Made by a program: the position numbers and the translations under genes. 64,000 bases of DNA from NCBI RefSeq assembly GCF_013407185.1, contig NZ_CP026995.1:871578-935577 (forward strand), written 5' to 3'. Source of the DNA: Nitrosopumilus ureiphilus (GTDB lineage: Archaea > Thermoproteota > Nitrososphaeria > Nitrososphaerales > Nitrosopumilaceae). The notes under the pieces are model-generated. The model saw only the letters and a program-made list of their open reading frames with translations. It had not been told where the DNA came from and did no database searches. Shown piece by piece: positions 1-64,000 of the stretch. Position 1 is the first letter of the stretch; every line of letters starts with the position of its first letter.

Positions 1-930
1 AATGATGAACAGTTTGAAGAAACGTTTCTGAGTAACAATGATGAACGATACTCAACATATGATCAGTCTTTAACAACTAACTTCTCTTCCCAACAATGCG
101 CAGAATTGTTTGACAGGATTCATCAAGAATTCAAAGACAAACCCTGTGCATGTTGCAATCCTCCTCCTGGTGAACCTGTTTGTGAACCTGTAGGGTTTGA
201 CACCGTTCTAGCAGGAAATAAAGAATTCCGTGATTCTGGATGCGAATATATTTACAAAGAATGGGCACACTTGACAAACGACATTGAAACTGCAAGCTGG
301 TTGATGTATCCTACTTACTACAATATTGACATGCTCAAAACAAATTTTTCAAAAGAGATACCAATTGCAGTAGAATACCGGGGATATGATGAGTGCTTGT
401 CATTCAAAGTAGTAATAAAACAACATGAAGGAAAAAGGCCTGTTATTGCTGAGAGGCTTTATGAGAATATATGTTCTGCAAACAAACAAGATGCGTACAG
501 ATTACCCTCATACAGAGCAGAATTGACGGATCATGGAGAACCTATCATACTGTCTAAGGGGAATTACCAACTGTTGTTATACAATATAGTGGATAAAGAA
601 GTAATAGATGAGGAAAGTAAACATGCAGGACAATTCTACTTTAGTTCACATTATGTTCCTGAGAAACAGTCAGAAAAACAAGGTTATGATTACACACAAC
701 CAGCTTCTAAAGTATTAAGGGATACGAGATGCGCAGAATGGTTTGATAAAATTATGCAAACTGGAAAAGATCTTGACTCTGAATTTGGTTTGAAATACGA
801 ACTAAGAGAAACTAACGTGTTCAGAGATCTCGAATGTGCAAGTTTTGTTACTGAATGGGGATTTTTGACTGATTATGATGTATGGAACATTGGAATTTCT
901 TGGGAAGAAATTGCTTCTGGACATGATTAG
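1..930 (+). CDS. Hypothetical protein with internal duplication, 5' end outside window
   Basis: The frame is open from the first base, so the gene starts upstream of the window; the apparent start near 106 lies inside it. I do not recognise a family. About 309 codons are visible and they contain a duplicated unit. The first copy has CAELFDRI followed by NKEFRDSGC and EWAHLTND; the second has CAEWFDKI followed by TNVFRDLEC and EWGFLTD. A cysteine-rich stretch (CACCNPPPGEPVCEP) follows the first CAE motif. No membrane segment is visible in this part. It precedes a pair of secreted proteins on the same strand and is probably exported too, but the signal peptide cannot be seen. Confidence 0.75.
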   Translation, partial: NDEQFEETFLSNNDERYSTYDQSLTTNFSSQQCAELFDRIHQEFKDKPCACCNPPPGEPVCEPVGFDTVLAGNKEFRDSGCEYIYKEWAHLTNDIETASWLMYPTYYNIDMLKTNFSKEIPIAVEYRGYDECLSFKVVIKQHEGKRPVIAERLYENICSANKQDAYRLPSYRAELTDHGEPIILSKGNYQLLLYNIVDKEVIDEESKHAGQFYFSSHYVPEKQSEKQGYDYTQPASKVLRDTRCAEWFDKIMQTGKDLDSEFGLKYELRETNVFRDLECASFVTEWGFLTDYDVWNIGISWEEIASGHD

Positions 931-969
931 AAAATAAAGACCAAATTCAAATCTATTGGGGTTTAAACC

Positions 970-1015
970 AAAGATTAGAACAATTTATGAACATCCTATA
1001 ATTCTTAGTCATATT
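970..1015 (+). promoter_or_regulatory. Shared promoter/leader block (copy 1)
   Basis: This block ends directly at the ATG of the next gene. It contains TTAGAACAATTTATGAACAT and then TAGTCATATT before the start codon. Nearly the same block precedes the minus-strand genes starting at 11280 and 7494. The TTTATGAA core fits an archaeal TATA box placed about 28 bases before the start codon, so the transcript is probably leaderless. Confidence 0.6.
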
Positions 1016-2095
1016 ATGAAGTATTTTGTAATTTTTCTAGTTTTGATTGGGATGGGAAGTATGGCATTTGCAGAAGAAATCCCAGTAAAAATTCAAACTC
1101 CAAACAATACGGACTTGATAATTACGGGTACTGTGGGGGATTTTCCTCCTCCAAGGGCCCCGCTTGTTACAATAATTATCGAAGACAAACTTGGCAAACC
1201 AATTTTAATTGAATCGACATATCCTGATGGAGTAGGCCATTTTTCATTAGAGATTAAAAGGCTTGGTACGTTATGGGAGGACGTAACAGAATTTTTTGTA
1301 AAGGCAAGAGTTGCAAAAACCACATCGTCTGATGCTGTGATAAAAGAACCAGAATATGGTGCGAAAAATCTAGGCAAAATTATCTGGAAGGAGGCATCAT
1401 ACCGCGGGCTTGAAGATGATGTTGGAACAATTCAGGTAATTGATCCTGACGTTAATCAGTTTAACAATGCAATAGACTTTCTCAGAGTAAAGGCATGGTC
1501 TGACAGTTCACCGCACAAAACTACGATTATACTCACAGAGACAGGAATGAACACCAACATCTTTGAAGGAGATGTAATCTTTTCTAACAAATACCATTTT
1601 TCAAGAGGTGTGCTTTTTGTGAGTAATGGGGATACTGCAACTGCGATGTATGCAGATACCACGCTCCCCGAATATATGGAATCTGATATCTACAAGTTAA
1701 ACGCCACTGCATTAATTGTTGGAAAGCGAGGGCCTCCAATGGAGAGAGCGCCAGCATCAAACTTTATGGTGCTAGATGTAGAAAAAATACCAATAGATGA
1801 TAATTTAATTTCAGTAGATCAACAAATTAGACTAGTGTCTGATCTGGAAAATCATATGGATAGAGTTCAACCGTTTGCATATTTGGTTCAAATACAAAAC
1901 AGTCAAAATCAGGTAGAGTCTTTATCTTGGCTTACTGGAAATCTTACCTCTTTTCAGAAAATAAATTTAGGAACCACTTGGATTCCATTAAAAGAAGGCA
2001 AATACTATGCAACTGTATTTGTTTGGGAATCCGTTAACAATCCCACTGCTTTATCCCCTCCGATGAGTATGGAGTTGTTTGTCAAGGGATTGTGA
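1016..2095 (+). CDS. Secreted S-layer-like repeat protein with Ig-like C-terminal domain
   Basis: The ATG at 1016 begins a clear signal peptide (MKYFVIFLVL..GSMAFA); a longer TTG-started frame from 956 would bury it. Residues about 35-110 look like a beta domain. The middle has VIDPDVN..., WSD and LTETGMNTNIFEGDV, the same surface-layer-like repeat found five times in the protein at 21732. The last 80 residues (FAYLVQIQN...VESLSWLTG...YYATVFVWE) match the C-terminal domain of the protein at 52781-53551. It is predicted to be extracellular and cell-wall associated. The gene ends 6 bases before the next gene, so the two are probably co-transcribed. The precise role is unknown. Confidence 0.8.
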   Translation: MKYFVIFLVLIGMGSMAFAEEIPVKIQTPNNTDLIITGTVGDFPPPRAPLVTIIIEDKLGKPILIESTYPDGVGHFSLEIKRLGTLWEDVTEFFVKARVAKTTSSDAVIKEPEYGAKNLGKIIWKEASYRGLEDDVGTIQVIDPDVNQFNNAIDFLRVKAWSDSSPHKTTIILTETGMNTNIFEGDVIFSNKYHFSRGVLFVSNGDTATAMYADTTLPEYMESDIYKLNATALIVGKRGPPMERAPASNFMVLDVEKIPIDDNLISVDQQIRLVSDLENHMDRVQPFAYLVQIQNSQNQVESLSWLTGNLTSFQKINLGTTWIPLKEGKYYATVFVWESVNNPTALSPPMSMELFVKGL

Positions 2096-2101
2096 AATAA
2101 A

Positions 2102-4909
2102 ATGAAAAGTAGACTATTGATAATTATTGGAATTGCAGGTATATTTTTAGTTCCTATAAATTCTGCTCAAGGCTTGCCTAGTTTTTTGGACTGCAAATAT
2201 GATTCTAGTTTTGTGATTTCTACAAACAAGTTAGAATTTACCCAAGGAGAAACATTTGTACTCAATGTCAAAACAATACAAAATGATACTTCATTTGAAG
2301 TGCTTGTAATAAATCCAAAAGGGCAGGAAGTTTTTGCAGATGTTGTTGACGGTACAGACAAATTTGGTTACACTCAGGCAAGATTTCACATACCAGATGA
2401 TGCACTACAAGGAACTTGGAGTATTTTTGTAACTGCAAAACCATCTCAACAACAACAAGTTATTTTCATCGGAGTTGATGAAACCCCGCAATCAATAATT
2501 TCAATAAAATCTTCATATGTAAATTATGAATACAAAGTAGACGATGCATCGTTTTTGGTTGCAGGAGAACCAAACACTGGTATTCAGATAAATGTGCTAG
2601 ATCATAATAATGAAAAAACAAATATCTACATAATTACGCTGACGCCAGAAGGTAAATGCAACTTTACTCTTGATCTGGATGGATACAAGCCGGGTGTGTA
2701 TGCCGTTGAGGTTACTGACCATAATGATAAGGCAATTGCCACATTTACTGTGGGATTACAACCATCAACAGGTCAAATTGATGTCAGTACTGACTCTGCC
2801 AAATACTCTTCAGGAGAAACAGTTTTGATATCAGTAGAATCAGGACCAATGATAAAATTACAAATATCCATAATGGGACCTCTTGGCAATGTCATCGAGA
2901 AAATTCTTGCAACTACTGACCAAAACGGTAGATTATCTGAATCATTCACAATCCCACAAAATGCTACAGAAGGCACTTGGAGCATTAAATCCGCATCCGG
3001 CTCAAATTTTGATATAACCGAATTTACAGTGATTGCACAAATTGATTCCCTTTCCAAAATTCGGATGCCACCTTCAATATCTGACCCGATGTATCTATGG
3101 AATGACAAGGATCTGATTCTGGATGGAAACATATTCTCAATCCGTGGTGTTTCAGAAAATGTGACTGCATTTGACATTAAAATTAACAAATTCTTCAAAG
3201 GAGAATCAGCATCTGATATGATTACCGTGTTTGATTATGATTCAAAATTTCTTTTTCCTGTGGGACAAGATGCATTAATCTATCTGAAAAAAATTGAAAA
3301 TTCTTATGAAATATCTCCATACACAGTAGAGACTACAATTAATTGCAGTGCAAGAGACAGAATTCCATTATCCACGTTACCTGGAGAACCCATAGGTCGT
3401 GGAGGTCCTACTTTGGAATTTGTTCCAGATCATCCATGCATCCCATCATATTACACTGGAATACTCTCTAACAATGATTCATCAACTGACACTGTTCCCT
3501 ATAGAACTCCTGGAGGAAGTTTTTCTCCTGACAAAACTGTATATCCGACACCTTGGGAAGACAGACCTCCATTAAAACAATTCAAAGATGGAATTGATTC
3601 TAAAGTGATCCACTGTAATGATGATTTGGTGTTGGTTCAAAAGTACAACGGTTTTCCTGCATGTGTAAGAGAACAAACAATTCCAAAATTAATTGAGAGA
3701 GGGTGGAACAATAAAAATAGTGAAAACACAGTTGGCTGGAAAAAATACATCATGATTGAATCAAGTAGGATAGACAAATCCAGAATAACAGACAGGTTGA
3801 CAATTCATCATTTAGGAGAAATCCAACATGGCTCAATTTTGAACAAGTTGTTTGTAGGGGTCGATGGTTGTAAGAATAAAACTGATTTGTGTGCATTGCC
3901 TAGAGGGATATCCCTAGATAAAACAAATCCATTAAATATCCCTGCACATGATTCTGACACTTTTTCTGTAACTCTAAACGAAAAACAGGCAAACTATCTT
4001 TTTTCACAGCTAGAGTGGATAATTGAAGAAAATTGGATTTACACTGCTATACAGTGGAAAGAGAATTACTACCTTCTTGTATTTTCAACATTTGATCAAA
4101 CCAGAACTCCAGACGTGAAAATGAAACTAGTTGACATTCCTCTACAACCTGTTAGTTTGGAGAGTGGAGGAAATCTGAACTATACAATTCAGGTTGATGC
4201 ATGGGCAACGTATGGAACCTCTGCCCAGATAGATCTTAGTGCAGTTCAGAGTGCAAAAGATTCTGGCATGGATGTATGGATTGAACCTGAAACTCTAATA
4301 ATTCCTGAACGAAGTAATGCCACTGCAACCTTGTTCATACAAGCCAGTGACGATGCAAATGCTGGCATCTATGATGTCCGTGTCATCGGATACGCAAATG
4401 GAAATAATGCGGGTCTTCATTGCAGTAATACAATATGTCCTACAATAAACATAGGCAATTCCAATTGGTCTATTCGTACGTTTGGCTCGGGTACCAACAT
4501 GGCCATCGGTGGAATTTCACAACCGGACAACACTTGGATGGAGATTGAATTGAACAAAAATGAATTCTTTGAGGATGACATTGTAGAGATCAAGACATAT
4601 CTGGTGAACAACAGTACTGATACACTGACATTTATTCCAGATCAAATATTGATCAAAGTGATAAAAGCTCAGCCTGTAGGATACTATGAAAATCTTTACG
4701 GGATTAATGCAAGATATGAATCAGACGAACCTTTCATATTGGAGCCTAATTCAAAAACACTTTTGGTGAGACCATTTTATTGGAATCAGATGACTTTTCA
4801 AAATTTTGATGATGAACAAAGACTAGAGCCAAGACAACACAAAATGATAGCTAAATTTGTAGGGGAAAATCATGCATGGAATGATGATGTTATGTTTGAA
4901 ATAAAATAG
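2102..4909 (+). CDS. Large secreted multidomain protein: Ig-like, NTR-like and PLKQ module
   Basis: This 935-residue protein starts with a signal peptide (MKSRLLIIIG..INSAQG). Residues about 30-320 hold three Ig/MG2-like beta domains, each with a pattern like YTQGETF..I..P.G and GTWSIFV or GTWSIKS. Residues about 330-430 fit a netrin/TIMP-like domain (LDGNIFSI, FFKGES, ...YEISPYTVETTINC). The PLKQ...PACV...KLIERGW module is at about residues 490-535. A C-terminal half of beta-rich sequence follows, with no membrane anchor. It probably forms a tandem transcription unit with the gene before it. Adhesion, surface structure or inhibitor function are all possible; the domain calls are by eye. Confidence 0.8.
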   Translation: MKSRLLIIIGIAGIFLVPINSAQGLPSFLDCKYDSSFVISTNKLEFTQGETFVLNVKTIQNDTSFEVLVINPKGQEVFADVVDGTDKFGYTQARFHIPDDALQGTWSIFVTAKPSQQQQVIFIGVDETPQSIISIKSSYVNYEYKVDDASFLVAGEPNTGIQINVLDHNNEKTNIYIITLTPEGKCNFTLDLDGYKPGVYAVEVTDHNDKAIATFTVGLQPSTGQIDVSTDSAKYSSGETVLISVESGPMIKLQISIMGPLGNVIEKILATTDQNGRLSESFTIPQNATEGTWSIKSASGSNFDITEFTVIAQIDSLSKIRMPPSISDPMYLWNDKDLILDGNIFSIRGVSENVTAFDIKINKFFKGESASDMITVFDYDSKFLFPVGQDALIYLKKIENSYEISPYTVETTINCSARDRIPLSTLPGEPIGRGGPTLEFVPDHPCIPSYYTGILSNNDSSTDTVPYRTPGGSFSPDKTVYPTPWEDRPPLKQFKDGIDSKVIHCNDDLVLVQKYNGFPACVREQTIPKLIERGWNNKNSENTVGWKKYIMIESSRIDKSRITDRLTIHHLGEIQHGSILNKLFVGVDGCKNKTDLCALPRGISLDKTNPLNIPAHDSDTFSVTLNEKQANYLFSQLEWIIEENWIYTAIQWKENYYLLVFSTFDQTRTPDVKMKLVDIPLQPVSLESGGNLNYTIQVDAWATYGTSAQIDLSAVQSAKDSGMDVWIEPETLIIPERSNATATLFIQASDDANAGIYDVRVIGYANGNNAGLHCSNTICPTINIGNSNWSIRTFGSGTNMAIGGISQPDNTWMEIELNKNEFFEDDIVEIKTYLVNNSTDTLTFIPDQILIKVIKAQPVGYYENLYGINARYESDEPFILEPNSKTLLVRPFYWNQMTFQNFDDEQRLEPRQHKMIAKFVGENHAWNDDVMFEIK

Positions 4910-5004
4910 AGTTCAAACTTATTGGGATTTGAACTAAGTTTAAGATCAAAAAAGAATAAAAATCCAAAACCCCTATTATTTTACATGAAAAGGTATCAGT
5001 CAGT

Positions 5005-5418
5005 TTGAAAAATATATTGTCAATTATTTTCCTAATTTTGATTATCCTTGTAAGTTCTTTTTTAATTTATGATGCGCTTGGAAATAACGGTAATGTTGTA
5101 TGGTCAAAAGCATATTGGATAATCACATTTGCTCAAATACCTGACAGTCAGTGGGCAGAAAAATACGACTTGTATCCAATTGTTATTGCATACAAGCAAA
5201 AATATCCTGACACCATCTTAACACAAGATTTGGGATATGTTGGAAAATATTTAGATTACACAGTTTCAAATTTAACTAATTCTCCACGTTTACACATATG
5301 GATAATCAATGATGACCGAGATCATTTTTACCTTAAATGTGAAGACTCTTTCAAATCATCACCAATTACTGTGCCAATGCAGGTCAGTGACTTTAACTGC
5401 AATGACCAAACCCCCTAG
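5005..5418 (+). CDS. Hypothetical signal-anchored protein
   Basis: The frame begins with TTG at 5005; no ATG is available in frame, and AGGT lies upstream at a suitable distance. Residues 1-25 form a strongly hydrophobic segment (SIIFLILIILVSSFLIYDAL), either an uncleaved anchor or a signal peptide. The remaining 110 residues are hydrophilic and rich in aromatic residues, with two cysteines near the C-terminus. No family is recognised. It follows the large secreted protein by 95 bases in the same direction and may be read through from it. Confidence 0.6.
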   Translation: MKNILSIIFLILIILVSSFLIYDALGNNGNVVWSKAYWIITFAQIPDSQWAEKYDLYPIVIAYKQKYPDTILTQDLGYVGKYLDYTVSNLTNSPRLHIWIINDDRDHFYLKCEDSFKSSPITVPMQVSDFNCNDQTP

Positions 5419-5514
5419 GATTCCCACATCATAGTCAAACTTGTATGGATTTGAACTTATTTTATTAAAAATGACTGTATCAATCTATTACTTTAACACC
5501 ATTTGAACAAATCT

Positions 5515-6276
5515 TTAATCAAACGTAATTGGTCCATGAAACTCTATTGTTATTGGCACATCAAATGGAATCATGTTTTTAAAGTATTCATAATAGTATG
5601 ATTGTGCGTCATCATGTTTTTCTAATTCACTTTCAAGAATTCCTATAGATACTCCAGTTCCTGGCGCACCTCCGCTTCCAACACTAACTAATTCAGGAAG
5701 AATATCAAAATTGCTAGTTATTATTGATTGAGCCATTTTGGCTTTGATATGTACTGGCAGTGAGTTTGTCTCCTTTGATAAAACTACAATATCGCCCATC
5801 TCCACGTCATTTGCTGCATCAATTCTATAGAAATAGATATCAGTATTATTGAACTGGATAGATTCTTGCAATTGAGGACCAAATTCAGCTGTTTTCCATG
5901 AGTGTTGATCTTTGTTTATTACATTTTTGGCATACTCGGCTCCATATTGTTCTTTTGTAAAATCCCGAACTGATACAGTAAAAGCACCTTTGTTAACCCA
6001 AGTAACAGTGTCATTTTCTTCTAAATTTATTACAAGAGACCAAGGTGCAATAGTCATCCTAGTTCCACTATTGTCAGTTACATCATAAATGATGATGGTA
6101 TTTTTGTCTATAAGTGTTGGATCTAAATGACATTCAGCTCCTCTTTGAATGTATTTTTTCCCACATTGTAGTTTTGGTATTTCAAAAGGTCTACTTTCAT
6201 CAAAAGAATATAGTGAAAAAAAGATGTAAGAACTAAATATCACAATTGCAATTATTATCAATAGTCTAATCTTCAT
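5515..6276 (-). CDS. Secreted cupredoxin-like protein lacking copper ligands
   Basis: An N-terminal hydrophobic segment (MKIRLLIIIAIVIFSSYIFF) is followed by a cupredoxin-like fold at about residues 58-166. LEENDTVTWVNKG matches the plastocyanin-type strand that usually leads to the first copper His, but here the sequence runs on as AFTVSV without His. The C-terminal loop (YFYRIDAANDVEMGDIVVL) has the usual Y-x-Y start and the M-G-x-I end, but neither the Cys nor the second His. The domain is therefore probably metal-free and structural or binding. The gene starts 3 bases after the stop of the gene at 7494-6280, so the two are co-transcribed. About 85 C-terminal residues are of unknown type. 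Confidence 0.75.
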   Translation of the reverse strand: MKIRLLIIIAIVIFSSYIFFSLYSFDESRPFEIPKLQCGKKYIQRGAECHLDPTLIDKNTIIIYDVTDNSGTRMTIAPWSLVINLEENDTVTWVNKGAFTVSVRDFTKEQYGAEYAKNVINKDQHSWKTAEFGPQLQESIQFNNTDIYFYRIDAANDVEMGDIVVLSKETNSLPVHIKAKMAQSIITSNFDILPELVSVGSGGAPGTGVSIGILESELEKHDDAQSYYYEYFKNMIPFDVPITIEFHGPITFD

Positions 6277-6279
6277 TTT

Positions 6280-7494
6280 CTATTTCTCCACTACATGAAA
6301 CTCTTTACTTGCTGTTGTTGGAAAATACTTGTTTGGTTGTTCAAATATTACAGTAACAGTGTATGTTCCAGGATTTTTTATTGTAATATTTCCAAAGAGT
6401 TTATGACGATCAGTAGAATTGATTTCAAAATCATGCATTATAAGATAAGGGTCGCAAAGAGGCTCTTGTCCCCATCCTTGTAGTTTTCCATCCTCACCAG
6501 GATAACTTACATTAATTCCTGCACACTCATGACCATAGCCGGATATTACAAAAGAAAAAGAATATTCTTCACCCAACTTATATTCATCTTTGAGTCCGAC
6601 TATCTCAACGGTATAACGTTCTCGATATTTTTCTTCTATTGGATTTGGTTTTGGTAAAAGCAATGCTTTGGGTTTTTCTAATTTTTCAAAATCAATAATG
6701 TGTTTGGTGTTAAGATTGAAAAATCCACTTTGATCACTAATGCAGTCAGGAATTGAATCATAGATTCGTCCTGAGATTTCATATGAAACTGGTAAATCAA
6801 AAATCAAGAGATTTTCATTAAAGCTTCCATCTGCATGCTCATCAAGCCATCGTCCAAATTCCACACAATCTTCATTGTTTAGAATTGTCTCAATGTCATA
6901 CAGTCTTTCTTTTGGGGTCAGAATTGCCCATCCGCGCTCAAGTAATTTTTCTTTGGTTTCAGGATTTACGCATACAGGAGAGCCATCATATCTTGCAACT
7001 AGAGTTAACGATTCCTTGCATTGTATTTCATCGATTGGAATTCCTGACTTGAACTGTTTTAGTGGAGAGATGATATAATCATAAGCAACTTGCCTTATTT
7101 GCTCAATTTCTGCGTGTTCCAAAAGAGAGGTTGGTGTGCATGTTTGAGGTCTTAAATTTTGTCCGTCATCATATGCAAAAACAACATATTCTAAATTCTT
7201 TGTGAAATTATAACCCCAGAGCCACTCTGAAGATATTATTGAAATGGTTTCTTGTGAGATTCCTTTGAAGTTCTCTATTATTGAAAATTGTGTTATTGCA
7301 TCATTTTTACCATTAGATGAGCTACGTTCACTAGGAACATATTCTTTTGATAGTACTTGGCCTGCAAAAACAACATCTGATTCTGCAAAAGATTGAATCG
7401 TATTTACTCCTCCACAAGACAATCCATAAACAGAATTACTTGCAGTAAAAGAAACAAGAGAAATCAACACCAGAAAAATTATAAAATACTTCAT
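6280..7494 (-). CDS. Secreted NTR/TIMP-like protein with PLKQ module and Ig-like domain
   Basis: The signal peptide is MKYFIIFLVL..SNSVYG, followed by LSCGG, so mature residues begin near a cysteine as in netrin/TIMP-like domains. The NTR-like part covers about residues 25-130 (SDVVFAGQVL, FSIIENFKG, YVVFAYDDG, QTCTPTS). The PLKQ...PVCV...KLLERGW module follows, encoded at about 6928-7065. A beta-sandwich domain of about 115 residues ends the protein (KLGEEYSFSFVISG ... GTYTVTVIFE), with no membrane anchor. It is the first gene of a two-gene unit with the cupredoxin-like gene and is driven by the shared promoter block. Confidence 0.8.
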   Translation of the reverse strand: MKYFIIFLVLISLVSFTASNSVYGLSCGGVNTIQSFAESDVVFAGQVLSKEYVPSERSSSNGKNDAITQFSIIENFKGISQETISIISSEWLWGYNFTKNLEYVVFAYDDGQNLRPQTCTPTSLLEHAEIEQIRQVAYDYIISPLKQFKSGIPIDEIQCKESLTLVARYDGSPVCVNPETKEKLLERGWAILTPKERLYDIETILNNEDCVEFGRWLDEHADGSFNENLLIFDLPVSYEISGRIYDSIPDCISDQSGFFNLNTKHIIDFEKLEKPKALLLPKPNPIEEKYRERYTVEIVGLKDEYKLGEEYSFSFVISGYGHECAGINVSYPGEDGKLQGWGQEPLCDPYLIMHDFEINSTDRHKLFGNITIKNPGTYTVTVIFEQPNKYFPTTASKEFHVVEK

Positions 7495-7541
7495 AATATG
7501 ACTAACAAAATAATTGGAAGCTCATAAAGTGTTCTAATGAT
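7495..7541 (-). promoter_or_regulatory. Shared promoter/leader block (copy 2)
   Basis: On the minus strand this reads TTAGAACACTTTATGAGC, then TTAGTCATATT directly before the ATG at 7494. It matches the blocks before 1016 and 11280. The TATA-like TTTATGAG is about 28 bases upstream of the start codon, as expected for a leaderless transcript. Confidence 0.6.
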
Positions 7542-7634
7542 TGGTTCAAATCCATACAGGTCCACACTTATGAATTAAATCATCAAAAATTAAACTACAA
7601 AGGGGTTTATCAACAATCATTTTCTTTTTTTATT

Positions 7635-7946
7635 ATGAAATTAAAATTATTTTATATCTTGTTAATTGCATTACCACTGTATGGAATCATCATATCAGTG
7701 GCATTCAGCATTCATAATTCTATGGTACATGAATCAGGCCTCTTTTTGTTTAATTTTATAGTTGAAAGCGTGATTGTGCCACCAATGTCGATATCGTTTA
7801 GTGGTATGTTGGGTTTTTTGTCAAAAATATCATACATCCTCCCAGACATCATAATCAAAATAATTGCCAATTTGTTATTCTGGATATCCGTTGTGATAAT
7901 CGGAAAACTGTATTTTAGATCAAAACCCCGTATCAAACCCCAATAG
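7635..7946 (+). CDS. Small membrane protein
   Basis: This 103-residue protein starts at an ATG. It has an N-terminal hydrophobic segment (FYILLIALPLYGIIISVAF), a middle segment (about 40-70) and a C-terminal segment (IIIKIIANLLFWISVVIIGKLYF) followed by a basic tail (RSKPRIKPQ). Two or three membrane passes are likely. No family is recognised. A short stretch, VPPMSISFSGMLGFL, resembles VPMSILFWGVIGLI in the small minus-strand ORF at 11444-11632, so the two may be distant relatives. Confidence 0.55.
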   Translation: MKLKLFYILLIALPLYGIIISVAFSIHNSMVHESGLFLFNFIVESVIVPPMSISFSGMLGFLSKISYILPDIIIKIIANLLFWISVVIIGKLYFRSKPRIKPQ

Positions 7947-7996
7947 ATTTGGTTGTGTGGATTTTTTCGGGTTTGAACCCTAGTTTTCATTTTCTC

Positions 7997-9436
7997 TTAT
8001 TTTGTAGGGTCCATTACTTTTCCAATGAACAGAATATCATTTGTCATGTTATCCTGGATTAGAAATATGAAAGGATGGTCTGCTTTGAACAGTCGCCCTC
8101 CTGACTCATCAGTGTTAATTGCAGTGGCAGTTGCAGCCTCTGTTCCAATCTCATTTACTTCTACAAATGCCTTGTGAACTGCCTTTGATACAAACAACCC
8201 CTTGTAGCCAGTTATGCCACTAAGATCGGCCGGACCGAACACCGAAGTTATCCCCATGTCAGGCAGTGTTTCTTTCAAATCATATTCCGTATCAAGCGTA
8301 AATTTTGGGATATGTATGGTTCCTCTAAAATCTCTGAATTGACTCTTCCAGAGTTCTAAATTATCCAATGTGATTGAATCCTCAACTGACGGCATATCTT
8401 CTGCATCATGTGGCAAAATAATTAGCATTGAAAAAGAGTTTCCCTTGTATGGCATCTGAAGCATCTGCATCTGTTCTGTAGATGTATGGTTAAGGTTCAT
8501 TTTATGCTCATAAGTCATCATCGGAGCTGTCACAGTTTTTGTGGAGTCTACTGCAAAGTCACCATCATAGGTATTTTCCAGATCAAATGGATATTCCCAT
8601 GCCCCCTTGAAGTAGATTGTATTTGTTATTACCATTTTTGTCAAAGATGTGGTGGAGCCAGGTACAAGAAGTTCCTCTATTCTGTTTTGTGTTTTTGACT
8701 TTACCCAATCATTTATCTCAAGTCGTCCCTCATCTGTTGCAAAGTTTACAGTGTCAATCGAACTGTCATAGTATGTCTTTGCAGTGTCTGTATATTTCGG
8801 CAAAGGTGTAAAACCGTTTGCAAGCCACAATGCATTTGACATTTGTACTGTGTTCTCATCATTGTTTTTTTGATTCATCATGTTGATAAAAGACATGAAT
8901 CCAACTTGCCTTTCATTGTCGTCTGTCGGAAATCCGAATACATCTTGTATCTCTGCTGCAGTGTCGCCTTTTGCACCTTCATACAGTATTGAAAATGCAG
9001 TAGAGATGCTAGGAGATGAGAAAAATACATTTTCGTTTTTCTCTTTTGATATTTGCCTGTAAAAATCAAGTGTGAATTGGTTGTTTGACTCTGTTATTTT
9101 TTTGGCAAGTGCAGAGTCAGAAGGAATAGTTTTGATTGGTTTTATTGTTGTGTTTAGTTTTACAGGATTGTCGGCCCATCCTCTTTCAATCAGTTTTTCT
9201 TTTGTTTGTAAAGTAACACAGGCAGGAGAACCGTCGTGTTTTTGGATTAAGACAAGATTAACTTTGCATTGTATTTCAAATATTGGAATTCCCAAGTTGG
9301 ATTGCTTTAATGGAGGATCATCAGTATCCTTCTCTAACAGATTGTACTGAGAATTGTTTTCTGCAAAGGATTCCTGAATGCCAACAGTGCCAAAAACAAT
9401 CAACAAGATAACTCCAAATACGTATATCATGATCAT
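7997..9436 (-). CDS. Secreted serpin with N-terminal PLKQ module
   Basis: A signal peptide (about residues 1-25) is followed by the PLKQ...PACV...KLIERGW module (about 42-88) and a full-length serpin domain (about 100-479). Serpin features are clear: NVFFSSPSISTAFSILYEGA, TNTIYFKGAW, and the distal HPFIFLIQD...ILFIGKV. The reactive-loop hinge GTEAATATAI (about 431-440) keeps small residues, which is the pattern of inhibitory serpins. The scissile bond lies near NTDESGG; the P1 residue cannot be fixed by eye, but the loop is acidic and small rather than basic. It likely inhibits serine or cysteine proteases outside the cell. ATGs at 9436 and 9430 are both possible starts. I know of no other serpin carrying this N-terminal module. 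Confidence 0.9.
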   Translation of the reverse strand: MIMIYVFGVILLIVFGTVGIQESFAENNSQYNLLEKDTDDPPLKQSNLGIPIFEIQCKVNLVLIQKHDGSPACVTLQTKEKLIERGWADNPVKLNTTIKPIKTIPSDSALAKKITESNNQFTLDFYRQISKEKNENVFFSSPSISTAFSILYEGAKGDTAAEIQDVFGFPTDDNERQVGFMSFINMMNQKNNDENTVQMSNALWLANGFTPLPKYTDTAKTYYDSSIDTVNFATDEGRLEINDWVKSKTQNRIEELLVPGSTTSLTKMVITNTIYFKGAWEYPFDLENTYDGDFAVDSTKTVTAPMMTYEHKMNLNHTSTEQMQMLQMPYKGNSFSMLIILPHDAEDMPSVEDSITLDNLELWKSQFRDFRGTIHIPKFTLDTEYDLKETLPDMGITSVFGPADLSGITGYKGLFVSKAVHKAFVEVNEIGTEAATATAINTDESGGRLFKADHPFIFLIQDNMTNDILFIGKVMDPTK

Positions 9437-9452
9437 GGTCTTTTAGGACGCC

Positions 9453-9466
9453 TCATAAAGTGTTCT
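9453..9466 (-). promoter_or_regulatory. TATA-like element of the serpin gene
   Basis: The minus strand reads AGAACACTTTATGA, identical to the cores upstream of the genes at 7494 and 11280. Its distance fits transcription starting close to the second ATG (9430) of the serpin gene. The rest of the leader block is not conserved here. Confidence 0.5.
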
Positions 9467-9521
9467 ACTGAGATTTAGCTCAAATTCCAAGTTTGTTTTA
9501 AACAAAATATGATTAATGGTT

Positions 9522-10172
9522 CTATTGATTTTCACAATACTCAAAATCATCAAAATATCTAAACCCGTTTAATATCTCCAGTGTTTCAAGATCTACGGTT
9601 GCAGAATCATAATACTCGCATTTGTTGTGCTGTGGCATCTTGACTCCATCAATAAAGAACTGTACACTTGCATGCCAGTCATCCTCTGAAGACATTATCA
9701 AGAAATTATCCAGTTCTGGTTCAGAGGGCCAATCTTCTGCCTCAGGTAACTGTAAAACCTTGTTTACAACCTCTTGTTCTTGTTCTTCTGATACTAGGTT
9801 TGATGGAATTTGTGGAGCCCACACATATGGGGCAATGCATCCATAGGTACCCTTGCATAACTCCAACTTGTAACTCGGGGACGGCAGTTCAAAAATAATC
9901 CCATTCTTGTTATCAGGATGCAAACAAGTCATAAAAACACCCGTATCATTTTCTGATAGATTATTGTTTGGACAAAAATAATCTGCAAACAATTCCAAGT
10001 CTGTTTTGTCATAATCAACAGGAATGAAAAGAGCAGATCCTGGATGCTTTTTTTCGTCTGTCATCTCCCTGTCAAAATTGTAAGATGCTGCTCCAAGTCC
10101 AAAAATAACTGCTCCGGCTACAGACATGATTGCAATTGGAACAATAACTGTAATCAAAAATTTGTTTTTCAT
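9522..10172 (-). CDS. Hypothetical exported protein
   Basis: The 216-residue protein begins MKNKFLITVIVPIAIMSVAG, a signal peptide or anchor. The mature part has six cysteines, some in pairs (YFCPNN...FMTCLHP; LELCKGTYGC). The last 50 residues (DDWHASVQFFIDG...DSATVDLETLEILNG) faintly resemble a PepSY-like strand pattern, which is a weak resemblance only. It is the last gene of a three-gene unit; its ATG overlaps the stop of the preceding gene by 4 bases (ATGA). Confidence 0.7.
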   Translation of the reverse strand: MKNKFLITVIVPIAIMSVAGAVIFGLGAASYNFDREMTDEKKHPGSALFIPVDYDKTDLELFADYFCPNNNLSENDTGVFMTCLHPDNKNGIIFELPSPSYKLELCKGTYGCIAPYVWAPQIPSNLVSEEQEQEVVNKVLQLPEAEDWPSEPELDNFLIMSSEDDWHASVQFFIDGVKMPQHNKCEYYDSATVDLETLEILNGFRYFDDFEYCENQ

Positions 10173-10663
10173 TTTCTTTTTCTCCTAATTACAAAAACAA
10201 TTCCAATGACAATACCTGCAATCACAGTCAAAAGAAATGTAAAATTAATTGTCACACCATCTCCCAATGGAAATTGATTATTTTTCAAGTTGTGTTCCAT
10301 ATCCGAAAAGAATTTTTCTTGTATCACTTGATCTATGAATTTACCCTCATAATTTGGAATTTCACCTTGATAGAAATAGTAAGTGCGGACATTGCTATGG
10401 GCCATTGTAGGCTCACCGGACCACTCACCAAGGGTTCCATCTTCAATAGCAGTAAACATTTCTTGTTTTTTAGTCTCCATCCATTCAGCACCTTTATAGT
10501 CATAGTATTCTGCCCATCCTTCTTTGTAAAAGTCAATAGAAGCAGGTCCAGGATAGTATGGAGCACTTGGCCAATCAGGATTAGCATTTGGCGGTGCAAA
10601 AACATTAGATGTAGGAAATAGTATTGTAAATGCAAATAACACAAGCAAAAGTCTACTTTTCAT
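10169..10663 (-). CDS. Hypothetical secreted protein with C-terminal membrane anchor
   Basis: The signal peptide is MKSRLLLVLFAFTILFPTSNVFA. The mature region is rich in Trp, Tyr and Pro (PDWPSAPYYPGPASIDFYKEG). It ends with one membrane helix (FLLTVIAGIVIGIVFVI) and the basic tail RRKRK. This type I arrangement places the domain outside the cell. The start overlaps the previous stop and the stop overlaps the next start, both as ATGA, so translation is probably coupled. No family is recognised. Confidence 0.75.
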   Translation of the reverse strand: MKSRLLLVLFAFTILFPTSNVFAPPNANPDWPSAPYYPGPASIDFYKEGWAEYYDYKGAEWMETKKQEMFTAIEDGTLGEWSGEPTMAHSNVRTYYFYQGEIPNYEGKFIDQVIQEKFFSDMEHNLKNNQFPLGDGVTINFTFLLTVIAGIVIGIVFVIRRKRK

Positions 10664-11280
10664 TTTCTTTTTCTCGATTTAATAAACAAAATTGTTCCTG
10701 TGACAATCCCGCCAATAATTCCAGCAATTATTAAACTCAGAATAATATTACGCATTATTTGTGTATTTTCAATTTCTATTTTTCTTAATTCTGATTCTTC
10801 TTCATAAATTTTTTCAAGTTTGTTTTTTTCATCATCAGACAAACTTTCATAAATATTGCCAGGAGTAAGTAGACCGTAATCCCCTATTCCTTCTTTTACA
10901 GAATGCAAGCCCTGTACAATACTTGGAAATGAATGATAAACAGGAACACATAATGGGATATTGTATCCTGTTTTTGTTTTTTCAGCAAATACTATGTATG
11001 TTTTTTCTGCTCTAAATTTGAATCCATAAAGTCCCTCAGTTGAATGAATTGTCAAAGGATTTGAAATGTCACCTTTGAATGTATTTTTGATTTCAAATGT
11101 AACTAAAGTGGATTCTGAACCCGGAATGTATTCTTTTAAGATTACTTTTCCTTCAAACACTGCATCGTTATGGGTATATTGATACTGAGTGGTTAGAGGA
11201 TCACAAAGTAATCCAAATGCAGGAGTAAAAAATCCTGAAACAATAATACCAATAAAAATCAGAATAACAAAATATTTCAT
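10660..11280 (-). CDS. Membrane-tethered NTR/TIMP-like protein
   Basis: A signal peptide (MKYFVILIFIG..TPAFG) is followed by LLCDPL, placing a cysteine at the start of the netrin-like domain. Core motifs are HNDAVFEGKVI, VTFEIKNTFKGD, TYIVFAEKT and PLCVPV. A charged helical stretch (about 130-170) leads to a C-terminal membrane helix (ILSLIIAGIIGGIVTGTILF) and the tail KSRKRK. It is a minimal membrane-bound version of the NTR-like proteins in this region. It heads the unit with the genes at 10169 and 9522 and uses the shared promoter block. Confidence 0.78.
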   Translation of the reverse strand: MKYFVILIFIGIIVSGFFTPAFGLLCDPLTTQYQYTHNDAVFEGKVILKEYIPGSESTLVTFEIKNTFKGDISNPLTIHSTEGLYGFKFRAEKTYIVFAEKTKTGYNIPLCVPVYHSFPSIVQGLHSVKEGIGDYGLLTPGNIYESLSDDEKNKLEKIYEEESELRKIEIENTQIMRNIILSLIIAGIIGGIVTGTILFIKSRKRK

Positions 11281-11328
11281 AATATGACTAGATGAATAAT
11301 GGGATGTTCATAAAGTGTTCTAATCTTT
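11281..11328 (-). promoter_or_regulatory. Shared promoter/leader block (copy 3)
   Basis: On the minus strand it contains TTAGAACACTTTATGAACAT and ends TAGTCATATT at the ATG at 11280. Within the first 22 bases it differs from the copy before 1016 at one position. The TATA-like TTTATGAA lies about 28 bases from the start codon. Confidence 0.6.
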
Positions 11329-11443
11329 AGTAGCAAATCCATACAGGTTTGAACAAAACATCTGCTCAAGACCAAAAATTTCAATAAATCTATGTTTAGG
11401 TTTTGGATGTATTTTTTCTTTTTCCATTTTTTGTAATGCGATT

Positions 11444-11632
11444 TTATTTGTTTTTAATCAAATTATTAATAAACTGAATTATCAAACCAATAACTCCCCA
11501 AAACAAAATAGACATTGGAACATATACATGAGGAATTTGAAAAATCCACGGAATGGTATAATGTACCTGAGACGAACTTGGATCCCCTAGATAATTGATA
11601 GAACTATTGTACACTTCATCTCCCAACAACAT
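11444..11632 (-). CDS. Possible small membrane protein
   Basis: This 62-codon frame starts at an ATG preceded by AGGA. It has one hydrophobic helix near the C-terminus (VPMSILFWGVIGLIIQFI) and a short basic end. It might be a remnant of a larger gene. The only support is the helix, a plausible ribosome-binding site and the weak likeness to the protein at 7635-7946. Confidence 0.35.
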   Translation of the reverse strand: MLLGDEVYNSSINYLGDPSSSQVHYTIPWIFQIPHVYVPMSILFWGVIGLIIQFINNLIKNK

Positions 11633-11699
11633 TCCTGGAAGGTTAAGTGTCAGATGAGGACACCCTCAGAAGGCCATAACAAAGATAAAACAAAACCTA

Positions 11700-11888
11700 A
11701 TGCTATGCCGTAAATTAGAAAACCAAAAAAAAAATTCTACCTGTAATTTTATGTATATTTTTCAAGTTATTCTATTCTGTACTCAAATACTATCGTCATG
11801 TAAAGCATATGATTCATGTTCTAATGACTCTAGTATCAAACCTGCATGGATTCCTTGTGTAGAAGAACTTATGAATATCCCACATTGA
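11700..11888 (+). CDS. Possible short secreted peptide
   Basis: The frame ends 6 bases before the next gene and could be its leader cistron. From an internal ATG it reads MYIFQVILFCTQILSSCKA, like a signal peptide, then about 27 residues with two cysteines. An opposite-strand frame overlaps it. Evidence is weak. Confidence 0.3.
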   Translation: MLCRKLENQKKNSTCNFMYIFQVILFCTQILSSCKAYDSCSNDSSIKPAWIPCVEELMNIPH

Positions 11889-11894
11889 GCCAAA

Positions 11895-12944
11895 ATGAAG
11901 ATGAACTGTTTTGTGATTTTTTTGATAGTGGCAATCTCTTCCAGTGTTGTATTGTCATATGACATTGCCTATGGGTTATACATGCCACAGTATCCTGATG
12001 AACTTTTAGAAAGTAGTGATATCATCATTGTTGGAACTGTAATTGAAACTAAAGTTAGAAACGAGACAATGCATTACACTTTTAGTAATTCAACTCATCT
12101 TGATGTAAAACAAGAATACACAATGGAGCGTACAGTTCACAAAGTTTTGGTGGAAGAATATCTGAAAAATACCTTAAACTGGAATGACACATTAGTTGAT
12201 GCATATGAGCCTGTAATTGGTACTCCTGGAGGATCATCAACCATGGGCAAAACATTTGAAAATGATGATCGTGTTTTATTATATTTTTACAAAGACACCA
12301 ATGAGTATCTGCCTGAATCATTTAAAGTTCCACAAGAATGTTCAGCAAAAGATGCACTGACAGAAAAAAGACTTTGGTTTGTGGATTATAATTATGAAAT
12401 AATGCAAAACGATCTAAAATTCAATGGCACTGATCCCTATCCAGTTAGATATGTTGCAATAAATGATCCCATACATTTTGTCTATCGATATGATGCTGAT
12501 TCAATGACTGGAAAAAGTATTGATGCCACTCTTAAAATAAGATGGTCGTCATCAGACCAGTTGGAGAGTGAGACAATTCTCCAACAAGATATCACGCTTG
12601 ACTCTAAGATGTGCGAGTTTATAGCACATGAGGAGTGGGAATTTAATCCAACAAAAGAAGGGGATTACAGAATCACAATCAGCATCAAAGATGATCTCAA
12701 CTCTCAGCCAATTTTTAGCACTTCTCTTGATGCCAAATTGGATGTAGATGCAGCATATTCTATACCTCCGCTAAAACAATATCATGTAGGAATTAAGGGA
12801 CATGAAGCATGGTGCAAAGAAGGATTATTCCTCATACTCAAAAATGATGATACTTCAAATATTGTATATGATAATCATCCGGCTTGTGTCACAAAAAATA
12901 CCCTTGAAAAGTTAATTGAAAGAAATTGGGGATTTGTTAGGTGA
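11895..12944 (+). CDS. Secreted NTR-like protein with C-terminal PLKQ module
   Basis: A signal peptide (MKMNCFVIFLIVAISSSVVL) precedes a netrin-like domain at about residues 28-145 (SSDIIIVGTVIE ... VHKVLVEEYL ... DRVLLYFYKD ... PQECSA). An Ig-like beta domain follows at about 185-280 (IDATLKIRWSS ... EGDYRITISIKDD). The protein ends in a variant of the PLKQ module in which extra residues separate the GLFLILK strand from HPACV and which finishes KLIERNWGFVR. There is no membrane anchor. The domain order (NTR, Ig, module) differs from the protein at 6280-7494 (NTR, module, Ig), which indicates shuffling. Confidence 0.78.
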   Translation: MKMNCFVIFLIVAISSSVVLSYDIAYGLYMPQYPDELLESSDIIIVGTVIETKVRNETMHYTFSNSTHLDVKQEYTMERTVHKVLVEEYLKNTLNWNDTLVDAYEPVIGTPGGSSTMGKTFENDDRVLLYFYKDTNEYLPESFKVPQECSAKDALTEKRLWFVDYNYEIMQNDLKFNGTDPYPVRYVAINDPIHFVYRYDADSMTGKSIDATLKIRWSSSDQLESETILQQDITLDSKMCEFIAHEEWEFNPTKEGDYRITISIKDDLNSQPIFSTSLDAKLDVDAAYSIPPLKQYHVGIKGHEAWCKEGLFLILKNDDTSNIVYDNHPACVTKNTLEKLIERNWGFVR

Positions 12945-13081
12945 TAAAACAAGACATATGTTTCTTAATTTATTGCAACTGGGACTTTCTAGAGACAACT
13001 TGTAGGGCCTAGTCAGGTATATGTAACACCAAAAATCCCAGGAGCCTGAAATTATAATTACCTGAATTGACATATTTCATC

Positions 13082-13321
13082 ATGGAAAGATTCGAACAAT
13101 GCAGATATGCCGTATATTTTGATGTTCCAAATCCACATGTTATCATACATAAAATCGGTTCACACAAGTTAGAAATTCATGGGGGTGACCATATTGTGGA
13201 AGTTGTAAGTGGTTGGGGGTATTTTGTGGAAGAACATGAAGCCAAATCATTTGCAGAGGGCATTAGTAAATCCAGAAATATCCCAACACCCAGATATTGT
13301 AAAAAATGTTTTAAGCACTGA
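13082..13321 (+). CDS. Small hypothetical protein with C-terminal CxxC
   Basis: The ATG at 13082 is preferred over an upstream TTG at 13067. The 79-residue product has no membrane segment. It contains several His residues and a C-terminal YCKKCFKH, which could bind zinc with the early Cys. No family is recognised. Confidence 0.5.
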   Translation: MERFEQCRYAVYFDVPNPHVIIHKIGSHKLEIHGGDHIVEVVSGWGYFVEEHEAKSFAEGISKSRNIPTPRYCKKCFKH

Positions 13322-13426
13322 TTTCTACTGGTCCAGTCGATGTGCATGGACTTGTTTTGAGACAAGTTAGTATCTGGGTCTTTATGGGTTCAAACTAAAA
13401 TTTGGTAATAATTTATTATTGTTGTT

Positions 13427-14113
13427 CTACTTTCGTGATTTTTTAGAATCTGTTCTCTTTTTTGGGTTTCTTGATTTTGGCTTTGAAGTTGCTGTTCTCT
13501 TTTTTGGTTTGATTTCAGTTTTTTTTGGTGCAAGAACTGTTGGAGTGCTAGAAAATACAGGATCTGCTGCTGGTACTGCTGCTGGTACTGCTGCTGGTAC
13601 TGCTGCTGGTACTGCTGCTGGTACTGCTGCTGGTACTGCTGCTGGTACTGCTGCTGGTACTGTTGGTTTTTCTTTGTGTGCTCCAAAGAAGCTTGCATAT
13701 TGTAATGATAATATATTTTCAACTTTCTCTACTAGATCTACTTTTCTCTGATCACTTGTAATGTTTTTGTAGTCTCCTGCATTATTTGTGTAAAAATAAT
13801 ATTCTCGCCTAAGTGCTTCTTCCGTAGTTCCAAACAAAATCCAATTCTCTTGATATTTTTTGAGTTGTTGTATTCCTGTCAATATTATGATTAATGCTCC
13901 TAGAATTGCTGTAATGATGGGAATTATTACTGAATTCATTCCAAATATGCTAATTACTGAAATTACTGCACTAGTGAGGATTACAGTTATTTGAATTCCC
14001 TGAAATTTTTCTCTATTCTCAACTCTTTTTCGATGAAATCTGAGTACTCTATTCCATAATCTCTCTGATTCATAATTTTGAACAGGTCTGTCCGTGTCTT
14101 GAGAAATTGAAAT
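13427..14113 (-). CDS. DUF4231/SLATT-like 2TM protein with VPAA repeat tail
   Basis: The first ATG (13939) would give 170 residues and cut off the first membrane helix. The frame stays open upstream to about 14119 and reads LWNRVLRFHRKRVENREKFQ followed by a hydrophobic helix, which is the expected start of a DUF4231/SLATT domain. The domain continues with a second helix (IIPIITAILGALIIILTG) and W...EEALRREYYFY. No ATG, GTG or TTG exists in the extra part. An ATT at 14113 follows GGAAGGAG by 9 bases and could be the start. The C-terminal third is eight VPAA repeats and a Lys-rich tail. SLATT proteins are often linked to nucleotide-sensing defence systems; no such partner is seen here. Confidence 0.65.
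   Translation of the reverse strand: MSISQDTDRPVQNYESERLWNRVLRFHRKRVENREKFQGIQITVILTSAVISVISIFGMNSVIIPIITAILGALIIILTGIQQLKKYQENWILFGTTEEALRREYYFYTNNAGDYKNITSDQRKVDLVEKVENILSLQYASFFGAHKEKPTVPAAVPAAVPAAVPAAVPAAVPAAVPAAVPAADPVFSSTPTVLAPKKTEIKPKKRTATSKPKSRNPKKRTDSKKSRK
13566..13661. repeat. Perfect 12-bp tandem repeat, 8 copies
   Basis: The unit GCTGCTGGTACT occurs eight times without change. On the minus strand it encodes VPAA repeats in the DUF4231-like protein. Perfect identity suggests recent expansion by slippage. Confidence 0.95.
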
Positions 14114-14921
14114 GTTAGTTCACTCCTTCCATCATTTGTTCCTCTCATCATCAATTTATCATATCATAAGATTCCAACATTATACTATTGTGGTGATTTT
14201 TTTTCACTATGTTGTGCCTAAAACGATTGATTTTGGGTTCTGTGGTGAAAGCATTGCAGTCTTTGCACCTGATGAGGATCAAAACGATGAAATTCATACA
14301 AATACAATACAAGTATTTGATGCAAAGACAGGCTCATTCCAATATGTCATAGACAATCCAGATCCAAATATGGGTCATTTTGGAAAACATCTTGCAGAAG
14401 TAAACGATAATCTTGTGGTAGGTGTTCCCACATACAATTATGATGATAACCATTCTGGTTTCATCTACATCTTTGATGGGCAAACAGGCTCTTTACTACT
14501 CACAATTGACTATCCCGAAGAAAAAACCTCTGATGCAGAATTTGGTGGATATTTGTCTGCAGTAGGTGATAATATTGCACTGCGCTCAACATCTGATCAA
14601 ACAGATCATGATAATTTCCTTCCACTATCTGATGTGGTCTACATCTTTGATGGGCAAACAGGCTCTTTACTACTCACACTTGATGAGCCAGAATTGAAAG
14701 ATCAAAATTCAGGTTTATACATAAGTTCTGTGAATAATGATGAAAATATTGTCATTTCTGGAATGAATTTAGTAGAATCATATTCAGAACATAGACCAGT
14801 GTATGTCTTTGAGGGAATGCCAAACACTACAACTGATTATTCATTATTCATTTTGATTGCAAGTGTTGCATCTGGTGGAATTACATTAGGCGTAATTGTG
14901 TTTAGGAGAAAGAAACAATGA
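14112..14921 (+). CDS. FG-GAP/beta-propeller-like membrane-anchored protein, probably 5' truncated
   Basis: Residues about 45-235 contain repeats of the type VYIFDGQTGSLLLT.D.P and FGK.LAEV.DNLVVGVP, as in FG-GAP/integrin-like propellers. The C-terminus is one membrane helix (SLFILIASVASGGITLGVIV) ending FRRKKQ. A full propeller would have about seven blades; only three or four are present. The first 45 residues look neither like a signal peptide nor like a blade. The ATG coincides with the putative start region of the divergent SLATT gene, so this may be the 3' part of a larger gene cut by recombination. The next gene overlaps by 4 bases. Confidence 0.6.
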   Translation: MLVHSFHHLFLSSSIYHIIRFQHYTIVVIFFHYVVPKTIDFGFCGESIAVFAPDEDQNDEIHTNTIQVFDAKTGSFQYVIDNPDPNMGHFGKHLAEVNDNLVVGVPTYNYDDNHSGFIYIFDGQTGSLLLTIDYPEEKTSDAEFGGYLSAVGDNIALRSTSDQTDHDNFLPLSDVVYIFDGQTGSLLLTLDEPELKDQNSGLYISSVNNDENIVISGMNLVESYSEHRPVYVFEGMPNTTTDYSLFILIASVASGGITLGVIVFRRKKQ

Positions 14922-15268
14922 ACATGCAAAGATTTTTTGGAATTTCAATTATGTTGTTTACGCTTGTAGTTATTTTGAACTTTGATGATGTGCATGCACA
15001 GCCTTTGCAAGAAGTGAATGCTGATGTGATTGAATTTGATGGTACGTTTGCAACAGTTAAGATTTCGTGGAATGATAACGGTGCATCATACTATAAAGTT
15101 GGATGTGTAAGCTGCATGCCAAACTTGTCAGATACCACTACTGAGAACTTGATGGTTCTAGCCAACGTAGCTTCCTTTGCAGACGGTAATGCGTTGCTGT
15201 ATGTAATTGCATATGATGATGCAGATGAAATCATTTCAGCAAAACAAGTGATGGTGAAATTAAAATGA
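14918..15268 (+). CDS. Small secreted beta-domain protein
   Basis: The 116-residue protein has a signal peptide (MNMQRFFGISIMLFTLVVIL...VHA) and a mature domain of about 90 residues with an Ig/FN3-like strand pattern (FATVKISWNDNGASYYKVGC ... LLYVIAYDDADEI). One CVSC motif is present. Its start overlaps the previous stop (ATGA), and its stop overlaps the start of the disrupted gene at 15265, so all three were one operon. Confidence 0.7.
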   Translation: MNMQRFFGISIMLFTLVVILNFDDVHAQPLQEVNADVIEFDGTFATVKISWNDNGASYYKVGCVSCMPNLSDTTTENLMVLANVASFADGNALLYVIAYDDADEIISAKQVMVKLK

Positions 15269-15748
15269 AGAATGTAATGATGTTATTTGGATTATTTACA
15301 GTTGCTGGTTTGGTTTTTTTTAATCCTGCCTTTGCTCAAGAAAATACACACCTACAATTACCTAGTCTACCAAATTCCAAATCCTGGCTTTGACAAGTCT
15401 GCATACGTATGGGGGGAATCAGGAAAACTGTTCATGATGTCTCCGCTTGACAACAAAGATCCTCAAAAAATCGAAGTCATAACTGCAAATAATTATACAT
15501 TCCAATCCGAAATACAAATTTATCCTGATTCTGCTATTCAGAAAAATTTCATACTAACTGAGACTGGACCTGATACTGGATTATTTGAATAGATTTTTGT
15601 TATATCTGAACCTCAAACCAAAACTGCCTATGGTATCAACAGCAATTATGTTGTTGTAAACAAATCTACTGAACACATTACATTTCAATTTGATGCAGAC
15701 GCTAATTCTGGATATGCTACCACTGCAAAAATTCACTACATCATATAA
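15265..15748 (+). pseudogene. Frameshifted and stop-interrupted S-layer-like repeat protein
   Basis: The ATG at 15265 opens a signal peptide (MKNVMMLFGLFTVAGLVFF...FAQEN), but that frame stops at 15394. The sensible mature sequence (YQIPNPGFDKSAYVWGESG ... LTETGPDTGLFE) is in the +1 frame, joined near 15340-15350. It then meets TAG at 15590-15592, and the same frame continues with coherent sequence (IFVISEPQTKTAYGINSN) to a TAA at 15746-15748. Two lesions therefore break one gene of the surface-layer-like repeat family. Confidence 0.75.
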
Positions 15749-15769
15749 TGCTCTAAGATTTTGAAATGC

Positions 15770-15985
15770 TTACAACAACTTTAAAAATTCCTGCTTTGTC
15801 AAACCACAGTCTTTGATGATGGCAAGAAGTAAGCCTTTTCCAATCTCATCTTTTCTTGGGAGAGTAGTCCAAAGACCGAATCCATTTTTAACTATGATAT
15901 GACTGCCCTTTTGTCAGGTAGGATAAAACCCTCGATGCTTTAGTGCTCCTAGTATCTCCATCCATCCCAATATTGGAAGGCTCAA
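15770..15985 (-). pseudogene. hicA: HicA-like toxin with in-frame stop codon
   Basis: A frame beginning at TTG 15985 overlaps the hicB stop and reads LGWMEILGALKHRGFYPT, a TGA at 15914-15916, then QKGSHIIVKN ... LPRKDEIGKGLLLAIIKDCG to a TAA at 15770. This is the HicA double-stranded-RNA-binding-like fold, including the G-S-H catalytic His and the final GKG...II helix. The TGA stands where HicA proteins often have Arg, so a CGA-to-TGA change would explain it. Without suppression no toxin can be made. Confidence 0.75.
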
Positions 15986-16302
15986 ATCGTCACAGTGATT
16001 GCTTTTGATGTCTTACTTTTTGCTTGTAAATATGACTTGCACATTTTGATGGCTTTTTTTGTGTCCTCAATTGCCTCTGCCTTGGTATTGCCCTGTCCTC
16101 TGGCTTGAGGTATCTCTATACAATAACCAGCATAAAATTTACCGTCTTTTTTTACCACAATATTGAACTCTTTTTTTGTGCCATATTTGAGGTTGTTATT
16201 TTTACTATATAAAATTAGGTCAATATATTCCACAATACATTTGATTTTGTAGTGTAAGAAAAGCATGGATGACGATGCATACATTATAGCATTTGCAGAC
16301 AA
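15982..16302 (-). CDS. hicB: HicB-like antitoxin
   Basis: The core EFNIVVKKDGKFYAGYCIEIPQ followed by GQGNTKAEAIEDTKKAIKMC is the HicB partial RNase H-like fold (about 50 residues). The first 40 codons look unlike HicB; the true start may be an internal codon, but no good ATG lies close to the fold, so the start is uncertain. In its family it neutralises HicA and can repress its own operon. It precedes hicA, the less common order, and the two overlap by 4 bases. Its toxin gene is broken here. Confidence 0.8.
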   Translation of the reverse strand: MSANAIMYASSSMLFLHYKIKCIVEYIDLILYSKNNNLKYGTKKEFNIVVKKDGKFYAGYCIEIPQARGQGNTKAEAIEDTKKAIKMCKSYLQAKSKTSKAITVTI

Positions 16303-16332
16303 AGAAGGAGGGGGGCTTGCACGCCAACAAAA

Positions 16333-16363
16333 CCTAGAGGGGAGACATTGTTGTCGCTCTAGG
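16333..16363. repeat. Inverted repeat between hicB and argS
   Basis: CCTAGAG at 16333-16339 pairs with CTCTAGG at 16357-16363 around a 17-base spacer. It lies upstream of hicB and directly after the argS stop, so it could be an operator for HicB or a 3' hairpin of the argS transcript. Confidence 0.4.
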
Positions 16364-16366
16364 ACA

Positions 16367-18253
16367 TTACATTCTATCAGGGGCAGTTATACCTAAAAGA
16401 TTCAATGCTTTTTCAAGGGTGATTTTAAAAGAATTAACCAAACAGAGGCGGGAATCTTCCAGGTTTGGATCACCCAATTCCAAAACCTTTGAATGCTCAT
16501 AAAATGAGTTGAATGTTACAGCCAGATCATGACAATATCTTGCAATTACTTTAGGAGACAAATTATTTGCAGCATCACGAACTTGTAAATTAAAAAGACC
16601 AATATTTTTAATCAGAGCAATCTCAGATTTCTCTTGGAGTATAGAAAAATCAACATCAATTGTTGGAATACGATTTGATTTCTCAAGAATTCGAGATGCC
16701 CTTGCATGAGTGTACTGAATGTATGGTGCAGTATCACCTTCCAAACTAAGAGATTTTGTTAAATCAAATGTAATGATTTTATCCAAATCTTGTTTAATCA
16801 TTTCATAACGTAAAGTGGCAACAGATACATTGTGAGCAATTTTTTCAATTTCAGAGGAATTCATTTCCGAATGTCGTTTTTTTGTTTCTTCTTTTGTTTT
16901 CTCTTTTAGTAGTTGGTAAACAGAATCTGCATTTACATACAATCCTTTTCTGCCAGACATTTGAGCTTGCTTTCCTTCAGTATCCAAACCAAGTGTCTTT
17001 GCAGTTTCTGAACTAAGAGTTACGGATTCATAGCCAAGATGAACATATGCATCAGGAACAGACTTGAATTTTCCCATAAGAGTTGTAATGATTTTTTGCA
17101 ATCTTGTCTGACGAGAATCAATTACAGTGACGACTTTTTCTCCAGCAAAGTTTTGAGTAACAGGGTTATTTTTATTCAAAGTTGTCTGCCAAAGTTCTCT
17201 AGAACCAGGTTGTTCTTTTTCATATTTTTCATAATTAAATGGGTCATCAAGTAGCCTCAGTTTCCATGCAGCATATGGGATATCCTTTGCAATGTATGTT
17301 GCAGTGCCATTACTTCGGACAATAACCTTATCATCTTCTTTATTTTCCCCTCGAATTACCCAGCAACCAGCATTCTTTCCTTCTTTTTCAAACTCTATCA
17401 GAGACAGTTCTTGTAGTTTTTCAAATATTTCACTCCAAAGTCCAGAACGAATAATTTGAGATTCAAAATTAAGACAATCATAAAAGACATCTAAATTCCA
17501 ACATGTTTCAAGTTGACCGTCTAAAACTTTTCTTGTGATTTTATCTGCAAATTTTGCAGTTTCAGAATTTCCATCTTCAAGTTCTTTGAGAACATTTTTT
17601 CTTACCTCTTCAAGACTAGGATCTGTGTCATATTTTTCAGTTGTTTTAACATAAACATCATCTCCGCAATAATGATCAAATTTTTTTCCATTAGGAGGTT
17701 CCTCAGCAAATCCAAGGTGTTTGAAGCCAACTATGATATCGGCTACCTGAAGACCAGAATCATCAACATAGTTTAGAACATTGACTTTGTAGTTTGCTTT
17801 TTCTAATATTCGAGATACAGTGTCACCGATGATAATATTTCGAATATGTCCGATGTGAAGAGCTTTGTTAGGATTTACACTTGTATGTTCAACTACAATC
17901 GTAGAATTATTTCCAATATCAACATCGCCAAATTCATCAAGATAAGATTCAGACAGGATTAACTGACTTAATTTTTCCCAGTCTGCAAAGAAATTCAAAT
18001 AACCAGAGGGATGTGCCTCAGATTTCAAAACTAGCGTGTTTACACAATTTTGAAATTTACCAGATAACATATCAGCAATTTCTTCTGGGCTTTTTTTGAG
18101 TTGCTTTGCTAGTAAAAATGAAACATTTGAGCTCACATCACCAAATCCTGGTTTTGCAGGTTCTACTGTGAATTTTACATCAGATATGGAAAGTTCATCA
18201 AGTATCTTGTTGAGGCTATTTTCAATTTCGTCTATTATAGATTTAAAGGTCAT
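16367..18253 (-). CDS. argS: Arginyl-tRNA synthetase
   Basis: This cytoplasmic class I synthetase joins arginine to tRNA-Arg. The N-terminal additional domain is at about 1-100. The HIGH motif is seen in VNPNKALHIGHIRN and the KMSK-like loop as QMSGRKGLYVNADS. The C-terminal anticodon-binding (DALR) domain begins at YIQYTHARASRILEKS. The length of 628 residues is normal for archaeal ArgRS. The gene stands alone, with hypothetical membrane proteins upstream and the hicB region downstream. It is intact, unlike several nearby genes. Confidence 0.97.
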   Translation of the reverse strand: MTFKSIIDEIENSLNKILDELSISDVKFTVEPAKPGFGDVSSNVSFLLAKQLKKSPEEIADMLSGKFQNCVNTLVLKSEAHPSGYLNFFADWEKLSQLILSESYLDEFGDVDIGNNSTIVVEHTSVNPNKALHIGHIRNIIIGDTVSRILEKANYKVNVLNYVDDSGLQVADIIVGFKHLGFAEEPPNGKKFDHYCGDDVYVKTTEKYDTDPSLEEVRKNVLKELEDGNSETAKFADKITRKVLDGQLETCWNLDVFYDCLNFESQIIRSGLWSEIFEKLQELSLIEFEKEGKNAGCWVIRGENKEDDKVIVRSNGTATYIAKDIPYAAWKLRLLDDPFNYEKYEKEQPGSRELWQTTLNKNNPVTQNFAGEKVVTVIDSRQTRLQKIITTLMGKFKSVPDAYVHLGYESVTLSSETAKTLGLDTEGKQAQMSGRKGLYVNADSVYQLLKEKTKEETKKRHSEMNSSEIEKIAHNVSVATLRYEMIKQDLDKIITFDLTKSLSLEGDTAPYIQYTHARASRILEKSNRIPTIDVDFSILQEKSEIALIKNIGLFNLQVRDAANNLSPKVIARYCHDLAVTFNSFYEHSKVLELGDPNLEDSRLCLVNSFKITLEKALNLLGITAPDRM

Positions 18254-18286
18254 GTTATATCTCAGATAATTTAGGTGCTAATTTAT

Positions 18287-18703
18287 CTAATGCCATAGCC
18301 CTTCATTACTTTTTTTATAATCAGTGTGCCTAGATAGGACATCAAAACTTTCAGAATTCAGATACATGCGCACATGATGAGTGACGGGTCCTGTCAACAA
18401 TAACGCATCAGACCTATTTCCATATCCAATATTTTCAGAAACAAATTTCAGATCAACTCGGATATTATTTTTTACAGCGTCAATAGAAATTAATTTAAGA
18501 GATGATTCTTTTCCATCAAAATTAAATGTGGGACTGTTCTTTACAGATTCTTTTGCAATGCTGCGGATTTTGTGAATTTCGTCAGGAGTCAAAGATGTGT
18601 CGCGAATTGTGATGTCAGGTTCCACAGACATTACATACAAAAGAAATATCGTTATGAAAATTGCTAATATGGTTAAAATCAGTATGAAAGCACTTTTTTT
18701 CAT
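18287..18703 (-). CDS. Hypothetical signal-anchored protein
   Basis: The 138-residue protein has an N-terminal hydrophobic anchor (FILILTILAIFITIFLLYVM). The outer part is a mixed alpha/beta domain with LTPDEIHKIRSIAKESVKNS and VDLKFVSENIG. No family is recognised. It lies 33 bases upstream of argS on the same strand and may be co-transcribed with it. Confidence 0.65.
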   Translation of the reverse strand: MKKSAFILILTILAIFITIFLLYVMSVEPDITIRDTSLTPDEIHKIRSIAKESVKNSPTFNFDGKESSLKLISIDAVKNNIRVDLKFVSENIGYGNRSDALLLTGPVTHHVRMYLNSESFDVLSRHTDYKKSNEGLWH

Positions 18704-18733
18704 TTTGTTATCCTATCATCAAGATGAGAAAAA

Positions 18734-18892
18734 TCATCCACTTATAGTGTATTTTAATCCCAACAGGCAGTAAAGCCCTGCAAATCCATCAATTTTGTGA
18801 CAAACCTCATGTATGGAAATAAGATATCGTGTAAATAAAAAGAAAACCGTCATTGCAGCAATTGATGTAATTATCAAAAATCTACTTTTCAT
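18734..18892 (-). CDS. Small exported or membrane peptide of the MKSR cassette type
   Basis: This 52-residue frame starts with ATG at 18892, which overlaps the stop of the gene at 18889 as ATGA. It begins MKSRFLIITSIAAMTVFFLF, the signal cassette shared with its neighbours, and continues with two cysteines (EVCHKIDGFAGLYCLLG). It is the last gene of the chain running from 20994. Its small size makes it easy to miss; the overlap and the shared start support it. Confidence 0.6.
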   Translation of the reverse strand: MKSRFLIITSIAAMTVFFLFTRYLISIHEVCHKIDGFAGLYCLLGLKYTISG

Positions 18893-19143
18893 TTTCTTTT
18901 TCTCCATAGTAAAAATACAATCATACCCAGAAATGGAATGCCAATAACAAGAACAAAAAGTACATTCTTTTGATCATTTTCAATTCTTTGAGCCAACTGT
19001 TGTTCAGGGCACATCCCCCATCCCCCTATACATTCTCCTAATGATTCATTCTTTTGAGAATTTACATTTTCCATGTATTGTGCATGTATAGGGATGACAA
19101 ATTGTATTAAAATCATGGTTATTATCAAAAATCTACTTTTCAT
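18889..19143 (-). CDS. Small secreted, C-terminally anchored protein (RKRK tail)
   Basis: The 84-residue protein has the MKSRFLIITMILIQFVIPIHAQ signal region, a short hydrophilic stretch with two cysteines (ECIGGWGMCPEQQ), then one membrane helix (VLFVLVIGIPFLGMIVFLL) ending WRKRK. It overlaps its neighbours by ATGA on both sides. No family is recognised. Confidence 0.65.
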   Translation of the reverse strand: MKSRFLIITMILIQFVIPIHAQYMENVNSQKNESLGECIGGWGMCPEQQLAQRIENDQKNVLFVLVIGIPFLGMIVFLLWRKRK

Positions 19144-19640
19144 TTTCTTTTTCTCCTAATTTTTATACCAATAATTATTCCCACAACTATCACAATTAAT
19201 CCCAAAATAAGATAGTAAGAGATGTTGTATTCTAGAAGATTAAACATTTCTATAAATCCTATTGCTTTAGTTGTACACATGTCATTATTCATAAAATCAT
19301 TTTCATAAACAAACACATTGTATGTTACTCCTAGTTGATATCCTACATCACATGAACTATTTTTCACTTGTATTGATTCACTGTTACTTGCAACATTGGT
19401 ATTTCTTAACACAAATGTATTTCCCGAAATATCTCCTTTAATCGTAGACATTACATTAAAATGAATTTTTTGAGGTCCACCAGAATTATCGATATTGGTA
19501 ACAGTTCCAATAAACACATACTCTGATTCGTTTACCGCTTGTACATAATCGATAGGAGATGCACAAGAACAAGCATAAGATAGTGGAGCACTTGGGACTA
19601 GAACCAATAATGAGATGATTATCAAAAGTCTACTTTTCAT
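19140..19640 (-). CDS. Membrane-tethered NTR/TIMP-like protein
   Basis: After the signal peptide (MKSRLLIIISLLVLVPSAPL) the mature protein begins YACSCASP, and the C-S-C start is the hallmark of netrin/TIMP-like domains. It continues with SEYVFIGTVTNI, IHFNVMSTIKGD, a central Cys (NSSCDVGY), TYNVFVYEND and MCTTKAIG. A membrane helix (ISYYLILGLIVIVVGIIIG) and the IRRKRK tail end it. In animals the family inhibits metalloproteases by wedging the first Cys into the active site; whether that applies here is not known. Its stop overlaps the next start as ATGA. Confidence 0.78.
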   Translation of the reverse strand: MKSRLLIIISLLVLVPSAPLSYACSCASPIDYVQAVNESEYVFIGTVTNIDNSGGPQKIHFNVMSTIKGDISGNTFVLRNTNVASNSESIQVKNSSCDVGYQLGVTYNVFVYENDFMNNDMCTTKAIGFIEMFNLLEYNISYYLILGLIVIVVGIIIGIKIRRKRK

Positions 19641-19659
19641 TTTATTTTTCTCTTAATTA

Positions 19660-20340
19660 TCACTGTAGTGATTCAGCAACCAAAATTAATTTATCCAATG
19701 ACAAAGTTGTTTTAAGCATATACGTGATTCCGTTTTCATCAATGAATTTGACTCTAGTTTCAGTAGAAGTAGATTTTTGAATAGATGTTCCATCTGGAAA
19801 ATCTGCAGTGTGTACGCCACAATCAGGACATGAGTCTACTGCATATGCCAACATTCCATTAATTCTTATCAGTTGTGGATTCAGTGAAGGATTTTTAGCC
19901 ATTACATCATCATATGTTTCTTGAATTCGCTGTTCTGCTGAATCAAAAGTTGCAAATTCTTTCAGATTTCTTTCATCATATTGATAAATGAAAATTGCGC
20001 CATCATCAATCAGCATATTCAATTTTCCCATCCATCCATCAGATATTTTCTTATTGTGATATATGATGTAAGATTCGTATGGCATTGCAGACATTGAGCA
20101 TTTCATTGAATAGCCTTCAGGTAAGTAAGAAGGTACTTTGAAAAATGGTGCTATGTTTTTACTCTGTTCTAATGTCATACAATTTAGGTTAATCTCTGAA
20201 TTAAGTTCAGATTCAACCCCATACTTGAAAGTATCCTCATTTGATTTTTGATAGAATGAACGAGATTGCTCTAACAGAAATGGAAATGACATTGCCAATC
20301 CAATAATTGTTGGAATTAAAATTAATGTTCTAGTTTTCAA
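19660..20340 (-). CDS. Hypothetical exported protein, DUF4367-like
   Basis: It starts TTG-AAA-ACT-AGA (MKTRTLILIPTIIGLAMSF), the same cassette as its neighbours, and the start overlaps the previous stop by 4 bases. The mature region includes VPSYLPEGY (about 70-78), INGMLAYAVDSCPDCG and a final VKFIDENGITYMLKTT. The LPEGY start and the closing beta strands resemble DUF4367/LolA-like domains; the call is tentative. A CPDC pair might form a disulfide. Confidence 0.6.
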   Translation of the reverse strand: MKTRTLILIPTIIGLAMSFPFLLEQSRSFYQKSNEDTFKYGVESELNSEINLNCMTLEQSKNIAPFFKVPSYLPEGYSMKCSMSAMPYESYIIYHNKKISDGWMGKLNMLIDDGAIFIYQYDERNLKEFATFDSAEQRIQETYDDVMAKNPSLNPQLIRINGMLAYAVDSCPDCGVHTADFPDGTSIQKSTSTETRVKFIDENGITYMLKTTLSLDKLILVAESLQ

Positions 20341-20660
20341 GGGTTAGCGCCTTCTCCACACCATTCAGGATCATATTCTCCTCTACATACTTTAATTTTG
20401 ACAGATTCGGATTCAGAATGAATTGCCTCAGTAATCAAACAAGTGTTAGTATCTATGTAATGTGTCTCATTATTCCATAGTGTAAAATCCTCAGTGAGAA
20501 ATTCACTGTTTCCAGTCCAACATCGTGCTAAAGCAGTTCTAAGACTAGCATCAGATTCATATTTTTCTGTGGTTTGCCACTTGCAGATATTATTATCAAG
20601 ATGATGAGTAAAATTATTCCATACATACAACGGTTGATGATCAAGAATCTCGTTCTGCAT
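20337..20660 (-). CDS. Hypothetical protein with duplicated WNN motif
   Basis: The 107-residue frame starts at ATG 20660 inside the end of the previous gene, an overlap of 20 bases. It contains two related units: LYVWNNFTHHLDNNIC and FTLWNNETHYIDTNTC. The N-glycosylation sequons and paired Cys suggest an extracellular domain, yet the frame has no signal peptide. It may be the continuation of the preceding signal-anchored protein, separated by a frameshift. Confidence 0.5.
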   Translation of the reverse strand: MQNEILDHQPLYVWNNFTHHLDNNICKWQTTEKYESDASLRTALARCWTGNSEFLTEDFTLWNNETHYIDTNTCLITEAIHSESESVKIKVCRGEYDPEWCGEGANP

Positions 20661-20994
20661 CAAACAGAGACAACAAGACTACTGTAGAACCAAGTTCCAT
20701 TTCCAATGTATGGTTAGCCTCATCAAACACATATTCACCAACATGTGTTTCGCTTACATTGCCATATTCATCTTTTACAGTTACCTCAAATGCACCAGTG
20801 TCTAAAAATTTTATTTCAGCAGGAATCGGAGTTACGGATGCAGTTACAAACCAATACCCATCAGGTAAATTCAGTTGAGGATCTGTACTCTGAGCTGAAA
20901 TAAGATCTAATTCATTGCCAAGCATGGCAATTCCCACTGCAACAGACGCTATTGCTATTGACCAGACTATTGCTGCCTTGTTTACAGAATCCAT
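20641..20994 (-). CDS. Signal-anchored hypothetical protein
   Basis: The N-terminus (MDSVNKAAIVWSIAIASVAV) is a hydrophobic anchor. The remaining 90 residues look like a small beta domain (GYWFVTASVTPIPAEIKFLD ... NHTLEMELGSTVVLLS). It is first in the long chained cluster to 18734. A short stretch of about 55 bases with an orphan start cassette separates it from the gene at 21050-21295. Confidence 0.6.
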   Translation of the reverse strand: MDSVNKAAIVWSIAIASVAVGIAMLGNELDLISAQSTDPQLNLPDGYWFVTASVTPIPAEIKFLDTGAFEVTVKDEYGNVSETHVGEYVFDEANHTLEMELGSTVVLLSLFDAERDS

Positions 20995-21014
20995 ATGTTG
21001 AATGATTTCGATGA

Positions 21015-21053
21015 TTAGTTAAATGGTGTGATTATTTTGTATCTACTTTTCAT
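21015..21053 (-). pseudogene. Orphan MKSR start cassette
   Basis: The ATG overlaps the stop of the gene at 21050 as ATGA, exactly like the functional junctions nearby. The frame reads MKSRYKIITPFN and then stops. It looks like the remaining start of a gene whose body has been lost. Confidence 0.45.
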
Positions 21054-21295
21054 TTTCTCATTTCCCTCATACCGCCAGTGTTTTGTTTCCTACGAATGAT
21101 AAAGCCTGTAATAGTTATAATAATTCCAACAAAGACCAAATAAGGGTGCACATCATCTACTAATCTTATCCATAAAGGAATGTCACTCAAATTACGGGGT
21201 TCAGAAGAAAGATTTTGAACCGTTACTTCTATTCCAATAACACCAATTGTGAATATAGTAAAACCGACAATAATTACTATAATTCCTATTTTCAT
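21050..21295 (-). CDS. Small two-helix membrane protein
   Basis: The start at ATG 21295 is chosen because it is preceded by the purine-rich GAGAAAAAGAAA that precedes other MKSR-type starts here; an upstream ATG at 21319 adds eight charged residues. Helix 1 is IGIIVIIVGFTIFTIGVIGI and helix 2 is YLVFVGIIITITGFI, followed by a basic RRKQNTGGMREMRK tail. A short loop lies between them. No family is recognised. Confidence 0.6.
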   Translation of the reverse strand: MKIGIIVIIVGFTIFTIGVIGIEVTVQNLSSEPRNLSDIPLWIRLVDDVHPYLVFVGIIITITGFIIRRKQNTGGMREMRK

Positions 21296-21392
21296 TTTCT
21301 TTTTCTCACATTCAGGCATTCATAAAATATCCTATTGTATGTACAAACCCCATAGTTCCATTAATTGTTATCATAGTATTATTAAACAACAA

Positions 21393-21410
21393 AAATCGGT
21401 TAACCGATTT
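21393..21410. promoter_or_regulatory. Perfect 18-bp palindrome
   Basis: AAATCGGTT is followed directly by its reverse complement AACCGATTT. It lies in the roughly 430-base divergent spacer between the small membrane gene and the S-layer-like gene, and may be a site for a dimeric regulator. Confidence 0.55.
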
Positions 21411-21572
21411 CAGTCACAAATGAACGTATTTTGATAAAATGTGGTTAAAGTATTTTTTATTGAAACCTGTAGTAGACAACAATTCTGGACAAACAGTTCT
21501 TTTGAAACTGTTTTTTTGATCATTTCTCTTTAATCTAGTGGATACTTGTTCATTAAGATTCCTTTTCTTAAG

Positions 21573-21620
21573 TCCTGATTTACAATGATAAAATTATCCT
21601 GATTTACAATGATAAAATTA
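21573..21620. repeat. 24-bp perfect tandem duplication
   Basis: Two adjacent identical copies of a 24-base unit that contains TTTACAATGATAAAATTA lie at 21573-21596 and 21597-21620, about 110 bases upstream of the S-layer-like gene. Apart from this repeat and the palindrome I see no gene in 21296-21731. Confidence 0.9.
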
Positions 21621-21702
21621 TCCTAATTCAAACCCATTGAAATTTGATCTTAACCCATCTCGTAGATTGTTTCAAATCATACAGTATGAATGATACGACA
21701 TA

Positions 21703-21710
21703 CTTAAAAG
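21703..21710 (+). promoter_or_regulatory. TATA box of the S-layer-like gene
   Basis: CTTAAAAG is centred about 26 bases before the ATG at 21732, the expected distance for a leaderless archaeal transcript. No Shine-Dalgarno sequence is visible. Confidence 0.5.
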
Positions 21711-21731
21711 ACAAGACTCAAAGATTTTTGA

Positions 21732-24182
21732 ATGGGCATGGGTTGGAATAATTCTAAATTTCTATTTGTAATGGTATTTGCAAGTTTAATTCTCATCTTC
21801 AATTCTACCACAGATGTTATTGCAGAGGAGAAAAATCCTGTGACTGGTTCTTCTATTTCTTGGAATGAAGGGAAAATCAAATGGCTTGAGACAAGTTATC
21901 CTTCTACTGGTACTGCTGTAGTTCAGTTAATTGATCCTGATATGAATTTGAATTCTGAAAAAGTTGACAACTTTGATGTCGATGTTTGGTCTGATACTGA
22001 CTTTGCAGGAATTGATCTTACCATGACTGAAACCGATGTTTCTTCAGGAATCTTTGAAGGAACTGTATTTTTTACTATCACTGATGACTCTTCAGGTCAT
22101 AGACTCAGAGTGTTACAAGGTGATACCATCTACACCAAATATGATGATATCACAATCTCTGAAACTAATAAAAATTATAAACTTGTTCTTATTGGCACAG
22201 CGACAATTGATGGTGATTCTGTTTCTGTAATTGAAAACAGAATAACTCTGGATAAGGAATCATATGTATGGGATGATGATGTTTCCATAACTCTTGTTGC
22301 ACCTGAACTTAACCTTGATAACAAATCTATTGAAAAAATTGATGATCCTGAAAAGTTTCCGATAGAAATCACAACACGTCATTTTGAAATTAAAGAATTC
22401 AATCTCGTTGAGACCGGTATTGATACCGGCATATTTTCAGGTGAAATAACTCTCAAAGCAAGTGAATTTCCTAATCCCGATTATAATGACAGTGATGGAA
22501 TATCTGTAAACTTTGAGTATGCTGAGGATAATGTAGCAATAGGTTCAGCACCGATAATTTTGAATTCTTTTGAATCTTATGCTCCATCTGTAAGTTTTGA
22601 CAGAGATGTATACCCCGTACCTTTTGGCAGTGTTGATGATTTTGCAGATATGGTGTCCTCTACTCCTGATGGCAGATCTTTATTTCCTGTACACCTAACT
22701 GCTGTAACTACAGGTAACTTACAAGAGTCTGAAACGTTAGGATCAGGTGATCTTATGACTCACATCCGAATTCATGACGCTAACTTTGATATCTCTCAAA
22801 ATGTGGATAAAATTATTCAAGATGTAAACGGCAAGACTGTGGGACCTTTAAAAATCTCAGTCATTCGAGATTCACAAACAATGGTGCTTGCTTATGCTGG
22901 CGGTAGCACTCCAAATGATGATGGATTAATTGATGTTAATGATAACAGTCCTACCACTGCAAGACAGATGGGATCCATTTCTGAGGTTAGTCCTGATTCT
23001 GGAGTTTTTGAGCTAGACCTTGCAGTGCGATACTTTGATGGACCATCAAGTGCGCAATGTCCTGTAACTGCAATGTTTACATCATTAAATAATGACGCAG
23101 TTTTTGGCAGCGAAGAATCAAGGTTTGATGAACCATCTACTGAAACAGAAAACTATTGTATTTTGAAAGGGGATGTCTTGACTGTAGAATACACATATCT
23201 TGATGAGCAAGGAAATGTCAATGTTGTAACTGATTCTGCAACATTTGATCTGAGAAATGGTACACTTGAAGCTAACCAAGACGTTTACATTATTGGAAGT
23301 GACATGATCTTGACACTTACTGATCCTGATTTGGATTTGGATAATGATAAAGTAGAAACATATCCTTTGGATCTGATTGAATGGGATTCTAGTGCTGCAA
23401 CTTTGACTATGGGTAGACTTGGTGGCGAAATCTCTGCATTTGATCCAGAACCATTGAACTTTAGAGAAACAGGTGACAGTACAGGTGTTTTTCAACTAGT
23501 TGTTGAGATTCCTCATGTATTACAAGACACTTACTTGGAAAGGGGTGAGGAAATTGTACTTGAATACACTGACTGGAGTCCATCTGGTGCATCTTATGTT
23601 GGTAATGAAGAGGAGGATGTCGACTTTACAATTTCCACTTCTAATTTTGGTGCAACTGTAAATCTTGACAAAAAAGATTACACTTGGAATGACAAAGTGT
23701 ACATCACTGTTGTATCCCCAAATCATAACTTTGATTCTGATTTAGTTGATGAAATCGGCAATATTGCCTCCTCTAAAATAAAAATTTCCACTCGACAATT
23801 CAACCTTGATAACTATAAGCTTGTAGAAACCGGTACAAACACTGGTACATTCACAGGTGAAGTCACACTTGTTGGACACGTTGGCAATATGGATACTGTT
23901 TCGACTGGCAAAGGCCCTGTTGATGGAGTGATGCCTGCAAGCAGCAAGGACGGCATCACTGTTGAATTTGAACTCACAGAAGATGAAACTGTAGTTGGCT
24001 CTGCATTGATAAAGTCTGACAAAAAACTATCTCCCCTAAAACAACAATTGGCAGGAGTATCAGCAAAAGATGTTGTATGTAATGATGGATTTTCTAAATT
24101 ATACAAATCTGATAATTCTGCAATATGTGTCAAGTTCGATACGATATCAAAATTAATGGAAAGAGGTTGGGATGAATTCTAA
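21732..24182 (+). CDS. Surface-layer-like repeat protein with C-terminal PLKQ module
   Basis: The 816-residue protein has a signal peptide (about 1-31). Five beta repeats follow at about 60-112, 170-245, 340-440, 517-600 and 644-722. Each pairs an acidic strand such as LIDPDMNLNSEKVD or LTDPDLDLDNDKV with a closing ETG.DTG.F.G motif. The acidic loops are plausible calcium sites. The PLKQ module at the end reads SPLKQQLAGV...CNDGF and finishes KLMERGWDEF. Repeats of this kind occur in thaumarchaeal S-layer proteins; at this length it is more likely a minor or accessory wall protein than the main lattice protein. The next gene overlaps its end by 11 bases. Confidence 0.82.
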   Translation: MGMGWNNSKFLFVMVFASLILIFNSTTDVIAEEKNPVTGSSISWNEGKIKWLETSYPSTGTAVVQLIDPDMNLNSEKVDNFDVDVWSDTDFAGIDLTMTETDVSSGIFEGTVFFTITDDSSGHRLRVLQGDTIYTKYDDITISETNKNYKLVLIGTATIDGDSVSVIENRITLDKESYVWDDDVSITLVAPELNLDNKSIEKIDDPEKFPIEITTRHFEIKEFNLVETGIDTGIFSGEITLKASEFPNPDYNDSDGISVNFEYAEDNVAIGSAPIILNSFESYAPSVSFDRDVYPVPFGSVDDFADMVSSTPDGRSLFPVHLTAVTTGNLQESETLGSGDLMTHIRIHDANFDISQNVDKIIQDVNGKTVGPLKISVIRDSQTMVLAYAGGSTPNDDGLIDVNDNSPTTARQMGSISEVSPDSGVFELDLAVRYFDGPSSAQCPVTAMFTSLNNDAVFGSEESRFDEPSTETENYCILKGDVLTVEYTYLDEQGNVNVVTDSATFDLRNGTLEANQDVYIIGSDMILTLTDPDLDLDNDKVETYPLDLIEWDSSAATLTMGRLGGEISAFDPEPLNFRETGDSTGVFQLVVEIPHVLQDTYLERGEEIVLEYTDWSPSGASYVGNEEEDVDFTISTSNFGATVNLDKKDYTWNDKVYITVVSPNHNFDSDLVDEIGNIASSKIKISTRQFNLDNYKLVETGTNTGTFTGEVTLVGHVGNMDTVSTGKGPVDGVMPASSKDGITVEFELTEDETVVGSALIKSDKKLSPLKQQLAGVSAKDVVCNDGFSKLYKSDNSAICVKFDTISKLMERGWDEF

Positions 24183-25101
24183 ATTACTATTAGCTGGTTC
24201 GCTGTCGGTATTATCTGTTATAGGAATATTTTTTGCAAGCGTTTCAACTGGCAATGTCTCACCACAAACATCTAGTGACATCCAGTCTTTAGATTACAGT
24301 TATGCTTTTTCTGGAGGCAACATGACATTTTATGAGGAATGGTGCTCCCAAACTGGAGGTGTCTGGGTAGACTCTTTTTGCCATTTTAAAAATCAAGAAA
24401 TGTTTGACAAAGCTGCTATTGCACTTGAAGAATTCAAAAAAAGTAAAATCACCGGAGTCACTGCACAAAATGTCTGCAATATATTGGAAATACCATGTCC
24501 TGACAAACCAGTTTTTGACGCAAATTTTGATGCGGATAATGGCATTAGTGGATTTGCTTATGTGAAAGGAGATGTACAATATACTTTCAATGTTAGGGGT
24601 AATGAAATAAAATACAAGATACAAGATGAAGATTCTAAATGGATGACATTTGGGGATCCATCAAACCATGAACGATTTTCAAGAACTACAGATACTGTTG
24701 AACTTGAGCATGAAACTTTAACTGATATCGTCACTTTGTTTTATGACCCTATTGTAAAATGTGAAGAACAAAATGGTTGGTGGGCAAGAGGTGTATGCAA
24801 ACTACCAGATGGCACTATGATTGATTATGATCCAGACAACACTGCAAGAGTTGGTAATAGAAATTACGATGAAAATCATGAGGATATTTTATACAATCAA
24901 TTCAAAGAATTGGAAATTTGGATTCACAAGGCTTCTACAGGGAAAAATGGCAACCATTCTATTACAATTGACATTGATGACTATGTGGATAACGGGCAAG
25001 AAATCAAAGAAATCATTGGCAAAGAATTTTCAGTAACATTTGGTGAACAGGCTGTTCTGGAATGGAACGAATACACATCAAAGAAATACATTTACGAATG
25101 A
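24172..25101 (+). CDS. Hypothetical exported protein with two-Cys domain
   Basis: It starts inside the end of the S-layer-like gene, so translation is likely coupled. The N-terminus (MNSKLLLAGSLSVLSVIGIF) is a signal peptide. Residues about 48-75 hold WCSQTGGVWVDSFCHF, and a similar pair recurs later (CEEQNGWWARGVCKL), both like small W-C-rich motifs. Residues about 90-160 (SKITGVTAQNVCNILEIPCP ... IKYKIQDEDSKWMTF) match a domain in the next gene. The C-terminus is hydrophilic. The family is not recognised. Confidence 0.7.
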   Translation: MNSKLLLAGSLSVLSVIGIFFASVSTGNVSPQTSSDIQSLDYSYAFSGGNMTFYEEWCSQTGGVWVDSFCHFKNQEMFDKAAIALEEFKKSKITGVTAQNVCNILEIPCPDKPVFDANFDADNGISGFAYVKGDVQYTFNVRGNEIKYKIQDEDSKWMTFGDPSNHERFSRTTDTVELEHETLTDIVTLFYDPIVKCEEQNGWWARGVCKLPDGTMIDYDPDNTARVGNRNYDENHEDILYNQFKELEIWIHKASTGKNGNHSITIDIDDYVDNGQEIKEIIGKEFSVTFGEQAVLEWNEYTSKKYIYE

Positions 25102-25107
25102 GTTGAG

Positions 25108-25623
25108 ATGAATTTCAAATTATTATTAGGTGTAAGTGTATCTGTCGTGGTAATAATTGCGGTAATTGCAATGTATGCAGTTAAAGATGATTCATCATTT
25201 ACAGAACAAGAAATTCAAGAATTCATACAAAAGGAAATTTCAAAATCGCCACAAATTACTGGAATTTATGCACAAACTATTTGCAAAATTTTAGATATGG
25301 ATTGTTCTGATCAACAATCATTTTATGCCGTATTTGATTTAACTGATGGGTATACTAAATTATCATATTCACAAAATGGTAAACAGTATGATTTTAGAAT
25401 AATTGATGATGTACTAGAATACCATACAAATCATAATTCTGCTGAATGGATGATGTATGAAGAAGAAGACATATGGATGTGGGATTATGATGCCAAAGCA
25501 AGAGATGAAACAATACCCTCTGCCTCTCTGACTGAACAGAAATATTCAAAAACATTTCAATTTGACAGTGATGAACTTGGAAACTATGGAAACTGGAGAG
25601 TTGTACAAGCTGAAAAGAAATGA
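25108..25623 (+). CDS. Hypothetical exported protein, paralogue of the preceding gene
   Basis: A signal peptide or anchor (MNFKLLLGVSVSVVVIIAVI) precedes PQITGIYAQTICKILDMDCS and FRIIDDVLEYHTN...AEWMM, which align with residues about 90-160 of the preceding protein. It lacks the W-C-rich motifs. It lies 6 bases after that gene, which suggests tandem duplication within one operon. Unknown function. Confidence 0.7.
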   Translation: MNFKLLLGVSVSVVVIIAVIAMYAVKDDSSFTEQEIQEFIQKEISKSPQITGIYAQTICKILDMDCSDQQSFYAVFDLTDGYTKLSYSQNGKQYDFRIIDDVLEYHTNHNSAEWMMYEEEDIWMWDYDAKARDETIPSASLTEQKYSKTFQFDSDELGNYGNWRVVQAEKK

Positions 25624-25735
25624 AGATACATCGTCTGGATATTATTACACTGAATATCGAATCATTGATGATGACGTGATCCAATATAGGCTTGCCACAA
25701 ACCCCTCACAGCCTTGGATGACTTTTGAGGATTGA
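25622..25735 (+). pseudogene. Fragment of a third paralogue
   Basis: A frame different from that of the preceding gene reads TEYRIIDDDVIQYRLATNP and PWMTFED before a TGA at 25733-25735. This matches FRIIDDVLEYHTN...EWMM of the gene before it and the IKYKIQDEDSKWMTF region of the one before that. No start codon or signal peptide is attached, so it is a remnant. Confidence 0.6.
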
Positions 25736-25779
25736 TATGATGAATAACACAAACGTGGTAAATCTTTATTTGACTTAAC

Positions 25780-26427
25780 ATGAAAACTAGAAATTTGATA
25801 ATCCTTGGTAGCATAATATCACTTACAGTGATAGGAACTGTAATAATTAATCTCACATATGGACAATACATGTGGAAAGAACAAGTGGATGGACTAGAAC
25901 AAATTGATATGATAAATGATATCCCTCTATCTATTTCATCTGCTAAAGAATTTCTGAAAATGGACTGTGAAGATCTAAATCACATATATCCAGAGTTTCC
26001 AAATAAAGAAGTCGCAGATGCTTGGAATGCTAGAATGCATGAATGCATTAATGCACAAGAATCCACATCAGCACCCATGTCTGATTTAACATCTAATCTT
26101 GATGAGACTGGTAATCTTTCAGGATATGACTCTGTTACAGAACTTGCGACACTACAAAAGATGTCATGTGATGAAATAATATCTAGAAATCAACTTGGCG
26201 GGGATTATCTGACTAAAGAAAACAGATCATATGTTAAAGATAGGTTGCAAGAATGCGATGAAGAAATGAAAGCAACTGAAGAATATGCTCAATTTAGAGA
26301 ACTAAGATGTGATGAACTCGTTGCATTTGATGGAAAACTAGATGTGATTAATTCACAACAAGTAAGAGATTATATTGCCCGTGAAATAATAGATTGTAAG
26401 AATAGAAATTATTATGTAGGAAATTAG
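25780..26427 (+). CDS. Exported protein with three Cys-paired repeats
   Basis: The signal region is MKTRNLIILGSIISLTVIGT. Three helical repeats of about 40 residues follow: FLKMDCEDLNHIYPEF...MHECI, LQKMSCDEIISRNQ...LQECDE and FRELRCDELVAFDG...IIDCKN. Each starts with C-[ED]-[DE]-[LI] and ends with another Cys, which suggests one disulfide per helical hairpin. Such C...C helical repeats are unnamed to my knowledge. The gene stands alone after the paralogue group. Confidence 0.65.
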   Translation: MKTRNLIILGSIISLTVIGTVIINLTYGQYMWKEQVDGLEQIDMINDIPLSISSAKEFLKMDCEDLNHIYPEFPNKEVADAWNARMHECINAQESTSAPMSDLTSNLDETGNLSGYDSVTELATLQKMSCDEIISRNQLGGDYLTKENRSYVKDRLQECDEEMKATEEYAQFRELRCDELVAFDGKLDVINSQQVRDYIAREIIDCKNRNYYVGN

Positions 26428-26436
26428 ATTTGCAAG

Positions 26437-26457
26437 ATGAAAACTAGATATCCATAA
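26437..26457 (+). pseudogene. Orphan MKTR start cassette
   Basis: Nine bases after the previous stop, ATGAAAACTAGATATCC encodes MKTRYP and then stops at TAA. It resembles the start of the signal cassette used by nearby genes, with the gene body absent. Confidence 0.35.
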
Positions 26458-26509
26458 TTGATATGATTTTGATGCTATGTTCTAACTTTTGAATAAAGAA
26501 ATAATGTCA

Positions 26510-26529
26510 CTAGCAACCGAAGTTGCTAG
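26510..26529 (-). terminator. UUCG-tetraloop hairpin downstream of the malic enzyme gene
   Basis: On the minus strand CTAGCAAC and GTTGCTAG enclose TTCG, giving an 8-bp stem closed as C(UUCG)G, an especially stable loop. It lies about 260 bases past the malic enzyme stop, next to a locally GC-rich stretch (26530-26600). It may end or protect that transcript or belong to a small RNA. The rest of 26458-26787 shows no gene. Confidence 0.45.
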
Positions 26530-26787
26530 CGGAAGAATTTACGCCTGATGACCTAAGCCACCAGCTCGAAAATCACTTCTTGGCGTGCAAACCAATTACT
26601 CCTTTTTGATCTTTGGCCCATAAAGATTTTGCGTCTATGAACGATTGCTTTGTGAGGCATTACATTTTCAGATATGGATTCCTTATCCCTTCCTATCTTT
26701 GTAAAATAAAACACGCTTTCAGAATCACTCGCTTTCTAAAAAGATTCATGATATAGAACAGATTTGAATATGTGCAAATCTAATTTT

Positions 26788-27969
26788 CTAACGTTGAACT
26801 TTTTCAAGAGCTCTTGAAATTCTTTGCTGAAGTGTTTTGTTATTTATTGACGGAATTATGAATTTCTCTGAAAGTTTCTTTTTTGGTACGGAATCTGCAA
26901 TAGCTAATGCAGTTGTATGTAGAATTTCCATGGTTATCTTTTGTATTTTCAAGTCAAGTATTGCCCTCATCAAATAGGGAAAAACTATTGCATTGTTTAC
27001 TTTGTTTTCATATCTGAAACTTCCAGTTGCAACTATTTGTGCGCCAAATTTTTTTGCAACTACGGGATCAATTTCTGGGTCTGGATTTGTGAGTGCAAAA
27101 ACTATGGATTTTTCATTCATTTCCTTGATCATTTCAGGCTTTAGTAGGCCCTTTATTCCTGATACTCCGATGAAAACATCTGCTTTTTTTATTGTATCTG
27201 AGAGTTGTCCTTTCTCATTTTTGTTTGTAAATCCAGATAATTCCATCTTATACTTGTCCATGTTGATTTTTCTTTTCTTGTGTATTGCACCCTTTGAATC
27301 AAGCACTATGATGTTTTTACATCCTGCAAAGTAAAGTAATTTTGCAATGCAGTACCCTGCAGATCCTGCTCCAGCTATTACAACTTTGATCTTAGATATT
27401 TTTTTATCTACAATCTTTAAGGAATTTAAAAGTGCAGCTAATACTACTACTGCAGTTCCATGTCTGTCATCGTGGAATACTGGTATGGATAGTTTTTTAG
27501 CAACTTCTTTGGATATGTCCAATACTTTTGGTGATTCAATATCTTCAAGATTTATAGCTCCAAATACTGGCTCAATTGACATTATTACATCAATAATTTT
27601 CTTCTTGTCTCTGGTAGCAAGACATATTGGATATGCGTCTATTTTTCCATATTTTCTATACAGGACTGCCTTTCCCTCCATTACAGGCAATGCTGCATCT
27701 GGACCTATGTTACCTAATCCTAAAATTCTTGTACCGTCTGTAATGATTGCTACATTGTTTCCCTTACCTGTAAGTTCATACTTTGTTTCAGGATGTTTGA
27801 AAATTTCAGTACATACTTCTGCAACCCCTGGGGTATAGATTAACTGAAGATTTTCATTAGTTATCTTTGAAATTTTACTCTCAATGTAGATTTTCCCATT
27901 TAATTTTTTATGCAATGAAATTGCATCTTTTTTTGATACCATCCTTTGACATTTCCCTCTGGAGTTCAT
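26788..27969 (-). CDS. Malic enzyme (malate dehydrogenase, decarboxylating)
   Basis: This short-form malic enzyme of 393 residues converts malate to pyruvate and CO2 with NAD(P). The N-terminal domain shows YTPGVAEVC and GLGNIGPDAALPVMEGKAVL; FHDDRHGTAVVVLAALLNSL supplies metal-binding acids; the Rossmann motif is VVIAGAGSAGYCIAKLL; ALTNPDPEI is near the end. The cofactor preference cannot be read. A second ATG at 27942 (MVSKKDA) is an equally good start. It is transcribed alone. Confidence 0.93.
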   Translation of the reverse strand: MNSRGKCQRMVSKKDAISLHKKLNGKIYIESKISKITNENLQLIYTPGVAEVCTEIFKHPETKYELTGKGNNVAIITDGTRILGLGNIGPDAALPVMEGKAVLYRKYGKIDAYPICLATRDKKKIIDVIMSIEPVFGAINLEDIESPKVLDISKEVAKKLSIPVFHDDRHGTAVVVLAALLNSLKIVDKKISKIKVVIAGAGSAGYCIAKLLYFAGCKNIIVLDSKGAIHKKRKINMDKYKMELSGFTNKNEKGQLSDTIKKADVFIGVSGIKGLLKPEMIKEMNEKSIVFALTNPDPEIDPVVAKKFGAQIVATGSFRYENKVNNAIVFPYLMRAILDLKIQKITMEILHTTALAIADSVPKKKLSEKFIIPSINNKTLQQRISRALEKVQR

Positions 27970-28072
27970 AGTATAATATGATATGTGACAAACTGTGTTA
28001 ATGCTGAATTAGCATCACAATCCCTTTTATTACACTAATCAAGAATAGAAAATTCTAATCTTTACTAATTTT

Positions 28073-28555
28073 TCAGATTCCCCTCTGTTTTTTATTATAA
28101 ATTATAACGACATCTTCTGCAAGTTTTTGATTGGGGATGATTATTCTCCCTCCATCCTCAGTTAATGCAACAATTTTCGTCAAATGTAATTCTATGATGA
28201 TTCCCTGCGTATCCTTAATCATTATTGAATCTCCTATGTTAATGTCAGAACTAAAAAAGACTCCAATTCCAGCGGTAATATTCTTTAATTGATGCTGTAA
28301 TGCAATTCCAAATATCACCATCCCTACTCCAACTGATGTGATTATTTCTAATGCAAATTCAAAGAGTCCTAAGGACGCTCCCAAGTAGGCTATTTCTGAT
28401 ATTACGATCAAGAGGGATACTATGCCTAATAATTTTTGGGCGCCACTCAGATCATGCATCTTTTTATTGATGATGTATCTTGTGATGAAAAATAGAGTAA
28501 CTGAAATTACAAACGACGCTAATATGGAATAATAATTTTCAAACACTATGTTCAC
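28073..28555 (-). CDS. Small MscS-family mechanosensitive channel protein
   Basis: The 160-residue protein has three hydrophobic segments (about 10-27, 42-60, 65-90) and then the MscS beta domain. Characteristic motifs are GIALQHQLKNITAGIGVFFS, the INIGDSIMI turn and the GGRIIIPNQKL end. It lacks the C-terminal domain of large MscS proteins and so is a minimal channel subunit, forming a membrane pore that opens under osmotic tension in its family. Confidence 0.85.
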   Translation of the reverse strand: MNIVFENYYSILASFVISVTLFFITRYIINKKMHDLSGAQKLLGIVSLLIVISEIAYLGASLGLFEFALEIITSVGVGMVIFGIALQHQLKNITAGIGVFFSSDINIGDSIMIKDTQGIIIELHLTKIVALTEDGGRIIIPNQKLAEDVVIIYNKKQRGI

Positions 28556-28700
28556 TTTATTCTATAACTGAACAACATCTTTCAGAGCCATTATTAATCT
28601 AATCTGCTGAGATATTTTCATTTTAAAATATTTTGATTTCCATTTTTGAGAATCATCTGTTTGTGTAAATAATGAATCTTCCTTAGAAATATGATCTTCT

Positions 28701-29516
28701 TTGTCAATTACTAGTAAAACTCTGAAAGAACTACTTCCTTTATCATTTACTTCCACTCCTGCAGTTAGCATAAGAAAAGAAAATAAAATGTGGGTTGCAA
28801 CAGGTATGCTTATCCATTATTTGGAATCTTTCACAGATTCTCTTGTTGTTACTGAAGATGATGAAATACCAATTGGTGTCATTGGTGGTCGAGAAATAAT
28901 TGAAAATATTTTTAAAAATCCCACATCTGATTTTTTTGATAATACCACAGTTGAACAAATTTTTGATAAAAATCTAGTAATTTTATCTGAGAATACCACT
29001 CTTGGCGAACTTCTCACTACGTGGAAGAATACTAGGCGTGCCTTTTCTATAATTCCAAATCATCTTGGAGGCTATTCCGCAATATCTGGAAGAAAGCTAT
29101 TGGAAATTGGCGCTAACTGTGTTACTGATTTGTCTCTCTCTGAATTCCCAGAAAAAAATGTTATTTCATTTGAAAAAGACAATTCGATAAAAGAAATCAT
29201 TCAACTGATGCTAGGAAACAATACACGGAAATTGTTGCTAAAAGATACAAATTATTTTATCAGCGATCGTTTATTGATTCAGAGCATTGCAAAGGATTTT
29301 GATTTTTTTAGAAATGTAAAATTTTTGGAAAGGAAATTTGAAGAATCATTCAAACTAGAAGAAGCTACAAAAATTTCCAAAGACATGAATTTGGCAGAAA
29401 TTTCAAAGATGATGTATGTGATGCCCCACCCTTATGTAATCTATCGAGACCAAGTTATTACTCCATGGGATATTTGCATGATTTTAGAATCTGATAGAAT
29501 TGAGTTTATGGGCTAA
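28701..29516 (+). CDS. CBS-domain protein
   Basis: The 271-residue soluble protein contains CBS-type repeats: TPAVSIRKENKMWVATGMLI ... IPIGVIGGREIIE (about 18-70), then VEQIFDKNLVILSENTTLGE (about 80-125), and a weaker second pair. CBS pairs bind adenosine nucleotides and sense energy state. The frame starts with TTG at 28701. It is monocistronic, divergent from the MscS gene, with a short 5' overlap of a spurious opposite frame. Confidence 0.78.
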   Translation: MSITSKTLKELLPLSFTSTPAVSIRKENKMWVATGMLIHYLESFTDSLVVTEDDEIPIGVIGGREIIENIFKNPTSDFFDNTTVEQIFDKNLVILSENTTLGELLTTWKNTRRAFSIIPNHLGGYSAISGRKLLEIGANCVTDLSLSEFPEKNVISFEKDNSIKEIIQLMLGNNTRKLLLKDTNYFISDRLLIQSIAKDFDFFRNVKFLERKFEESFKLEEATKISKDMNLAEISKMMYVMPHPYVIYRDQVITPWDICMILESDRIEFMG

Positions 29517-29550
29517 TCCTTGAAAGAAGAATTATTTTCCATTTTGTTAA

Positions 29551-30276
29551 TTAACCTATTCCGGGAGTTGGTATGGATGCAGATGTTCTGGATGTATTCT
29601 CAAAGTATTTTCTAGTCTCATCTATCATTTTCTGATTATCTTTGTTTATTTTTTCTAGTCTCTCCTCGAATTTCTCAGTTTCTACTTTGACCTTTATAAT
29701 ATCTGAAAGTGTTTTAATTGATTTTATGATGGCGTCATCATCTGGCATCATCATTCTACAAGTAGTATACAAAACAATACCTGCCGCATCTGAGTTTTTT
29801 AATGCAGAAATCACACTTGCATCAGCGCCCAGTATTGTTGCACCTGGAACCAATGGTAAATTATATTCGTCAAAAAGGGATTTTGAATTCTTGTTAGCTA
29901 CTAGTCCATAAGAAATAGGTTCGCCTATGAATTTTTCATTTACTTCCAAACCGCGTGGAATGATTATCTTCTTGATGCCATTGCTTTTTGCAAATTCTAT
30001 TGATTTGATAATCAATTCATATGTGGAGAGTGGACTCAAAGGGATTCCAGATAAAATTGCATAAATGTTATTTTTATTGTAGATGCGAATAGGTCCATAA
30101 ATTTTGCCATTTTCAATCATATATGATGGAGAAATTTTTGTAATTTCAAGTTCCCCTATATCCTTCATTTGTAATTGAGCGATTAGGTAAGATATGGCAA
30201 AAGCTCCAACCAAGCCTGCGCTGGGAAATGCAACAATTAGGAATTTTTCCCTTTGTGAATCTTCTGAACTCATCAC
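29551..30276 (-). CDS. PAC2 family protein
   Basis: FLIVAFPSAGLVGAFAISYL near the N-terminus and IPRGLEVNEKF...GATILGADASV in the middle are typical of PAC2/DUF75 proteins, which relate to eukaryotic proteasome assembly chaperones. The last 50 residues form a charged coiled coil. In archaea the role is suspected to be in proteasome assembly or regulation; a proteasome beta gene lies 8 kb away but is not linked. The start may be either of two adjacent ATGs. Confidence 0.82.
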   Translation of the reverse strand: MMSSEDSQREKFLIVAFPSAGLVGAFAISYLIAQLQMKDIGELEITKISPSYMIENGKIYGPIRIYNKNNIYAILSGIPLSPLSTYELIIKSIEFAKSNGIKKIIIPRGLEVNEKFIGEPISYGLVANKNSKSLFDEYNLPLVPGATILGADASVISALKNSDAAGIVLYTTCRMMMPDDDAIIKSIKTLSDIIKVKVETEKFEERLEKINKDNQKMIDETRKYFENTSRTSASIPTPGIG

Positions 30277-30394
30277 AAATTACAATTTCATAATACAAAA
30301 TAAAGTATGTTAATTTGATTTTCAACCATGATATTCATGACCAATTTGAATTTGTGTGATTGATTTTCTAAATACTTGTTCGAAAATATTTGAT

Positions 30395-30505
30395 TCAATT
30401 TTGCCCAGAACGTATGTGAAAGTTTGTACAACACTGACATTCTTGTGTTATGCATTCTTGTTCAGCACCATGCCCACAAATACCACATTCACAATGTATG
30501 CTCAT
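30395..30505 (-). CDS. Cys-rich miniprotein (36 aa)
   Basis: The ATG at 30505 is preceded by AAAGGT at a good spacing. The product reads MSIHCECGICGHGAEQEC and ends QECQCCTNFHIRSGQN. Seven Cys and three His in 36 residues suggest one or two bound zinc ions. It lies in an otherwise empty spacer. No family name is known to me; the composition and ribosome site support a real gene. Confidence 0.6.
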   Translation of the reverse strand: MSIHCECGICGHGAEQECITQECQCCTNFHIRSGQN

Positions 30506-30699
30506 GATATCATTGACCTTTTTACAAATATAATGGATCTGTTTTTGTAGTTTATATCCTATACGGCATTACAGTTTTTCATTTGAATGTGTATTTCAAG
30601 ACTAATTATTTCATTTTACCACTTTACAAAAAATTAAAAGGGAATTCTATTTTTGAAATTTGTCGCTGTCTTTATTACGATTAAAATCTAAAATTTACT

Positions 30700-31167
30700 A
30701 TGGTGAAAATTCCCGATTCAATTAGAGACTTTGCTGAGAGTCAAGGGGTTTTTGTAGTTGGGACTGTAGGGGGTACTAAATTTGCAAATGTCTCTCCAAG
30801 AATTTTCTTTAAAGTTGAAGAAGATGCAATTTATTGGCTTGATTTTTTTGAGCATAAATCATTCAAAAACATTCAGGTAAACCCCTGTGTGACAATTTCT
30901 GTTTTTAACAAAAATGATTTGGAAGGATATCAGTTTAGAGGATTAGTAAATTACATTACTGATGAACCTACAAAATCAGAAATTAAAGATTCAATCATAC
31001 AGAAAATTCTGAAGACAAACCCTTCACCAAAAATTAAATCCTTGTCAGAAAAAGAGGCCTATGTAATTCAATTTGAACCCAAAGTATGTTATTCATTAAA
31101 TCCCGAAAAATATTCTGATATGTCTATTGGTTCTGATGTTGACTCTACATCGTTATTTAGAAATTAG
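30700..31167 (+). CDS. Pyridoxamine 5'-phosphate oxidase-like (FMN split-barrel) protein
   Basis: The 155-residue protein matches the PNPOx-like split barrel: GVFVVGTVGGTKFANVSPRI, then IYWLDFFEHKSFKNIQVNPC and VTISVFNKNDLEGYQFRG. Such proteins bind flavin, F420 or haem. The substrate is unknown. A TATA-like sequence is hard to fix, and the gene is monocistronic. Confidence 0.8.
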   Translation: MVKIPDSIRDFAESQGVFVVGTVGGTKFANVSPRIFFKVEEDAIYWLDFFEHKSFKNIQVNPCVTISVFNKNDLEGYQFRGLVNYITDEPTKSEIKDSIIQKILKTNPSPKIKSLSEKEAYVIQFEPKVCYSLNPEKYSDMSIGSDVDSTSLFRN

Positions 31168-31289
31168 TTTTTTTGGAACATTAATCGCTCCACAATATTA
31201 AATCCTAAATATTTTAATTCTTTATGAATGGCCTCTTGAGCCAAAATTGCTCTTCAAGGTAATTAATCTCTTCTAAACAGTAATGATCT

Positions 31290-31631
31290 ATGCCACCTAG
31301 AAAATTCTTTATTTACAAAGCAGATGGTAGACGAGTCAAATTTAATGAAAATAAGATTCTCAGTACGTGTATACGTGCAGGTGTCAGTAAACAAACTGCA
31401 AAACGGATTTTAAAAAAAGTGAAATCTGTAGTGTGCCAAGACATGACTTCAAATGACATTTACAGAATCCCTCGTACCATTTCTGAAGACAAATGTCTCA
31501 AAGCTTTGCATCAAAGATACCAATTAAAAGATACAATTATGAGAATGGGTCCTGCAGGATTTTCTACAGATTGGCATCTATTATTGCCCAATCCTGAAAA
31601 CTATGAAACCCATCTTGCAGAATTACAGTAA
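31290..31631 (+). CDS. Stand-alone ATP-cone domain protein
   Basis: FIYKADGRRVKFNENKILSTCIRAGVSKQTA followed by a basic helix is an ATP-cone, the nucleotide-sensing domain of ribonucleotide reductases and NrdR. The domain fills residues 5-95; a 20-residue tail (TDWHLLLPNPENYE) follows. No zinc ribbon is fused, so it is not NrdR. It may be an allosteric or regulatory protein. The spacer after it (31632-31928) shows no convincing gene. Confidence 0.82.
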   Translation: MPPRKFFIYKADGRRVKFNENKILSTCIRAGVSKQTAKRILKKVKSVVCQDMTSNDIYRIPRTISEDKCLKALHQRYQLKDTIMRMGPAGFSTDWHLLLPNPENYETHLAELQ

Positions 31632-31928
31632 TAATTAAGAAATTCGCGATTTTGATTCATAAAATGGACTTGTTTTTAATAGTAAAAAGAAAAATTCTTC
31701 AGTATTGCCAAAATCTGAGAATTCAGTTTTTTGGTTTAATCGAATCTGGATTTTTTATGGAATAGTGAAACATGCACAATGAGTCATTGGTACATTGACA
31801 TTTCATAATGCTGCAAAATAAAACTAGTATAAAAATTTTTTATATGCCTGTTTTTGATCCATCTTTGAACAGTTAACGTGTACGATAGATAGAAAATTTC
31901 CTGAAAAATGAGATCTGATTATTGGATT

Positions 31929-32540
31929 TTAAAGTTTGAGGAACCCTGGATTTGGAATTCTACCTGCAAAACGTCTTTGTATGACAATTATTTCATTTGA
32001 TTTTCTATCTCTAATGATTTTTTCATTAGTTTTCTCCAGGGTTTCTTTTATTTCTGAATGGCACATCTTCAATTTCTTTTTCAGCTCCTCATCCTTACTT
32101 GTTTCATTAACTAATTGTATTGCAGATGCCAACTCTGTTAAATTTGAAAATGCCTCTAATAATTTTTCATAATTTTCCTTACTTTGTTCTGCAGGTTTGT
32201 ATGAATTAAGATCCTTGGATATGTCTACAAATATTTTCCTGCTTTCTAATTTTTTTAACGATTCTTTAATCTTAGATTCATTAGTGAACATGATGTTGTT
32301 GATAAATCCTACATAACCATCAGGATTTGAATAAGATAGTTTGTTATAATAAATGTCTGTTCCTGATATTCTCATTTTTTTGATAAATCCTAATGCCTCT
32401 AATTTTTTCAATGAATTGCTGATATCTTTTCTTCTGTATCTTTTTCCTTTCTCATCTAAACATGTTTTCCATAAATCATCTTCATAGTTATTCTCTTGAT
32501 TCATATTTTTTAAAAGCAGTGATATGGAAATCTCTTTCAT
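31929..32540 (-). CDS. Putative winged-helix protein with helical C-terminus
   Basis: The first 70 residues (RYRRKDISNSLKKLEALGFI KKM...) look like a winged-helix domain with a recognition helix and wing. The remaining part is helical and highly charged, with TSKDEELKKKLKMCHSEIK. A basic end (QRRFAGRIPNPGFLKL) closes it. It may be a DNA-binding regulator, but no family is recognised. Confidence 0.6.
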   Translation of the reverse strand: MKEISISLLLKNMNQENNYEDDLWKTCLDEKGKRYRRKDISNSLKKLEALGFIKKMRISGTDIYYNKLSYSNPDGYVGFINNIMFTNESKIKESLKKLESRKIFVDISKDLNSYKPAEQSKENYEKLLEAFSNLTELASAIQLVNETSKDEELKKKLKMCHSEIKETLEKTNEKIIRDRKSNEIIVIQRRFAGRIPNPGFLKL

Positions 32541-32758
32541 AAAATTTTGTTTTTTCTGAACTATTTTATCTTTGGCGACAATCTTAGAAATCTCATCTTT
32601 CCATTTTCTGAATTTATTTGATTTTTAGTCGTGAAATTATTTTTGTTATGTCAAGAAAATGTTAAAAATTCATTTTTTTTGGGGTTGTCTGTTTATCCAT
32701 TTTGAAAACATTTGATCTTGATTCAATTTAGTTAAAATTCTATAATGGTGGATTTATT

Positions 32759-32914
32759 ATGGATTGGAATTGGACTTGGAATAATTTCATTCATAATATG
32801 GTTGGGAAATATGTCCAAACTCCACAGTATGATTATGTCAAAATTACTCTTCATTGTGAATCTTGTGGGGATAAGACTGATGGATTCACATGTCCAAAAT
32901 GTGAAAATATCTAA
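32759..32914 (+). CDS. Zinc-ribbon miniprotein (51 aa)
   Basis: The ATG at 32759 lies about 25 bases after TTAAAA (32732-32737), which fits a leaderless transcript. The protein starts MDWNWTWNNFIHN and ends HCESCGDKTDGFTCPKCENI, a single zinc ribbon with two CxxC knuckles. Another frame over the same bases gives a hydrophobic peptide with no supporting pattern. Confidence 0.65.
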   Translation: MDWNWTWNNFIHNMVGKYVQTPQYDYVKITLHCESCGDKTDGFTCPKCENI

Positions 32915-32927
32915 AAATTATTAAAAT

Positions 32928-33440
32928 TCATCCATACATCGATTTATCTATTGTTTCATCCGATGAATTATTTGGTGATGGAAATCCACTAAAATTAGCA
33001 CGCAGTATTTTTTGAGTATGTCCTGATACTCTGGCAACATTGTCCCAGGTGTTATGAAATGACACTCTGTCTAAAGTCTGTTCATCAACATGCGAGAAAA
33101 TTGCCAATCCTACAATGTCTTCCTTGTCTTTCATCCACTGGTGTCCTACTCCACACGTAGTACAAATTTCACTAATCTCCATGATTGCTTTTGAAAATGA
33201 TGGATTTTTCAATACCAATAATTTTGCATCTTCTGGAGGAAATCTCATGTTGACATTAACCTGAATCCTGTCATCTCTGTTTACATTTTTGCTAACAATT
33301 ACGTTTGCTCCAATGTGAAATTGCCATTCCACTGTCTTACTTTTTTCTCTTACTTTTTCTGTTTGATCTTCATATTTGATATTGGTAATTTTTATAAAAT
33401 CTTCTACAAGTCTTTTCATTTCTTCAGAAGTCTTTTTCAT
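32928..33440 (-). CDS. Conserved hypothetical protein, DUF2299-like
   Basis: The 170-residue protein is soluble and mixed alpha/beta. VEWQFHIGANVIVSKN... and VNVNMRFPPEDAKLL resemble the DUF2299 or secretion-chaperone-like layout, a weak match. A CTTCGVGHQWM motif is near the middle. The family and role are uncertain. It is convergent with the zinc-ribbon miniprotein. Confidence 0.55.
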   Translation of the reverse strand: MKKTSEEMKRLVEDFIKITNIKYEDQTEKVREKSKTVEWQFHIGANVIVSKNVNRDDRIQVNVNMRFPPEDAKLLVLKNPSFSKAIMEISEICTTCGVGHQWMKDKEDIVGLAIFSHVDEQTLDRVSFHNTWDNVARVSGHTQKILRANFSGFPSPNNSSDETIDKSMYG

Positions 33441-33489
33441 GAATCAAATTCCCAACTGTACAATATATGCATGTTATAGAAAAAAGGAA

Positions 33490-33627
33490 TTAATGGCTGT
33501 GTCCACAACCACAGGAATCATGACCTTCATGTCCTTGGGATTCTTTTCCTGCACATCTGGAACATTTGTCTGACCCCATTGGGGAAAAGAAACTAATTCC
33601 ACATGATACACATTTCATGTTTGACAT
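33490..33627 (-). CDS. Zinc-ribbon miniprotein with Gly/His-rich tail (45 aa)
   Basis: The frame reads MSNMKCVSCGISFFSPMGSD, then KCSRCAGKESQ and the tail GHEGHDSCGCGHSH. Two CxxC knuckles form a zinc ribbon and the tail adds further Cys and His, possibly a second metal site. It lies in the gap between two minus-strand genes. Confidence 0.65.
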   Translation of the reverse strand: MSNMKCVSCGISFFSPMGSDKCSRCAGKESQGHEGHDSCGCGHSH

Positions 33628-33695
33628 GCTATTTGTAAAAAATTGCCGTATTTATTGAATACGTTCCTAATTTACGAAAAATAATGATAATTGAT

Positions 33696-34046
33696 TCACT
33701 GTGATGGATTTGCTTTTCCAATATCTGCTGATTCATCATTCTTTTTGAATACTCTGTATTCTCCAATTATTGAATCGCATTTTTCACAGGTATATTGCCC
33801 TCTTTCAACAAGTACTAGATTATCTGCAACTTCCTCATTGGTATTCTCTTCTAGGTGAATCTTTGGCGGATTTTCAAATTCTGTTTCACAATTATTGCAA
33901 TAATGCTTGAACATTTTTTCTGTTTCAAGTTTTCCTATTGGTGCTAAAAACAACTTCCCTACACCTAAATCTGCTTTTTTTGCTTGTTCATCAGTTAAAT
34001 CCGCAATAATATAACCGCCAGATCCTTGAACTTTCAATTCTGCCAT
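33696..34046 (-). CDS. Zinc-ribbon protein with N-terminal beta domain
   Basis: The 116-residue protein starts MAELKVQGSGGYIIADLTDE. The later half has HYCNNCETEF and YTCEKCDSIIGEYR, a split zinc ribbon. Such proteins are common in Nitrososphaerota and may bind nucleic acids or proteins; no specific role is known. Confidence 0.7.
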   Translation of the reverse strand: MAELKVQGSGGYIIADLTDEQAKKADLGVGKLFLAPIGKLETEKMFKHYCNNCETEFENPPKIHLEENTNEEVADNLVLVERGQYTCEKCDSIIGEYRVFKKNDESADIGKANPSQ

Positions 34047-34124
34047 TTACATTGATGTCATTTTTGGCATTAAAATACTATTTGTAATTAATTTGGAGAA
34101 TTTTTCTATAATTTTTGATCTCAG

Positions 34125-34250
34125 AGAAAAAAGCAGTCTCCTTTACTTTGGAGACTCTGTAATTGTATTAACTAGTTTATGTGAGCACTGGGCCCCCAGC
34201 TAACACCGCGAGATGTCTCTGACTCAATGACTGTATTAGAACTATGTTTT
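34125..34250 (-). ncRNA. Candidate small structured RNA
   Basis: The spacer 34047-34372 holds a locally GC-rich stretch (34172-34210, around GCACTGGGCCCCCAGC) that can fold on itself. About 35 bases later on the minus strand AGTCTCC and GGAGACT pair over an 8-base loop (34135-34156) and are followed by GCTTTTTT, like a terminator. The combination suggests a small RNA read on the minus strand. No known family was recognised. Confidence 0.35.
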
Positions 34251-34372
34251 TGTTAAAAAAATGGGGCCAAAAATAATTACTTTTAGGTTAATTTTGTAAA
34301 CGCTTGATTAATCGACATACATGTAATCTGTGGGATCAGTAGATTCTTATCTAAAATTTTTGGGAAAATTCT

Positions 34373-35260
34373 ATGGCCAAAATAAAACAAAATTCTCCTG
34401 TATTGTTTTTCTATAATAATTCCAAAAAATGGCTTACAAAAATTTCAAAAAAAGAATCATTTCATACTCATATTGGTGTAATCAAACATTCTGACGCAAT
34501 TGGCAAAGAGTATGGTTCTAGATTAATTACAAACAAAGACAAGTATGTCTATCTTCTAGAGCCAACAATGTATGATTATGTGATGAAAATTCAGCATGGC
34601 ACGCAGATTGTATATCCAAAAGATCTTGGGTACATTGTTGCAAGAGCTGGGATAGGAAGTGGCCAAAAAATTTTAGAAATTGGAACTGGAAGTGGCTCAC
34701 TTACATCATTTGTAGCCAACATCGTAAAACCACGAGGACATGTTTACACTTTTGATGTGGATGAGAATTTCATGAAGATAGCAGAAAAAAATATCAAAAA
34801 AGCTGGAGTTTCTAAATATGTCACACAGCAGAATTTGGATCTTAAAACTGCAAAAACTTTACCCTTAGAAGATATGGATGTGGCCTTAATTGATTTGGGA
34901 GATCCTTGGATTGTAATTCCTAAAGTTCGACAGATGCTAAAGGGCAGTGGAAGTATTTTTGCTATTTGCCCTACAATGAATCAATTAGAAAAATTGACAA
35001 TGGCTCTAGTTGAAAATGAATTTACCGATATAGAATCAACTGAACACATACTGCGTACAATTGAAGCAAGAGAGGGAAAAACCCGACATTCTTTCCAGGG
35101 GATTGGGCATACCACATACCTTTGTTTTGCAAGAAAGGCGTTTTTTGGAAGAGAGTCAAGAAAATTCCTTGAAAAATCAACAACTGAGAAAATCAAACCA
35201 AAAACTACAAAGAAACCTGTAAAGAAACCTACAAAGAAATCCTCTAAAAAATCATCCTAG
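34373..35260 (+). CDS. trmI: tRNA (adenine-N1)-methyltransferase, TrmI type
   Basis: The N-terminal part leads into a class I SAM-binding fold: ILEIGTGSGSLTSFVANIV, HVYTFDVDENFMKIAEKN and DVALIDLGDPW. This matches archaeal TrmI, which methylates A57/A58 in the T-loop of tRNA. The 30-residue C-terminal tail is a Lys/Thr/Ser extension (PVKKPTKKSSKK) that probably helps RNA binding. It is followed 56 bases later by the nnrD gene. Confidence 0.9.
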   Translation: MAKIKQNSPVLFFYNNSKKWLTKISKKESFHTHIGVIKHSDAIGKEYGSRLITNKDKYVYLLEPTMYDYVMKIQHGTQIVYPKDLGYIVARAGIGSGQKILEIGTGSGSLTSFVANIVKPRGHVYTFDVDENFMKIAEKNIKKAGVSKYVTQQNLDLKTAKTLPLEDMDVALIDLGDPWIVIPKVRQMLKGSGSIFAICPTMNQLEKLTMALVENEFTDIESTEHILRTIEAREGKTRHSFQGIGHTTYLCFARKAFFGRESRKFLEKSTTEKIKPKTTKKPVKKPTKKSSKKSS

Positions 35261-35316
35261 TCATTCGTGAAAGTTCAAAACAAGATTTATTCATCTATTT
35301 TTTATGATATATTGTA

Positions 35317-36180
35317 ATGATGGCAAAAAATCTAACCCTTTCAATAGTTAAGAAATTCATTCCTGCAAGAAAATCTAGATCTCGAAAAGGTGACAATGGA
35401 GTAGTTCTTGTGATTGGTGGAAGCTACATCTATCATGGTGCGCCTATTTTGTCCTCAATTGCAGCTCTTAGATGTGGAACTGATCTAGTTTACACTTCGG
35501 TTCCAAACATCAATGTGACTCCAACTCGAGCAATATCCCCAAATCTTATTGTAATTCCTTTAGTTGATCAAAAACTAACTCGTGGTGCAGTAAACAAACT
35601 TTTAGGTGCATTACCCCGAAATTTAGATTCTGCTACAATTGGAATGGGTCTTGCAATACAAGAAAGAAATGCTCTGTTACATCTTGTAAAATCACTTTTA
35701 GATAGAGATGTGCGATTGTCACTAGATGCAAGTGCATTAATCCCTGAAGTTCTCCCTTTATTGGCAAACAAGAATGTTGTAGTGACACCGCATGCTGGAG
35801 AATTTAAACGACTATTTGGAGAATCCCCATCCAATTCAAAAAATGAGCGAATCAAGCTAGTTGAGAAAAAAGCAAAAGAAAATGGTATTACAGTTTTACT
35901 AAAAGGTGCGACAGATGTAATTTCTAATGGCTCTACAACATATCTTTATGAGAAAAAAATCCCTGCCATGACAGTTGGAGGCACCGGTGACGTTCTCTCA
36001 GGATTGGTTGCAGGATTGCTCTCAAAGAATCGTAATTCCCTAGAATCTGCAGCAGCAGCTACATTAATCAATGGTTTGGCAGGTAAATCTGTTCAAAAGA
36101 AATTAGGGTTACATATGACTTCGATGGATCTCTTAGATGCAATTCCCACTGCAATGAAACCATTTGACAAAATTGTGTGA
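35317..36180 (+). CDS. nnrD: ADP-dependent (S)-NAD(P)H-hydrate dehydratase
   Basis: The ribokinase-like fold of the YjeF C-terminal domain is seen in GVVLVIGGSYIYHGAPILSS, VVVTPHAGEFKRLFG and VGGTGDVLSGLVAGLL. The family repairs hydrated NAD(P)H. The usual epimerase half (YjeF N) is absent, so the epimerase is encoded elsewhere or missing. The stop overlaps the GTG start of the next gene by 4 bases. Confidence 0.92.
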   Translation: MMAKNLTLSIVKKFIPARKSRSRKGDNGVVLVIGGSYIYHGAPILSSIAALRCGTDLVYTSVPNINVTPTRAISPNLIVIPLVDQKLTRGAVNKLLGALPRNLDSATIGMGLAIQERNALLHLVKSLLDRDVRLSLDASALIPEVLPLLANKNVVVTPHAGEFKRLFGESPSNSKNERIKLVEKKAKENGITVLLKGATDVISNGSTTYLYEKKIPAMTVGGTGDVLSGLVAGLLSKNRNSLESAAAATLINGLAGKSVQKKLGLHMTSMDLLDAIPTAMKPFDKIV

Positions 36181-37538
36181 CTGATATGAATCCACTTCAC
36201 TATGTAGATTCTAATATGGATAATTTAATTTTGGATCTTCAAACTCTAATAAAACAACCTAGTGTTTCTGCAAAAAATGAAGGCATTGAAGAATGTGCAA
36301 ATCTTGTTGCAAAGATGCTGAAAAAATCTGGCATTAATGCTGAAGTTTTACGATTGAAAAAAGGTGTAGCACCAATAGTCTTTGGAGAAATAAAATCAAA
36401 ACAAAACCCAGCAAAGACTATGATGTTTTACAATCATTATGATGTCCAACCTGCAGAACCTTTTGAATTATGGGTTGATCCTCCATTTAGTGGAACAAGG
36501 AAAGGAAACAAAATCTTTGGAAGAGGAGCAACTGATGACAAGGGTGAATTAATTACCAGAATAAAAGCAGTTGAGGCTTGTCTAAAAACAACTGGCGATG
36601 TGCCTTGTAACATAAAATTCGTAATTGAGGGAGAAGAAGAAACAGGAAGTGCTCATATTGAAGAGTACCTCAAAAAATACAAAAAGAAATTTTCCAGCGA
36701 TGGTGTAATTTGGGAATTTGGATATGTTGATGCAAAAAATAGACCAATTATTGGACTTGGTATGAAAGGGTTACTATTTGTTGAATTATCAGTTACTGAA
36801 TCAATCAGAGATGCTCATTCTAGTCTGGCAGTTTTGATTAAAAATCCTGCATGGCGGTTAATTGAAGCAGTAACGACATTGCGTGATTCCAATGGAAAAA
36901 TCCTCATAAAAGATTGGTATGATGAAGTTACCCCACTTTCAAAAAAAGATTTGAAATTAATTGACAGTGAACCCTTTGATGAAAATGTCTTTAAAAAAGA
37001 ATTTGGAATAAAATCATTTTTGGGAAATAAAAAAGGACTCGATGCAAAAAAAGCCTTAGTTGGTGATGCCACTTGCAATATTGCAGGATTTGTCTCTGGA
37101 TATACTGGGGATGGTGCCAAAACTATTCTTCCTGGTAGTGCATTGGTTAAGATTGATTTTAGATTGGTACCTAAAATGGATCCAAAAACGCAAGTGATGC
37201 GATTAAAAAATCATCTAAAATCTAAAGGATTCTCTGATGTTAAAATCAAAATTTTTCATGGGGAGGCAGCTGCTAGAACTGATTCTTCTAGCCCTTTTGT
37301 TTCTCAAGTAAAAGAAGCAGCTGACAAAGTATTTGGAAAATCTATTCTAAATGTATCCAATGCTGGAACCGGTCCCATGTATCCATTTGTTGAAATTCTA
37401 AATGCGTCATGCATATCTATTGGAAGCACATACATGTTTTCAAGAATTCACTCTCCAAATGAATTTGCAAGAATTGACTTGCTAAAGAAAACTACAAAAT
37501 GTATTTGTTTGATTATGCAAAATTTTGCAAAACACTAG
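36177..37538 (+). CDS. M20 family metallopeptidase (dipeptidase-like)
   Basis: The 453-residue zinc-dependent hydrolase shows YNHYDVQP (metal His and Asp), GRGATDDKGE (bridging Asp), IEGEEETGS (catalytic Glu) and DAHSSL. This resembles the carnosinase/CNDP-type branch of M20. It is predicted to be cytoplasmic, as no signal peptide is seen. Start: GTG at 36177 overlapping the previous stop, or ATG at 36186. The pair with nnrD is probably translationally coupled. Confidence 0.9.
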   Translation: MTDMNPLHYVDSNMDNLILDLQTLIKQPSVSAKNEGIEECANLVAKMLKKSGINAEVLRLKKGVAPIVFGEIKSKQNPAKTMMFYNHYDVQPAEPFELWVDPPFSGTRKGNKIFGRGATDDKGELITRIKAVEACLKTTGDVPCNIKFVIEGEEETGSAHIEEYLKKYKKKFSSDGVIWEFGYVDAKNRPIIGLGMKGLLFVELSVTESIRDAHSSLAVLIKNPAWRLIEAVTTLRDSNGKILIKDWYDEVTPLSKKDLKLIDSEPFDENVFKKEFGIKSFLGNKKGLDAKKALVGDATCNIAGFVSGYTGDGAKTILPGSALVKIDFRLVPKMDPKTQVMRLKNHLKSKGFSDVKIKIFHGEAAARTDSSSPFVSQVKEAADKVFGKSILNVSNAGTGPMYPFVEILNASCISIGSTYMFSRIHSPNEFARIDLLKKTTKCICLIMQNFAKH

Positions 37539-37954
37539 TGAAGACATCTAGGTAATTTTTTGATTGCCTGTGCAATTGAAATTCTTCCTGGACCTGCAAT
37601 CATAATTACTATTGATGATGCTAATAACATCAACTCAAATTCTACTCCTCCATCTCCTGTTAAGCTTTGAGCTCCTTTGACATAGAATATGGCCCCTAAC
37701 ATAATGATTGAAATTAACACTGTCGATAATCTGCTGAGAACTCCAAAAACTAACAAAATTCCTGGAATTAGTTCTGCTAATGCAATTGGGATCTGCATTT
37801 CTGCTGGAATGCCCGTGTTTGTCAAAAAATTTACAAATCCTGGATTGAATTTGGATATTCCATGTACGATAAAGATCACGCCTATGGCAGATCTTAAACC
37901 TATGAATACTGCATCATTTAGAATTTTTCCTTTAATCTCAGCAGAAGTCATCAT
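37535..37954 (-). CDS. DoxX family membrane protein
   Basis: The 139-residue protein has four membrane helices with typical DoxX motifs: GLRSAIGVIFIVHGISKF near the N-terminus, ALAELIPGILLVFGVLSRL and a final GPGRISI. In this family members link to quinone or thiosulfate chemistry; a substrate cannot be assigned. It is convergent with the M20 gene, overlapping 4 bases. Confidence 0.85.
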   Translation of the reverse strand: MMTSAEIKGKILNDAVFIGLRSAIGVIFIVHGISKFNPGFVNFLTNTGIPAEMQIPIALAELIPGILLVFGVLSRLSTVLISIIMLGAIFYVKGAQSLTGDGGVEFELMLLASSIVIMIAGPGRISIAQAIKKLPRCLH

Positions 37955-38046
37955 GGTTCTCTAACATTTTCCGTATAATTGCTTTACCCATTATTTGCGC
38001 GTGAAATGTAGAAAGCCCTTTATTATGCGGCAAAATTATTTGGAAT

Positions 38047-38643
38047 ATGTCAATGTATATGCCAGGAGCAACTGCTGTTGGAATTACTTTTGATGGTGGT
38101 GTAGTTTTTGCCAGCGAAAAACGAATTGCATTTGGAAATTTTCTTGTAAGTAAATCCACAAAGAAAACATTTCCTATTACTAACAAAGTCGGTGCAGCCT
38201 GCGCTGGTCTTGTGGCTGATATGCAAATTTTAGCTTTACAAATAGCCGCTCTTGCAAAAATCCGAAAAATGGAACTCAAAAGAGATGTTCCTCCTAACAC
38301 AGTTGCAAAAATGATGTCAAATATGATGTATGAACGAAGATATTTCCCATTACTAACTCAGGTAATCGTTGGCGGTGTAGTTGATAAACCAATTATGTAT
38401 ACCCTTGATCCATTAGGTTCAGTTCTACCTGATGAATACGCAGCAGTTGGAACTGGTGCTGAAATGGCATTAGGTGTACTTGACCCTCAATTCAAGCCAA
38501 ATATGACAAAAGATGAGGCAATTGATTTGGCAAAAAGAGCAATTCGTTCTGCAGCTTTGAGAGATTCTGCAAGTGGTGATGGAATAGACATACTTGTAAT
38601 CACCAAAGATGGTACTGAAGAATTCACAGAAGAAATCAAATAA
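38047..38643 (+). CDS. psmB: Proteasome beta-type subunit, apparently lacking Thr1
   Basis: The beta fold is clear (AVGITFDGGVVFASEKRIA, SKSTKKTF with the Lys33 equivalent, GSGDGIDI near the end as SASGDGIDILV). The expected N-terminal nucleophile T-T-[TV]-V-G is replaced by PGATAVG: aligned on V-G, position 1 is Ala and the Thr is at position 2. This resembles the second, non-processed beta subunit of some crenarchaea. A catalytic beta subunit should be encoded elsewhere. The product forms part of the 20S chamber. The Mut7-C gene follows closely. Confidence 0.9.
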   Translation: MSMYMPGATAVGITFDGGVVFASEKRIAFGNFLVSKSTKKTFPITNKVGAACAGLVADMQILALQIAALAKIRKMELKRDVPPNTVAKMMSNMMYERRYFPLLTQVIVGGVVDKPIMYTLDPLGSVLPDEYAAVGTGAEMALGVLDPQFKPNMTKDEAIDLAKRAIRSAALRDSASGDGIDILVITKDGTEEFTEEIK

Positions 38644-38668
38644 ATCTAAATTTTTAATCAAATCATCA

Positions 38669-39133
38669 ATGTTGTTTTTTGTTGATGCAATGCTTGGCAA
38701 TATTGCCAAAAAATTACGTTTACTAGGATTCGATTCTGAATATTTTTCGGATATTGGTGATTCCGAATTATTAGAGAAATCTCGAAATGAAAACAGAACA
38801 ATAATTTCAAAAGATCAGAATTTAATTAAACGCGCAAAAAAGATGGGCATCCAGTCTATCTACATCTCAAAAGAAGATGAAATTGAACAATTTCTAGAGA
38901 TTCTTGAAAAGACACATTTAGAATTTAATGAAATTTCTGGTGATGTCGCAAGATGTCCTAAATGCAATTTTAGAACATCCCAAATTAAAAAATCTGAAAT
39001 CATAAATGAAATTCCAGAAAAAATTTTAGAATATCATGATCAATTCTGGAAATGCGATGGATGTAATCAAATCTATTGGGAAGGAACACACATTAAAAAT
39101 TTGCAAGAGTTTGTTAGTAAAATAAACTTTTAG
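38669..39133 (+). CDS. Mut7-C RNase domain protein
   Basis: The ATG at 38669 is chosen because the domain begins MLFFVDAMLGNIAKKLRLLG. Mut7-C is a PIN-related nuclease fold; TIISKDQNLI carries acidic residues. A C-terminal zinc ribbon follows (ARCPKCNF and WKCDGCNQIYW). The upstream part of the frame overlaps psmB and is not coding. It may act on RNA. Confidence 0.85.
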   Translation: MLFFVDAMLGNIAKKLRLLGFDSEYFSDIGDSELLEKSRNENRTIISKDQNLIKRAKKMGIQSIYISKEDEIEQFLEILEKTHLEFNEISGDVARCPKCNFRTSQIKKSEIINEIPEKILEYHDQFWKCDGCNQIYWEGTHIKNLQEFVSKINF

Positions 39134-39135
39134 AC

Positions 39136-39612
39136 TTAATCATAAATTGTTTTCCCTGTTTCCCAAAATTTGTCTGAGATGTAGTGGATGTTTTTTATGA
39201 CTTCTCCCTTTTCCATACCTTCCAACTCTGAGCTGGACACCATTGCCTTTCCAACTGCCAAAAATTTATGTTGAGATTCTTCTACAATGCAAACAAGTTG
39301 ATCCTTTTCAAATTCTGTGAATTTTTTAATTCCCGGTCTCATTACATTGGCACCCTTGCACATGAATTTTACAGCTCCCATATCGACCATAACGCTGGGA
39401 AATCTTTCTAACATTTTAGTTTCTGATAAAAATGGAAGATAATCTTCATCTATTTTTAATATCTTAATCCCCTCACCTGTGATTATTTGTGCATCATCTA
39501 AAATTTGATGTACTTTTAGATTTTTTATTTTGGGGAATTCCATATCCCATTTCTCTGAGACTGTTTTTAGGAGTGCGGCAGTTTCGCTCTTTGAAATTAA
39601 ATTGGATTTCAA
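39136..39612 (-). CDS. PUA-domain RNA-binding protein (MCT-1-like)
   Basis: Residues 1-75 fit the N-terminal domain of archaeal MCT-1/Tma20-like proteins, and the PUA domain occupies about 78-155 (SVMVDMGAVKFMCKGANVMRPGI). The eukaryotic relatives act in translation re-initiation and ribosome recycling. Its start overlaps the stop of the homoserine dehydrogenase gene, so the two are co-translated. Confidence 0.85.
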   Translation of the reverse strand: MKSNLISKSETAALLKTVSEKWDMEFPKIKNLKVHQILDDAQIITGEGIKILKIDEDYLPFLSETKMLERFPSVMVDMGAVKFMCKGANVMRPGIKKFTEFEKDQLVCIVEESQHKFLAVGKAMVSSSELEGMEKGEVIKNIHYISDKFWETGKTIYD

Positions 39613-40619
39613 GTTCTTGCTATCTCTTGTCTGATGTCTAACAAATCTCTTAGAATGGAACTGGCAGTCTCCATGCCTCCTGCCCCCCTACCGATAATCG
39701 TTTGAGTTCCTGAGTGCTCTGATGTAAAAGCAATCGCATTTAATGTTCCATTCACACAAAGTGGATCGTCATTTGATATTTCTTTAGGACCTACAATAAG
39801 CTCCTTGTTACACGATGCAATTAATTTTACAGAGCAGTTATTCTTGTCGGCTCTTTTAATATCTTCAGTTGTCACATTTCTGATGCCTGTGCAATTGATG
39901 TCTGGTAATGTTACTTTCATCCCCATAATCCAGTTTGCAAGAATTACTAATTTAGCAGCAGCATCTAATCCATCTAAATCTAAAGACTCGTCTGCCTCAA
40001 CATATCCTTTGTTTTTTGCATCTTTGAGTGCTTCCTCAAATGACATTCCTGTAGCCATATTTGTTAAAATGTAGTTTGTAGTGCCGTTTAAGATTCCGGC
40101 AAATGATGTTATTCTTTCTCCACTAAGACTGTTTTTTGCATAATCTAAAATTGGTGTTCCTCCACCTACAGTTCCACTAAATTTGAACATAACTTGATTG
40201 TATGTTGCAAGTTCCATGAGAGATGGAAAAGCTAGTGCCAGCGGACCCTTGTTAACTGAAATTACATGCATTCCTTTTTTCATTGCAGTAGTAATGTGAG
40301 TCATCCCAGGTTCTGCATCTTTGTAATTACTAGCAGTGGTCTCAATTAGCACATCTGCTTCGATATTTTTTAGCATTTCTACCCCTGACATTGAATTTTT
40401 TTTATCAGAGTAATTTTTTACAGTTCCAAATTTTTTCTTTACTTCTACTAGTTTGTTGAAGTCTAATCCTGATGAATCCACTGCACTTCCTTTACTATCA
40501 AACACTCCTACCACTCTTGGTTTTAATCCATATTTTACATAGATGTCTTCAGATCTTGATTCAAATAATTTCACCAAGCTTTGGCCTACGACACCAAATC
40601 CACATAGGATGATTCTCAA
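39609..40619 (-). CDS. hom: Homoserine dehydrogenase
   Basis: The enzyme reduces aspartate semialdehyde to homoserine in threonine and methionine synthesis. The Rossmann motif is IILCGFGVVGQSL, and the catalytic region shows GGGTPILDYAKNSLSGERI, GILNGTTNYIL and EADESLDLDGLDAAAKL. There is no ACT domain, so it is the short form. The start is TTG at 40619; no ATG fits in frame. Confidence 0.94.
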   Translation of the reverse strand: MRIILCGFGVVGQSLVKLFESRSEDIYVKYGLKPRVVGVFDSKGSAVDSSGLDFNKLVEVKKKFGTVKNYSDKKNSMSGVEMLKNIEADVLIETTASNYKDAEPGMTHITTAMKKGMHVISVNKGPLALAFPSLMELATYNQVMFKFSGTVGGGTPILDYAKNSLSGERITSFAGILNGTTNYILTNMATGMSFEEALKDAKNKGYVEADESLDLDGLDAAAKLVILANWIMGMKVTLPDINCTGIRNVTTEDIKRADKNNCSVKLIASCNKELIVGPKEISNDDPLCVNGTLNAIAFTSEHSGTQTIIGRGAGGMETASSILRDLLDIRQEIART

Positions 40620-40801
40620 ATCATTTCATTCCTTTTTACTGCATGTTTACAATTCATTTTATTCATTCGAATTTTATTGTTCATCAAGTGTAATGCACCA
40701 TGTTTTATTCTAATTTGTTTTGGTGATGCTTGTATCATAGAGTGGATTGCCTGACTGCTTTCATAAATATTCTTAGTCGGATTATCTTTGTTTTTAATCA
40801 A
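40616..40801 (-). CDS. Possible small basic protein upstream of hom
   Basis: A TTG-started frame of 61 codons overlaps the hom start by 4 bases. It is rich in Lys, Asn and Met and has one Cys-His pair. Overlap geometry is the only support; it may be a chance frame. Confidence 0.3.
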   Translation of the reverse strand: MIKNKDNPTKNIYESSQAIHSMIQASPKQIRIKHGALHLMNNKIRMNKMNCKHAVKRNEMI

Positions 40802-40828
40802 TTTTACGGCTAAAACACTGTAATCAAT

Positions 40829-40948
40829 CTAACATTTAGAATGCCAATCAAGCGTGAATTCTATGTTCGTGTTTATATCTGCGCCACAATGAATGCAGAA
40901 ATATGGCCCACTTGAAGTCTAATGATGATTGCACTTTAAATTACTCAT
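40829..40948 (-). pseudogene. Cys/His miniprotein interrupted by TAG
   Basis: The frame from ATG 40948 reads MSNLKCNHH, then TAG (40919-40921), then TSSGPYFCIHCGADINTN to a second TAG at 40829. Cys, His-His and CxxC on both sides of the stop would together make one zinc site, so a single nonsense change (for example from a Tyr codon) likely broke a small zinc protein. Confidence 0.55.
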
Positions 40949-41013
40949 ATTTTTTCATAATTTATTACGCTCATAATACATTGTTTGTTCAAAAAACACA
41001 CTTAGTTGGTAAA

Positions 41014-41418
41014 TTATCCATCTTGATCTTTTTCATGCTGTAATGAAACAGAATTAATACAATATCTTTGATTTGTCGGCTTTGGACCGTCATCAAAGAC
41101 ATGGCCTAAATGAGACCCGCATTTCTTACAATTGACCTCTGTTCTAACCATTCCATAGTCTGTATCTGAAACACATTCTATCTTATCCTCTGATACTGGT
41201 TCCCAAAAACTAGGCCACCCAGAACCTGAATCAAATTTTGCGTCTGATGAAAAAAGCTCTTCCCCACAACAAACACACTTGAAATATCCTTCAAGTTTGG
41301 TGTTATTGTATTTCCCAGAGAATGGAGGTTCTGTTCCATGGTTAACACATATTTCATATTGTTCGGGAGTTAGCTTTTCTTTCCACTCTTCAGGATTTTC
41401 AGAAATTTTATCAGTCAT
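41014..41418 (-). CDS. msrB: Peptide-methionine (R)-S-oxide reductase
   Basis: MsrB repairs oxidised methionine. Zinc-binding pairs CVCC and CKKC are present, with the core SGSGWPSFWEPV and catalytic RYCINS. The length of 134 residues is normal. It starts with ATG and stands alone. Confidence 0.96.
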   Translation of the reverse strand: MTDKISENPEEWKEKLTPEQYEICVNHGTEPPFSGKYNNTKLEGYFKCVCCGEELFSSDAKFDSGSGWPSFWEPVSEDKIECVSDTDYGMVRTEVNCKKCGSHLGHVFDDGPKPTNQRYCINSVSLQHEKDQDG

Positions 41419-41454
41419 ATTCTTTATTATTATTTTCTATATTAGAAGATTGTT

Positions 41455-43095
41455 CTATTTTTTCATCTGTTTACGTTTTTCTTCAGTTCTTTTTTCTGAT
41501 TCAAATCTCTCCAAATCATATTCTTTCAAATCAACAAATTTCATAATTTTACTCAAGTTTGGATGTACTTTGTTAATTTCATGAAACATTTGTTGTGCAA
41601 CACATCTATAATCAATATGCCCTTGTGGAACTGTTCTTAGCTCAATTAGATGACAAGCTTCTCTGAGATTAAATTTCATAAAATATGGATAATTGAATGC
41701 AAAGTTTACTACATATTGTCCTTGCTCAGGATATTTTGCTCTGATTTTATCAAATGTTTCTTTAGTTTTATTCATACAATCTTTAAAGTCTTTTTCAATT
41801 CCAAGAATTTTAATCTCATTTGGAATAATGTATCCATGATCTGTTGTAAGCAATTGTCTTTCTAAAGTTAATGCTCTATGTCTGTGAAAATCTCTGAACA
41901 TTCCAAAATTATTACATAAATCGAACGTATAGTAAACTGTTTCAAATGCTCTTGAAGGTCTATGGCGTCTATTTTTTCGGAGTTTGGCAAATTCATTGAT
42001 CATTTTGATTTTGTTCTGAATAGGAATTTTCTTTACTTGTTGTATGATATTTTGATATGATGTACTTGGTGATTGCTCATAAATTACACTGGTAATGATT
42101 TTATCTATTGCATTTTTTTCTGATTCATGATCTACAAGTTTAGTAATTGTTTCTGTGATTGGGTTTGATTTGATTTCCTTTCTAGCTATTGCTTTTGATT
42201 TATTTTTAATATCTTTAAGATATTTTTGAAACGCTTTTCCATATTTGTCATCTGCCCTTCTAACAAATGATTTGATAGTTGTATCCAGTTCTTTTTTGAT
42301 TTTTGAGGCTAAATCTTGCTCTTCTTTAAGTTCAGATGAGCCTAAAACTGTAAGAAGATATTCAAACGCACGTCCATTTCCTGTGATGCCAACATTTGTT
42401 AAAGTTGATGCTGGAAGAAGACCTCTGAGAATATCTAATGCTTTAGCTTTGGTTGATCCTTTGTAAATCATATTTGCAGATTTTACATCAGCTTCATTTT
42501 TTAATTTAGAAAATAATTTTTCTTTTCCATCTATAGAATCTTTAAAACTATATTTTTCTATGGGATATTTTTCTCTAATATAATTTATCATGGGTTCTAT
42601 GTTTTTTGAATAAACATCAAACGAAAAATTACATGTTTCTTCATACATGTCTGCAAATTTTGATTTTGTAATTTCAGGATCTCTGTAAAATCTGTATTTT
42701 CCTTTTTCCTTTTTGTTCCATGCAACATATCTGGATGATTTTTCTAAATATGACAAACCTATTCTTCTGTCTTCGATTTTTTTTACTGCAATGTTTGATA
42801 GTCCTTCAATTGCAATTTGCGCTTCGCCTAATTCTGCAACAGAGTCATCCCCGTATTCTAAAAGTACTCTGTTGTAAAATTCCTCCCCTCTGTTTTTATT
42901 TTTTAAAAATTCATCAAGAAATATTCTCCTCATACTTTTGTCCGTCCTACTATATCTTGACATCAATGCTCCACGATCTACTTGTCTTGGAGTAATTATT
43001 GCAAAGACATTTCCTTCAGTGTTTGAAAAGTGATCTGATAAAATCCTTCTTTCACTATCTGAGAATTCTGACAATATCGATCTCTGGAAACTCAA
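41455..43095 (-). CDS. Double-domain ThyX-like protein (FAD-dependent thymidylate synthase family)
   Basis: The 546-residue protein consists of two ThyX-like halves. The N-half has [14 protein letters not shown] (about 109-122), which keeps the E-x-S-x-R-Y end of the ThyX motif but not the RHR start. The C-half has [11 protein letters not shown] (about 404-414), which keeps RHR but not the Ser-x-Arg end, followed by [17 protein letters not shown]. Canonical ThyX proteins have about 220-250 residues. It may make dTMP with flavin and folate, or be a related flavoprotein. The start is TTG at 43095. Confidence 0.8.
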
Positions 43096-43106
43096 TTATT
43101 AATAGT

Positions 43107-43400
43107 CTATTTCTTTTTTCCAATTTGAATTAGATCGGGGCCCTTGTCTCTGTTTTTATCTTGACCTTTTGCTTGCCATCTCAACAACACTTCTTTGAAC
43201 GATGCTGCATCAGCTTCATTTTCTGTGTACATCAATGTTGTGACCCAAAATCCATTCTTTGCTGTTTTTCCACCAATTGAATTCATCCAGAAATCATTTG
43301 GTAGATTTTCCAAAGCTTTGCTGTTTGGATCTTTTGTGGTTTCAATCCATCTGTTTGCAACAAAATTCAAAATTTGTTCTAACTCTTCTTTTTGAATCAT
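43107..43400 (-). CDS. Conserved hypothetical protein (97 aa)
   Basis: A soluble small protein (MIQKEELEQILNFVANRW ... KNGFWVTTLMYTENEADAAS) with a Lys-rich C-terminus (GKKK). No family is recognised. It lies 11 bases upstream of the ThyX-like gene and is probably co-transcribed with it. Confidence 0.65.
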   Translation of the reverse strand: MIQKEELEQILNFVANRWIETTKDPNSKALENLPNDFWMNSIGGKTAKNGFWVTTLMYTENEADAASFKEVLLRWQAKGQDKNRDKGPDLIQIGKKK

Positions 43401-43532
43401 GAGGCTACTTTTTCCTATCTAAATTTTAAAATTACTGAGACCCTCACGAAGAAAGTTAGTGAATTTAATCTTACCAAAACCAAAAACATTACTTACACTT
43501 TGTCGGTTATACAAATCTCTAAACTATCACAC

Positions 43533-44411
43533 ATGACCCACGACGATATCGAAATAATCGGTAAAAACGTCAAAGACATGTACGGAACATTCATGGGTAA
43601 AGTCGTAGGAACAATAACTGACATTGACGGAAGTATTCAATCCGTTGGCATTGACTGCGGTTCTCAAGGATTGCAGCAAATCCAATATGAGCAACTTGTA
43701 GTACAAGGCGATGTTGTTATTTTCATTCCAAAATGGAGACTCGATTCTCAAAGACTCATTCGTGAAAAACAACTAACTATACGTCGTCTAAAGGCATTGA
43801 TAGATATTGTTTCTGAAAATGATGACATGAAGATAGATGCTGAAATCATTCATGAAAAATACAAGTCAAAACTTGCATCACTAGATGAAACAGAAAGAGA
43901 AATCAAAGCCAAACTTGAGGCAAGATTGACAGAGTTAGATGAACAAATGAAGTCTGCAAAAATGCTATCCTTTGATGCAAAAGTACAATTCAAGAGTAAT
44001 GAAATCTCTGATGCAACATTTGAGACAGTGAAAGCATGTACAACTGAAATAATTGAACATGTAACTCATGAAACAGCTGAAATCGCAAATGTAAAGAGTA
44101 GAATTGCTGATCTTGAATTGGAAGTGCAAGAGATAACTGCCCCTCCGACACCAGACATCCAAGAATCTGCCGTTTCATATCTGGAGACTCCTGAACCACA
44201 ACAAATAGTTCAGACAATTCTTCCAGAAGCGCCAACCGAACCCGTAGTACCACATTCAGAACCAATTGAAGCAACGGTTTCCACAATACCTGAACCTCCA
44301 ACTGAATCTGAAACCACATATGCATTTCCAGAACCACCCCAACAGGTGACAACAGGGACTTCAAAAGACGACAACGATGACGATTGGCTTGCTAGAATGG
44401 AAGCACAATAA
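43533..44411 (+). CDS. cdvA: Cell division protein CdvA
   Basis: The ATG at 43533 (MTHDDIEIIGKNVKDMYGTF) is the natural start; an upstream frame adds 47 unrelated residues. An N-terminal PRC-barrel-like domain (MGKVVGTITDIDGSIQSVG) is followed by a coiled coil (about 75-200), a Pro/Glu-rich linker and a conserved tail (DDDWLARMEAQ) that likely recruits CdvB. CdvA starts the ESCRT-like division machinery at mid-cell on membrane or DNA. cdvB and cdvC are not adjacent, as is usual in Nitrososphaerota. Confidence 0.9.
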   Translation: MTHDDIEIIGKNVKDMYGTFMGKVVGTITDIDGSIQSVGIDCGSQGLQQIQYEQLVVQGDVVIFIPKWRLDSQRLIREKQLTIRRLKALIDIVSENDDMKIDAEIIHEKYKSKLASLDETEREIKAKLEARLTELDEQMKSAKMLSFDAKVQFKSNEISDATFETVKACTTEIIEHVTHETAEIANVKSRIADLELEVQEITAPPTPDIQESAVSYLETPEPQQIVQTILPEAPTEPVVPHSEPIEATVSTIPEPPTESETTYAFPEPPQQVTTGTSKDDNDDDWLARMEAQ

Positions 44412-44466
44412 TTTTTTTAATTTATTTTTTTAACACTTAGAAAGATCCAAGTTCATACACTTTTTG

Positions 44467-46383
44467 ATGGATGAAACATATGATATTGGTCTGGGAAACA
44501 ATGATGTTAATTTAAGAAAAAAGGCTGATTCTGATTTTGTATCATTTTGGGATGAACAGGCAAAAAATCTTTCATGGTTCTCTAATTGGGAAAAGACACT
44601 GGATTGGCAACCTCCTTTTGCTAAATGGTTTGTTGGAGGCACAATTAATGCCTCATTTAATGCCCTAGATGTGCATCAAAAAACCAAATCTGACAAATCT
44701 GCCATATTATGGGAGGGTGAGAATGGTGAATCTCGAGTTATCACTTATGGTGAAATGTTCTCACAAGTCAAAAAGTTCTCAAATGTACTAAAATCACTTG
44801 GAGTCAAAAAAGGCGATCGCGTAACTATCTATCTTCCTATGGTGCCTGAATTGCCAATCACAATGTTGGCATGCGCAAGGATTGGTGCAACTCACACGGT
44901 AATTTTTTCAGGATTTAGTGCAGCTTCTATCAAAGATAGAATAATTGACTCCCACTCAAAAGTTGTTGTTACTGCAGATGGTGGATATCGACGAGGCAAA
45001 ATTGTAAAACTCAAAAAAGTAATTGATGATGCAATCAAAGATATTGATTTTGTGGAACATGTAGTGGTGCTAGAAAGAACAAAAAATGAAATTCCTATCT
45101 CATCCAGAGATAAACTATGGAGTGATTTGATGAATAATGTTTCAGATTCATGTGATGCCGAAAAATTAGATAGCACTCACCCCCTTTACATCTTGTATAC
45201 TTCTGGAACTACTGGCAAACCAAAAGGAGTTTTGCATGGAACCGGCGGCTATTTGACACATTTGTATTCTACTTTCAAGTGGGCATTTGACATTAAAGAT
45301 TCTGATGTCTTTTTTTGTACTGCAGATATTGGTTGGGTAACAGGTCATAGCTATGTTGTCTATGCGCCCCTCTTACATGGTGCAACTCAAGTAATGTATG
45401 AAGGTGCGCCTGATTTTCCTGATGAGTCTCGAATGTGGGATATATTGCAAAAATACAATGTTACAATTTTTTACACAACCCCTACTGCACTGAGGATGTT
45501 TATGAAATTTGGCGATAGCATTCCAAATTCGTTTGATCTTTCTTCGTTAAGATTACTTGGAACTGTAGGCGAACCAATCAATCCAGAAGTATGGAAATGG
45601 TATTTCAAAACTATTGGAAAGGAAAAATGTCCTATTATTGATACTTGGTGGCAGACTGAAACTGGTGGAATGCTGATTTCTCCATTACCTGGATTGGAGA
45701 CAATTCCACTGAAACCTGGTTCTGGAACACGCCCAATTCCTGGGGTGAACATTTCTGTAGTTGATGAAAATGGAAATGATGTATCTCCTAACATCAAAGG
45801 ATATCTTGTAATAAAAAATCCATGGCCTGGAATGCTTTTGACATTATGGGGTGATGATGAAAAATACAACACTGTCTACTGGTCAAAATATGAGAATTGT
45901 TACTATCCTGGAGATTATGCTCTAAAAGATGATGATGGTTATCTTTGGTTGCTTGGTCGCGCAGATGATGTTCTAAAAGTTGCGGGACATAGAATAGGAA
46001 CAGCAGAACTTGAAAGCTGTATTGTGTCTCATTCAGGTATAGCAGAATCAGCAGTATGTGGAATTCCTGACGATGTCAAAGGTGAGGTAATTATTGCATT
46101 TGTTGTTTTAAAACAAGGGATTACTGATTCTAAAATATTAGAAAAAGAAATTTCTGATAAAATAAGAAATGATATTGGTGCAATTGCCACCCCGAAACAA
46201 ATCTATTTTGTTTCAAAACTTCCAAAAACACGTAGTGGAAAAATTATGCGGAGGTTACTAAAAGCAATTGCAAATAATGAAAAGATTGGTGATGTAAGCA
46301 CTCTAGAAGATGGGGCTGCCGTCACTGAAGTACAAAATGCATTTGAAGATATTCAAAAATCAATAAAAGAACATTCTGGATAG
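44467..46383 (+). CDS. acs: Acetyl-CoA synthetase (AMP-forming)
   Basis: The adenylate-forming enzyme has the P-loop YTSGTTGKPKGVLHGTGGY, the WWQTETGG motif, GRADDVLKVAGHRIG and the C-terminal SGKIMRRLLK with the catalytic, acetylatable Lys. The length of 638 residues is typical. It activates acetate or a similar short acid. The 3-hydroxypropionate and 4-hydroxybutyrate activation of this group is known to use ADP-forming enzymes, so a direct place in the carbon cycle is not implied. The start is ATG 44467, three bases after a TTG. Confidence 0.93.
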   Translation: MDETYDIGLGNNDVNLRKKADSDFVSFWDEQAKNLSWFSNWEKTLDWQPPFAKWFVGGTINASFNALDVHQKTKSDKSAILWEGENGESRVITYGEMFSQVKKFSNVLKSLGVKKGDRVTIYLPMVPELPITMLACARIGATHTVIFSGFSAASIKDRIIDSHSKVVVTADGGYRRGKIVKLKKVIDDAIKDIDFVEHVVVLERTKNEIPISSRDKLWSDLMNNVSDSCDAEKLDSTHPLYILYTSGTTGKPKGVLHGTGGYLTHLYSTFKWAFDIKDSDVFFCTADIGWVTGHSYVVYAPLLHGATQVMYEGAPDFPDESRMWDILQKYNVTIFYTTPTALRMFMKFGDSIPNSFDLSSLRLLGTVGEPINPEVWKWYFKTIGKEKCPIIDTWWQTETGGMLISPLPGLETIPLKPGSGTRPIPGVNISVVDENGNDVSPNIKGYLVIKNPWPGMLLTLWGDDEKYNTVYWSKYENCYYPGDYALKDDDGYLWLLGRADDVLKVAGHRIGTAELESCIVSHSGIAESAVCGIPDDVKGEVIIAFVVLKQGITDSKILEKEISDKIRNDIGAIATPKQIYFVSKLPKTRSGKIMRRLLKAIANNEKIGDVSTLEDGAAVTEVQNAFEDIQKSIKEHSG

Positions 46384-46384
46384 A

Positions 46385-46912
46385 TTATTTTAGTTCTGAG
46401 AGATTAACTTGCAATAACATGTCAAACATTTTTTTAAGTCCATTATACTCTGATTTTGAATTCTCATCTAATTGATCATATTCTTTTTCTTTAATTTCGT
46501 TTAATCTGTTTTCTGCTTCTCTGAAAAATTCTTTGTATTCTTTTATCTTTTCATTGCTCATTTGAGTTAGATCGAAGATTACTGTATTGCTACCAAGTAA
46601 ATTATTATTTTCATCATAAATGCTTGTTGCCTGTAACAATCCTGGAAATGTACTTTCATCTTGTCTTTTGAATGTGATTTTCCTATCTGTGACTTTTCCA
46701 GTCTCAAACCATATTTTCAGGGACTCATTCATTGCCTCCCAGGATTCTTTGGTTATGTGCTCAAAAATTGACCTGCCTAGAATCTCTGATTTGGCATACC
46801 TCAAGTTTGCTGCATATGTTGAGTTACAATCCAAAATAATTCCAATTGAATTAATTCTCCTCCACATAACTGGGGCATCTTTGAGTGTCTTTCTTGCTTC
46901 TGTCTGAGACAT
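46385..46912 (-). CDS. PAS-domain protein
   Basis: Residues about 14-125 form a PAS fold (IGIILDCNSTYAANLRYAKS EILGRSIFEHI ... LLQATSIYDENNNLLGSNTVIFDLT). A charged helical tail follows (FFREAENRLNEIKEKEYDQL). No kinase or other output domain is attached, so it may act through protein contact. It is convergent with acs. The following spacer (46913-47344) shows no gene. Confidence 0.83.
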   Translation of the reverse strand: MSQTEARKTLKDAPVMWRRINSIGIILDCNSTYAANLRYAKSEILGRSIFEHITKESWEAMNESLKIWFETGKVTDRKITFKRQDESTFPGLLQATSIYDENNNLLGSNTVIFDLTQMSNEKIKEYKEFFREAENRLNEIKEKEYDQLDENSKSEYNGLKKMFDMLLQVNLSELK

Positions 46913-47344
46913 TTTTTTGATTAATCAAGACTAGTAATTAAACTAAAAATTCTCGAACCAATCTGAATAAAATCCTTAATCTATTATTTACGACAAAAGG
47001 AAGAAACCGGATTAGGACTTGGCATCATGCAAGCAAATCATTGAAATGCATGGGAGAGCAATTAATGTGAAAAATAATCTATATGTCCTTTTCCATTACT
47101 TTGCCAAATAATTTTTCGCCTTAATCTAAAAACACTGGTTGGGGTTGAAAATTTACATTTATTTTTTCATAGTTTGACTTTAATGAAATACTTTATTCAA
47201 AAAAGCGACTTTTCATTAGAATTTTTCTTGATTTTGCTTTAATTGTGAATTAAGTTTGTAACTAGTCTGATTGCTACACTTGTTAGTTTTAAGTTTGAAC
47301 TATAATTTAAAGTGGGAAATATTGACTATTTCTTTTAATAAATA
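46913..47344. other. Intergenic spacer without recognised features
   Basis: About 430 bases between the PAS gene and the end of the TSP3-repeat gene. It is very AT-rich. I see no convincing ORF, RNA gene or repeat in it. Confidence 0.5.
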
Positions 47345-48913
47345 CTATGATAACGGAGTAATCATTACTAGTCCTGCATCATTTGGAACGAATCTTATCA
47401 TGGCAATATCTTCTCCCAAGACATTATTTTTTGCACTCAAATCCCTTGGAATCTGACCATTTACAGTTACTACCATTTTTGATGTGACAAATTCACTAGG
47501 AATGTACATTACAACATATTGTGGTCTGTCAATAGAAAATGAGATCATATTCACTTTAGGGATGAATTGAAAGTCAGAAATTACTGCAGGACTTTGTATA
47601 TCGATAATTTTTGAAGTTCCTTCAATGAATTGGGGTTGAAATTTTTCTCGTATATCTTCAGTAAGTGGTTTGATTTCATATTTTTCTGAATCTTGAATTT
47701 CTAATCGTAATCCTTCAAGGCAGTAATTTTGACTTTGTTGATCTTCAATTAGTTTACATGATTTTGAACCCTCCTCAAGATCATGATTGGTGAAAAATGC
47801 CAAAGTAGTTCCAATAGACATACTACATTCAACAAAATCAACATTATCTAGTTTAGATTCATTACAAAGATTGGAAACAGCATCAGATGTTATTCCTTGT
47901 CTGGTTAGAACGTTGTCCGTGTATTGCATCATTACACCTTTCATACAGAGCCTGTTTTGGTAAAATGACATGTCATGGCACTTTTCCAATGAAGAGCCCA
48001 AATCTTCACCAAAATAATGTACCAATCCATGCCCCAATCCGTGAACACAGTCTTGATAGTTTGAAGATCCTATCAATCCATTACAAATTACTTTATAATC
48101 CGATGGGAGTGATTTGTTTTTTTCTTGCTCATCATGAAAATAAGCAGATAACACACCATGAAAATAACCTCCTCTGCACATGGTTCCATCCATTCCAATT
48201 AGATTTTCAGCGACATTGGGTTTTTTATTAAATGCAACATGTCCTACTTCGTGAGAAACAAAGTGACAGTCATCTATTGCACCCAGTTTAGATAATGCAA
48301 TGGATAACTCTAAAGCATCAGAGTTATTTTCCTCATTTTCAGCCAGAACCCCAAAGAAATTAGAATAACATAGTAGACGTGATGAGCCATCATCCATTTT
48401 TGCACAATCTTTTATGTTTTGAAGATATTTTATTGCCAAATCCTCTGAAGATAAAGTAGGATCATTATCTACTATATCCAATATCCCATCATTGTCATCA
48501 TCATCATCTTTTGTCGAGCCTATCCCATCAAAATCAAAATCTGCCCACTCGGTAGGATCAGTGTCAAAGAAATCAAGAGAGTCCAATATCCCATCATTGT
48601 CATCATCATCATCTTTGTTATCCCCTATAGAGTCAAAATCGATGTCACTCCATTCAGAAGATTCATTGTCAAAGGCATCTACTTCATCAGAAAAACCATC
48701 ATTGTCATCATCAGAATCACATTCATCACCTAAAGAATCTGAATCAAAATCAGTCTGGTCTATGTTTGGATTATCAATACAGTTATCAAAAAAATCTGTA
48801 ACGCCATCATTATCTTTATCTGCAAAAGTTACCACATTGGACCAGGATAGTATAGAAATAGACATTGAAATTGCTAATGCAACCAATAGAAATTTGATCT
48901 TTTTGTTAATCAT
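47345..48913 (-). CDS. Secreted TSP3-repeat protein with unrecognised His/Cys-rich domain
   Basis: The ATG at 48913 starts MINKKIKFLLVALAISMS, a signal peptide. Residues about 30-150 are thrombospondin type 3 calcium repeats ([25 protein letters not shown]). The next 270 residues carry CHFVSHEVGHVAF, MCRGGYFHGVLSAYF, DCVHGLGHGLVHY and GVMMQYTDN, with many further Cys. The final 100 residues form a beta domain (SPAVISDFQFIP... KMVVTVNGQIPRD). The conserved His pattern suggests a metal site. A paralogue lies at 56875. It is probably extracellular; function unknown. Confidence 0.8.
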   Translation of the reverse strand: MINKKIKFLLVALAISMSISILSWSNVVTFADKDNDGVTDFFDNCIDNPNIDQTDFDSDSLGDECDSDDDNDGFSDEVDAFDNESSEWSDIDFDSIGDNKDDDDDNDGILDSLDFFDTDPTEWADFDFDGIGSTKDDDDDNDGILDIVDNDPTLSSEDLAIKYLQNIKDCAKMDDGSSRLLCYSNFFGVLAENEENNSDALELSIALSKLGAIDDCHFVSHEVGHVAFNKKPNVAENLIGMDGTMCRGGYFHGVLSAYFHDEQEKNKSLPSDYKVICNGLIGSSNYQDCVHGLGHGLVHYFGEDLGSSLEKCHDMSFYQNRLCMKGVMMQYTDNVLTRQGITSDAVSNLCNESKLDNVDFVECSMSIGTTLAFFTNHDLEEGSKSCKLIEDQQSQNYCLEGLRLEIQDSEKYEIKPLTEDIREKFQPQFIEGTSKIIDIQSPAVISDFQFIPKVNMISFSIDRPQYVVMYIPSEFVTSKMVVTVNGQIPRDLSAKNNVLGEDIAMIRFVPNDAGLVMITPLS

Positions 48914-49116
48914 ACCGTGCGATTTCCGTAAGATCAATTACACAATTCAGCATTTTAGGATATCTACTCAATTATAATCATCTTAAGTGCTACAATTTTT
49001 TGATTTGTGTTTGGGATTATCTAGATGGTTGAAATTCTAAATTTCTTGATTATGAACTATTAAGTATGGATTAACTTTGTTAACTTAGGTTTAACTTTTA
49101 ACATAATTGTTGTTCT

Positions 49117-49332
49117 ATGATGGGTTATTGTTCAGGTAGATGTAAACAATTCAAAGCTATCAAACCAAGACAAATTGGCAGATATGCATCTGGACAAAAA
49201 AGATGCAATTTTTGCGAAATATTTCTAAACTATGATGGATTAAAGTGTCCTTGTTGTAATAAACAACTAAGAACCCTGCCTAGAAGTAGAAAAAATAAAG
49301 AATCACTTCTATCTCAAATTGAATCATTCTAG
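49117..49332 (+). CDS. Small zinc-finger protein (71 aa)
   Basis: It reads MMGYCSGRCKQFKAIK, CNFCEIFLNYDG and KCPCCNKQLRTLPRSRKNK: three pairs of Cys and a basic tail. It is paralogous to the protein at 55242-55451 (CDNFK, CSCCCRFLRIDK, CPCCNATLRSSPKNK). I recall such proteins as common in Nitrososphaerota; the role is unknown, with the basic tail suggesting nucleic acid contact. It is divergent from the TSP3 gene. Confidence 0.72.
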   Translation: MMGYCSGRCKQFKAIKPRQIGRYASGQKRCNFCEIFLNYDGLKCPCCNKQLRTLPRSRKNKESLLSQIESF

Positions 49333-49396
49333 GTTCAGAGATAGTCGATTAACAATGTTAAGGAACCACTAAAAGGAATATTTTCTAAAAATATTC

Positions 49397-49474
49397 ATGG
49401 GTTTGGGTGTAAAAATTATAATTTTTGCAATCGTAGCAATTCTTGTACAAATATTTGGAATTGTTTTATTGTAA
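49397..49474 (+). CDS. Possible single-helix micropeptide (25 aa)
   Basis: The frame MGLGVKIIIFAIVAILVQIF ends GIVLL and is almost entirely one membrane helix. The ATG lies 64 bases after the zinc-finger gene. Such peptides are hard to prove from sequence. Confidence 0.35.
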   Translation: MGLGVKIIIFAIVAILVQIFGIVLL

Positions 49475-49546
49475 TTATATCTTTAAGATGTATTGTTTTA
49501 CCACAAGAATAAGTCAAACTCGAATTATAAAAGATGAATTTGTTAG

Positions 49547-50569
49547 CTAAAACCACTGGTCTAAATTTTGACTTTTTCTCTCTAATGCCTTTTTCAATCT
49601 GTTTAATGTAGATTGAATTCTCTCTTCTGAGAAACTTCTTTCTTTTACTAAATAGTTTGTCATTCCTTCATAATCTACTTCGTTAAAAATAATCTCGTCG
49701 ACATCTGCAACTTCTGGATCGAGAAAAATTTTCCGAATTTGCTGAAAATCAATTTCTTGGAGTTGCTCTTGAATTTGTGGGATATCTTCTAATCTTGAAT
49801 GTTGTTTTATCATTTTTAATGCAGTTTTTGGACCAATCCTATCAAAACCATTGGGATTAAAATCCGTTCCAATTAAAATACCGATATCGATTAATTGCTC
49901 TCTTGTCAATTCTAATGCTTCTAGTGTTTTTTGTGTTTCAATTATTTCTGGCACTATGTCGATGTAGGTATTTCTGTTAGGTATTTTTCTTCTTCCGCTG
50001 TTAGTGAAATTTCTTATCAATCTTTTGGCTCCACATAAAATGGAATCAAAATCTTGACTTGCAGAAGCATAAGCTTGTCCTGTATTTGTGAGATGTGCTG
50101 CTGTTGCTTCTCCTTCTGATGGCGCATCAATATATGGAATGCCAAAATACGTTAGAATTTGTTTTGACTCTCTAACCATGCCATCTTTCATGCTAGTTGT
50201 CTGTTGAGCATATTTTCTTGCGTCTTCCATATTTCCTGCAGCTACTGCTTTTTCATATTTTACAGTTGCATCCTTTTTGATCTGTTTTCTACGCTCAATT
50301 TCGGCTGTTTTTAGCGATGGTGGTTTTCCATCAAACACGTAAACTGGTTTTATTCCTAATGAGAGAAAATTGACATTTCTGTAAAGTAATCCACTTAGAT
50401 GACTTGTAATTCTTCCTTCAGAATCTGATAGTTGTAATCCATCTGGGCCTCTAATACTTGCTAGAAATTGATAAATTGCATTGTATGCATCAATTGCAAT
50501 TACTTTTGTTGAAAATGCCTCCAGAGTTGTTTTCTCTCTTACTACCAAATCTTTTAGGTTTAAGCCCAT
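49547..50569 (-). CDS. fen: Flap endonuclease 1
   Basis: Fen1 removes 5' flaps in Okazaki fragment processing and repair. The N and I nuclease regions are clear: [48 protein letters not shown] and [13 protein letters not shown] with the metal-binding acids. The end QNLDQWF is a PIP box (QxxLxxWF) for PCNA. The length of 340 residues is normal. Confidence 0.97.
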
Positions 50570-50715
50570 ATAGATTTCTAGTAATTTTGTTCTATTTTGT
50601 GTTTATGATTCATCTATGATTCATCTATAATCGTTATTTTGGATATTTCATTTCTTTTATTCTGCATTTGTCTAAAAATCGATTTTAATATGTCTGTGAT
50701 TTGTAAAAAAACACA

Positions 50716-50985
50716 ATGGTAAAACTATCATTACCTTCACGTCTGGAGGATAAAATTTTTAAAATAAAATTTGATTCTACTGACAAGGCATCTGAGATTA
50801 TTTCATATTTTCCTTTATCAGAATCCGAAATGCAAGAAATTCTTTCGATTTTACATACCAAGTGATTTAAGGAGATTCGCTCAATTTTTGCAGATAAAAT
50901 AACTACCAAAGAATGGGAAAATACCAAAGAACAAATCAAAAAGAAATTCATGGATGAATTATTTGATATTGATGATGTGCCTTAG
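50716..50985 (+). pseudogene. Hypothetical small helical protein interrupted by TGA
   Basis: The frame from ATG 50716 reads MVKLSLPSRLEDKIFKIKFD ... EMQEILSILHTK, then TGA at 50863-50865, then FKEIRSIFADKITTKEWENT and KEQIKKKFMDELFDIDDVP to TAG at 50983. Both parts share the same charged helical style, as of one 89-residue protein. The opposite-strand frame (50685-50951) is a shadow. Confidence 0.6.
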
Positions 50986-51030
50986 TTTTGTACTGATTTG
51001 CTTTATTATGGAGAAAATTTCACAATAGGT

Positions 51031-51115
51031 GCCGGGATAGCCAAGTGGTACGGCGGCCGTCTCGAAAACGGCTACGCGTAAGCGTGCAGGGGTTCGAATC
51101 CCTTTCCCGGCGCCA
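51031..51115 (+). tRNA. tRNA-Ser (CGA)
   Basis: The acceptor GCCGGGA pairs with TCCCGGC, followed by discriminator G and an encoded CCA. The anticodon stem GCCGT/ACGGC encloses CTCGAAA, giving anticodon CGA. The long variable arm (ACGC/GCGT) and the T arm GGGGTTCGAATCCC fit a class II serine tRNA. No intron is present. Confidence 0.96.
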
Positions 51116-51249
51116 TGGCTTTAACGCAAATTTCAAAGCCCTTACTTTTTGGCATGTTTTAGGAACACAATTTATCAGAAAACGACACAAGAATGGTTCA
51201 GACATCTTAGGAATCAAATCGGATGTAGTCACTCATTAAAAGAAAAAGT

Positions 51250-51590
51250 CTATCTTGGAAAATAAAACATCACAGCAACACCAATCAAAACTATTAAAGA
51301 ACCAATAATCTCAAATCTGTCTGGTTTTTTCTTGTCAATCCAATAACCCCAAATTATTGATGATACAACAAAGATTCTCCATAGGTAGCATAGACTTTAC
51401 CAAAATCCGCAGGTTGGAATATCATGATAATTCCATATGAAAATAAAATTAAATCTCCGATAACTCCAAATATTTTTCTTTTATCAATTCGTAACCATTT
51501 CCATACAAAATAGCCTCCACCAATCTCACAAAGACCATCTAGGAAAAATAGTAGAATTGAAATAAAAAAATTCTTTGATTGTTCACCCAT
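51250..51590 (-). pseudogene. UPF0060 (YnfA-like) membrane protein with frameshift
   Basis: From ATG 51590 the frame gives LLFFLDGLCEIGGGYFVWKW and QPADFGKVYATYG, clear UPF0060 signatures, then goes to an early stop near 51354. In the next frame the expected ending appears: VVSSIIWGYWIDKKKPDRFE and IIGSLIVLIGVAVMF...FPR, stopping at 51250. A single missing base near 51370-51380 explains both. The family comprises four-helix, SMR-like membrane proteins. Confidence 0.8.
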
Positions 51591-51646
51591 TATAATACAA
51601 AATGGAATAAAGATTCTATATTATAACTAATTTAGAGAAAATAGAC

Positions 51647-51751
51647 TTGGAATCAAAGAAAAAACAATTTTGTGGTTATTGTCCTGAAGATAAATGTCTT
51701 TTAGATTGTAAAATATGTAATCCAAAATTAGGTAAAGGTTGTAATTGTTAG
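51647..51751 (+). CDS. Cys-rich miniprotein (34 aa)
   Basis: A TTG-started frame between in-frame stops reads ESKKKQFCGYCPEDKC, LLDCKICNPK and GKGCNC. Seven Cys in 34 residues include two CxxC pairs and a final CxC. It probably binds zinc or iron. It lies in a short gap between the UPF0060 remnant and the secreted coiled-coil protein. Confidence 0.55.
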   Translation: MESKKKQFCGYCPEDKCLLDCKICNPKLGKGCNC

Positions 51752-51780
51752 AGAAAAAAAGTGTGATTTTTTAATTTAGT

Positions 51781-52677
51781 TTATTCTTCTCTTGGGATCT
51801 TTCCTTTCTCATTGAATTGATCTTGAGTATACGATGTAGCATTTCCATATTGGATATTCAAATTCTTGTTTAGTCCCATAATCTCATTTTGAGTTACTTT
51901 AGCTTTTTCTTGGAATATTTTCATAGCATCTAAAGATGATTTGCCTTCATCTAATGCATTTTCCTTGGCATCATGTGCCTCTTTTGTTATTTTTTCTGTA
52001 AACAAGAACTGTTGCCAAAATATTCCTCTGAAAGAACTATCTACTTCCTGTATGAATCTATAAAATACATTTCTAGGACTATAGTACTCCATTCTTTTTT
52101 CAGAATCTTTCAAGTCTTTTTGTAGTTCTGCTTCTGCTTGTATTCTTTGTTCGTTAATTTGTTGTTGTTCTTTAGCAATTTCTTTTTTCTTTACTTCTAT
52201 TTCCTTTTGCTCTTCAAGTTGTTTAATCATTTTTGAAAAAGGATCTAGTTCAACATTTCCATCAGTTACTTTAGGGATCTGTTCTATTGGGTTGGTAATT
52301 TTTAATTGCTTTGTTGGTAGACTCTCTGATACTTGATATATTATTTGAGCATCTGTGAATCTGTTATCTTTTTTTGCATAAACCGTAATGGTGTATTCTC
52401 CTATTTCTGCAGGTATCATAGATGTTACATAGAATTGACCTGTAGAATTAGTTGAGGTTTTTATTTTTTCAGAAGGAAAATTGACCTGAATTTGTACATC
52501 TGAAACAGGGGTTTTGTCCAATGTGAATGCATTGCCACTTACAAATGGATACTGACCTGCCTCAAATTCAGATAAACTGTTAATGGTAAATACAAAGTCA
52601 TCAGTAGCCCATGCAGAATTAGCTAAAAACAAACCTAACATGAATGAAAATAATAACATGTAAGTAATTTTGAACAT
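51781..52677 (-). CDS. Secreted protein with Ig-like domain and coiled coil
   Basis: Signal peptide (MFKITYMLLFSFMLGLFLAN), then a transthyretin/Ig-like beta domain (about 25-125: NSLSEFEAGQYPFVSGNAFT ... GEYTITVYAKKDNR). A long Gln/Glu/Lys-rich coiled coil spans about 140-195. The last 100 residues (SPRNVFYRFIQEVDS ... NLNIQYGNAT...FNEKGKIPREE) match the C-terminus of the protein at 53691. The two probably assemble together on the cell surface. Confidence 0.72.
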   Translation of the reverse strand: MFKITYMLLFSFMLGLFLANSAWATDDFVFTINSLSEFEAGQYPFVSGNAFTLDKTPVSDVQIQVNFPSEKIKTSTNSTGQFYVTSMIPAEIGEYTITVYAKKDNRFTDAQIIYQVSESLPTKQLKITNPIEQIPKVTDGNVELDPFSKMIKQLEEQKEIEVKKKEIAKEQQQINEQRIQAEAELQKDLKDSEKRMEYYSPRNVFYRFIQEVDSSFRGIFWQQFLFTEKITKEAHDAKENALDEGKSSLDAMKIFQEKAKVTQNEIMGLNKNLNIQYGNATSYTQDQFNEKGKIPREE

Positions 52678-52780
52678 GAATTGGTTTGGAAAAAATGAAA
52701 TTAATTCCCAATATCCAAAAATATGATCAATTTATTGTAAATTTGTAGAGTCGGATCGAAGATTGTATCAATCTTTAAAA

Positions 52781-53551
52781 TCAAGCTACTGTGATTGATA
52801 AAACTTTGGGTTCACTTAGAGGAGTTGAATTTTTTATGTTATCCCATACAAAAACTGTAGCTTTGTAAGTTCCTTGAGATTCGGGTGTCCATGACAGAGA
52901 CACATCGAATTTTTGTTTACTGACAAGCATTCCCGAAATCCACGATATTGAAATCACTTGCTCAGAATCATTTTGAATTTGTACAAAGTAAGTAAATGGT
53001 TGATTTTGTTCATTATTATTAATGACATCCGCTGAAATTTGGACAGGTGTTTCATCAGATGCATATTTTAACGGATTGCCTATTCTATCTGTTAATTGGA
53101 TCTGGTCTGTATCGATTATTTCTTTAAAATTTGATTTTATGTGTTGACTTGCAAGTATCTTTTCTTCTTTTTCACTGTGTTGAATTGTAGAACCATTTGA
53201 AGAAAAATCAAAATAAGTAAATTCCATAGTTGCCACATCGTTAAGATATAGTTGGGCAGAGTATAACCCATTACTGGTAAAATTTTCATCAACATCCAAA
53301 TTTATTTGAAAATTGCCCTCATAGTCAGACCGTGTTGTTTCAAGTACCACAAAATTATTTTCCGAGTCCCTAATGATTATTGAAACTGGTTCATTAACAT
53401 CCAAATCTCCCACTGTTCCAGAAAAGACTACCGTCTCTCCTTTTTGATAAAGAAGTTTATCTGAGAAAATAGATTCCACGTCTGCATAAGCAGGAATGCT
53501 TCCAGAAATTATTGTAACAGCCAATGCAAGAATAAGGAATTGTTTGAACAT
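52781..53551 (-). CDS. Secreted Ig-like protein with C-terminal VQIQN domain
   Basis: The signal peptide (MFKQFLILALAVTIISGSIPAYA) is followed by a beta domain (about 28-115: YQKGETVVFSGTVGDLDVNE). The C-terminal 85 residues (FTYFVQIQNDSEQVISISWI ... GTYKATVFVWDNI) match the end of the protein at 1016-2095. No anchor is visible. It lies between the two coiled-coil paralogues on the same strand but with spacers large enough for separate promoters. Confidence 0.72.
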   Translation of the reverse strand: MFKQFLILALAVTIISGSIPAYADVESIFSDKLLYQKGETVVFSGTVGDLDVNEPVSIIIRDSENNFVVLETTRSDYEGNFQINLDVDENFTSNGLYSAQLYLNDVATMEFTYFDFSSNGSTIQHSEKEEKILASQHIKSNFKEIIDTDQIQLTDRIGNPLKYASDETPVQISADVINNNEQNQPFTYFVQIQNDSEQVISISWISGMLVSKQKFDVSLSWTPESQGTYKATVFVWDNIKNSTPLSEPKVLSITVA

Positions 53552-53690
53552 GTTCTGTTATTGTTTTTTAAATCTAAAATTTACGGTATAAAACAAAGTA
53601 ATTTTGAAAATCAACATAAACTAAGTCGGATTGATGATTGTATCAGGCAATAAAGTTATGAAACAATATTTCTAAAAAAAGAAAAAGTAG

Positions 53691-54323
53691 TTAATCGTAC
53701 CTTGGTAGTTTTCCATACTTGTCAAAGGTAGATTGAACTGTATTGTCTGCTAATCCGTGTTTTATGTTGAGGTCTTTTGTAATGTCTATTAGTTGCACTC
53801 TTTTGACGGCACCTGCATTGTGATATGCCTCTCTTGCTTCTTGAAGTGAACCGCCATTATCTAGAACTGATTTCATTGCTTTTCGTGCCTCAGATACCTT
53901 TTGTTGCTGAAAATTGAACATATCCCAATACACTAACTGAGTATCAGCAGGTTTTGAAGACACAAAACTGGTAAAGGATGCCTTTGGTGTATGATCTTTG
54001 TATTTGTCATTCATTCTGTCAAGTTCTTTGTTTAGTTCTTGCTTTGCAACGGCTCTTTGTTGATCAATGAATTTTTGGTGTTCTTGTTGTTTTTTCTTTT
54101 CATCTTTGATTTCCGCCATTTGTTTTTTCATCAGCTCTATCTTTTCAAGTATTGACTTTGCAACAGGATCTTTGTTAATTTGTTCAGCGTTTCTTACTGT
54201 AAAATCATTATCTTGCATTGTTTGTGCAAATGCTTGAACCGATTCATTTACTGAAACAGTTGATAATAACATGATTCCAAATATTGTGCTATAGATTACA
54301 TGTTTTGAATTATTCCTAGTCAT
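53691..54323 (-). CDS. Secreted coiled-coil protein
   Basis: The 210-residue protein has a signal peptide (about 1-32), a Lys/Gln/Glu-rich coiled coil (about 50-105: KKQMAEIKDEKKKQQEHQK) and a helical C-terminal domain (VYWDMFNFQQQKVSEARKAM ... DLNIKHGL...FDKYGKLPRYD). It is a paralogue of the C-terminal two-thirds of the protein at 51781 but has no Ig-like domain. Confidence 0.7.
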   Translation of the reverse strand: MTRNNSKHVIYSTIFGIMLLSTVSVNESVQAFAQTMQDNDFTVRNAEQINKDPVAKSILEKIELMKKQMAEIKDEKKKQQEHQKFIDQQRAVAKQELNKELDRMNDKYKDHTPKASFTSFVSSKPADTQLVYWDMFNFQQQKVSEARKAMKSVLDNGGSLQEAREAYHNAGAVKRVQLIDITKDLNIKHGLADNTVQSTFDKYGKLPRYD

Positions 54324-54409
54324 TGCACATAATTTTTTATTTTTTTATTTAGTGATTATTAACAATAAAATAGTAATCTTAATCTACAATAAAATTAATT
54401 ACGTGCAGT

Positions 54410-54434
54410 TCAAATTCAATCTTGTATCATAAAG
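54410..54434 (+). promoter_or_regulatory. 25-bp repeated upstream element (copy 1)
   Basis: A 25-base stretch starting TCAAATTCAATCTTGTATC ends 6 bases before the ATG at 54441. It is identical to 56819-56843 upstream of the TSP3 paralogue at 56875. A looser copy is at 58430. It may be a regulator site. Confidence 0.6.
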
Positions 54435-54440
54435 TTCTAA

Positions 54441-55226
54441 ATGCAAACTATGATGAAAAAAACATTGCAAACTAGAACTGATAAGTTTGGATTATTAGCT
54501 ATTGTGATTGGTATTGTTTCTAGTGTGTGGATTTTTGGATTTGCAGACGATGTTTTTAGTGTGTTTCAAGCTGGTTCAGATGAGATTTCTGATGTGCTGT
54601 TTTATGAAAACTTTCTTGAGCAAAGAGAATCATCTATTGCTGAAAATGTTCTTCAAGAAAATATTCTACTTCCACCTTCTCAACCTGTCTTGAGTGAACC
54701 TACACCATCAAATTCTAAAAAGAAACCAGAATCAATTCAATCAGTACCTGAAGAATCTATAATTCAACATGTTGAGAATGAGATAAAACAAGTTGAACCC
54801 AAAATGTCTCTTGAGAAAAAAATAATGCAATTAGAAAAGCAAACTTTCATTCTTTCTGGTGATGGGAGTGGCTATGAGGGTGCAGTACATTTGTCTGAAC
54901 ACGCACGACTGAATTTTGAATTAAATCCAGTTTCAGGTACAAAACTAGATGAATTTAATATTAAAAGTGGAACTCTCATTGTTGGTGGTCATACTTTTGT
55001 AATTGGGGGTGGCTCTGTAATTTTGGATCAAGGTATAATTTCAATTAGTATCGAACATGATGATCATAGAGATCCATATCTTGATATGACTGGAACTGTA
55101 CAGGGTTCAATCATAAATGATGAAGACCTTGCCATTTCTTTTGAGAATCAATTACTTGGATTGACAAAAGAAGACCAAACCCCAATACATCTATCTCTTG
55201 AGTTAACAATGAAAATTAAGGATTAA
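54441..55226 (+). CDS. Hypothetical exported or anchored protein
   Basis: An N-terminal hydrophobic segment (about 18-37: FGLLAIVIGIVSSVWIFGFA) follows a basic start. A Pro/Ser/Glu-rich linker and a short coiled coil lead to a beta domain (about 135-255: FILSGDGSGYEGAVHLSEHA RL..., GTLIVGGHTFVIGGGSVILD). No family is recognised. It is divergent from the coiled-coil gene and carries the repeated 25-bp element at its start. Confidence 0.65.
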   Translation: MQTMMKKTLQTRTDKFGLLAIVIGIVSSVWIFGFADDVFSVFQAGSDEISDVLFYENFLEQRESSIAENVLQENILLPPSQPVLSEPTPSNSKKKPESIQSVPEESIIQHVENEIKQVEPKMSLEKKIMQLEKQTFILSGDGSGYEGAVHLSEHARLNFELNPVSGTKLDEFNIKSGTLIVGGHTFVIGGGSVILDQGIISISIEHDDHRDPYLDMTGTVQGSIINDEDLAISFENQLLGLTKEDQTPIHLSLELTMKIKD

Positions 55227-55241
55227 CTAGATATTCTCAAA

Positions 55242-55451
55242 GTGTCAAGATTGGTGTTTCTGTGTAATAACAAATGTGACAATTTCAAACTTGATGGGAT
55301 TTCCAATAAACTAAGTTATGGAAATGGTTTCAAATGGTGTTCGTGCTGTTGTAGATTTTTAAGAATTGATAAATTTCGATGTCCTTGCTGTAATGCTACT
55401 CTCAGATCTAGTCCTAAAAATAAGATTAATAGACGATTAGGGTTTCTCTAG
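55242..55451 (+). CDS. Small zinc-finger protein, paralogue of 49117
   Basis: GTG start at 55242. Cys pairs are in LCNNKCDNF, WCSCCCRFLRI and RCPCCNATLRSSPKNK with a basic tail (NKINRRLGFL). The order and spacing match the protein at 49117-49332. It lies 15 bases after the previous gene and overlaps the end of the convergent membrane-protein gene by 15 bases. Confidence 0.7.
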   Translation: MSRLVFLCNNKCDNFKLDGISNKLSYGNGFKWCSCCCRFLRIDKFRCPCCNATLRSSPKNKINRRLGFL

Positions 55452-55817
55452 ATGATTTTTCTTTTTCCTCATTATTCCAAAAAAGAAACTGATTAGAATA
55501 CCTAACATAATTACGGATAAAACCAAATCAAATGAATCATCATCAAATGGTAATAGTTCTTGGAGTGCTTCAATTCCTAAATATATTGTAAATAATGAAA
55601 ATGCAACTGCAATAAATTTTAGTTGAGACATTCGTGTCTTTTTGTAAGCTGATATTGCCATTATTGTCAAAAGTATGGAGAAACATGCAATGGCAACAGT
55701 AACAGAACCTGCAACCAAATCATCTTGTGTGACGATATCTATTGGGTCATCAAATGGATTAAAGTAATCAAGTTGTAATGAAATTTTTGATAGAAACGAT
55801 AACTGAGAGTTAAACAT
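55437..55817 (-). CDS. Three-helix membrane protein linked to a wHTH regulator
   Basis: The 126-residue protein has membrane segments at about 36-57, 68-85 and 98-117 (LVLSVIMLGILISFFFGIM) and ends with a basic tail (RKKKNHLEKP). Its start lies 18 bases after the stop of the winged-helix gene. Pairs of a small membrane protein and a tandem wHTH protein are common in archaea, and the membrane protein may sense the signal; this is inference. Confidence 0.65.
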   Translation of the reverse strand: MFNSQLSFLSKISLQLDYFNPFDDPIDIVTQDDLVAGSVTVAIACFSILLTIMAISAYKKTRMSQLKFIAVAFSLFTIYLGIEALQELLPFDDDSFDLVLSVIMLGILISFFFGIMRKKKNHLEKP

Positions 55818-55835
55818 TCTATCTAGTACCTATAA

Positions 55836-56360
55836 TTATTTTTCATCAAATGCTGAAAATACATCTGTCATGTTACTAATCATAGCGTTCCATACAGTTG
55901 ATTTACATTTGTTAAGATTGCTTAATACATTGTTTCGGTCTCTTAGACGATATACTGTATATTTTCCAGAATATTCTGTTTGAACAACTTGTAATTCTAT
56001 TAGTCTTTTCATGTGCCAACTTATTGTGGATGATGATAATCCAATTCCCTGAGCTATTTCTTGATGTGTGGATGGTTCATGCTGAATCAAAAATATTACA
56101 ATATTTCGTGGAGAATCCAAATTCAATACTGAAAGGATTTCATCATCAGACTCGTTGATATGGTAATAATTTTTGTAAAATTTTGTTTTAGTTGATTTGA
56201 TTTTTCCCTCTCTTTCAAGCATAGTAAGATAGTATTGAACAGTCCCCATGGAAAACCCTAGATTGTTTTTGATTTTTCTGAGATGAGAGCTAGGATTATT
56301 CGTAATAAAGTCTAAAATCTTATCCTTGGGGGATTCTAAAATCTCATCCATGCATATCAT
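55836..56360 (-). CDS. Tandem winged-helix transcriptional regulator
   Basis: The 174-residue protein has two winged-helix domains. The first, about 10-70, includes HLRKIKNNLGFSMGTVQYYL; the second, about 85-145, includes THQEIAQGIGLSSSTISWHM and a wing VVQTEYSGKYTVYRL. This is the ArsR/MarR-like layout of many archaeal regulators. It is divergent from the TSP3 paralogue at 56875, whose upstream region has the 25-bp repeat, a possible target. Confidence 0.85.
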   Translation of the reverse strand: MICMDEILESPKDKILDFITNNPSSHLRKIKNNLGFSMGTVQYYLTMLEREGKIKSTKTKFYKNYYHINESDDEILSVLNLDSPRNIVIFLIQHEPSTHQEIAQGIGLSSSTISWHMKRLIELQVVQTEYSGKYTVYRLRDRNNVLSNLNKCKSTVWNAMISNMTDVFSAFDEK

Positions 56361-56818
56361 TCACAAAATCACAGATTTAACCTATTCTACAAATTATTAC
56401 AGTTTTTTGATAAACTTTTTTCTCTTAGATCTAGACTTGTACCATACAATGTTTTAATCCGACTATCATAATGTTTCAGGGTAGGAAATCCATGCATTAT
56501 TTGTACGATCAATACGGTGTTTTCGTCTTTCCTTCCTAAATTATGATTTTTTATTGAATTAGTATGATACAAGATTCAATATGACCAAAAATTGGATGAC
56601 AATTATTTTAAGAATTTTTTATGCCATATATTATGGCTCTAAAATGATTTCTTTTAGTAGACATTGAATATTTTAAAAGAATTTTTTAGATTCTTATCTA
56701 GAAATCTGGAGGAAATCTCATCAAAACTAACAATGTCTAAATTATTTCAACTAAAAGAAAAATCTGGCAAAATTCATCTCTTTGTAAAACAATAATTTTC
56801 TCTCTTTTGCCTCGTCTC

Positions 56819-56843
56819 TCAAATTCAATCTTGTATCATAAAG
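56819..56843 (+). promoter_or_regulatory. 25-bp repeated upstream element (copy 2)
   Basis: Identical to 54410-54434. It lies just upstream of TATTAAAAATT (about 56848-56858), a TATA-like sequence about 25 bases before the TTG start at 56875. The rest of 56361-56818 holds no convincing gene. Confidence 0.6.
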
Positions 56844-56874
56844 AAAGTATATTAAAAATTGTGTGAAATATTAA

Positions 56875-58353
56875 TTGATAAATAAATCTGGTATAATTGC
56901 AATCTCTGCTATTTTGATAATATCTATTTCACTTGTTTTGATCAATTCTAAAGAGATCTCTATTACAAGACTACCTAATTTTGATGCTGATCAGGATAGC
57001 GTTGTTGACAATTTTGATAATTGCCCTAAAATAAAAAACAGCGATCAGACTGACTTTGACAAAGACACACTAGGTAATCCGTGTGATCTTGATGATGATA
57101 ATGATGGTGTTGTTGATAAATTAGATGCATTTGATACTGATCCTACCGAGTGGGCAGACTTTGACTTTGATGGAACCGGTTCTATACTTGACAAAGATGA
57201 TGATAATGATGGGATTTTAGATGATAAAGATTCAACGCCTAGTCCCATATCTGAAAAACTAATACAACAATATATGACCGAAATCGAGAGTTGTGTTTTA
57301 GCAGATGATGCTAATTCTTTTTTATGTTATGGGAATTTCTTTGATTCTTTGGTAAAAAATGAATCAAATAATGAAAATGCTTTGAAGTTAGCATTAGCAT
57401 TATCTAAAATCAATGCTATAGGCGGCTGCCATTTTATTTCTCATGTGGTAGGACATGCAGTTTTTGATGAAACTTTGAATGTTTCTCAAAACTTTGACTT
57501 TGATGCTTCTTTATGTCGAGGGGGTTATTATCATGGGATTATGGGGGCATTTTTTCACAATCTGAAAGAAAACAATAAACCCATTTCTGATAACTATAAA
57601 GTAATCTGCGATGATCTTATGGGAACCTCAAATTATAGTGACTGCATACACGGATTGGGACATGGATTAATAAATTACAATCCCGCTAATTTAGAATCAG
57701 CTATTGAATATTGTCATCAAATGTCATATTTTCAATACTATTCATGTACAGCAGGAGTGATGATGCAATATACTGATAATCAATTAACCGAGTTTGGGGC
57801 GACTAAAGAAAATCTTTCTGACATGTGTTCTGAATCAAAATTAAATAAATTTACTTTTAATATGTGCAGTAAGAATATTGGAATAAGTTTGGCATTTCAT
57901 AATAATCATGATCTGAATAAATCTTCTAAATTTTGTCAAATGATAGAAAATGAAAAAGGCAGTGAAATTTGTCTTGAACAATTAAAGAAAGAAATTTTAA
58001 AAGACGAACTAGGTACGCAAACACAATTTACAGAAAATGAAAAAACAAAGTTTCAACCCCAATGGATAAAACAAGGGGATGGAAAATGGATAGTTGATTT
58101 TAATTCCAAGGCTGTAATTTCTGATTTTGAATATGTTGAAGGAATCAAAATGATGCAATTTTCTTTTGATGTGCCTGAAATGATCAAAATTTATGCTTGG
58201 AATGAACTATTACCCGAAAAATTAATTGTCACAATTAATGGAGAGCATGAAAGAAATGTTGTGATAAAACGTGATACAGTTGAACCAATTACATCCATCA
58301 TGATTTCCCCTGATGTGTCTGGAACAGTTTTGATCGTACCCTTACCCGAGTAA
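56875..58353 (+). CDS. Secreted TSP3-repeat protein, paralogue of 47345
   Basis: TTG start at 56875 giving [20 protein letters not shown], a signal peptide or anchor. TSP3 calcium repeats cover about 38-122 ([29 protein letters not shown]). The following domain keeps [41 protein letters not shown] and GVMMQYTDN of its paralogue at the same spacing. A C-terminal beta domain ends the protein. The identical placement of His and Cys across diverged sequences suggests selection on a metal or active site. It has fewer TSP3 repeats than the first paralogue. Confidence 0.8.
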
Positions 58354-58429
58354 TGAAGTAAAAAAATCAACAATTGTTTCAATGATATTTTTCATGTTGT
58401 GCTTTACAAAATTTGTATTTAATCTTAAA

Positions 58430-58454
58430 TCAAATTCAAACTTGTATTATAACA
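58430..58454 (+). repeat. Diverged copy of the 25-bp element
   Basis: It differs from 54410-54434 at three positions (for example TCAAATTCAAACTTGTAT). It follows the TSP3 gene and no gene begins soon after it, so it may be a relic. The spacer 58354-59053 otherwise shows only the GC-rich element at 58753-58854 and a hairpin at 58907-58930. Confidence 0.45.
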
Positions 58455-58752
58455 TATAGAAAGAATTGCCAAATGCATGATTTTGTGTTTAGAGATTCAG
58501 AAAATTGGGAAAAACAATATTTTGCTATCTAAAATGTTAGAATACTGTGAAATGACTGTTTAGAATCCGTGAAATTCAGATCATTGGTGTTTCATCTTGT
58601 AGATTGTTTTCCAAGCTAATCTGTCTATGTTGACACAAGGTTCTGCAGATATCATACGATGTATCTTCCAATGGGAAGAGAATTCATATTTTTTGAGATT
58701 TGAATCCATTAGAAACTCTTCTTATATAATTTTATTTTATTTTGGAATCTGA

Positions 58753-58854
58753 TTAGAACTTCACAAGCCTGAATCCGGTCGGGTCCGAACTGCCTAACAT
58801 GTGCTGTGGCGTTGAAAAATTTGACCACGCCCTTTCCCGGCGGCTTAACATCAT
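58753..58854 (-). other. GC-rich island: candidate RNA or micropeptide
   Basis: Within AT-rich spacer, 58765-58846 is about 56% G+C (46 of 82 by count). AAGCC and GGCTT at its ends are complementary, and GGCGT/ACGCC inside can form a hairpin, as in a small RNA. On the minus strand the same bases encode a 33-residue frame starting MMLSRRERAWSNFSTPQH and ending FRLVKF. I cannot tell which is real. Confidence 0.35.
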
Positions 58855-59053
58855 ATAATAAGAAAATATTTAGAAATTACTGATTCGAATTCATCAAAAA
58901 ATCAATACTCAAAATGAGCTGTTTTTGAGTTTTGTTGTATCTAGGGTTCAAATTGTAATGGAAGCATAATGTTTCGGGGGTAGAAATAAGGACATGCCGT
59001 TTGACCTTTTTTTCATGAAATTCATAATGTGTAATTTAATCACATGACCAAAA

Positions 59054-60256
59054 TCATTTTTGGCTGACAATCTGTTTATTTTTTGTCACAAATACTGATA
59101 ATAGAATAATTGCAGTTATGGTTGTAATCATACTATACCCAAAAGCCACCTGGGAATCAAATGCATCCCACAATAATCCGAAGACCAAATTTGCTACAAG
59201 AAATGATATTCCCACAAAGAGATAGTATATTCCAAATGCAGTACCTCTTAAATTCTCTGAGACATATCTTGATACCATCGTTCTTTGTGTAGTTATTGTC
59301 ATGCCCTGATACAAACCAAAAATGGCCGCCATTGCAAAACCAACCAGAATAAACCCCGTCTCAAAATATCCTATCATCGATGTTATGAAAAATAATCCAA
59401 AACTTGCCAATAGTATCTTTTCAGTACCAATCTTATCTGAAAGAATTCCAGAGGGTATGCCAATCAGAGTATGGGCTATGTTAATCACTACGTAGACTAG
59501 GGGTACAAAGTTTTTCTCAAGGCCTAACTCTGATGATTCTACAAGAATAAATGAAAAATTGAATGCTCCAATAGAGAATACAGTCATGATCAATAAAAAT
59601 AACAAAAATTTTCCATGAAGAACTACCCTAAAGTTTGATAGTATGCTTTGATTCTTTGGAATGATTTTTCTTTCCTTTACATATCGTGCCAAGATAAACA
59701 AGGCAATAACCCCGGGAATTAATGAAAACCAAAAAATGTCCCTTACCTCAAAATAATATAACAAACCAAATGCAATCAATGGCCCAATTATTGCACCTGC
59801 TTGATCCATTGTACGATGCAAACCAAACGCTTTTCCAATATTGACAGGCTCTATGGAGTCTGCAAGTAACGCATCTCTTGGTGATGTTCTTACTCCCTTT
59901 CCAATTCTATCTGTAACCCTGATTCCAAATACGTGTATCCAACTAGCAGACAATGCAAAAAATGGTTTTGCTATGGTGGATAGACCATAACCCAACAGTA
60001 TGAGTGATTTTCTTTTTCCTACCTTATCTGAGATTGTTCCTGAAACAGTTCTTGTGCCATAACCTGCTGCTTCACCCATTCCCTCTACTAGACCCAATAC
60101 TGCTTTTCCTGCCCCAAGATCATCTATGATGAATAATGGTAATATGCCAAATATCATCTCAGATGATGTATCTGTGAAAAAACTTACAAAGCCAAGATTT
60201 CTGACATTTTTCCAACTGTATTTTTTAGATTCTCCTGACATACTTCTTAAAAACAT
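59054..60256 (-). CDS. Major facilitator superfamily transporter
   Basis: The 400-residue protein has about 11-12 membrane helices. MFS loop motifs are visible: TDTSSEMIFGILPLFI near helix 1, GTISDKVGKRKSLIL after helix 2, DRIGKGVRTSPRDALLADS and a second-half SGILSDKIGTEKIL. The DRIGKGVRTSPRDAL type is common in uncharacterised prokaryotic exporters. The substrate is unknown. A second start (MSGESKKYSW) 15 bases in is equally good. Confidence 0.88.
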   Translation of the reverse strand: MFLRSMSGESKKYSWKNVRNLGFVSFFTDTSSEMIFGILPLFIIDDLGAGKAVLGLVEGMGEAAGYGTRTVSGTISDKVGKRKSLILLGYGLSTIAKPFFALSASWIHVFGIRVTDRIGKGVRTSPRDALLADSIEPVNIGKAFGLHRTMDQAGAIIGPLIAFGLLYYFEVRDIFWFSLIPGVIALFILARYVKERKIIPKNQSILSNFRVVLHGKFLLFLLIMTVFSIGAFNFSFILVESSELGLEKNFVPLVYVVINIAHTLIGIPSGILSDKIGTEKILLASFGLFFITSMIGYFETGFILVGFAMAAIFGLYQGMTITTQRTMVSRYVSENLRGTAFGIYYLFVGISFLVANLVFGLLWDAFDSQVAFGYSMITTITAIILLSVFVTKNKQIVSQK

Positions 60257-60290
60257 TAATTGAATATAATAATGAGTTAACCGTAATTAG

Positions 60291-60419
60291 ATGGTGTTTC
60301 AAGTAAAATGCGCTGATTGTGATTGTCTTCCTTCAGAATGTAAAACAAGTAAATCTCAAAAAGATTGTCCTAATTGTACTTGGGATGAATGCTGTTGTTG
60401 GAATACAATTAATTCTTAA
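60291..60419 (+). CDS. Cys-rich miniprotein (42 aa, nine Cys)
   Basis: The ATG at 60291 begins MVFQVKCADCDCLPSEC; later come DCPNC and DECCCWN. Nine cysteines in 42 residues, grouped as CxxCxC, CxxC and CCC, suggest a metal-binding protein. It is divergent from the MFS gene with a 34-base gap. Confidence 0.62.
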   Translation: MVFQVKCADCDCLPSECKTSKSQKDCPNCTWDECCCWNTINS

Positions 60420-60448
60420 TTTATCTCTCAAGAATAAAAGATACAAGT

Positions 60449-60625
60449 TCATAGGAATTGAACCCACTTGCATTTTTTACAACCTAGTAGTTTCATGTCG
60501 AATGAAAGTTTTTCCATGCCGTTGATTGGCTCCATTTTTCCATGATGTAATGTAACTGAATATCCACAATTTTTACAATTTCTACTGGCAGGATCAGCCT
60601 CTATTAATTTTAAGAAATCCTTCAT
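60449..60625 (-). CDS. Zinc-ribbon protein (58 aa)
   Basis: The frame starts MKDFLKLIEADPASRNCKNC, continues GYSVTLHHGKMEP and ends LGCKKCKWVQFL. Two CxxC pairs 32 residues apart, with a His-His between them, form a likely zinc ribbon. An opposite-strand frame overlaps it but lacks any such pattern. Confidence 0.6.
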   Translation of the reverse strand: MKDFLKLIEADPASRNCKNCGYSVTLHHGKMEPINGMEKLSFDMKLLGCKKCKWVQFL

Positions 60626-60743
60626 ATCTCTTATTCAAATAATCTGTTGAATTATTTCTTGATTATTCTGTCTTTTTTATCACTATTCTCCAAGAGTAAA
60701 AGGTTCGAAGTATTTATGAATCTCAGAATTTTATCTTGACTCG

Positions 60744-60998
60744 TTGAAGGTATTTTTCACTAAACATTTTGATGATCCTACCTGTGAAAAATTCACAGAA
60801 TTTCATGTAGATACTCACAGAACGTGGTGGTGTTGCAAGCAACTAAAAGAACATGATAAACATTTCCAATTATGGAATGTAAAATGGGCAAAATTTCACT
60901 TTAAGGACATTAGTACAGATGGTAACATTGCATTTTTTGCAATGAACTATTGTCCATACTGTGGTGAGAAAATTGAATATGAGGAGTTTGCAAAATGA
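60744..60998 (+). CDS. Small Cys/His protein with C-terminal CPYCG
   Basis: The TTG-started 84-residue protein has WWCCKQLKEHDKHF in the middle and NYCPYCGEKIEYEEF at the end, a zinc-ribbon-like knuckle. It is soluble. The next gene overlaps its stop by ATGA. No family is recognised. Confidence 0.65.
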   Translation: MKVFFTKHFDDPTCEKFTEFHVDTHRTWWCCKQLKEHDKHFQLWNVKWAKFHFKDISTDGNIAFFAMNYCPYCGEKIEYEEFAK

Positions 60999-61165
60999 AA
61001 TTCTTTCCAAGTAAAGTCCGATACAGTATTCTTGCTGGATTGGCAGCATATGGTACCTACAAACTTGTTTTTGATATTATTGGAATTGGTTCTACTTTAC
61101 AGAACTGTCCTCTGTCTTCAGAAGGAACCATTACTGTGATTTGTTATATTTTTGGATTGAGTTAG
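60995..61165 (+). CDS. Small membrane protein (56 aa)
   Basis: ATG 60995 overlaps the preceding stop as ATGA. The product (MKFFPSKVRYSILAGLAAYG ... TVICYIFGLS) has two hydrophobic stretches and two Cys. The next gene starts 3 bases after its stop, so it is the middle gene of a compact trio. Confidence 0.6.
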   Translation: MKFFPSKVRYSILAGLAAYGTYKLVFDIIGIGSTLQNCPLSSEGTITVICYIFGLS

Positions 61166-61168
61166 AAA

Positions 61169-61420
61169 ATGAAAACTAGATACAAGATTGTTATCATCAC
61201 TGTATGTGTATTTGCAGGCTGGGTATTATTTCCAAATATTTCTGGAGCGATTTGTTATTTCTTTTATCCTGGCGGAATAAGCGATAATGCAGATATGATC
61301 GAACCAAGCATTTGTTCAATTACTGGCATCACCTTTTTTGGACATCCGCTGGACACAAATTTGTTTGATGAAAATGTTAGGGTAAAAATTTCTGAGAATT
61401 TTTCAGAATTACACGATTGA
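61169..61420 (+). CDS. Small exported protein (MKTR cassette)
   Basis: It begins MKTRYKIVIITVCVFAGWVL, the same cassette as the surface genes of region 1, and continues with 60 residues having two Cys (GAICYFFYPGG, PSICSITG). Last gene of the trio from 60744. Confidence 0.6.
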   Translation: MKTRYKIVIITVCVFAGWVLFPNISGAICYFFYPGGISDNADMIEPSICSITGITFFGHPLDTNLFDENVRVKISENFSELHD

Positions 61421-61441
61421 ATGTGTGTATGATCTCTGATT

Positions 61442-61522
61442 TTACCTCTTGCTCATCCCGCGAAGAATACGTCGTTTTTCTTGCCTGATTTGCAGGGGCG
61501 TCAAACTTTTTGTACCGTTCAC
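61442..61522 (-). CDS. Possible Arg-rich micropeptide (26 aa)
   Basis: A GTG-started frame reads NGTKSLTPLQIRQEKRRIL and ends RGMSKR. Codon use is richer in G+C than the surroundings. No other support; it could be a remnant of a gene tail. Confidence 0.2.
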   Translation of the reverse strand: MNGTKSLTPLQIRQEKRRILRGMSKR

Positions 61523-61616
61523 TTTCCAGGCAGATTCATACTTTCAATAGAAAACAATACTTGTTTCATATTTATGAGTTCAAAATATTTAAAGTCAATT
61601 GATTAAACAACCAATT

Positions 61617-61802
61617 ATGACTAGTGAAACTGAATCTAAAATTCGAGAATCCGGAATTTCAACTGCTGAAATAATATCTCATTTTAGAGAAAAATGCAAA
61701 GTTTGTGGTCATCATAGAATTATGCATAATGAACTGGGAGTATGTGAAGGTGTGATGAACAAACCATGCACTTCTGGCTGTGATATTTTTGATCCCGAGT
61801 AA
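61617..61802 (+). CDS. Small zinc-binding protein (61 aa)
   Basis: The ATG at 61617 follows ATTTAAAG (about 61587-61594) at a leaderless distance. After a helical start, KCKVCGHHRIMHNELGVCEG and KPCTSGCDIF give a Cys/His set like a treble-clef finger. Unknown role. Confidence 0.7.
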   Translation: MTSETESKIRESGISTAEIISHFREKCKVCGHHRIMHNELGVCEGVMNKPCTSGCDIFDPE

Positions 61803-61864
61803 TCTTTCTATAATATGAATAATGATTTCTAATTCTTTAATAACATATTTTTTGTAAACAGTAT

Positions 61865-62512
61865 GTGGATTCAGAAAAAAAAGATGAGAAAATTTATCCT
61901 CAAGGCTATGAGCCCGCAATAACTCCTGATACATCCAACGATGACACCAGAAACCAACTTCTAGATTTTATCCTGAAATCTGGGCCTTCTGAAGTTGTAG
62001 ATACCGATTTGTTTGCTGTAATGGCAAAGAGACGTTCGACAAGAAAATTCTCTGACAAACCAGTAGAAACCACAAAAATAGATAAAATTATTGCAGCAGC
62101 TGACACTGCTCCTACTGCAGGAAACTATCAGGGATTTGAAATATTCTATGTAAAAAGTCCTGAAAAGAAAAAACTTCTGGTTGAAGCATGCAATAACCAA
62201 CCATATGTTGATGCTCCTGTGGTGCTGGTTTTTTGCAAAAATCCATCTAGAGTGAAATTTGATTTTCCAGAATACATCCTTACAAAATTTGCAATACAAG
62301 ATGCAACCCTTGCAGCCGGATATTCCCAACTTGCATCACAGGCATTGGGATTAAGCTCAATTTGGATTGGAATGTTTGATGAGCAAAAGGTGATGGATGT
62401 AATTGGAACGGATCTTATTCCTTCATCTGTACTGTGTATTGGATATCCCGAACAAACAAAATTCCCAAAACCAAGACGAAATCTCAAAGATTTGGTTCAT
62501 GTCGTATGGTAA
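61865..62512 (+). CDS. Nitroreductase family protein
   Basis: FMN-dependent fold: AKRRSTRKFSDKPVETTKID, TAPTAGNYQGFEIFYV, and AAGYSQLASQALGLSSIWIG. The family reduces nitro compounds, quinones or flavins; the substrate cannot be predicted. The start is GTG at 61865. A 35-residue N-terminal extension precedes the core. Confidence 0.88.
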   Translation: MDSEKKDEKIYPQGYEPAITPDTSNDDTRNQLLDFILKSGPSEVVDTDLFAVMAKRRSTRKFSDKPVETTKIDKIIAAADTAPTAGNYQGFEIFYVKSPEKKKLLVEACNNQPYVDAPVVLVFCKNPSRVKFDFPEYILTKFAIQDATLAAGYSQLASQALGLSSIWIGMFDEQKVMDVIGTDLIPSSVLCIGYPEQTKFPKPRRNLKDLVHVVW

Positions 62513-62563
62513 GTTAGCCTAAACTTATTCATCTTTAAATAATCATTGTTGGATGTTAGATTC

Positions 62564-62797
62564 ATGACTGATGCATATGTGATGCTAAACTGTGAATTGG
62601 GTTCAGAGGCAGAAATCATTGAACAATTAAAGGAAATTGAGCAAGTAGTAGATGTCTTTGAAACAATAGGAACTCATGATATGATGATAAAACTACAAGC
62701 TGAGAATTTTGAAAAGATTAGAGAGATTGTCTCTTGGAATATCCAAAAGATGAAGAATATACGTTCTACTGCAACTTTGATAAAAAAAGACAACTGA
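62564..62797 (+). CDS. Stand-alone Lrp/AsnC effector (RAM) domain protein
   Basis: The ATG 62564 gives MTDAYVMLNCELGSEAEIIE and VVDVFETIGTHDMMIKLQ, typical of the AsnC C-terminal domain, without a DNA-binding part. Such proteins bind amino acids and may modulate full-length Lrp proteins. The next gene follows after 43 bases. Confidence 0.85.
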   Translation: MTDAYVMLNCELGSEAEIIEQLKEIEQVVDVFETIGTHDMMIKLQAENFEKIREIVSWNIQKMKNIRSTATLIKKDN

Positions 62798-62840
62798 CAA
62801 GAACCAGCACTGTTTGAAAATTTAATTAAGATTGGTCATA

Positions 62841-63026
62841 ATGAATTTCATGGTAGATGATAAAAATGAGATTGAAAAACTCATTGATAATATGATATCC
62901 AGTGGGGATGAATTAGTTGATACTCTAAAGACTGTCCTTCCTGATTCCTTGGCTGAATCAATGGTCATGTTTCACGAATCAAATGTTTCAAATCTAAAAA
63001 AAATCCGTGCATTTCTTAACAAATAG
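62841..63026 (+). CDS. Small helical protein (61 aa)
   Basis: ATG 62841 begins MNFMVDDKNEIEKLIDNMIS; the rest is charged and helical (VMFHESNVSNLKKIRAFLNK). No Cys, no membrane helix, no recognised family. Confidence 0.55.
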   Translation: MNFMVDDKNEIEKLIDNMISSGDELVDTLKTVLPDSLAESMVMFHESNVSNLKKIRAFLNK

Positions 63027-63087
63027 GAAAGAATGATTCCTATAATTTCTACTATATCCTTTTTAATCATAAAGTGATATTTCTGCC

Positions 63088-63465
63088 ATGACTAGATCCC
63101 GAACTATTACAATCACTGTAAAAAAGAAAACCGGTGATGCATTTGATGCCATTTTACAAGCTCCGCCAAAGATGATGCCTGATGCAAAAATTAATGCTGA
63201 TGGATGGTGGTCATTTACTGGCCCTCATGGAAAATCTAGACTAAAATTTAATGAAAACAAATCCCTTGGAATTTTAGATCATCAGTTTGTTGATGAAGAA
63301 TCTACTTGGGATGTCCCAATGAGAGTGGTGTCTAATGGTGATTTCTCTGATGTGGTAATCACTCTTAACAAACCAGATGAATTAACTGACAAACAATTTG
63401 ATCAAAGAGTGTCAGAAATTGGCGATATGGTAGTTTCTATGAAAAATATCATTGAATCCTCTTGA
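63088..63465 (+). CDS. Conserved hypothetical protein, SRPBCC-like
   Basis: The 125-residue soluble protein (SRTITITVKKKTGDAFDAIL ... WWSFTGPHGKSRLKF ... DVPMRVVSNGDFSDVVITL) has the strand and helix order of an SRPBCC/START-like fold with a long final helix. Ligand unknown. Confidence 0.68.
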   Translation: MTRSRTITITVKKKTGDAFDAILQAPPKMMPDAKINADGWWSFTGPHGKSRLKFNENKSLGILDHQFVDEESTWDVPMRVVSNGDFSDVVITLNKPDELTDKQFDQRVSEIGDMVVSMKNIIESS

Positions 63466-63570
63466 TTTTTGTATTTAGGAACGTTTTAAAAATTAATTTA
63501 TGACTAGTAGTCAAGTAGAAATCATTCCTTAAGGTTAAATGTAAATTTGGTCATACAATACTGAGAAAAG

Positions 63571-63657
63571 ATGCCTTACGAAGAAGTATATTTTCAAAGA
63601 ATGGAAGAGGACAATCCCGAAGATTATCCAAAATTAAAAACTAAAAAATCTGAATAA
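63571..63657 (+). CDS. Possible small acidic peptide (28 aa)
   Basis: MPYEEVYFQRMEEDNPEDY followed by a Lys-rich end (KLKTKKSE). It sits in the gap before the convergent membrane gene. The sequence style is protein-like but the evidence is thin. Confidence 0.4.
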   Translation: MPYEEVYFQRMEEDNPEDYPKLKTKKSE

Positions 63658-63664
63658 TTCTATT

Positions 63665-63994
63665 TCATTGATCTTTATCCGAATCATCAGTTTGTCTTCC
63701 ACTGGGTCCTGCCATGTCTTCTGGTTTTACTTTGTTGTCCCAATCCCCTTTGATTCCTTTGACTAATGAAATAATTGCTGCTCCAATTAGAGACATGACT
63801 ATTGCAAAGAATACTATTTGATCAAATATCTTAAATGAACAACTGATTTCAACTGGTGGTTTATCATCAAAATATTCATAACAAGTTCCAAATTCATTTG
63901 ATTCTAAAGTAGCAGCCTGAAAATTATGTCCAAATACTCCTAAGATAAGAAATCCTGCAAAAACAAGCACTATACCAATAATGATAAACCGCAT
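63665..63994 (-). CDS. Small two-helix membrane protein
   Basis: Membrane helices at about 2-22 (FIIIGIVLVFAGFLILGVFG) and 62-82 (FFAIVMSLIGAAIISLV) flank an outer loop with two Cys (GTCYEYF, ISCSFK). The C-terminal tail is hydrophilic. Unknown role. Confidence 0.65.
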   Translation of the reverse strand: MRFIIIGIVLVFAGFLILGVFGHNFQAATLESNEFGTCYEYFDDKPPVEISCSFKIFDQIVFFAIVMSLIGAAIISLVKGIKGDWDNKVKPEDMAGPSGRQTDDSDKDQ

Positions 63995-64000
63995 ATCGCT

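Follow-up and report, generated by a model that had tools for sequence, protein, structure and literature searches.

How does one short piece of DNA, running from a promoter through the start codon into the codons of a signal peptide, come to stand before several genes on both strands? The question is raised by a window of 64,000 nucleotides, that is, the whole stretch of DNA analysed here (positions 871578-935577 of G000, a single-contig genome of 2.17 Mb from a marine-type archaeon). The original prediction described such a block at three places and interpreted it as a ready-made cassette for expression and secretion, by whose acquisition new surface genes arise. The observation is confirmed, and the phenomenon goes beyond what was reported. 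Each of the three blocks is exact where it was placed, with one copy on the plus and two on the minus strand. The interpretation is partly supported. The elements concerned are the following.

975-990, plus strand: core promoter element TTAGAACAATTTATGA (putative BRE and TATA-like box), exact
7522-7537, minus strand: core promoter element, second copy, exact
11308-11323, minus strand: core promoter element, third copy, exact
1006-1015, plus strand: start-proximal block TAGTCATATT, likely transcription start region, exact
7495-7504, minus strand: TAGTCATATT block, second copy, exact
11281-11290, minus strand: TAGTCATATT block, third copy, exact
1016-1072, plus strand: signal-peptide codons MKYFVIFLVLIGMGSMAFA, cleavage site placed by eye
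9453-9468, minus strand: core-only copy before the serpin gene, one mismatch, without start block

The sequence TTAGAACANTTTATGA matches exactly at 975-990 (+), 7522-7537 (-) and 11308-11323 (-), and TAGTCATATTATGAARTATTTT is exact at 1006-1027 (+), 7483-7504 (-) and 11269-11290 (-). When up to three mismatches are allowed in TAGTCATATTATGAARTATTTT, shuffling of the window gives an expectation of 0.02 matches, and chance is thus excluded. At the same tolerance the core is hardly above chance in the window, where 17 matches are found against 9.3 expected and 2 of 100 shuffles reach as many; the signal sits in the exact forms. As a small correction to the description, the third gene begins with ATGAAATATTTT (ATGAAA) instead of ATGAAG. 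The serpin had been said to share the core only, which is what its upstream region contains. The genes behind these elements are listed below.

1016-2095, plus strand: P0001, predicted exported protein whose residues 117-353 correspond to the C-terminal domain of 8c8k
2102-4909, plus strand: second gene of the P0001 unit, predicted exported protein with MG2 domain and WING-49
6280-7494, minus strand: P0002, predicted exported protein with WING-49; N-terminal domain common to P0003
7997-9436, minus strand: P0004, predicted exported serpin with WING-49 (Pfam PF00079, NF058652)
10660-11280, minus strand: P0003, homologue of the N-terminal part of P0002; predicted to be exported, with a hydrophobic stretch close to the C-terminus

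The three blocks and the serpin core look like the heads of four transcription units: P0001 with 2102-4909; P0002 with 5515-6276; the serpin alone; and P0003 with 10169-10663 and 9522-10172. In the putative three-gene unit (9522-11280) the genes overlap by ATGA stop/start sequences and the first two proteins end in Arg/Lys-rich stretches, suggesting translational coupling and C-terminal membrane anchors. The matching part of P0001 corresponds to residues 1498-1730 of the 1734 residues of the solved S-layer protein (E 7.7e-56). In P0001 this C-terminal S-layer domain is detached, and it may cap the S-layer lattice or dock into it. The serpin is recognised by PF00079 with E 3.6e-115 (385.6 bits, gathering score 27), and WING-49 (NF058652, curated cut-off 22) is found in P0002 with 78.9 bits, in the serpin with 71.7 and in the product of 2102-4909 with 71.3, with no match in P0001 or P0003; no literature on this domain was found in open-licence PubMed Central. 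Besides, two further proteins of the window (47345-48937 and 56875-58353) contain thrombospondin type 3 repeats (PF02412).

It had also been claimed that the mature proteins differ. This holds for P0001, whose mature part has no detectable similarity to P0002 or P0003, and fails for P0002 and P0003, whose homology extends beyond the signal peptide (31% over 121 aa, E 8e-17). The domain common to these two has no Pfam match and no relative in the PDB, and AlphaFold models it with low confidence (mean pLDDT 55.6). Of 51 proteins encoded behind blocks of G000 or its relatives, a set that includes a few doubtful or duplicate entries, 36 share a stretch of 50 aa, recognised by an HMM, which coincides with the WING-49 domain of P0002. 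After masking of this domain the mature parts of the 51 proteins fall into 17 BLAST components. The S-layer-like C-terminal domain appears in several contexts: directly after the signal peptide (1034319- of G000 and G105:C51), after another domain (P0001 and G105:C9) and after a P0002-type domain (G002 and G085). P0001 and the 1034319- protein are 60% identical over 247 aa.

A search of the whole genome, which the original prediction had proposed, gives 12 copies of the start block within three mismatches against none for the reversed control. Related to this, AGAACANTTTATGA has 18 exact copies genome-wide, AGAACACTTTATGA has 17 copies and none in the reversed control, by which chance is excluded for the exact core too, and a 20-mer upstream of the block (TTCAAACCTGTATGGATTTG) has 28 copies and none in the control. 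Alignment of 13 full copies from G000 reveals a common order: often the 20-mer, then ATTAGAACACTTTATGA, then about 27 nt ending in TAGTCATATT, and finally ATGAAATATTTTGTAATT. Of these copies at least 11 are intact, the three window genes being among them, and two are orphans in which the frame stops within about 13 codons and no gene follows. A simple frameshift was rejected for the orphan at 521253- because no long open frame continues there. Each intact copy carries its own core promoter at fixed spacing: among 56 entries from G000 and relatives, 41 have 26 or 27 nt between the box and the start codon. The core is also found with a different start, before the serpin, 870657+ and 1502785+ of G000. 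Two elements of the window belong to this upstream context.

11334-11353 (G000:882911-882930), minus strand: exact upstream 20-mer TTCAAACCTGTATGGATTTG, candidate regulator site
946-967 (G000:872523-872544), plus strand: palindromic element TTCAAACCTATTGGGATTTGAA in a degenerate copy with 3 mismatches, ahead of the first core

The palindrome, which is related to the 20-mer, has 13 dispersed copies, one of them just past the stop codon of 2102-4909. The 20-mer also precedes another box, of the TCATCAAtCGTTAT type, at G000:871401, 1024982, 845716 and 1532904, which may represent a second class of promoters controlled by the same regulator. In three regions of relatives the intergenic DNA upstream of block genes is dense in short repeats such as CCGAATTGATAA and CCGAAAAGATA.

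L217, about 11280-11700 (G021:C1:1421280-1421700): repeat-packed intergenic region
L216, about 10600-11030 (G083): repeat-packed intergenic region
L218, 1-120 (G105): repeat-packed intergenic region

The association of the block with export was analysed in 298 ORFs from about 312 kb of G000 (the window and 16 further stretches), 17 of which have the core, with up to three mismatches, at the right distance. According to a simple hydropathy rule applied to the N-terminus, 16 of the 17 genes behind the core are export-like, compared with 104 of the 281 others (Fisher p 2.8e-6). The sole exception is G000:1122457-1123128 (-) in L091, whose N-terminus we take, by eye, to resemble the N-domain of CDC48-type ATPases. 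A clear upstream region is present in 214 ORFs, namely the 17 motif genes, which were selected by the motif, and 197 others. The sequence AGAAnnCTTTATGA lies upstream of 11 of these motif-selected genes and of 0/197 others, and TTTATGA upstream of 15/17 and 6/197, respectively; weak TTTATG variants are enriched before other genes too. A generic promoter before many unrelated genes, the reading that the original prediction had set against its own, is rejected by the absence of the full core before the 197 other genes. Because of this result and of the difference in export-like N-termini, the block is a promoter class dedicated to secreted proteins, and it marks a gene set.

The distribution of the block was followed with a sequence-only profile built from the 13 G000 copies and searched with the stricter filters of Infernal, by which weak matches are missed. 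At E <=1e-4, 29 of 95 genomes of the genus match and 66 are without matches; G000 has 22 matches, G105 (a genome with 8% contamination) 19, G083 six and G064 five, with fewer elsewhere. At E <=0.01, 15 of 61 genomes match, all of the same genus, and under these stricter filters no match is found in 24 genomes of the same order outside the genus. The 20-mer, within two mismatches, is present in 12 of 95 genomes, with 18 copies in G000 and 1-4 in each of the others. A strict pattern, too strict to map the group, gave a single match across the named genomes (L215), before a very short reading frame and a DnaJ-like gene. Regarding a viral origin, no exact match of the block was found in viral_contigs, exact matching being a strict test.

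Is this similarity the product of recent copying or of long-standing constraint? Non-homologous blocks were compared within and between genomes, leaving out G000 and dropping 4 of the 56 entries. The core-to-start identity is 0.609 in the same genome and 0.627 between genomes; for the core together with the coding part the same-genome minus between-genome difference is -0.006, a value reached by 1235 of 2000 permutations of the genome labels. No homogenisation within genomes was found by this permutation outside G000, and recent within-genome copying as a general rule is there rejected. Homologous genes have blocks only slightly more alike than non-homologous ones, and orthologues often keep the block. 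Since the similarity outside G000 is independent of the genome and orthologues often keep it, most of it looks old and constrained. The similarity also fades early: in pairwise local alignments of 1032 non-homologous pairs (8 of 56 entries dropped) its median coding end is nt 34 and four pairs go beyond nt 105.

The conservation extends to synonymous sites in the coding part. The isoleucine of codon 6 is encoded by ATT in 36 of 37 copies, against 59 of 109 isoleucine codons in the N-termini of other signal-peptide candidates; the share of the relatives (27/27) is biased because their copies were picked by similarity to the G000 profile, which favours conserved positions and includes codon 6, whereas the G000 copies (9/10) were found without it. 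Mean block identity is 0.72 in G000 and 0.63 in G105, a hint of greater uniformity in G000 that comes partly from the differing ways of finding copies. The same difference in method applies to the core AGAACA, present in 10/13 G000 copies and 9/43 copies of relatives (p 4e-4). Comparisons with orthologues had a mixed outcome: the P0001 block has an identity of 0.667 to its G105:C9 orthologue and a mean of 0.764 to the other G000 blocks, and the P0002 block has 0.838 (G002) and 0.855 (G085) to orthologues and 0.741 to the other G000 blocks.

The strongest of the 1032 non-homologous pairs consists of G083:1743541- and G021:1421202-, both from single-contig genomes. Over about 540 bp, from approximately -487 to +56, the G083 gene shares 82% identity with the 5' region of the G021 gene, which encodes a protein of 426 aa; from about +52 the G083 gene is 73-86% identical in DNA to the interior of the G105:C73 gene. 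At the protein level, G083 matches residues 304-689 of the 690-aa G105:C73 protein with 70% identity, starting at G083 residue 18, and the N-terminus of the C73 protein is a different one of its own. One similarity gives way to the other within about 5 nt, at the predicted cleavage site AFA|D, assigned by eye; the joint lies at G083:C1:1743480-1743500. G083 also contains a separate relative of the 426-aa gene (87-91%; L221 1694-2970, G083:1323193-1324469), which may be decaying because it is split over two frames, and whose block is similar too (77% from -144 to +54). Judging from this alignment, one of these genes arose by in-frame joining at the signal-peptide boundary, in either direction, and acquisition of the cassette does take place in the genus. 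This mosaic assembly reaches into the window as well, since the product of the window gene 2102-4909 is 56% identical to the first 313 residues of the C73 protein.

A second joint is indicated once in G000. The back halves of the signal-peptide sequences of 1034319- and 1501076+ have an identity of 0.85, the top of 55 pairs (mean of the 52 non-homologous pairs 0.506), and 1034319- has 0.606 to its G105:C2 orthologue. The first 60 mature nt of the two genes are at 0.52, which is the level of non-homologous pairs (mean 0.514). This pattern points to signal-peptide DNA that is common to both genes and a mature part that is not. The claim of cassette acquisition is consequently supported by one block before many unrelated mature groups and by the G083 joint, but not for the window genes as recent copies: for these three, common descent or long constraint matches acquisition in likelihood.

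The best explanation, to which we assign a probability of roughly 0.7, is that the block is a 5' module of a secretome gene set, kept in part of the genus, which can be joined as a unit to other mature sequences. The module consists of the core promoter ATTAGAAnnCTTTATGA, which in most cases lies 26-27 nt upstream of the start codon, of TAGTCATATT and of signal-peptide codons of the MKYFVIFLVLIG type, and it precedes exported proteins of many mature types. In archaea the TATA box lies about 26 nt before the transcript start; with the spacing observed here, the TATA-like box is predicted to set this start at or a few bases before the ATG and to give a near-leaderless mRNA, by which promoter, transcript start and signal-peptide codons would become one short unit. 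Recombination at the signal-peptide boundary can link the unit to another mature sequence, as one relative shows and as one case in G000 indicates. The 20-bp element before the core in G000 is perhaps a regulator site, and the block genes of this genome may be co-regulated because their core is more uniform and the element is often upstream. Start sites and co-regulation are both inferred from these sequence features.

The nearest competing explanation is the expansion of one gene family, in which an exported ancestor was duplicated and its descendants kept the 5' end, with mature parts that diverged or acquired domains. The homology of P0002 and P0003, that of P0001 and the 1034319- protein, the blocks kept by orthologues and the 50-aa domain of 36/51 proteins all agree with it; however, the S-layer C-terminal domain, the N-terminal domain of P0002, the 426-aa family and the C-terminal part of an MG2 protein clearly differ in origin although they follow the same block, and the G083 chimera joins two known sequences, so we regard family expansion as unlikely to account for the whole set. 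Slightly less probable still is constraint without any copying, where selection alone keeps a promoter class and a favoured start of the signal peptide. Fixed spacing and a block similarity that is equal within and between genomes and hardly dependent on mature homology would be expected under it, but it does not explain the long 5' DNA common to the G083 chimera and the G021 gene, the back half of the signal peptide that 1034319- and 1501076+ have in common, or the two orphan blocks.

Two further possibilities appear very improbable. A MITE-like mobile element with an outward promoter would be in line with copies dispersed on both strands, with the orphans and with the palindromic element nearby, whereas the fixed phase and spacing to the start codon, and a similarity that runs into the reading frame and then fades, argue against it. 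Equally remote is phase variation, in which inverted copies recombine and switch surface genes as in Mycoplasma Vpma/Vsp: inverted copies do lie within 11 kb of each other, and the 5' conservation resembles that of vpma genes as far as the available text of the source describes them, but every intact copy has its own core promoter, and a Pfam scan of 28 window ORFs (part of the ORFs of the window) detected no recombinase.

The module has counterparts in several known systems. Archaeal BRE/TATA core promoters of leaderless transcripts have an AT-rich box that precedes the start codon at a fixed distance, as is the case here, and a leaderless mRNA would be expected; on the other hand, the conserved stretch described here is much longer, extends into the codons of the signal peptide and goes together with exported proteins. 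The closest known kind is that of the Mycoplasma Vpma/Vsp (and Vsa) surface lipoproteins, in which, according to the available part of PMC2268961, 5' UTRs and signal-peptide codons are conserved and mature parts vary, an arrangement also seen here. Those families are phase-variable, with one active promoter, silent promoterless copies and a site-specific recombinase, whereas the block genes each have their own core, their mature parts are less related and the scanned ORFs contain no such enzyme. Polymorphic toxin systems combine a constant trafficking part with varied following domains via recombination (PMC3482391, as far as its available text goes); they exchange C-terminal toxin cassettes, while here a promoter and a signal peptide make up the constant part and toxins were not detected. 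Secreted serpins have been reported in sponge-associated Thaumarchaeota (PMC6790972, PMC7848895), similar to the predicted exported serpin in this genome of ammonia-oxidiser type, and the available portions of both articles do not mention a promoter/signal-peptide block.

The finding bears on the open question of gene birth, that is, how a new exported protein gains expression and address at once. Genome comparison can put this question to the test, given a constant unit of promoter and signal peptide whose joint at the cleavage site is resolved. No paper on leaderless transcripts, start sites or promoter motifs in Nitrosopumilus or ammonia-oxidising archaea was found in open-licence PubMed Central, and the block defines a candidate secretome regulon in archaea with few described promoters. 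A bolder version, which we put forward tentatively and consider somewhat doubtful, is that a mobile 'first exon', made up of promoter, transcript start and signal peptide, repeatedly receives new mature sequences by recombination at the cleavage site, G000 having an amplified set with a 20-bp control site. If this were true, the secretome would be combinatorial and under one regulator, and it would include free S-layer-like domains and protease inhibitors.
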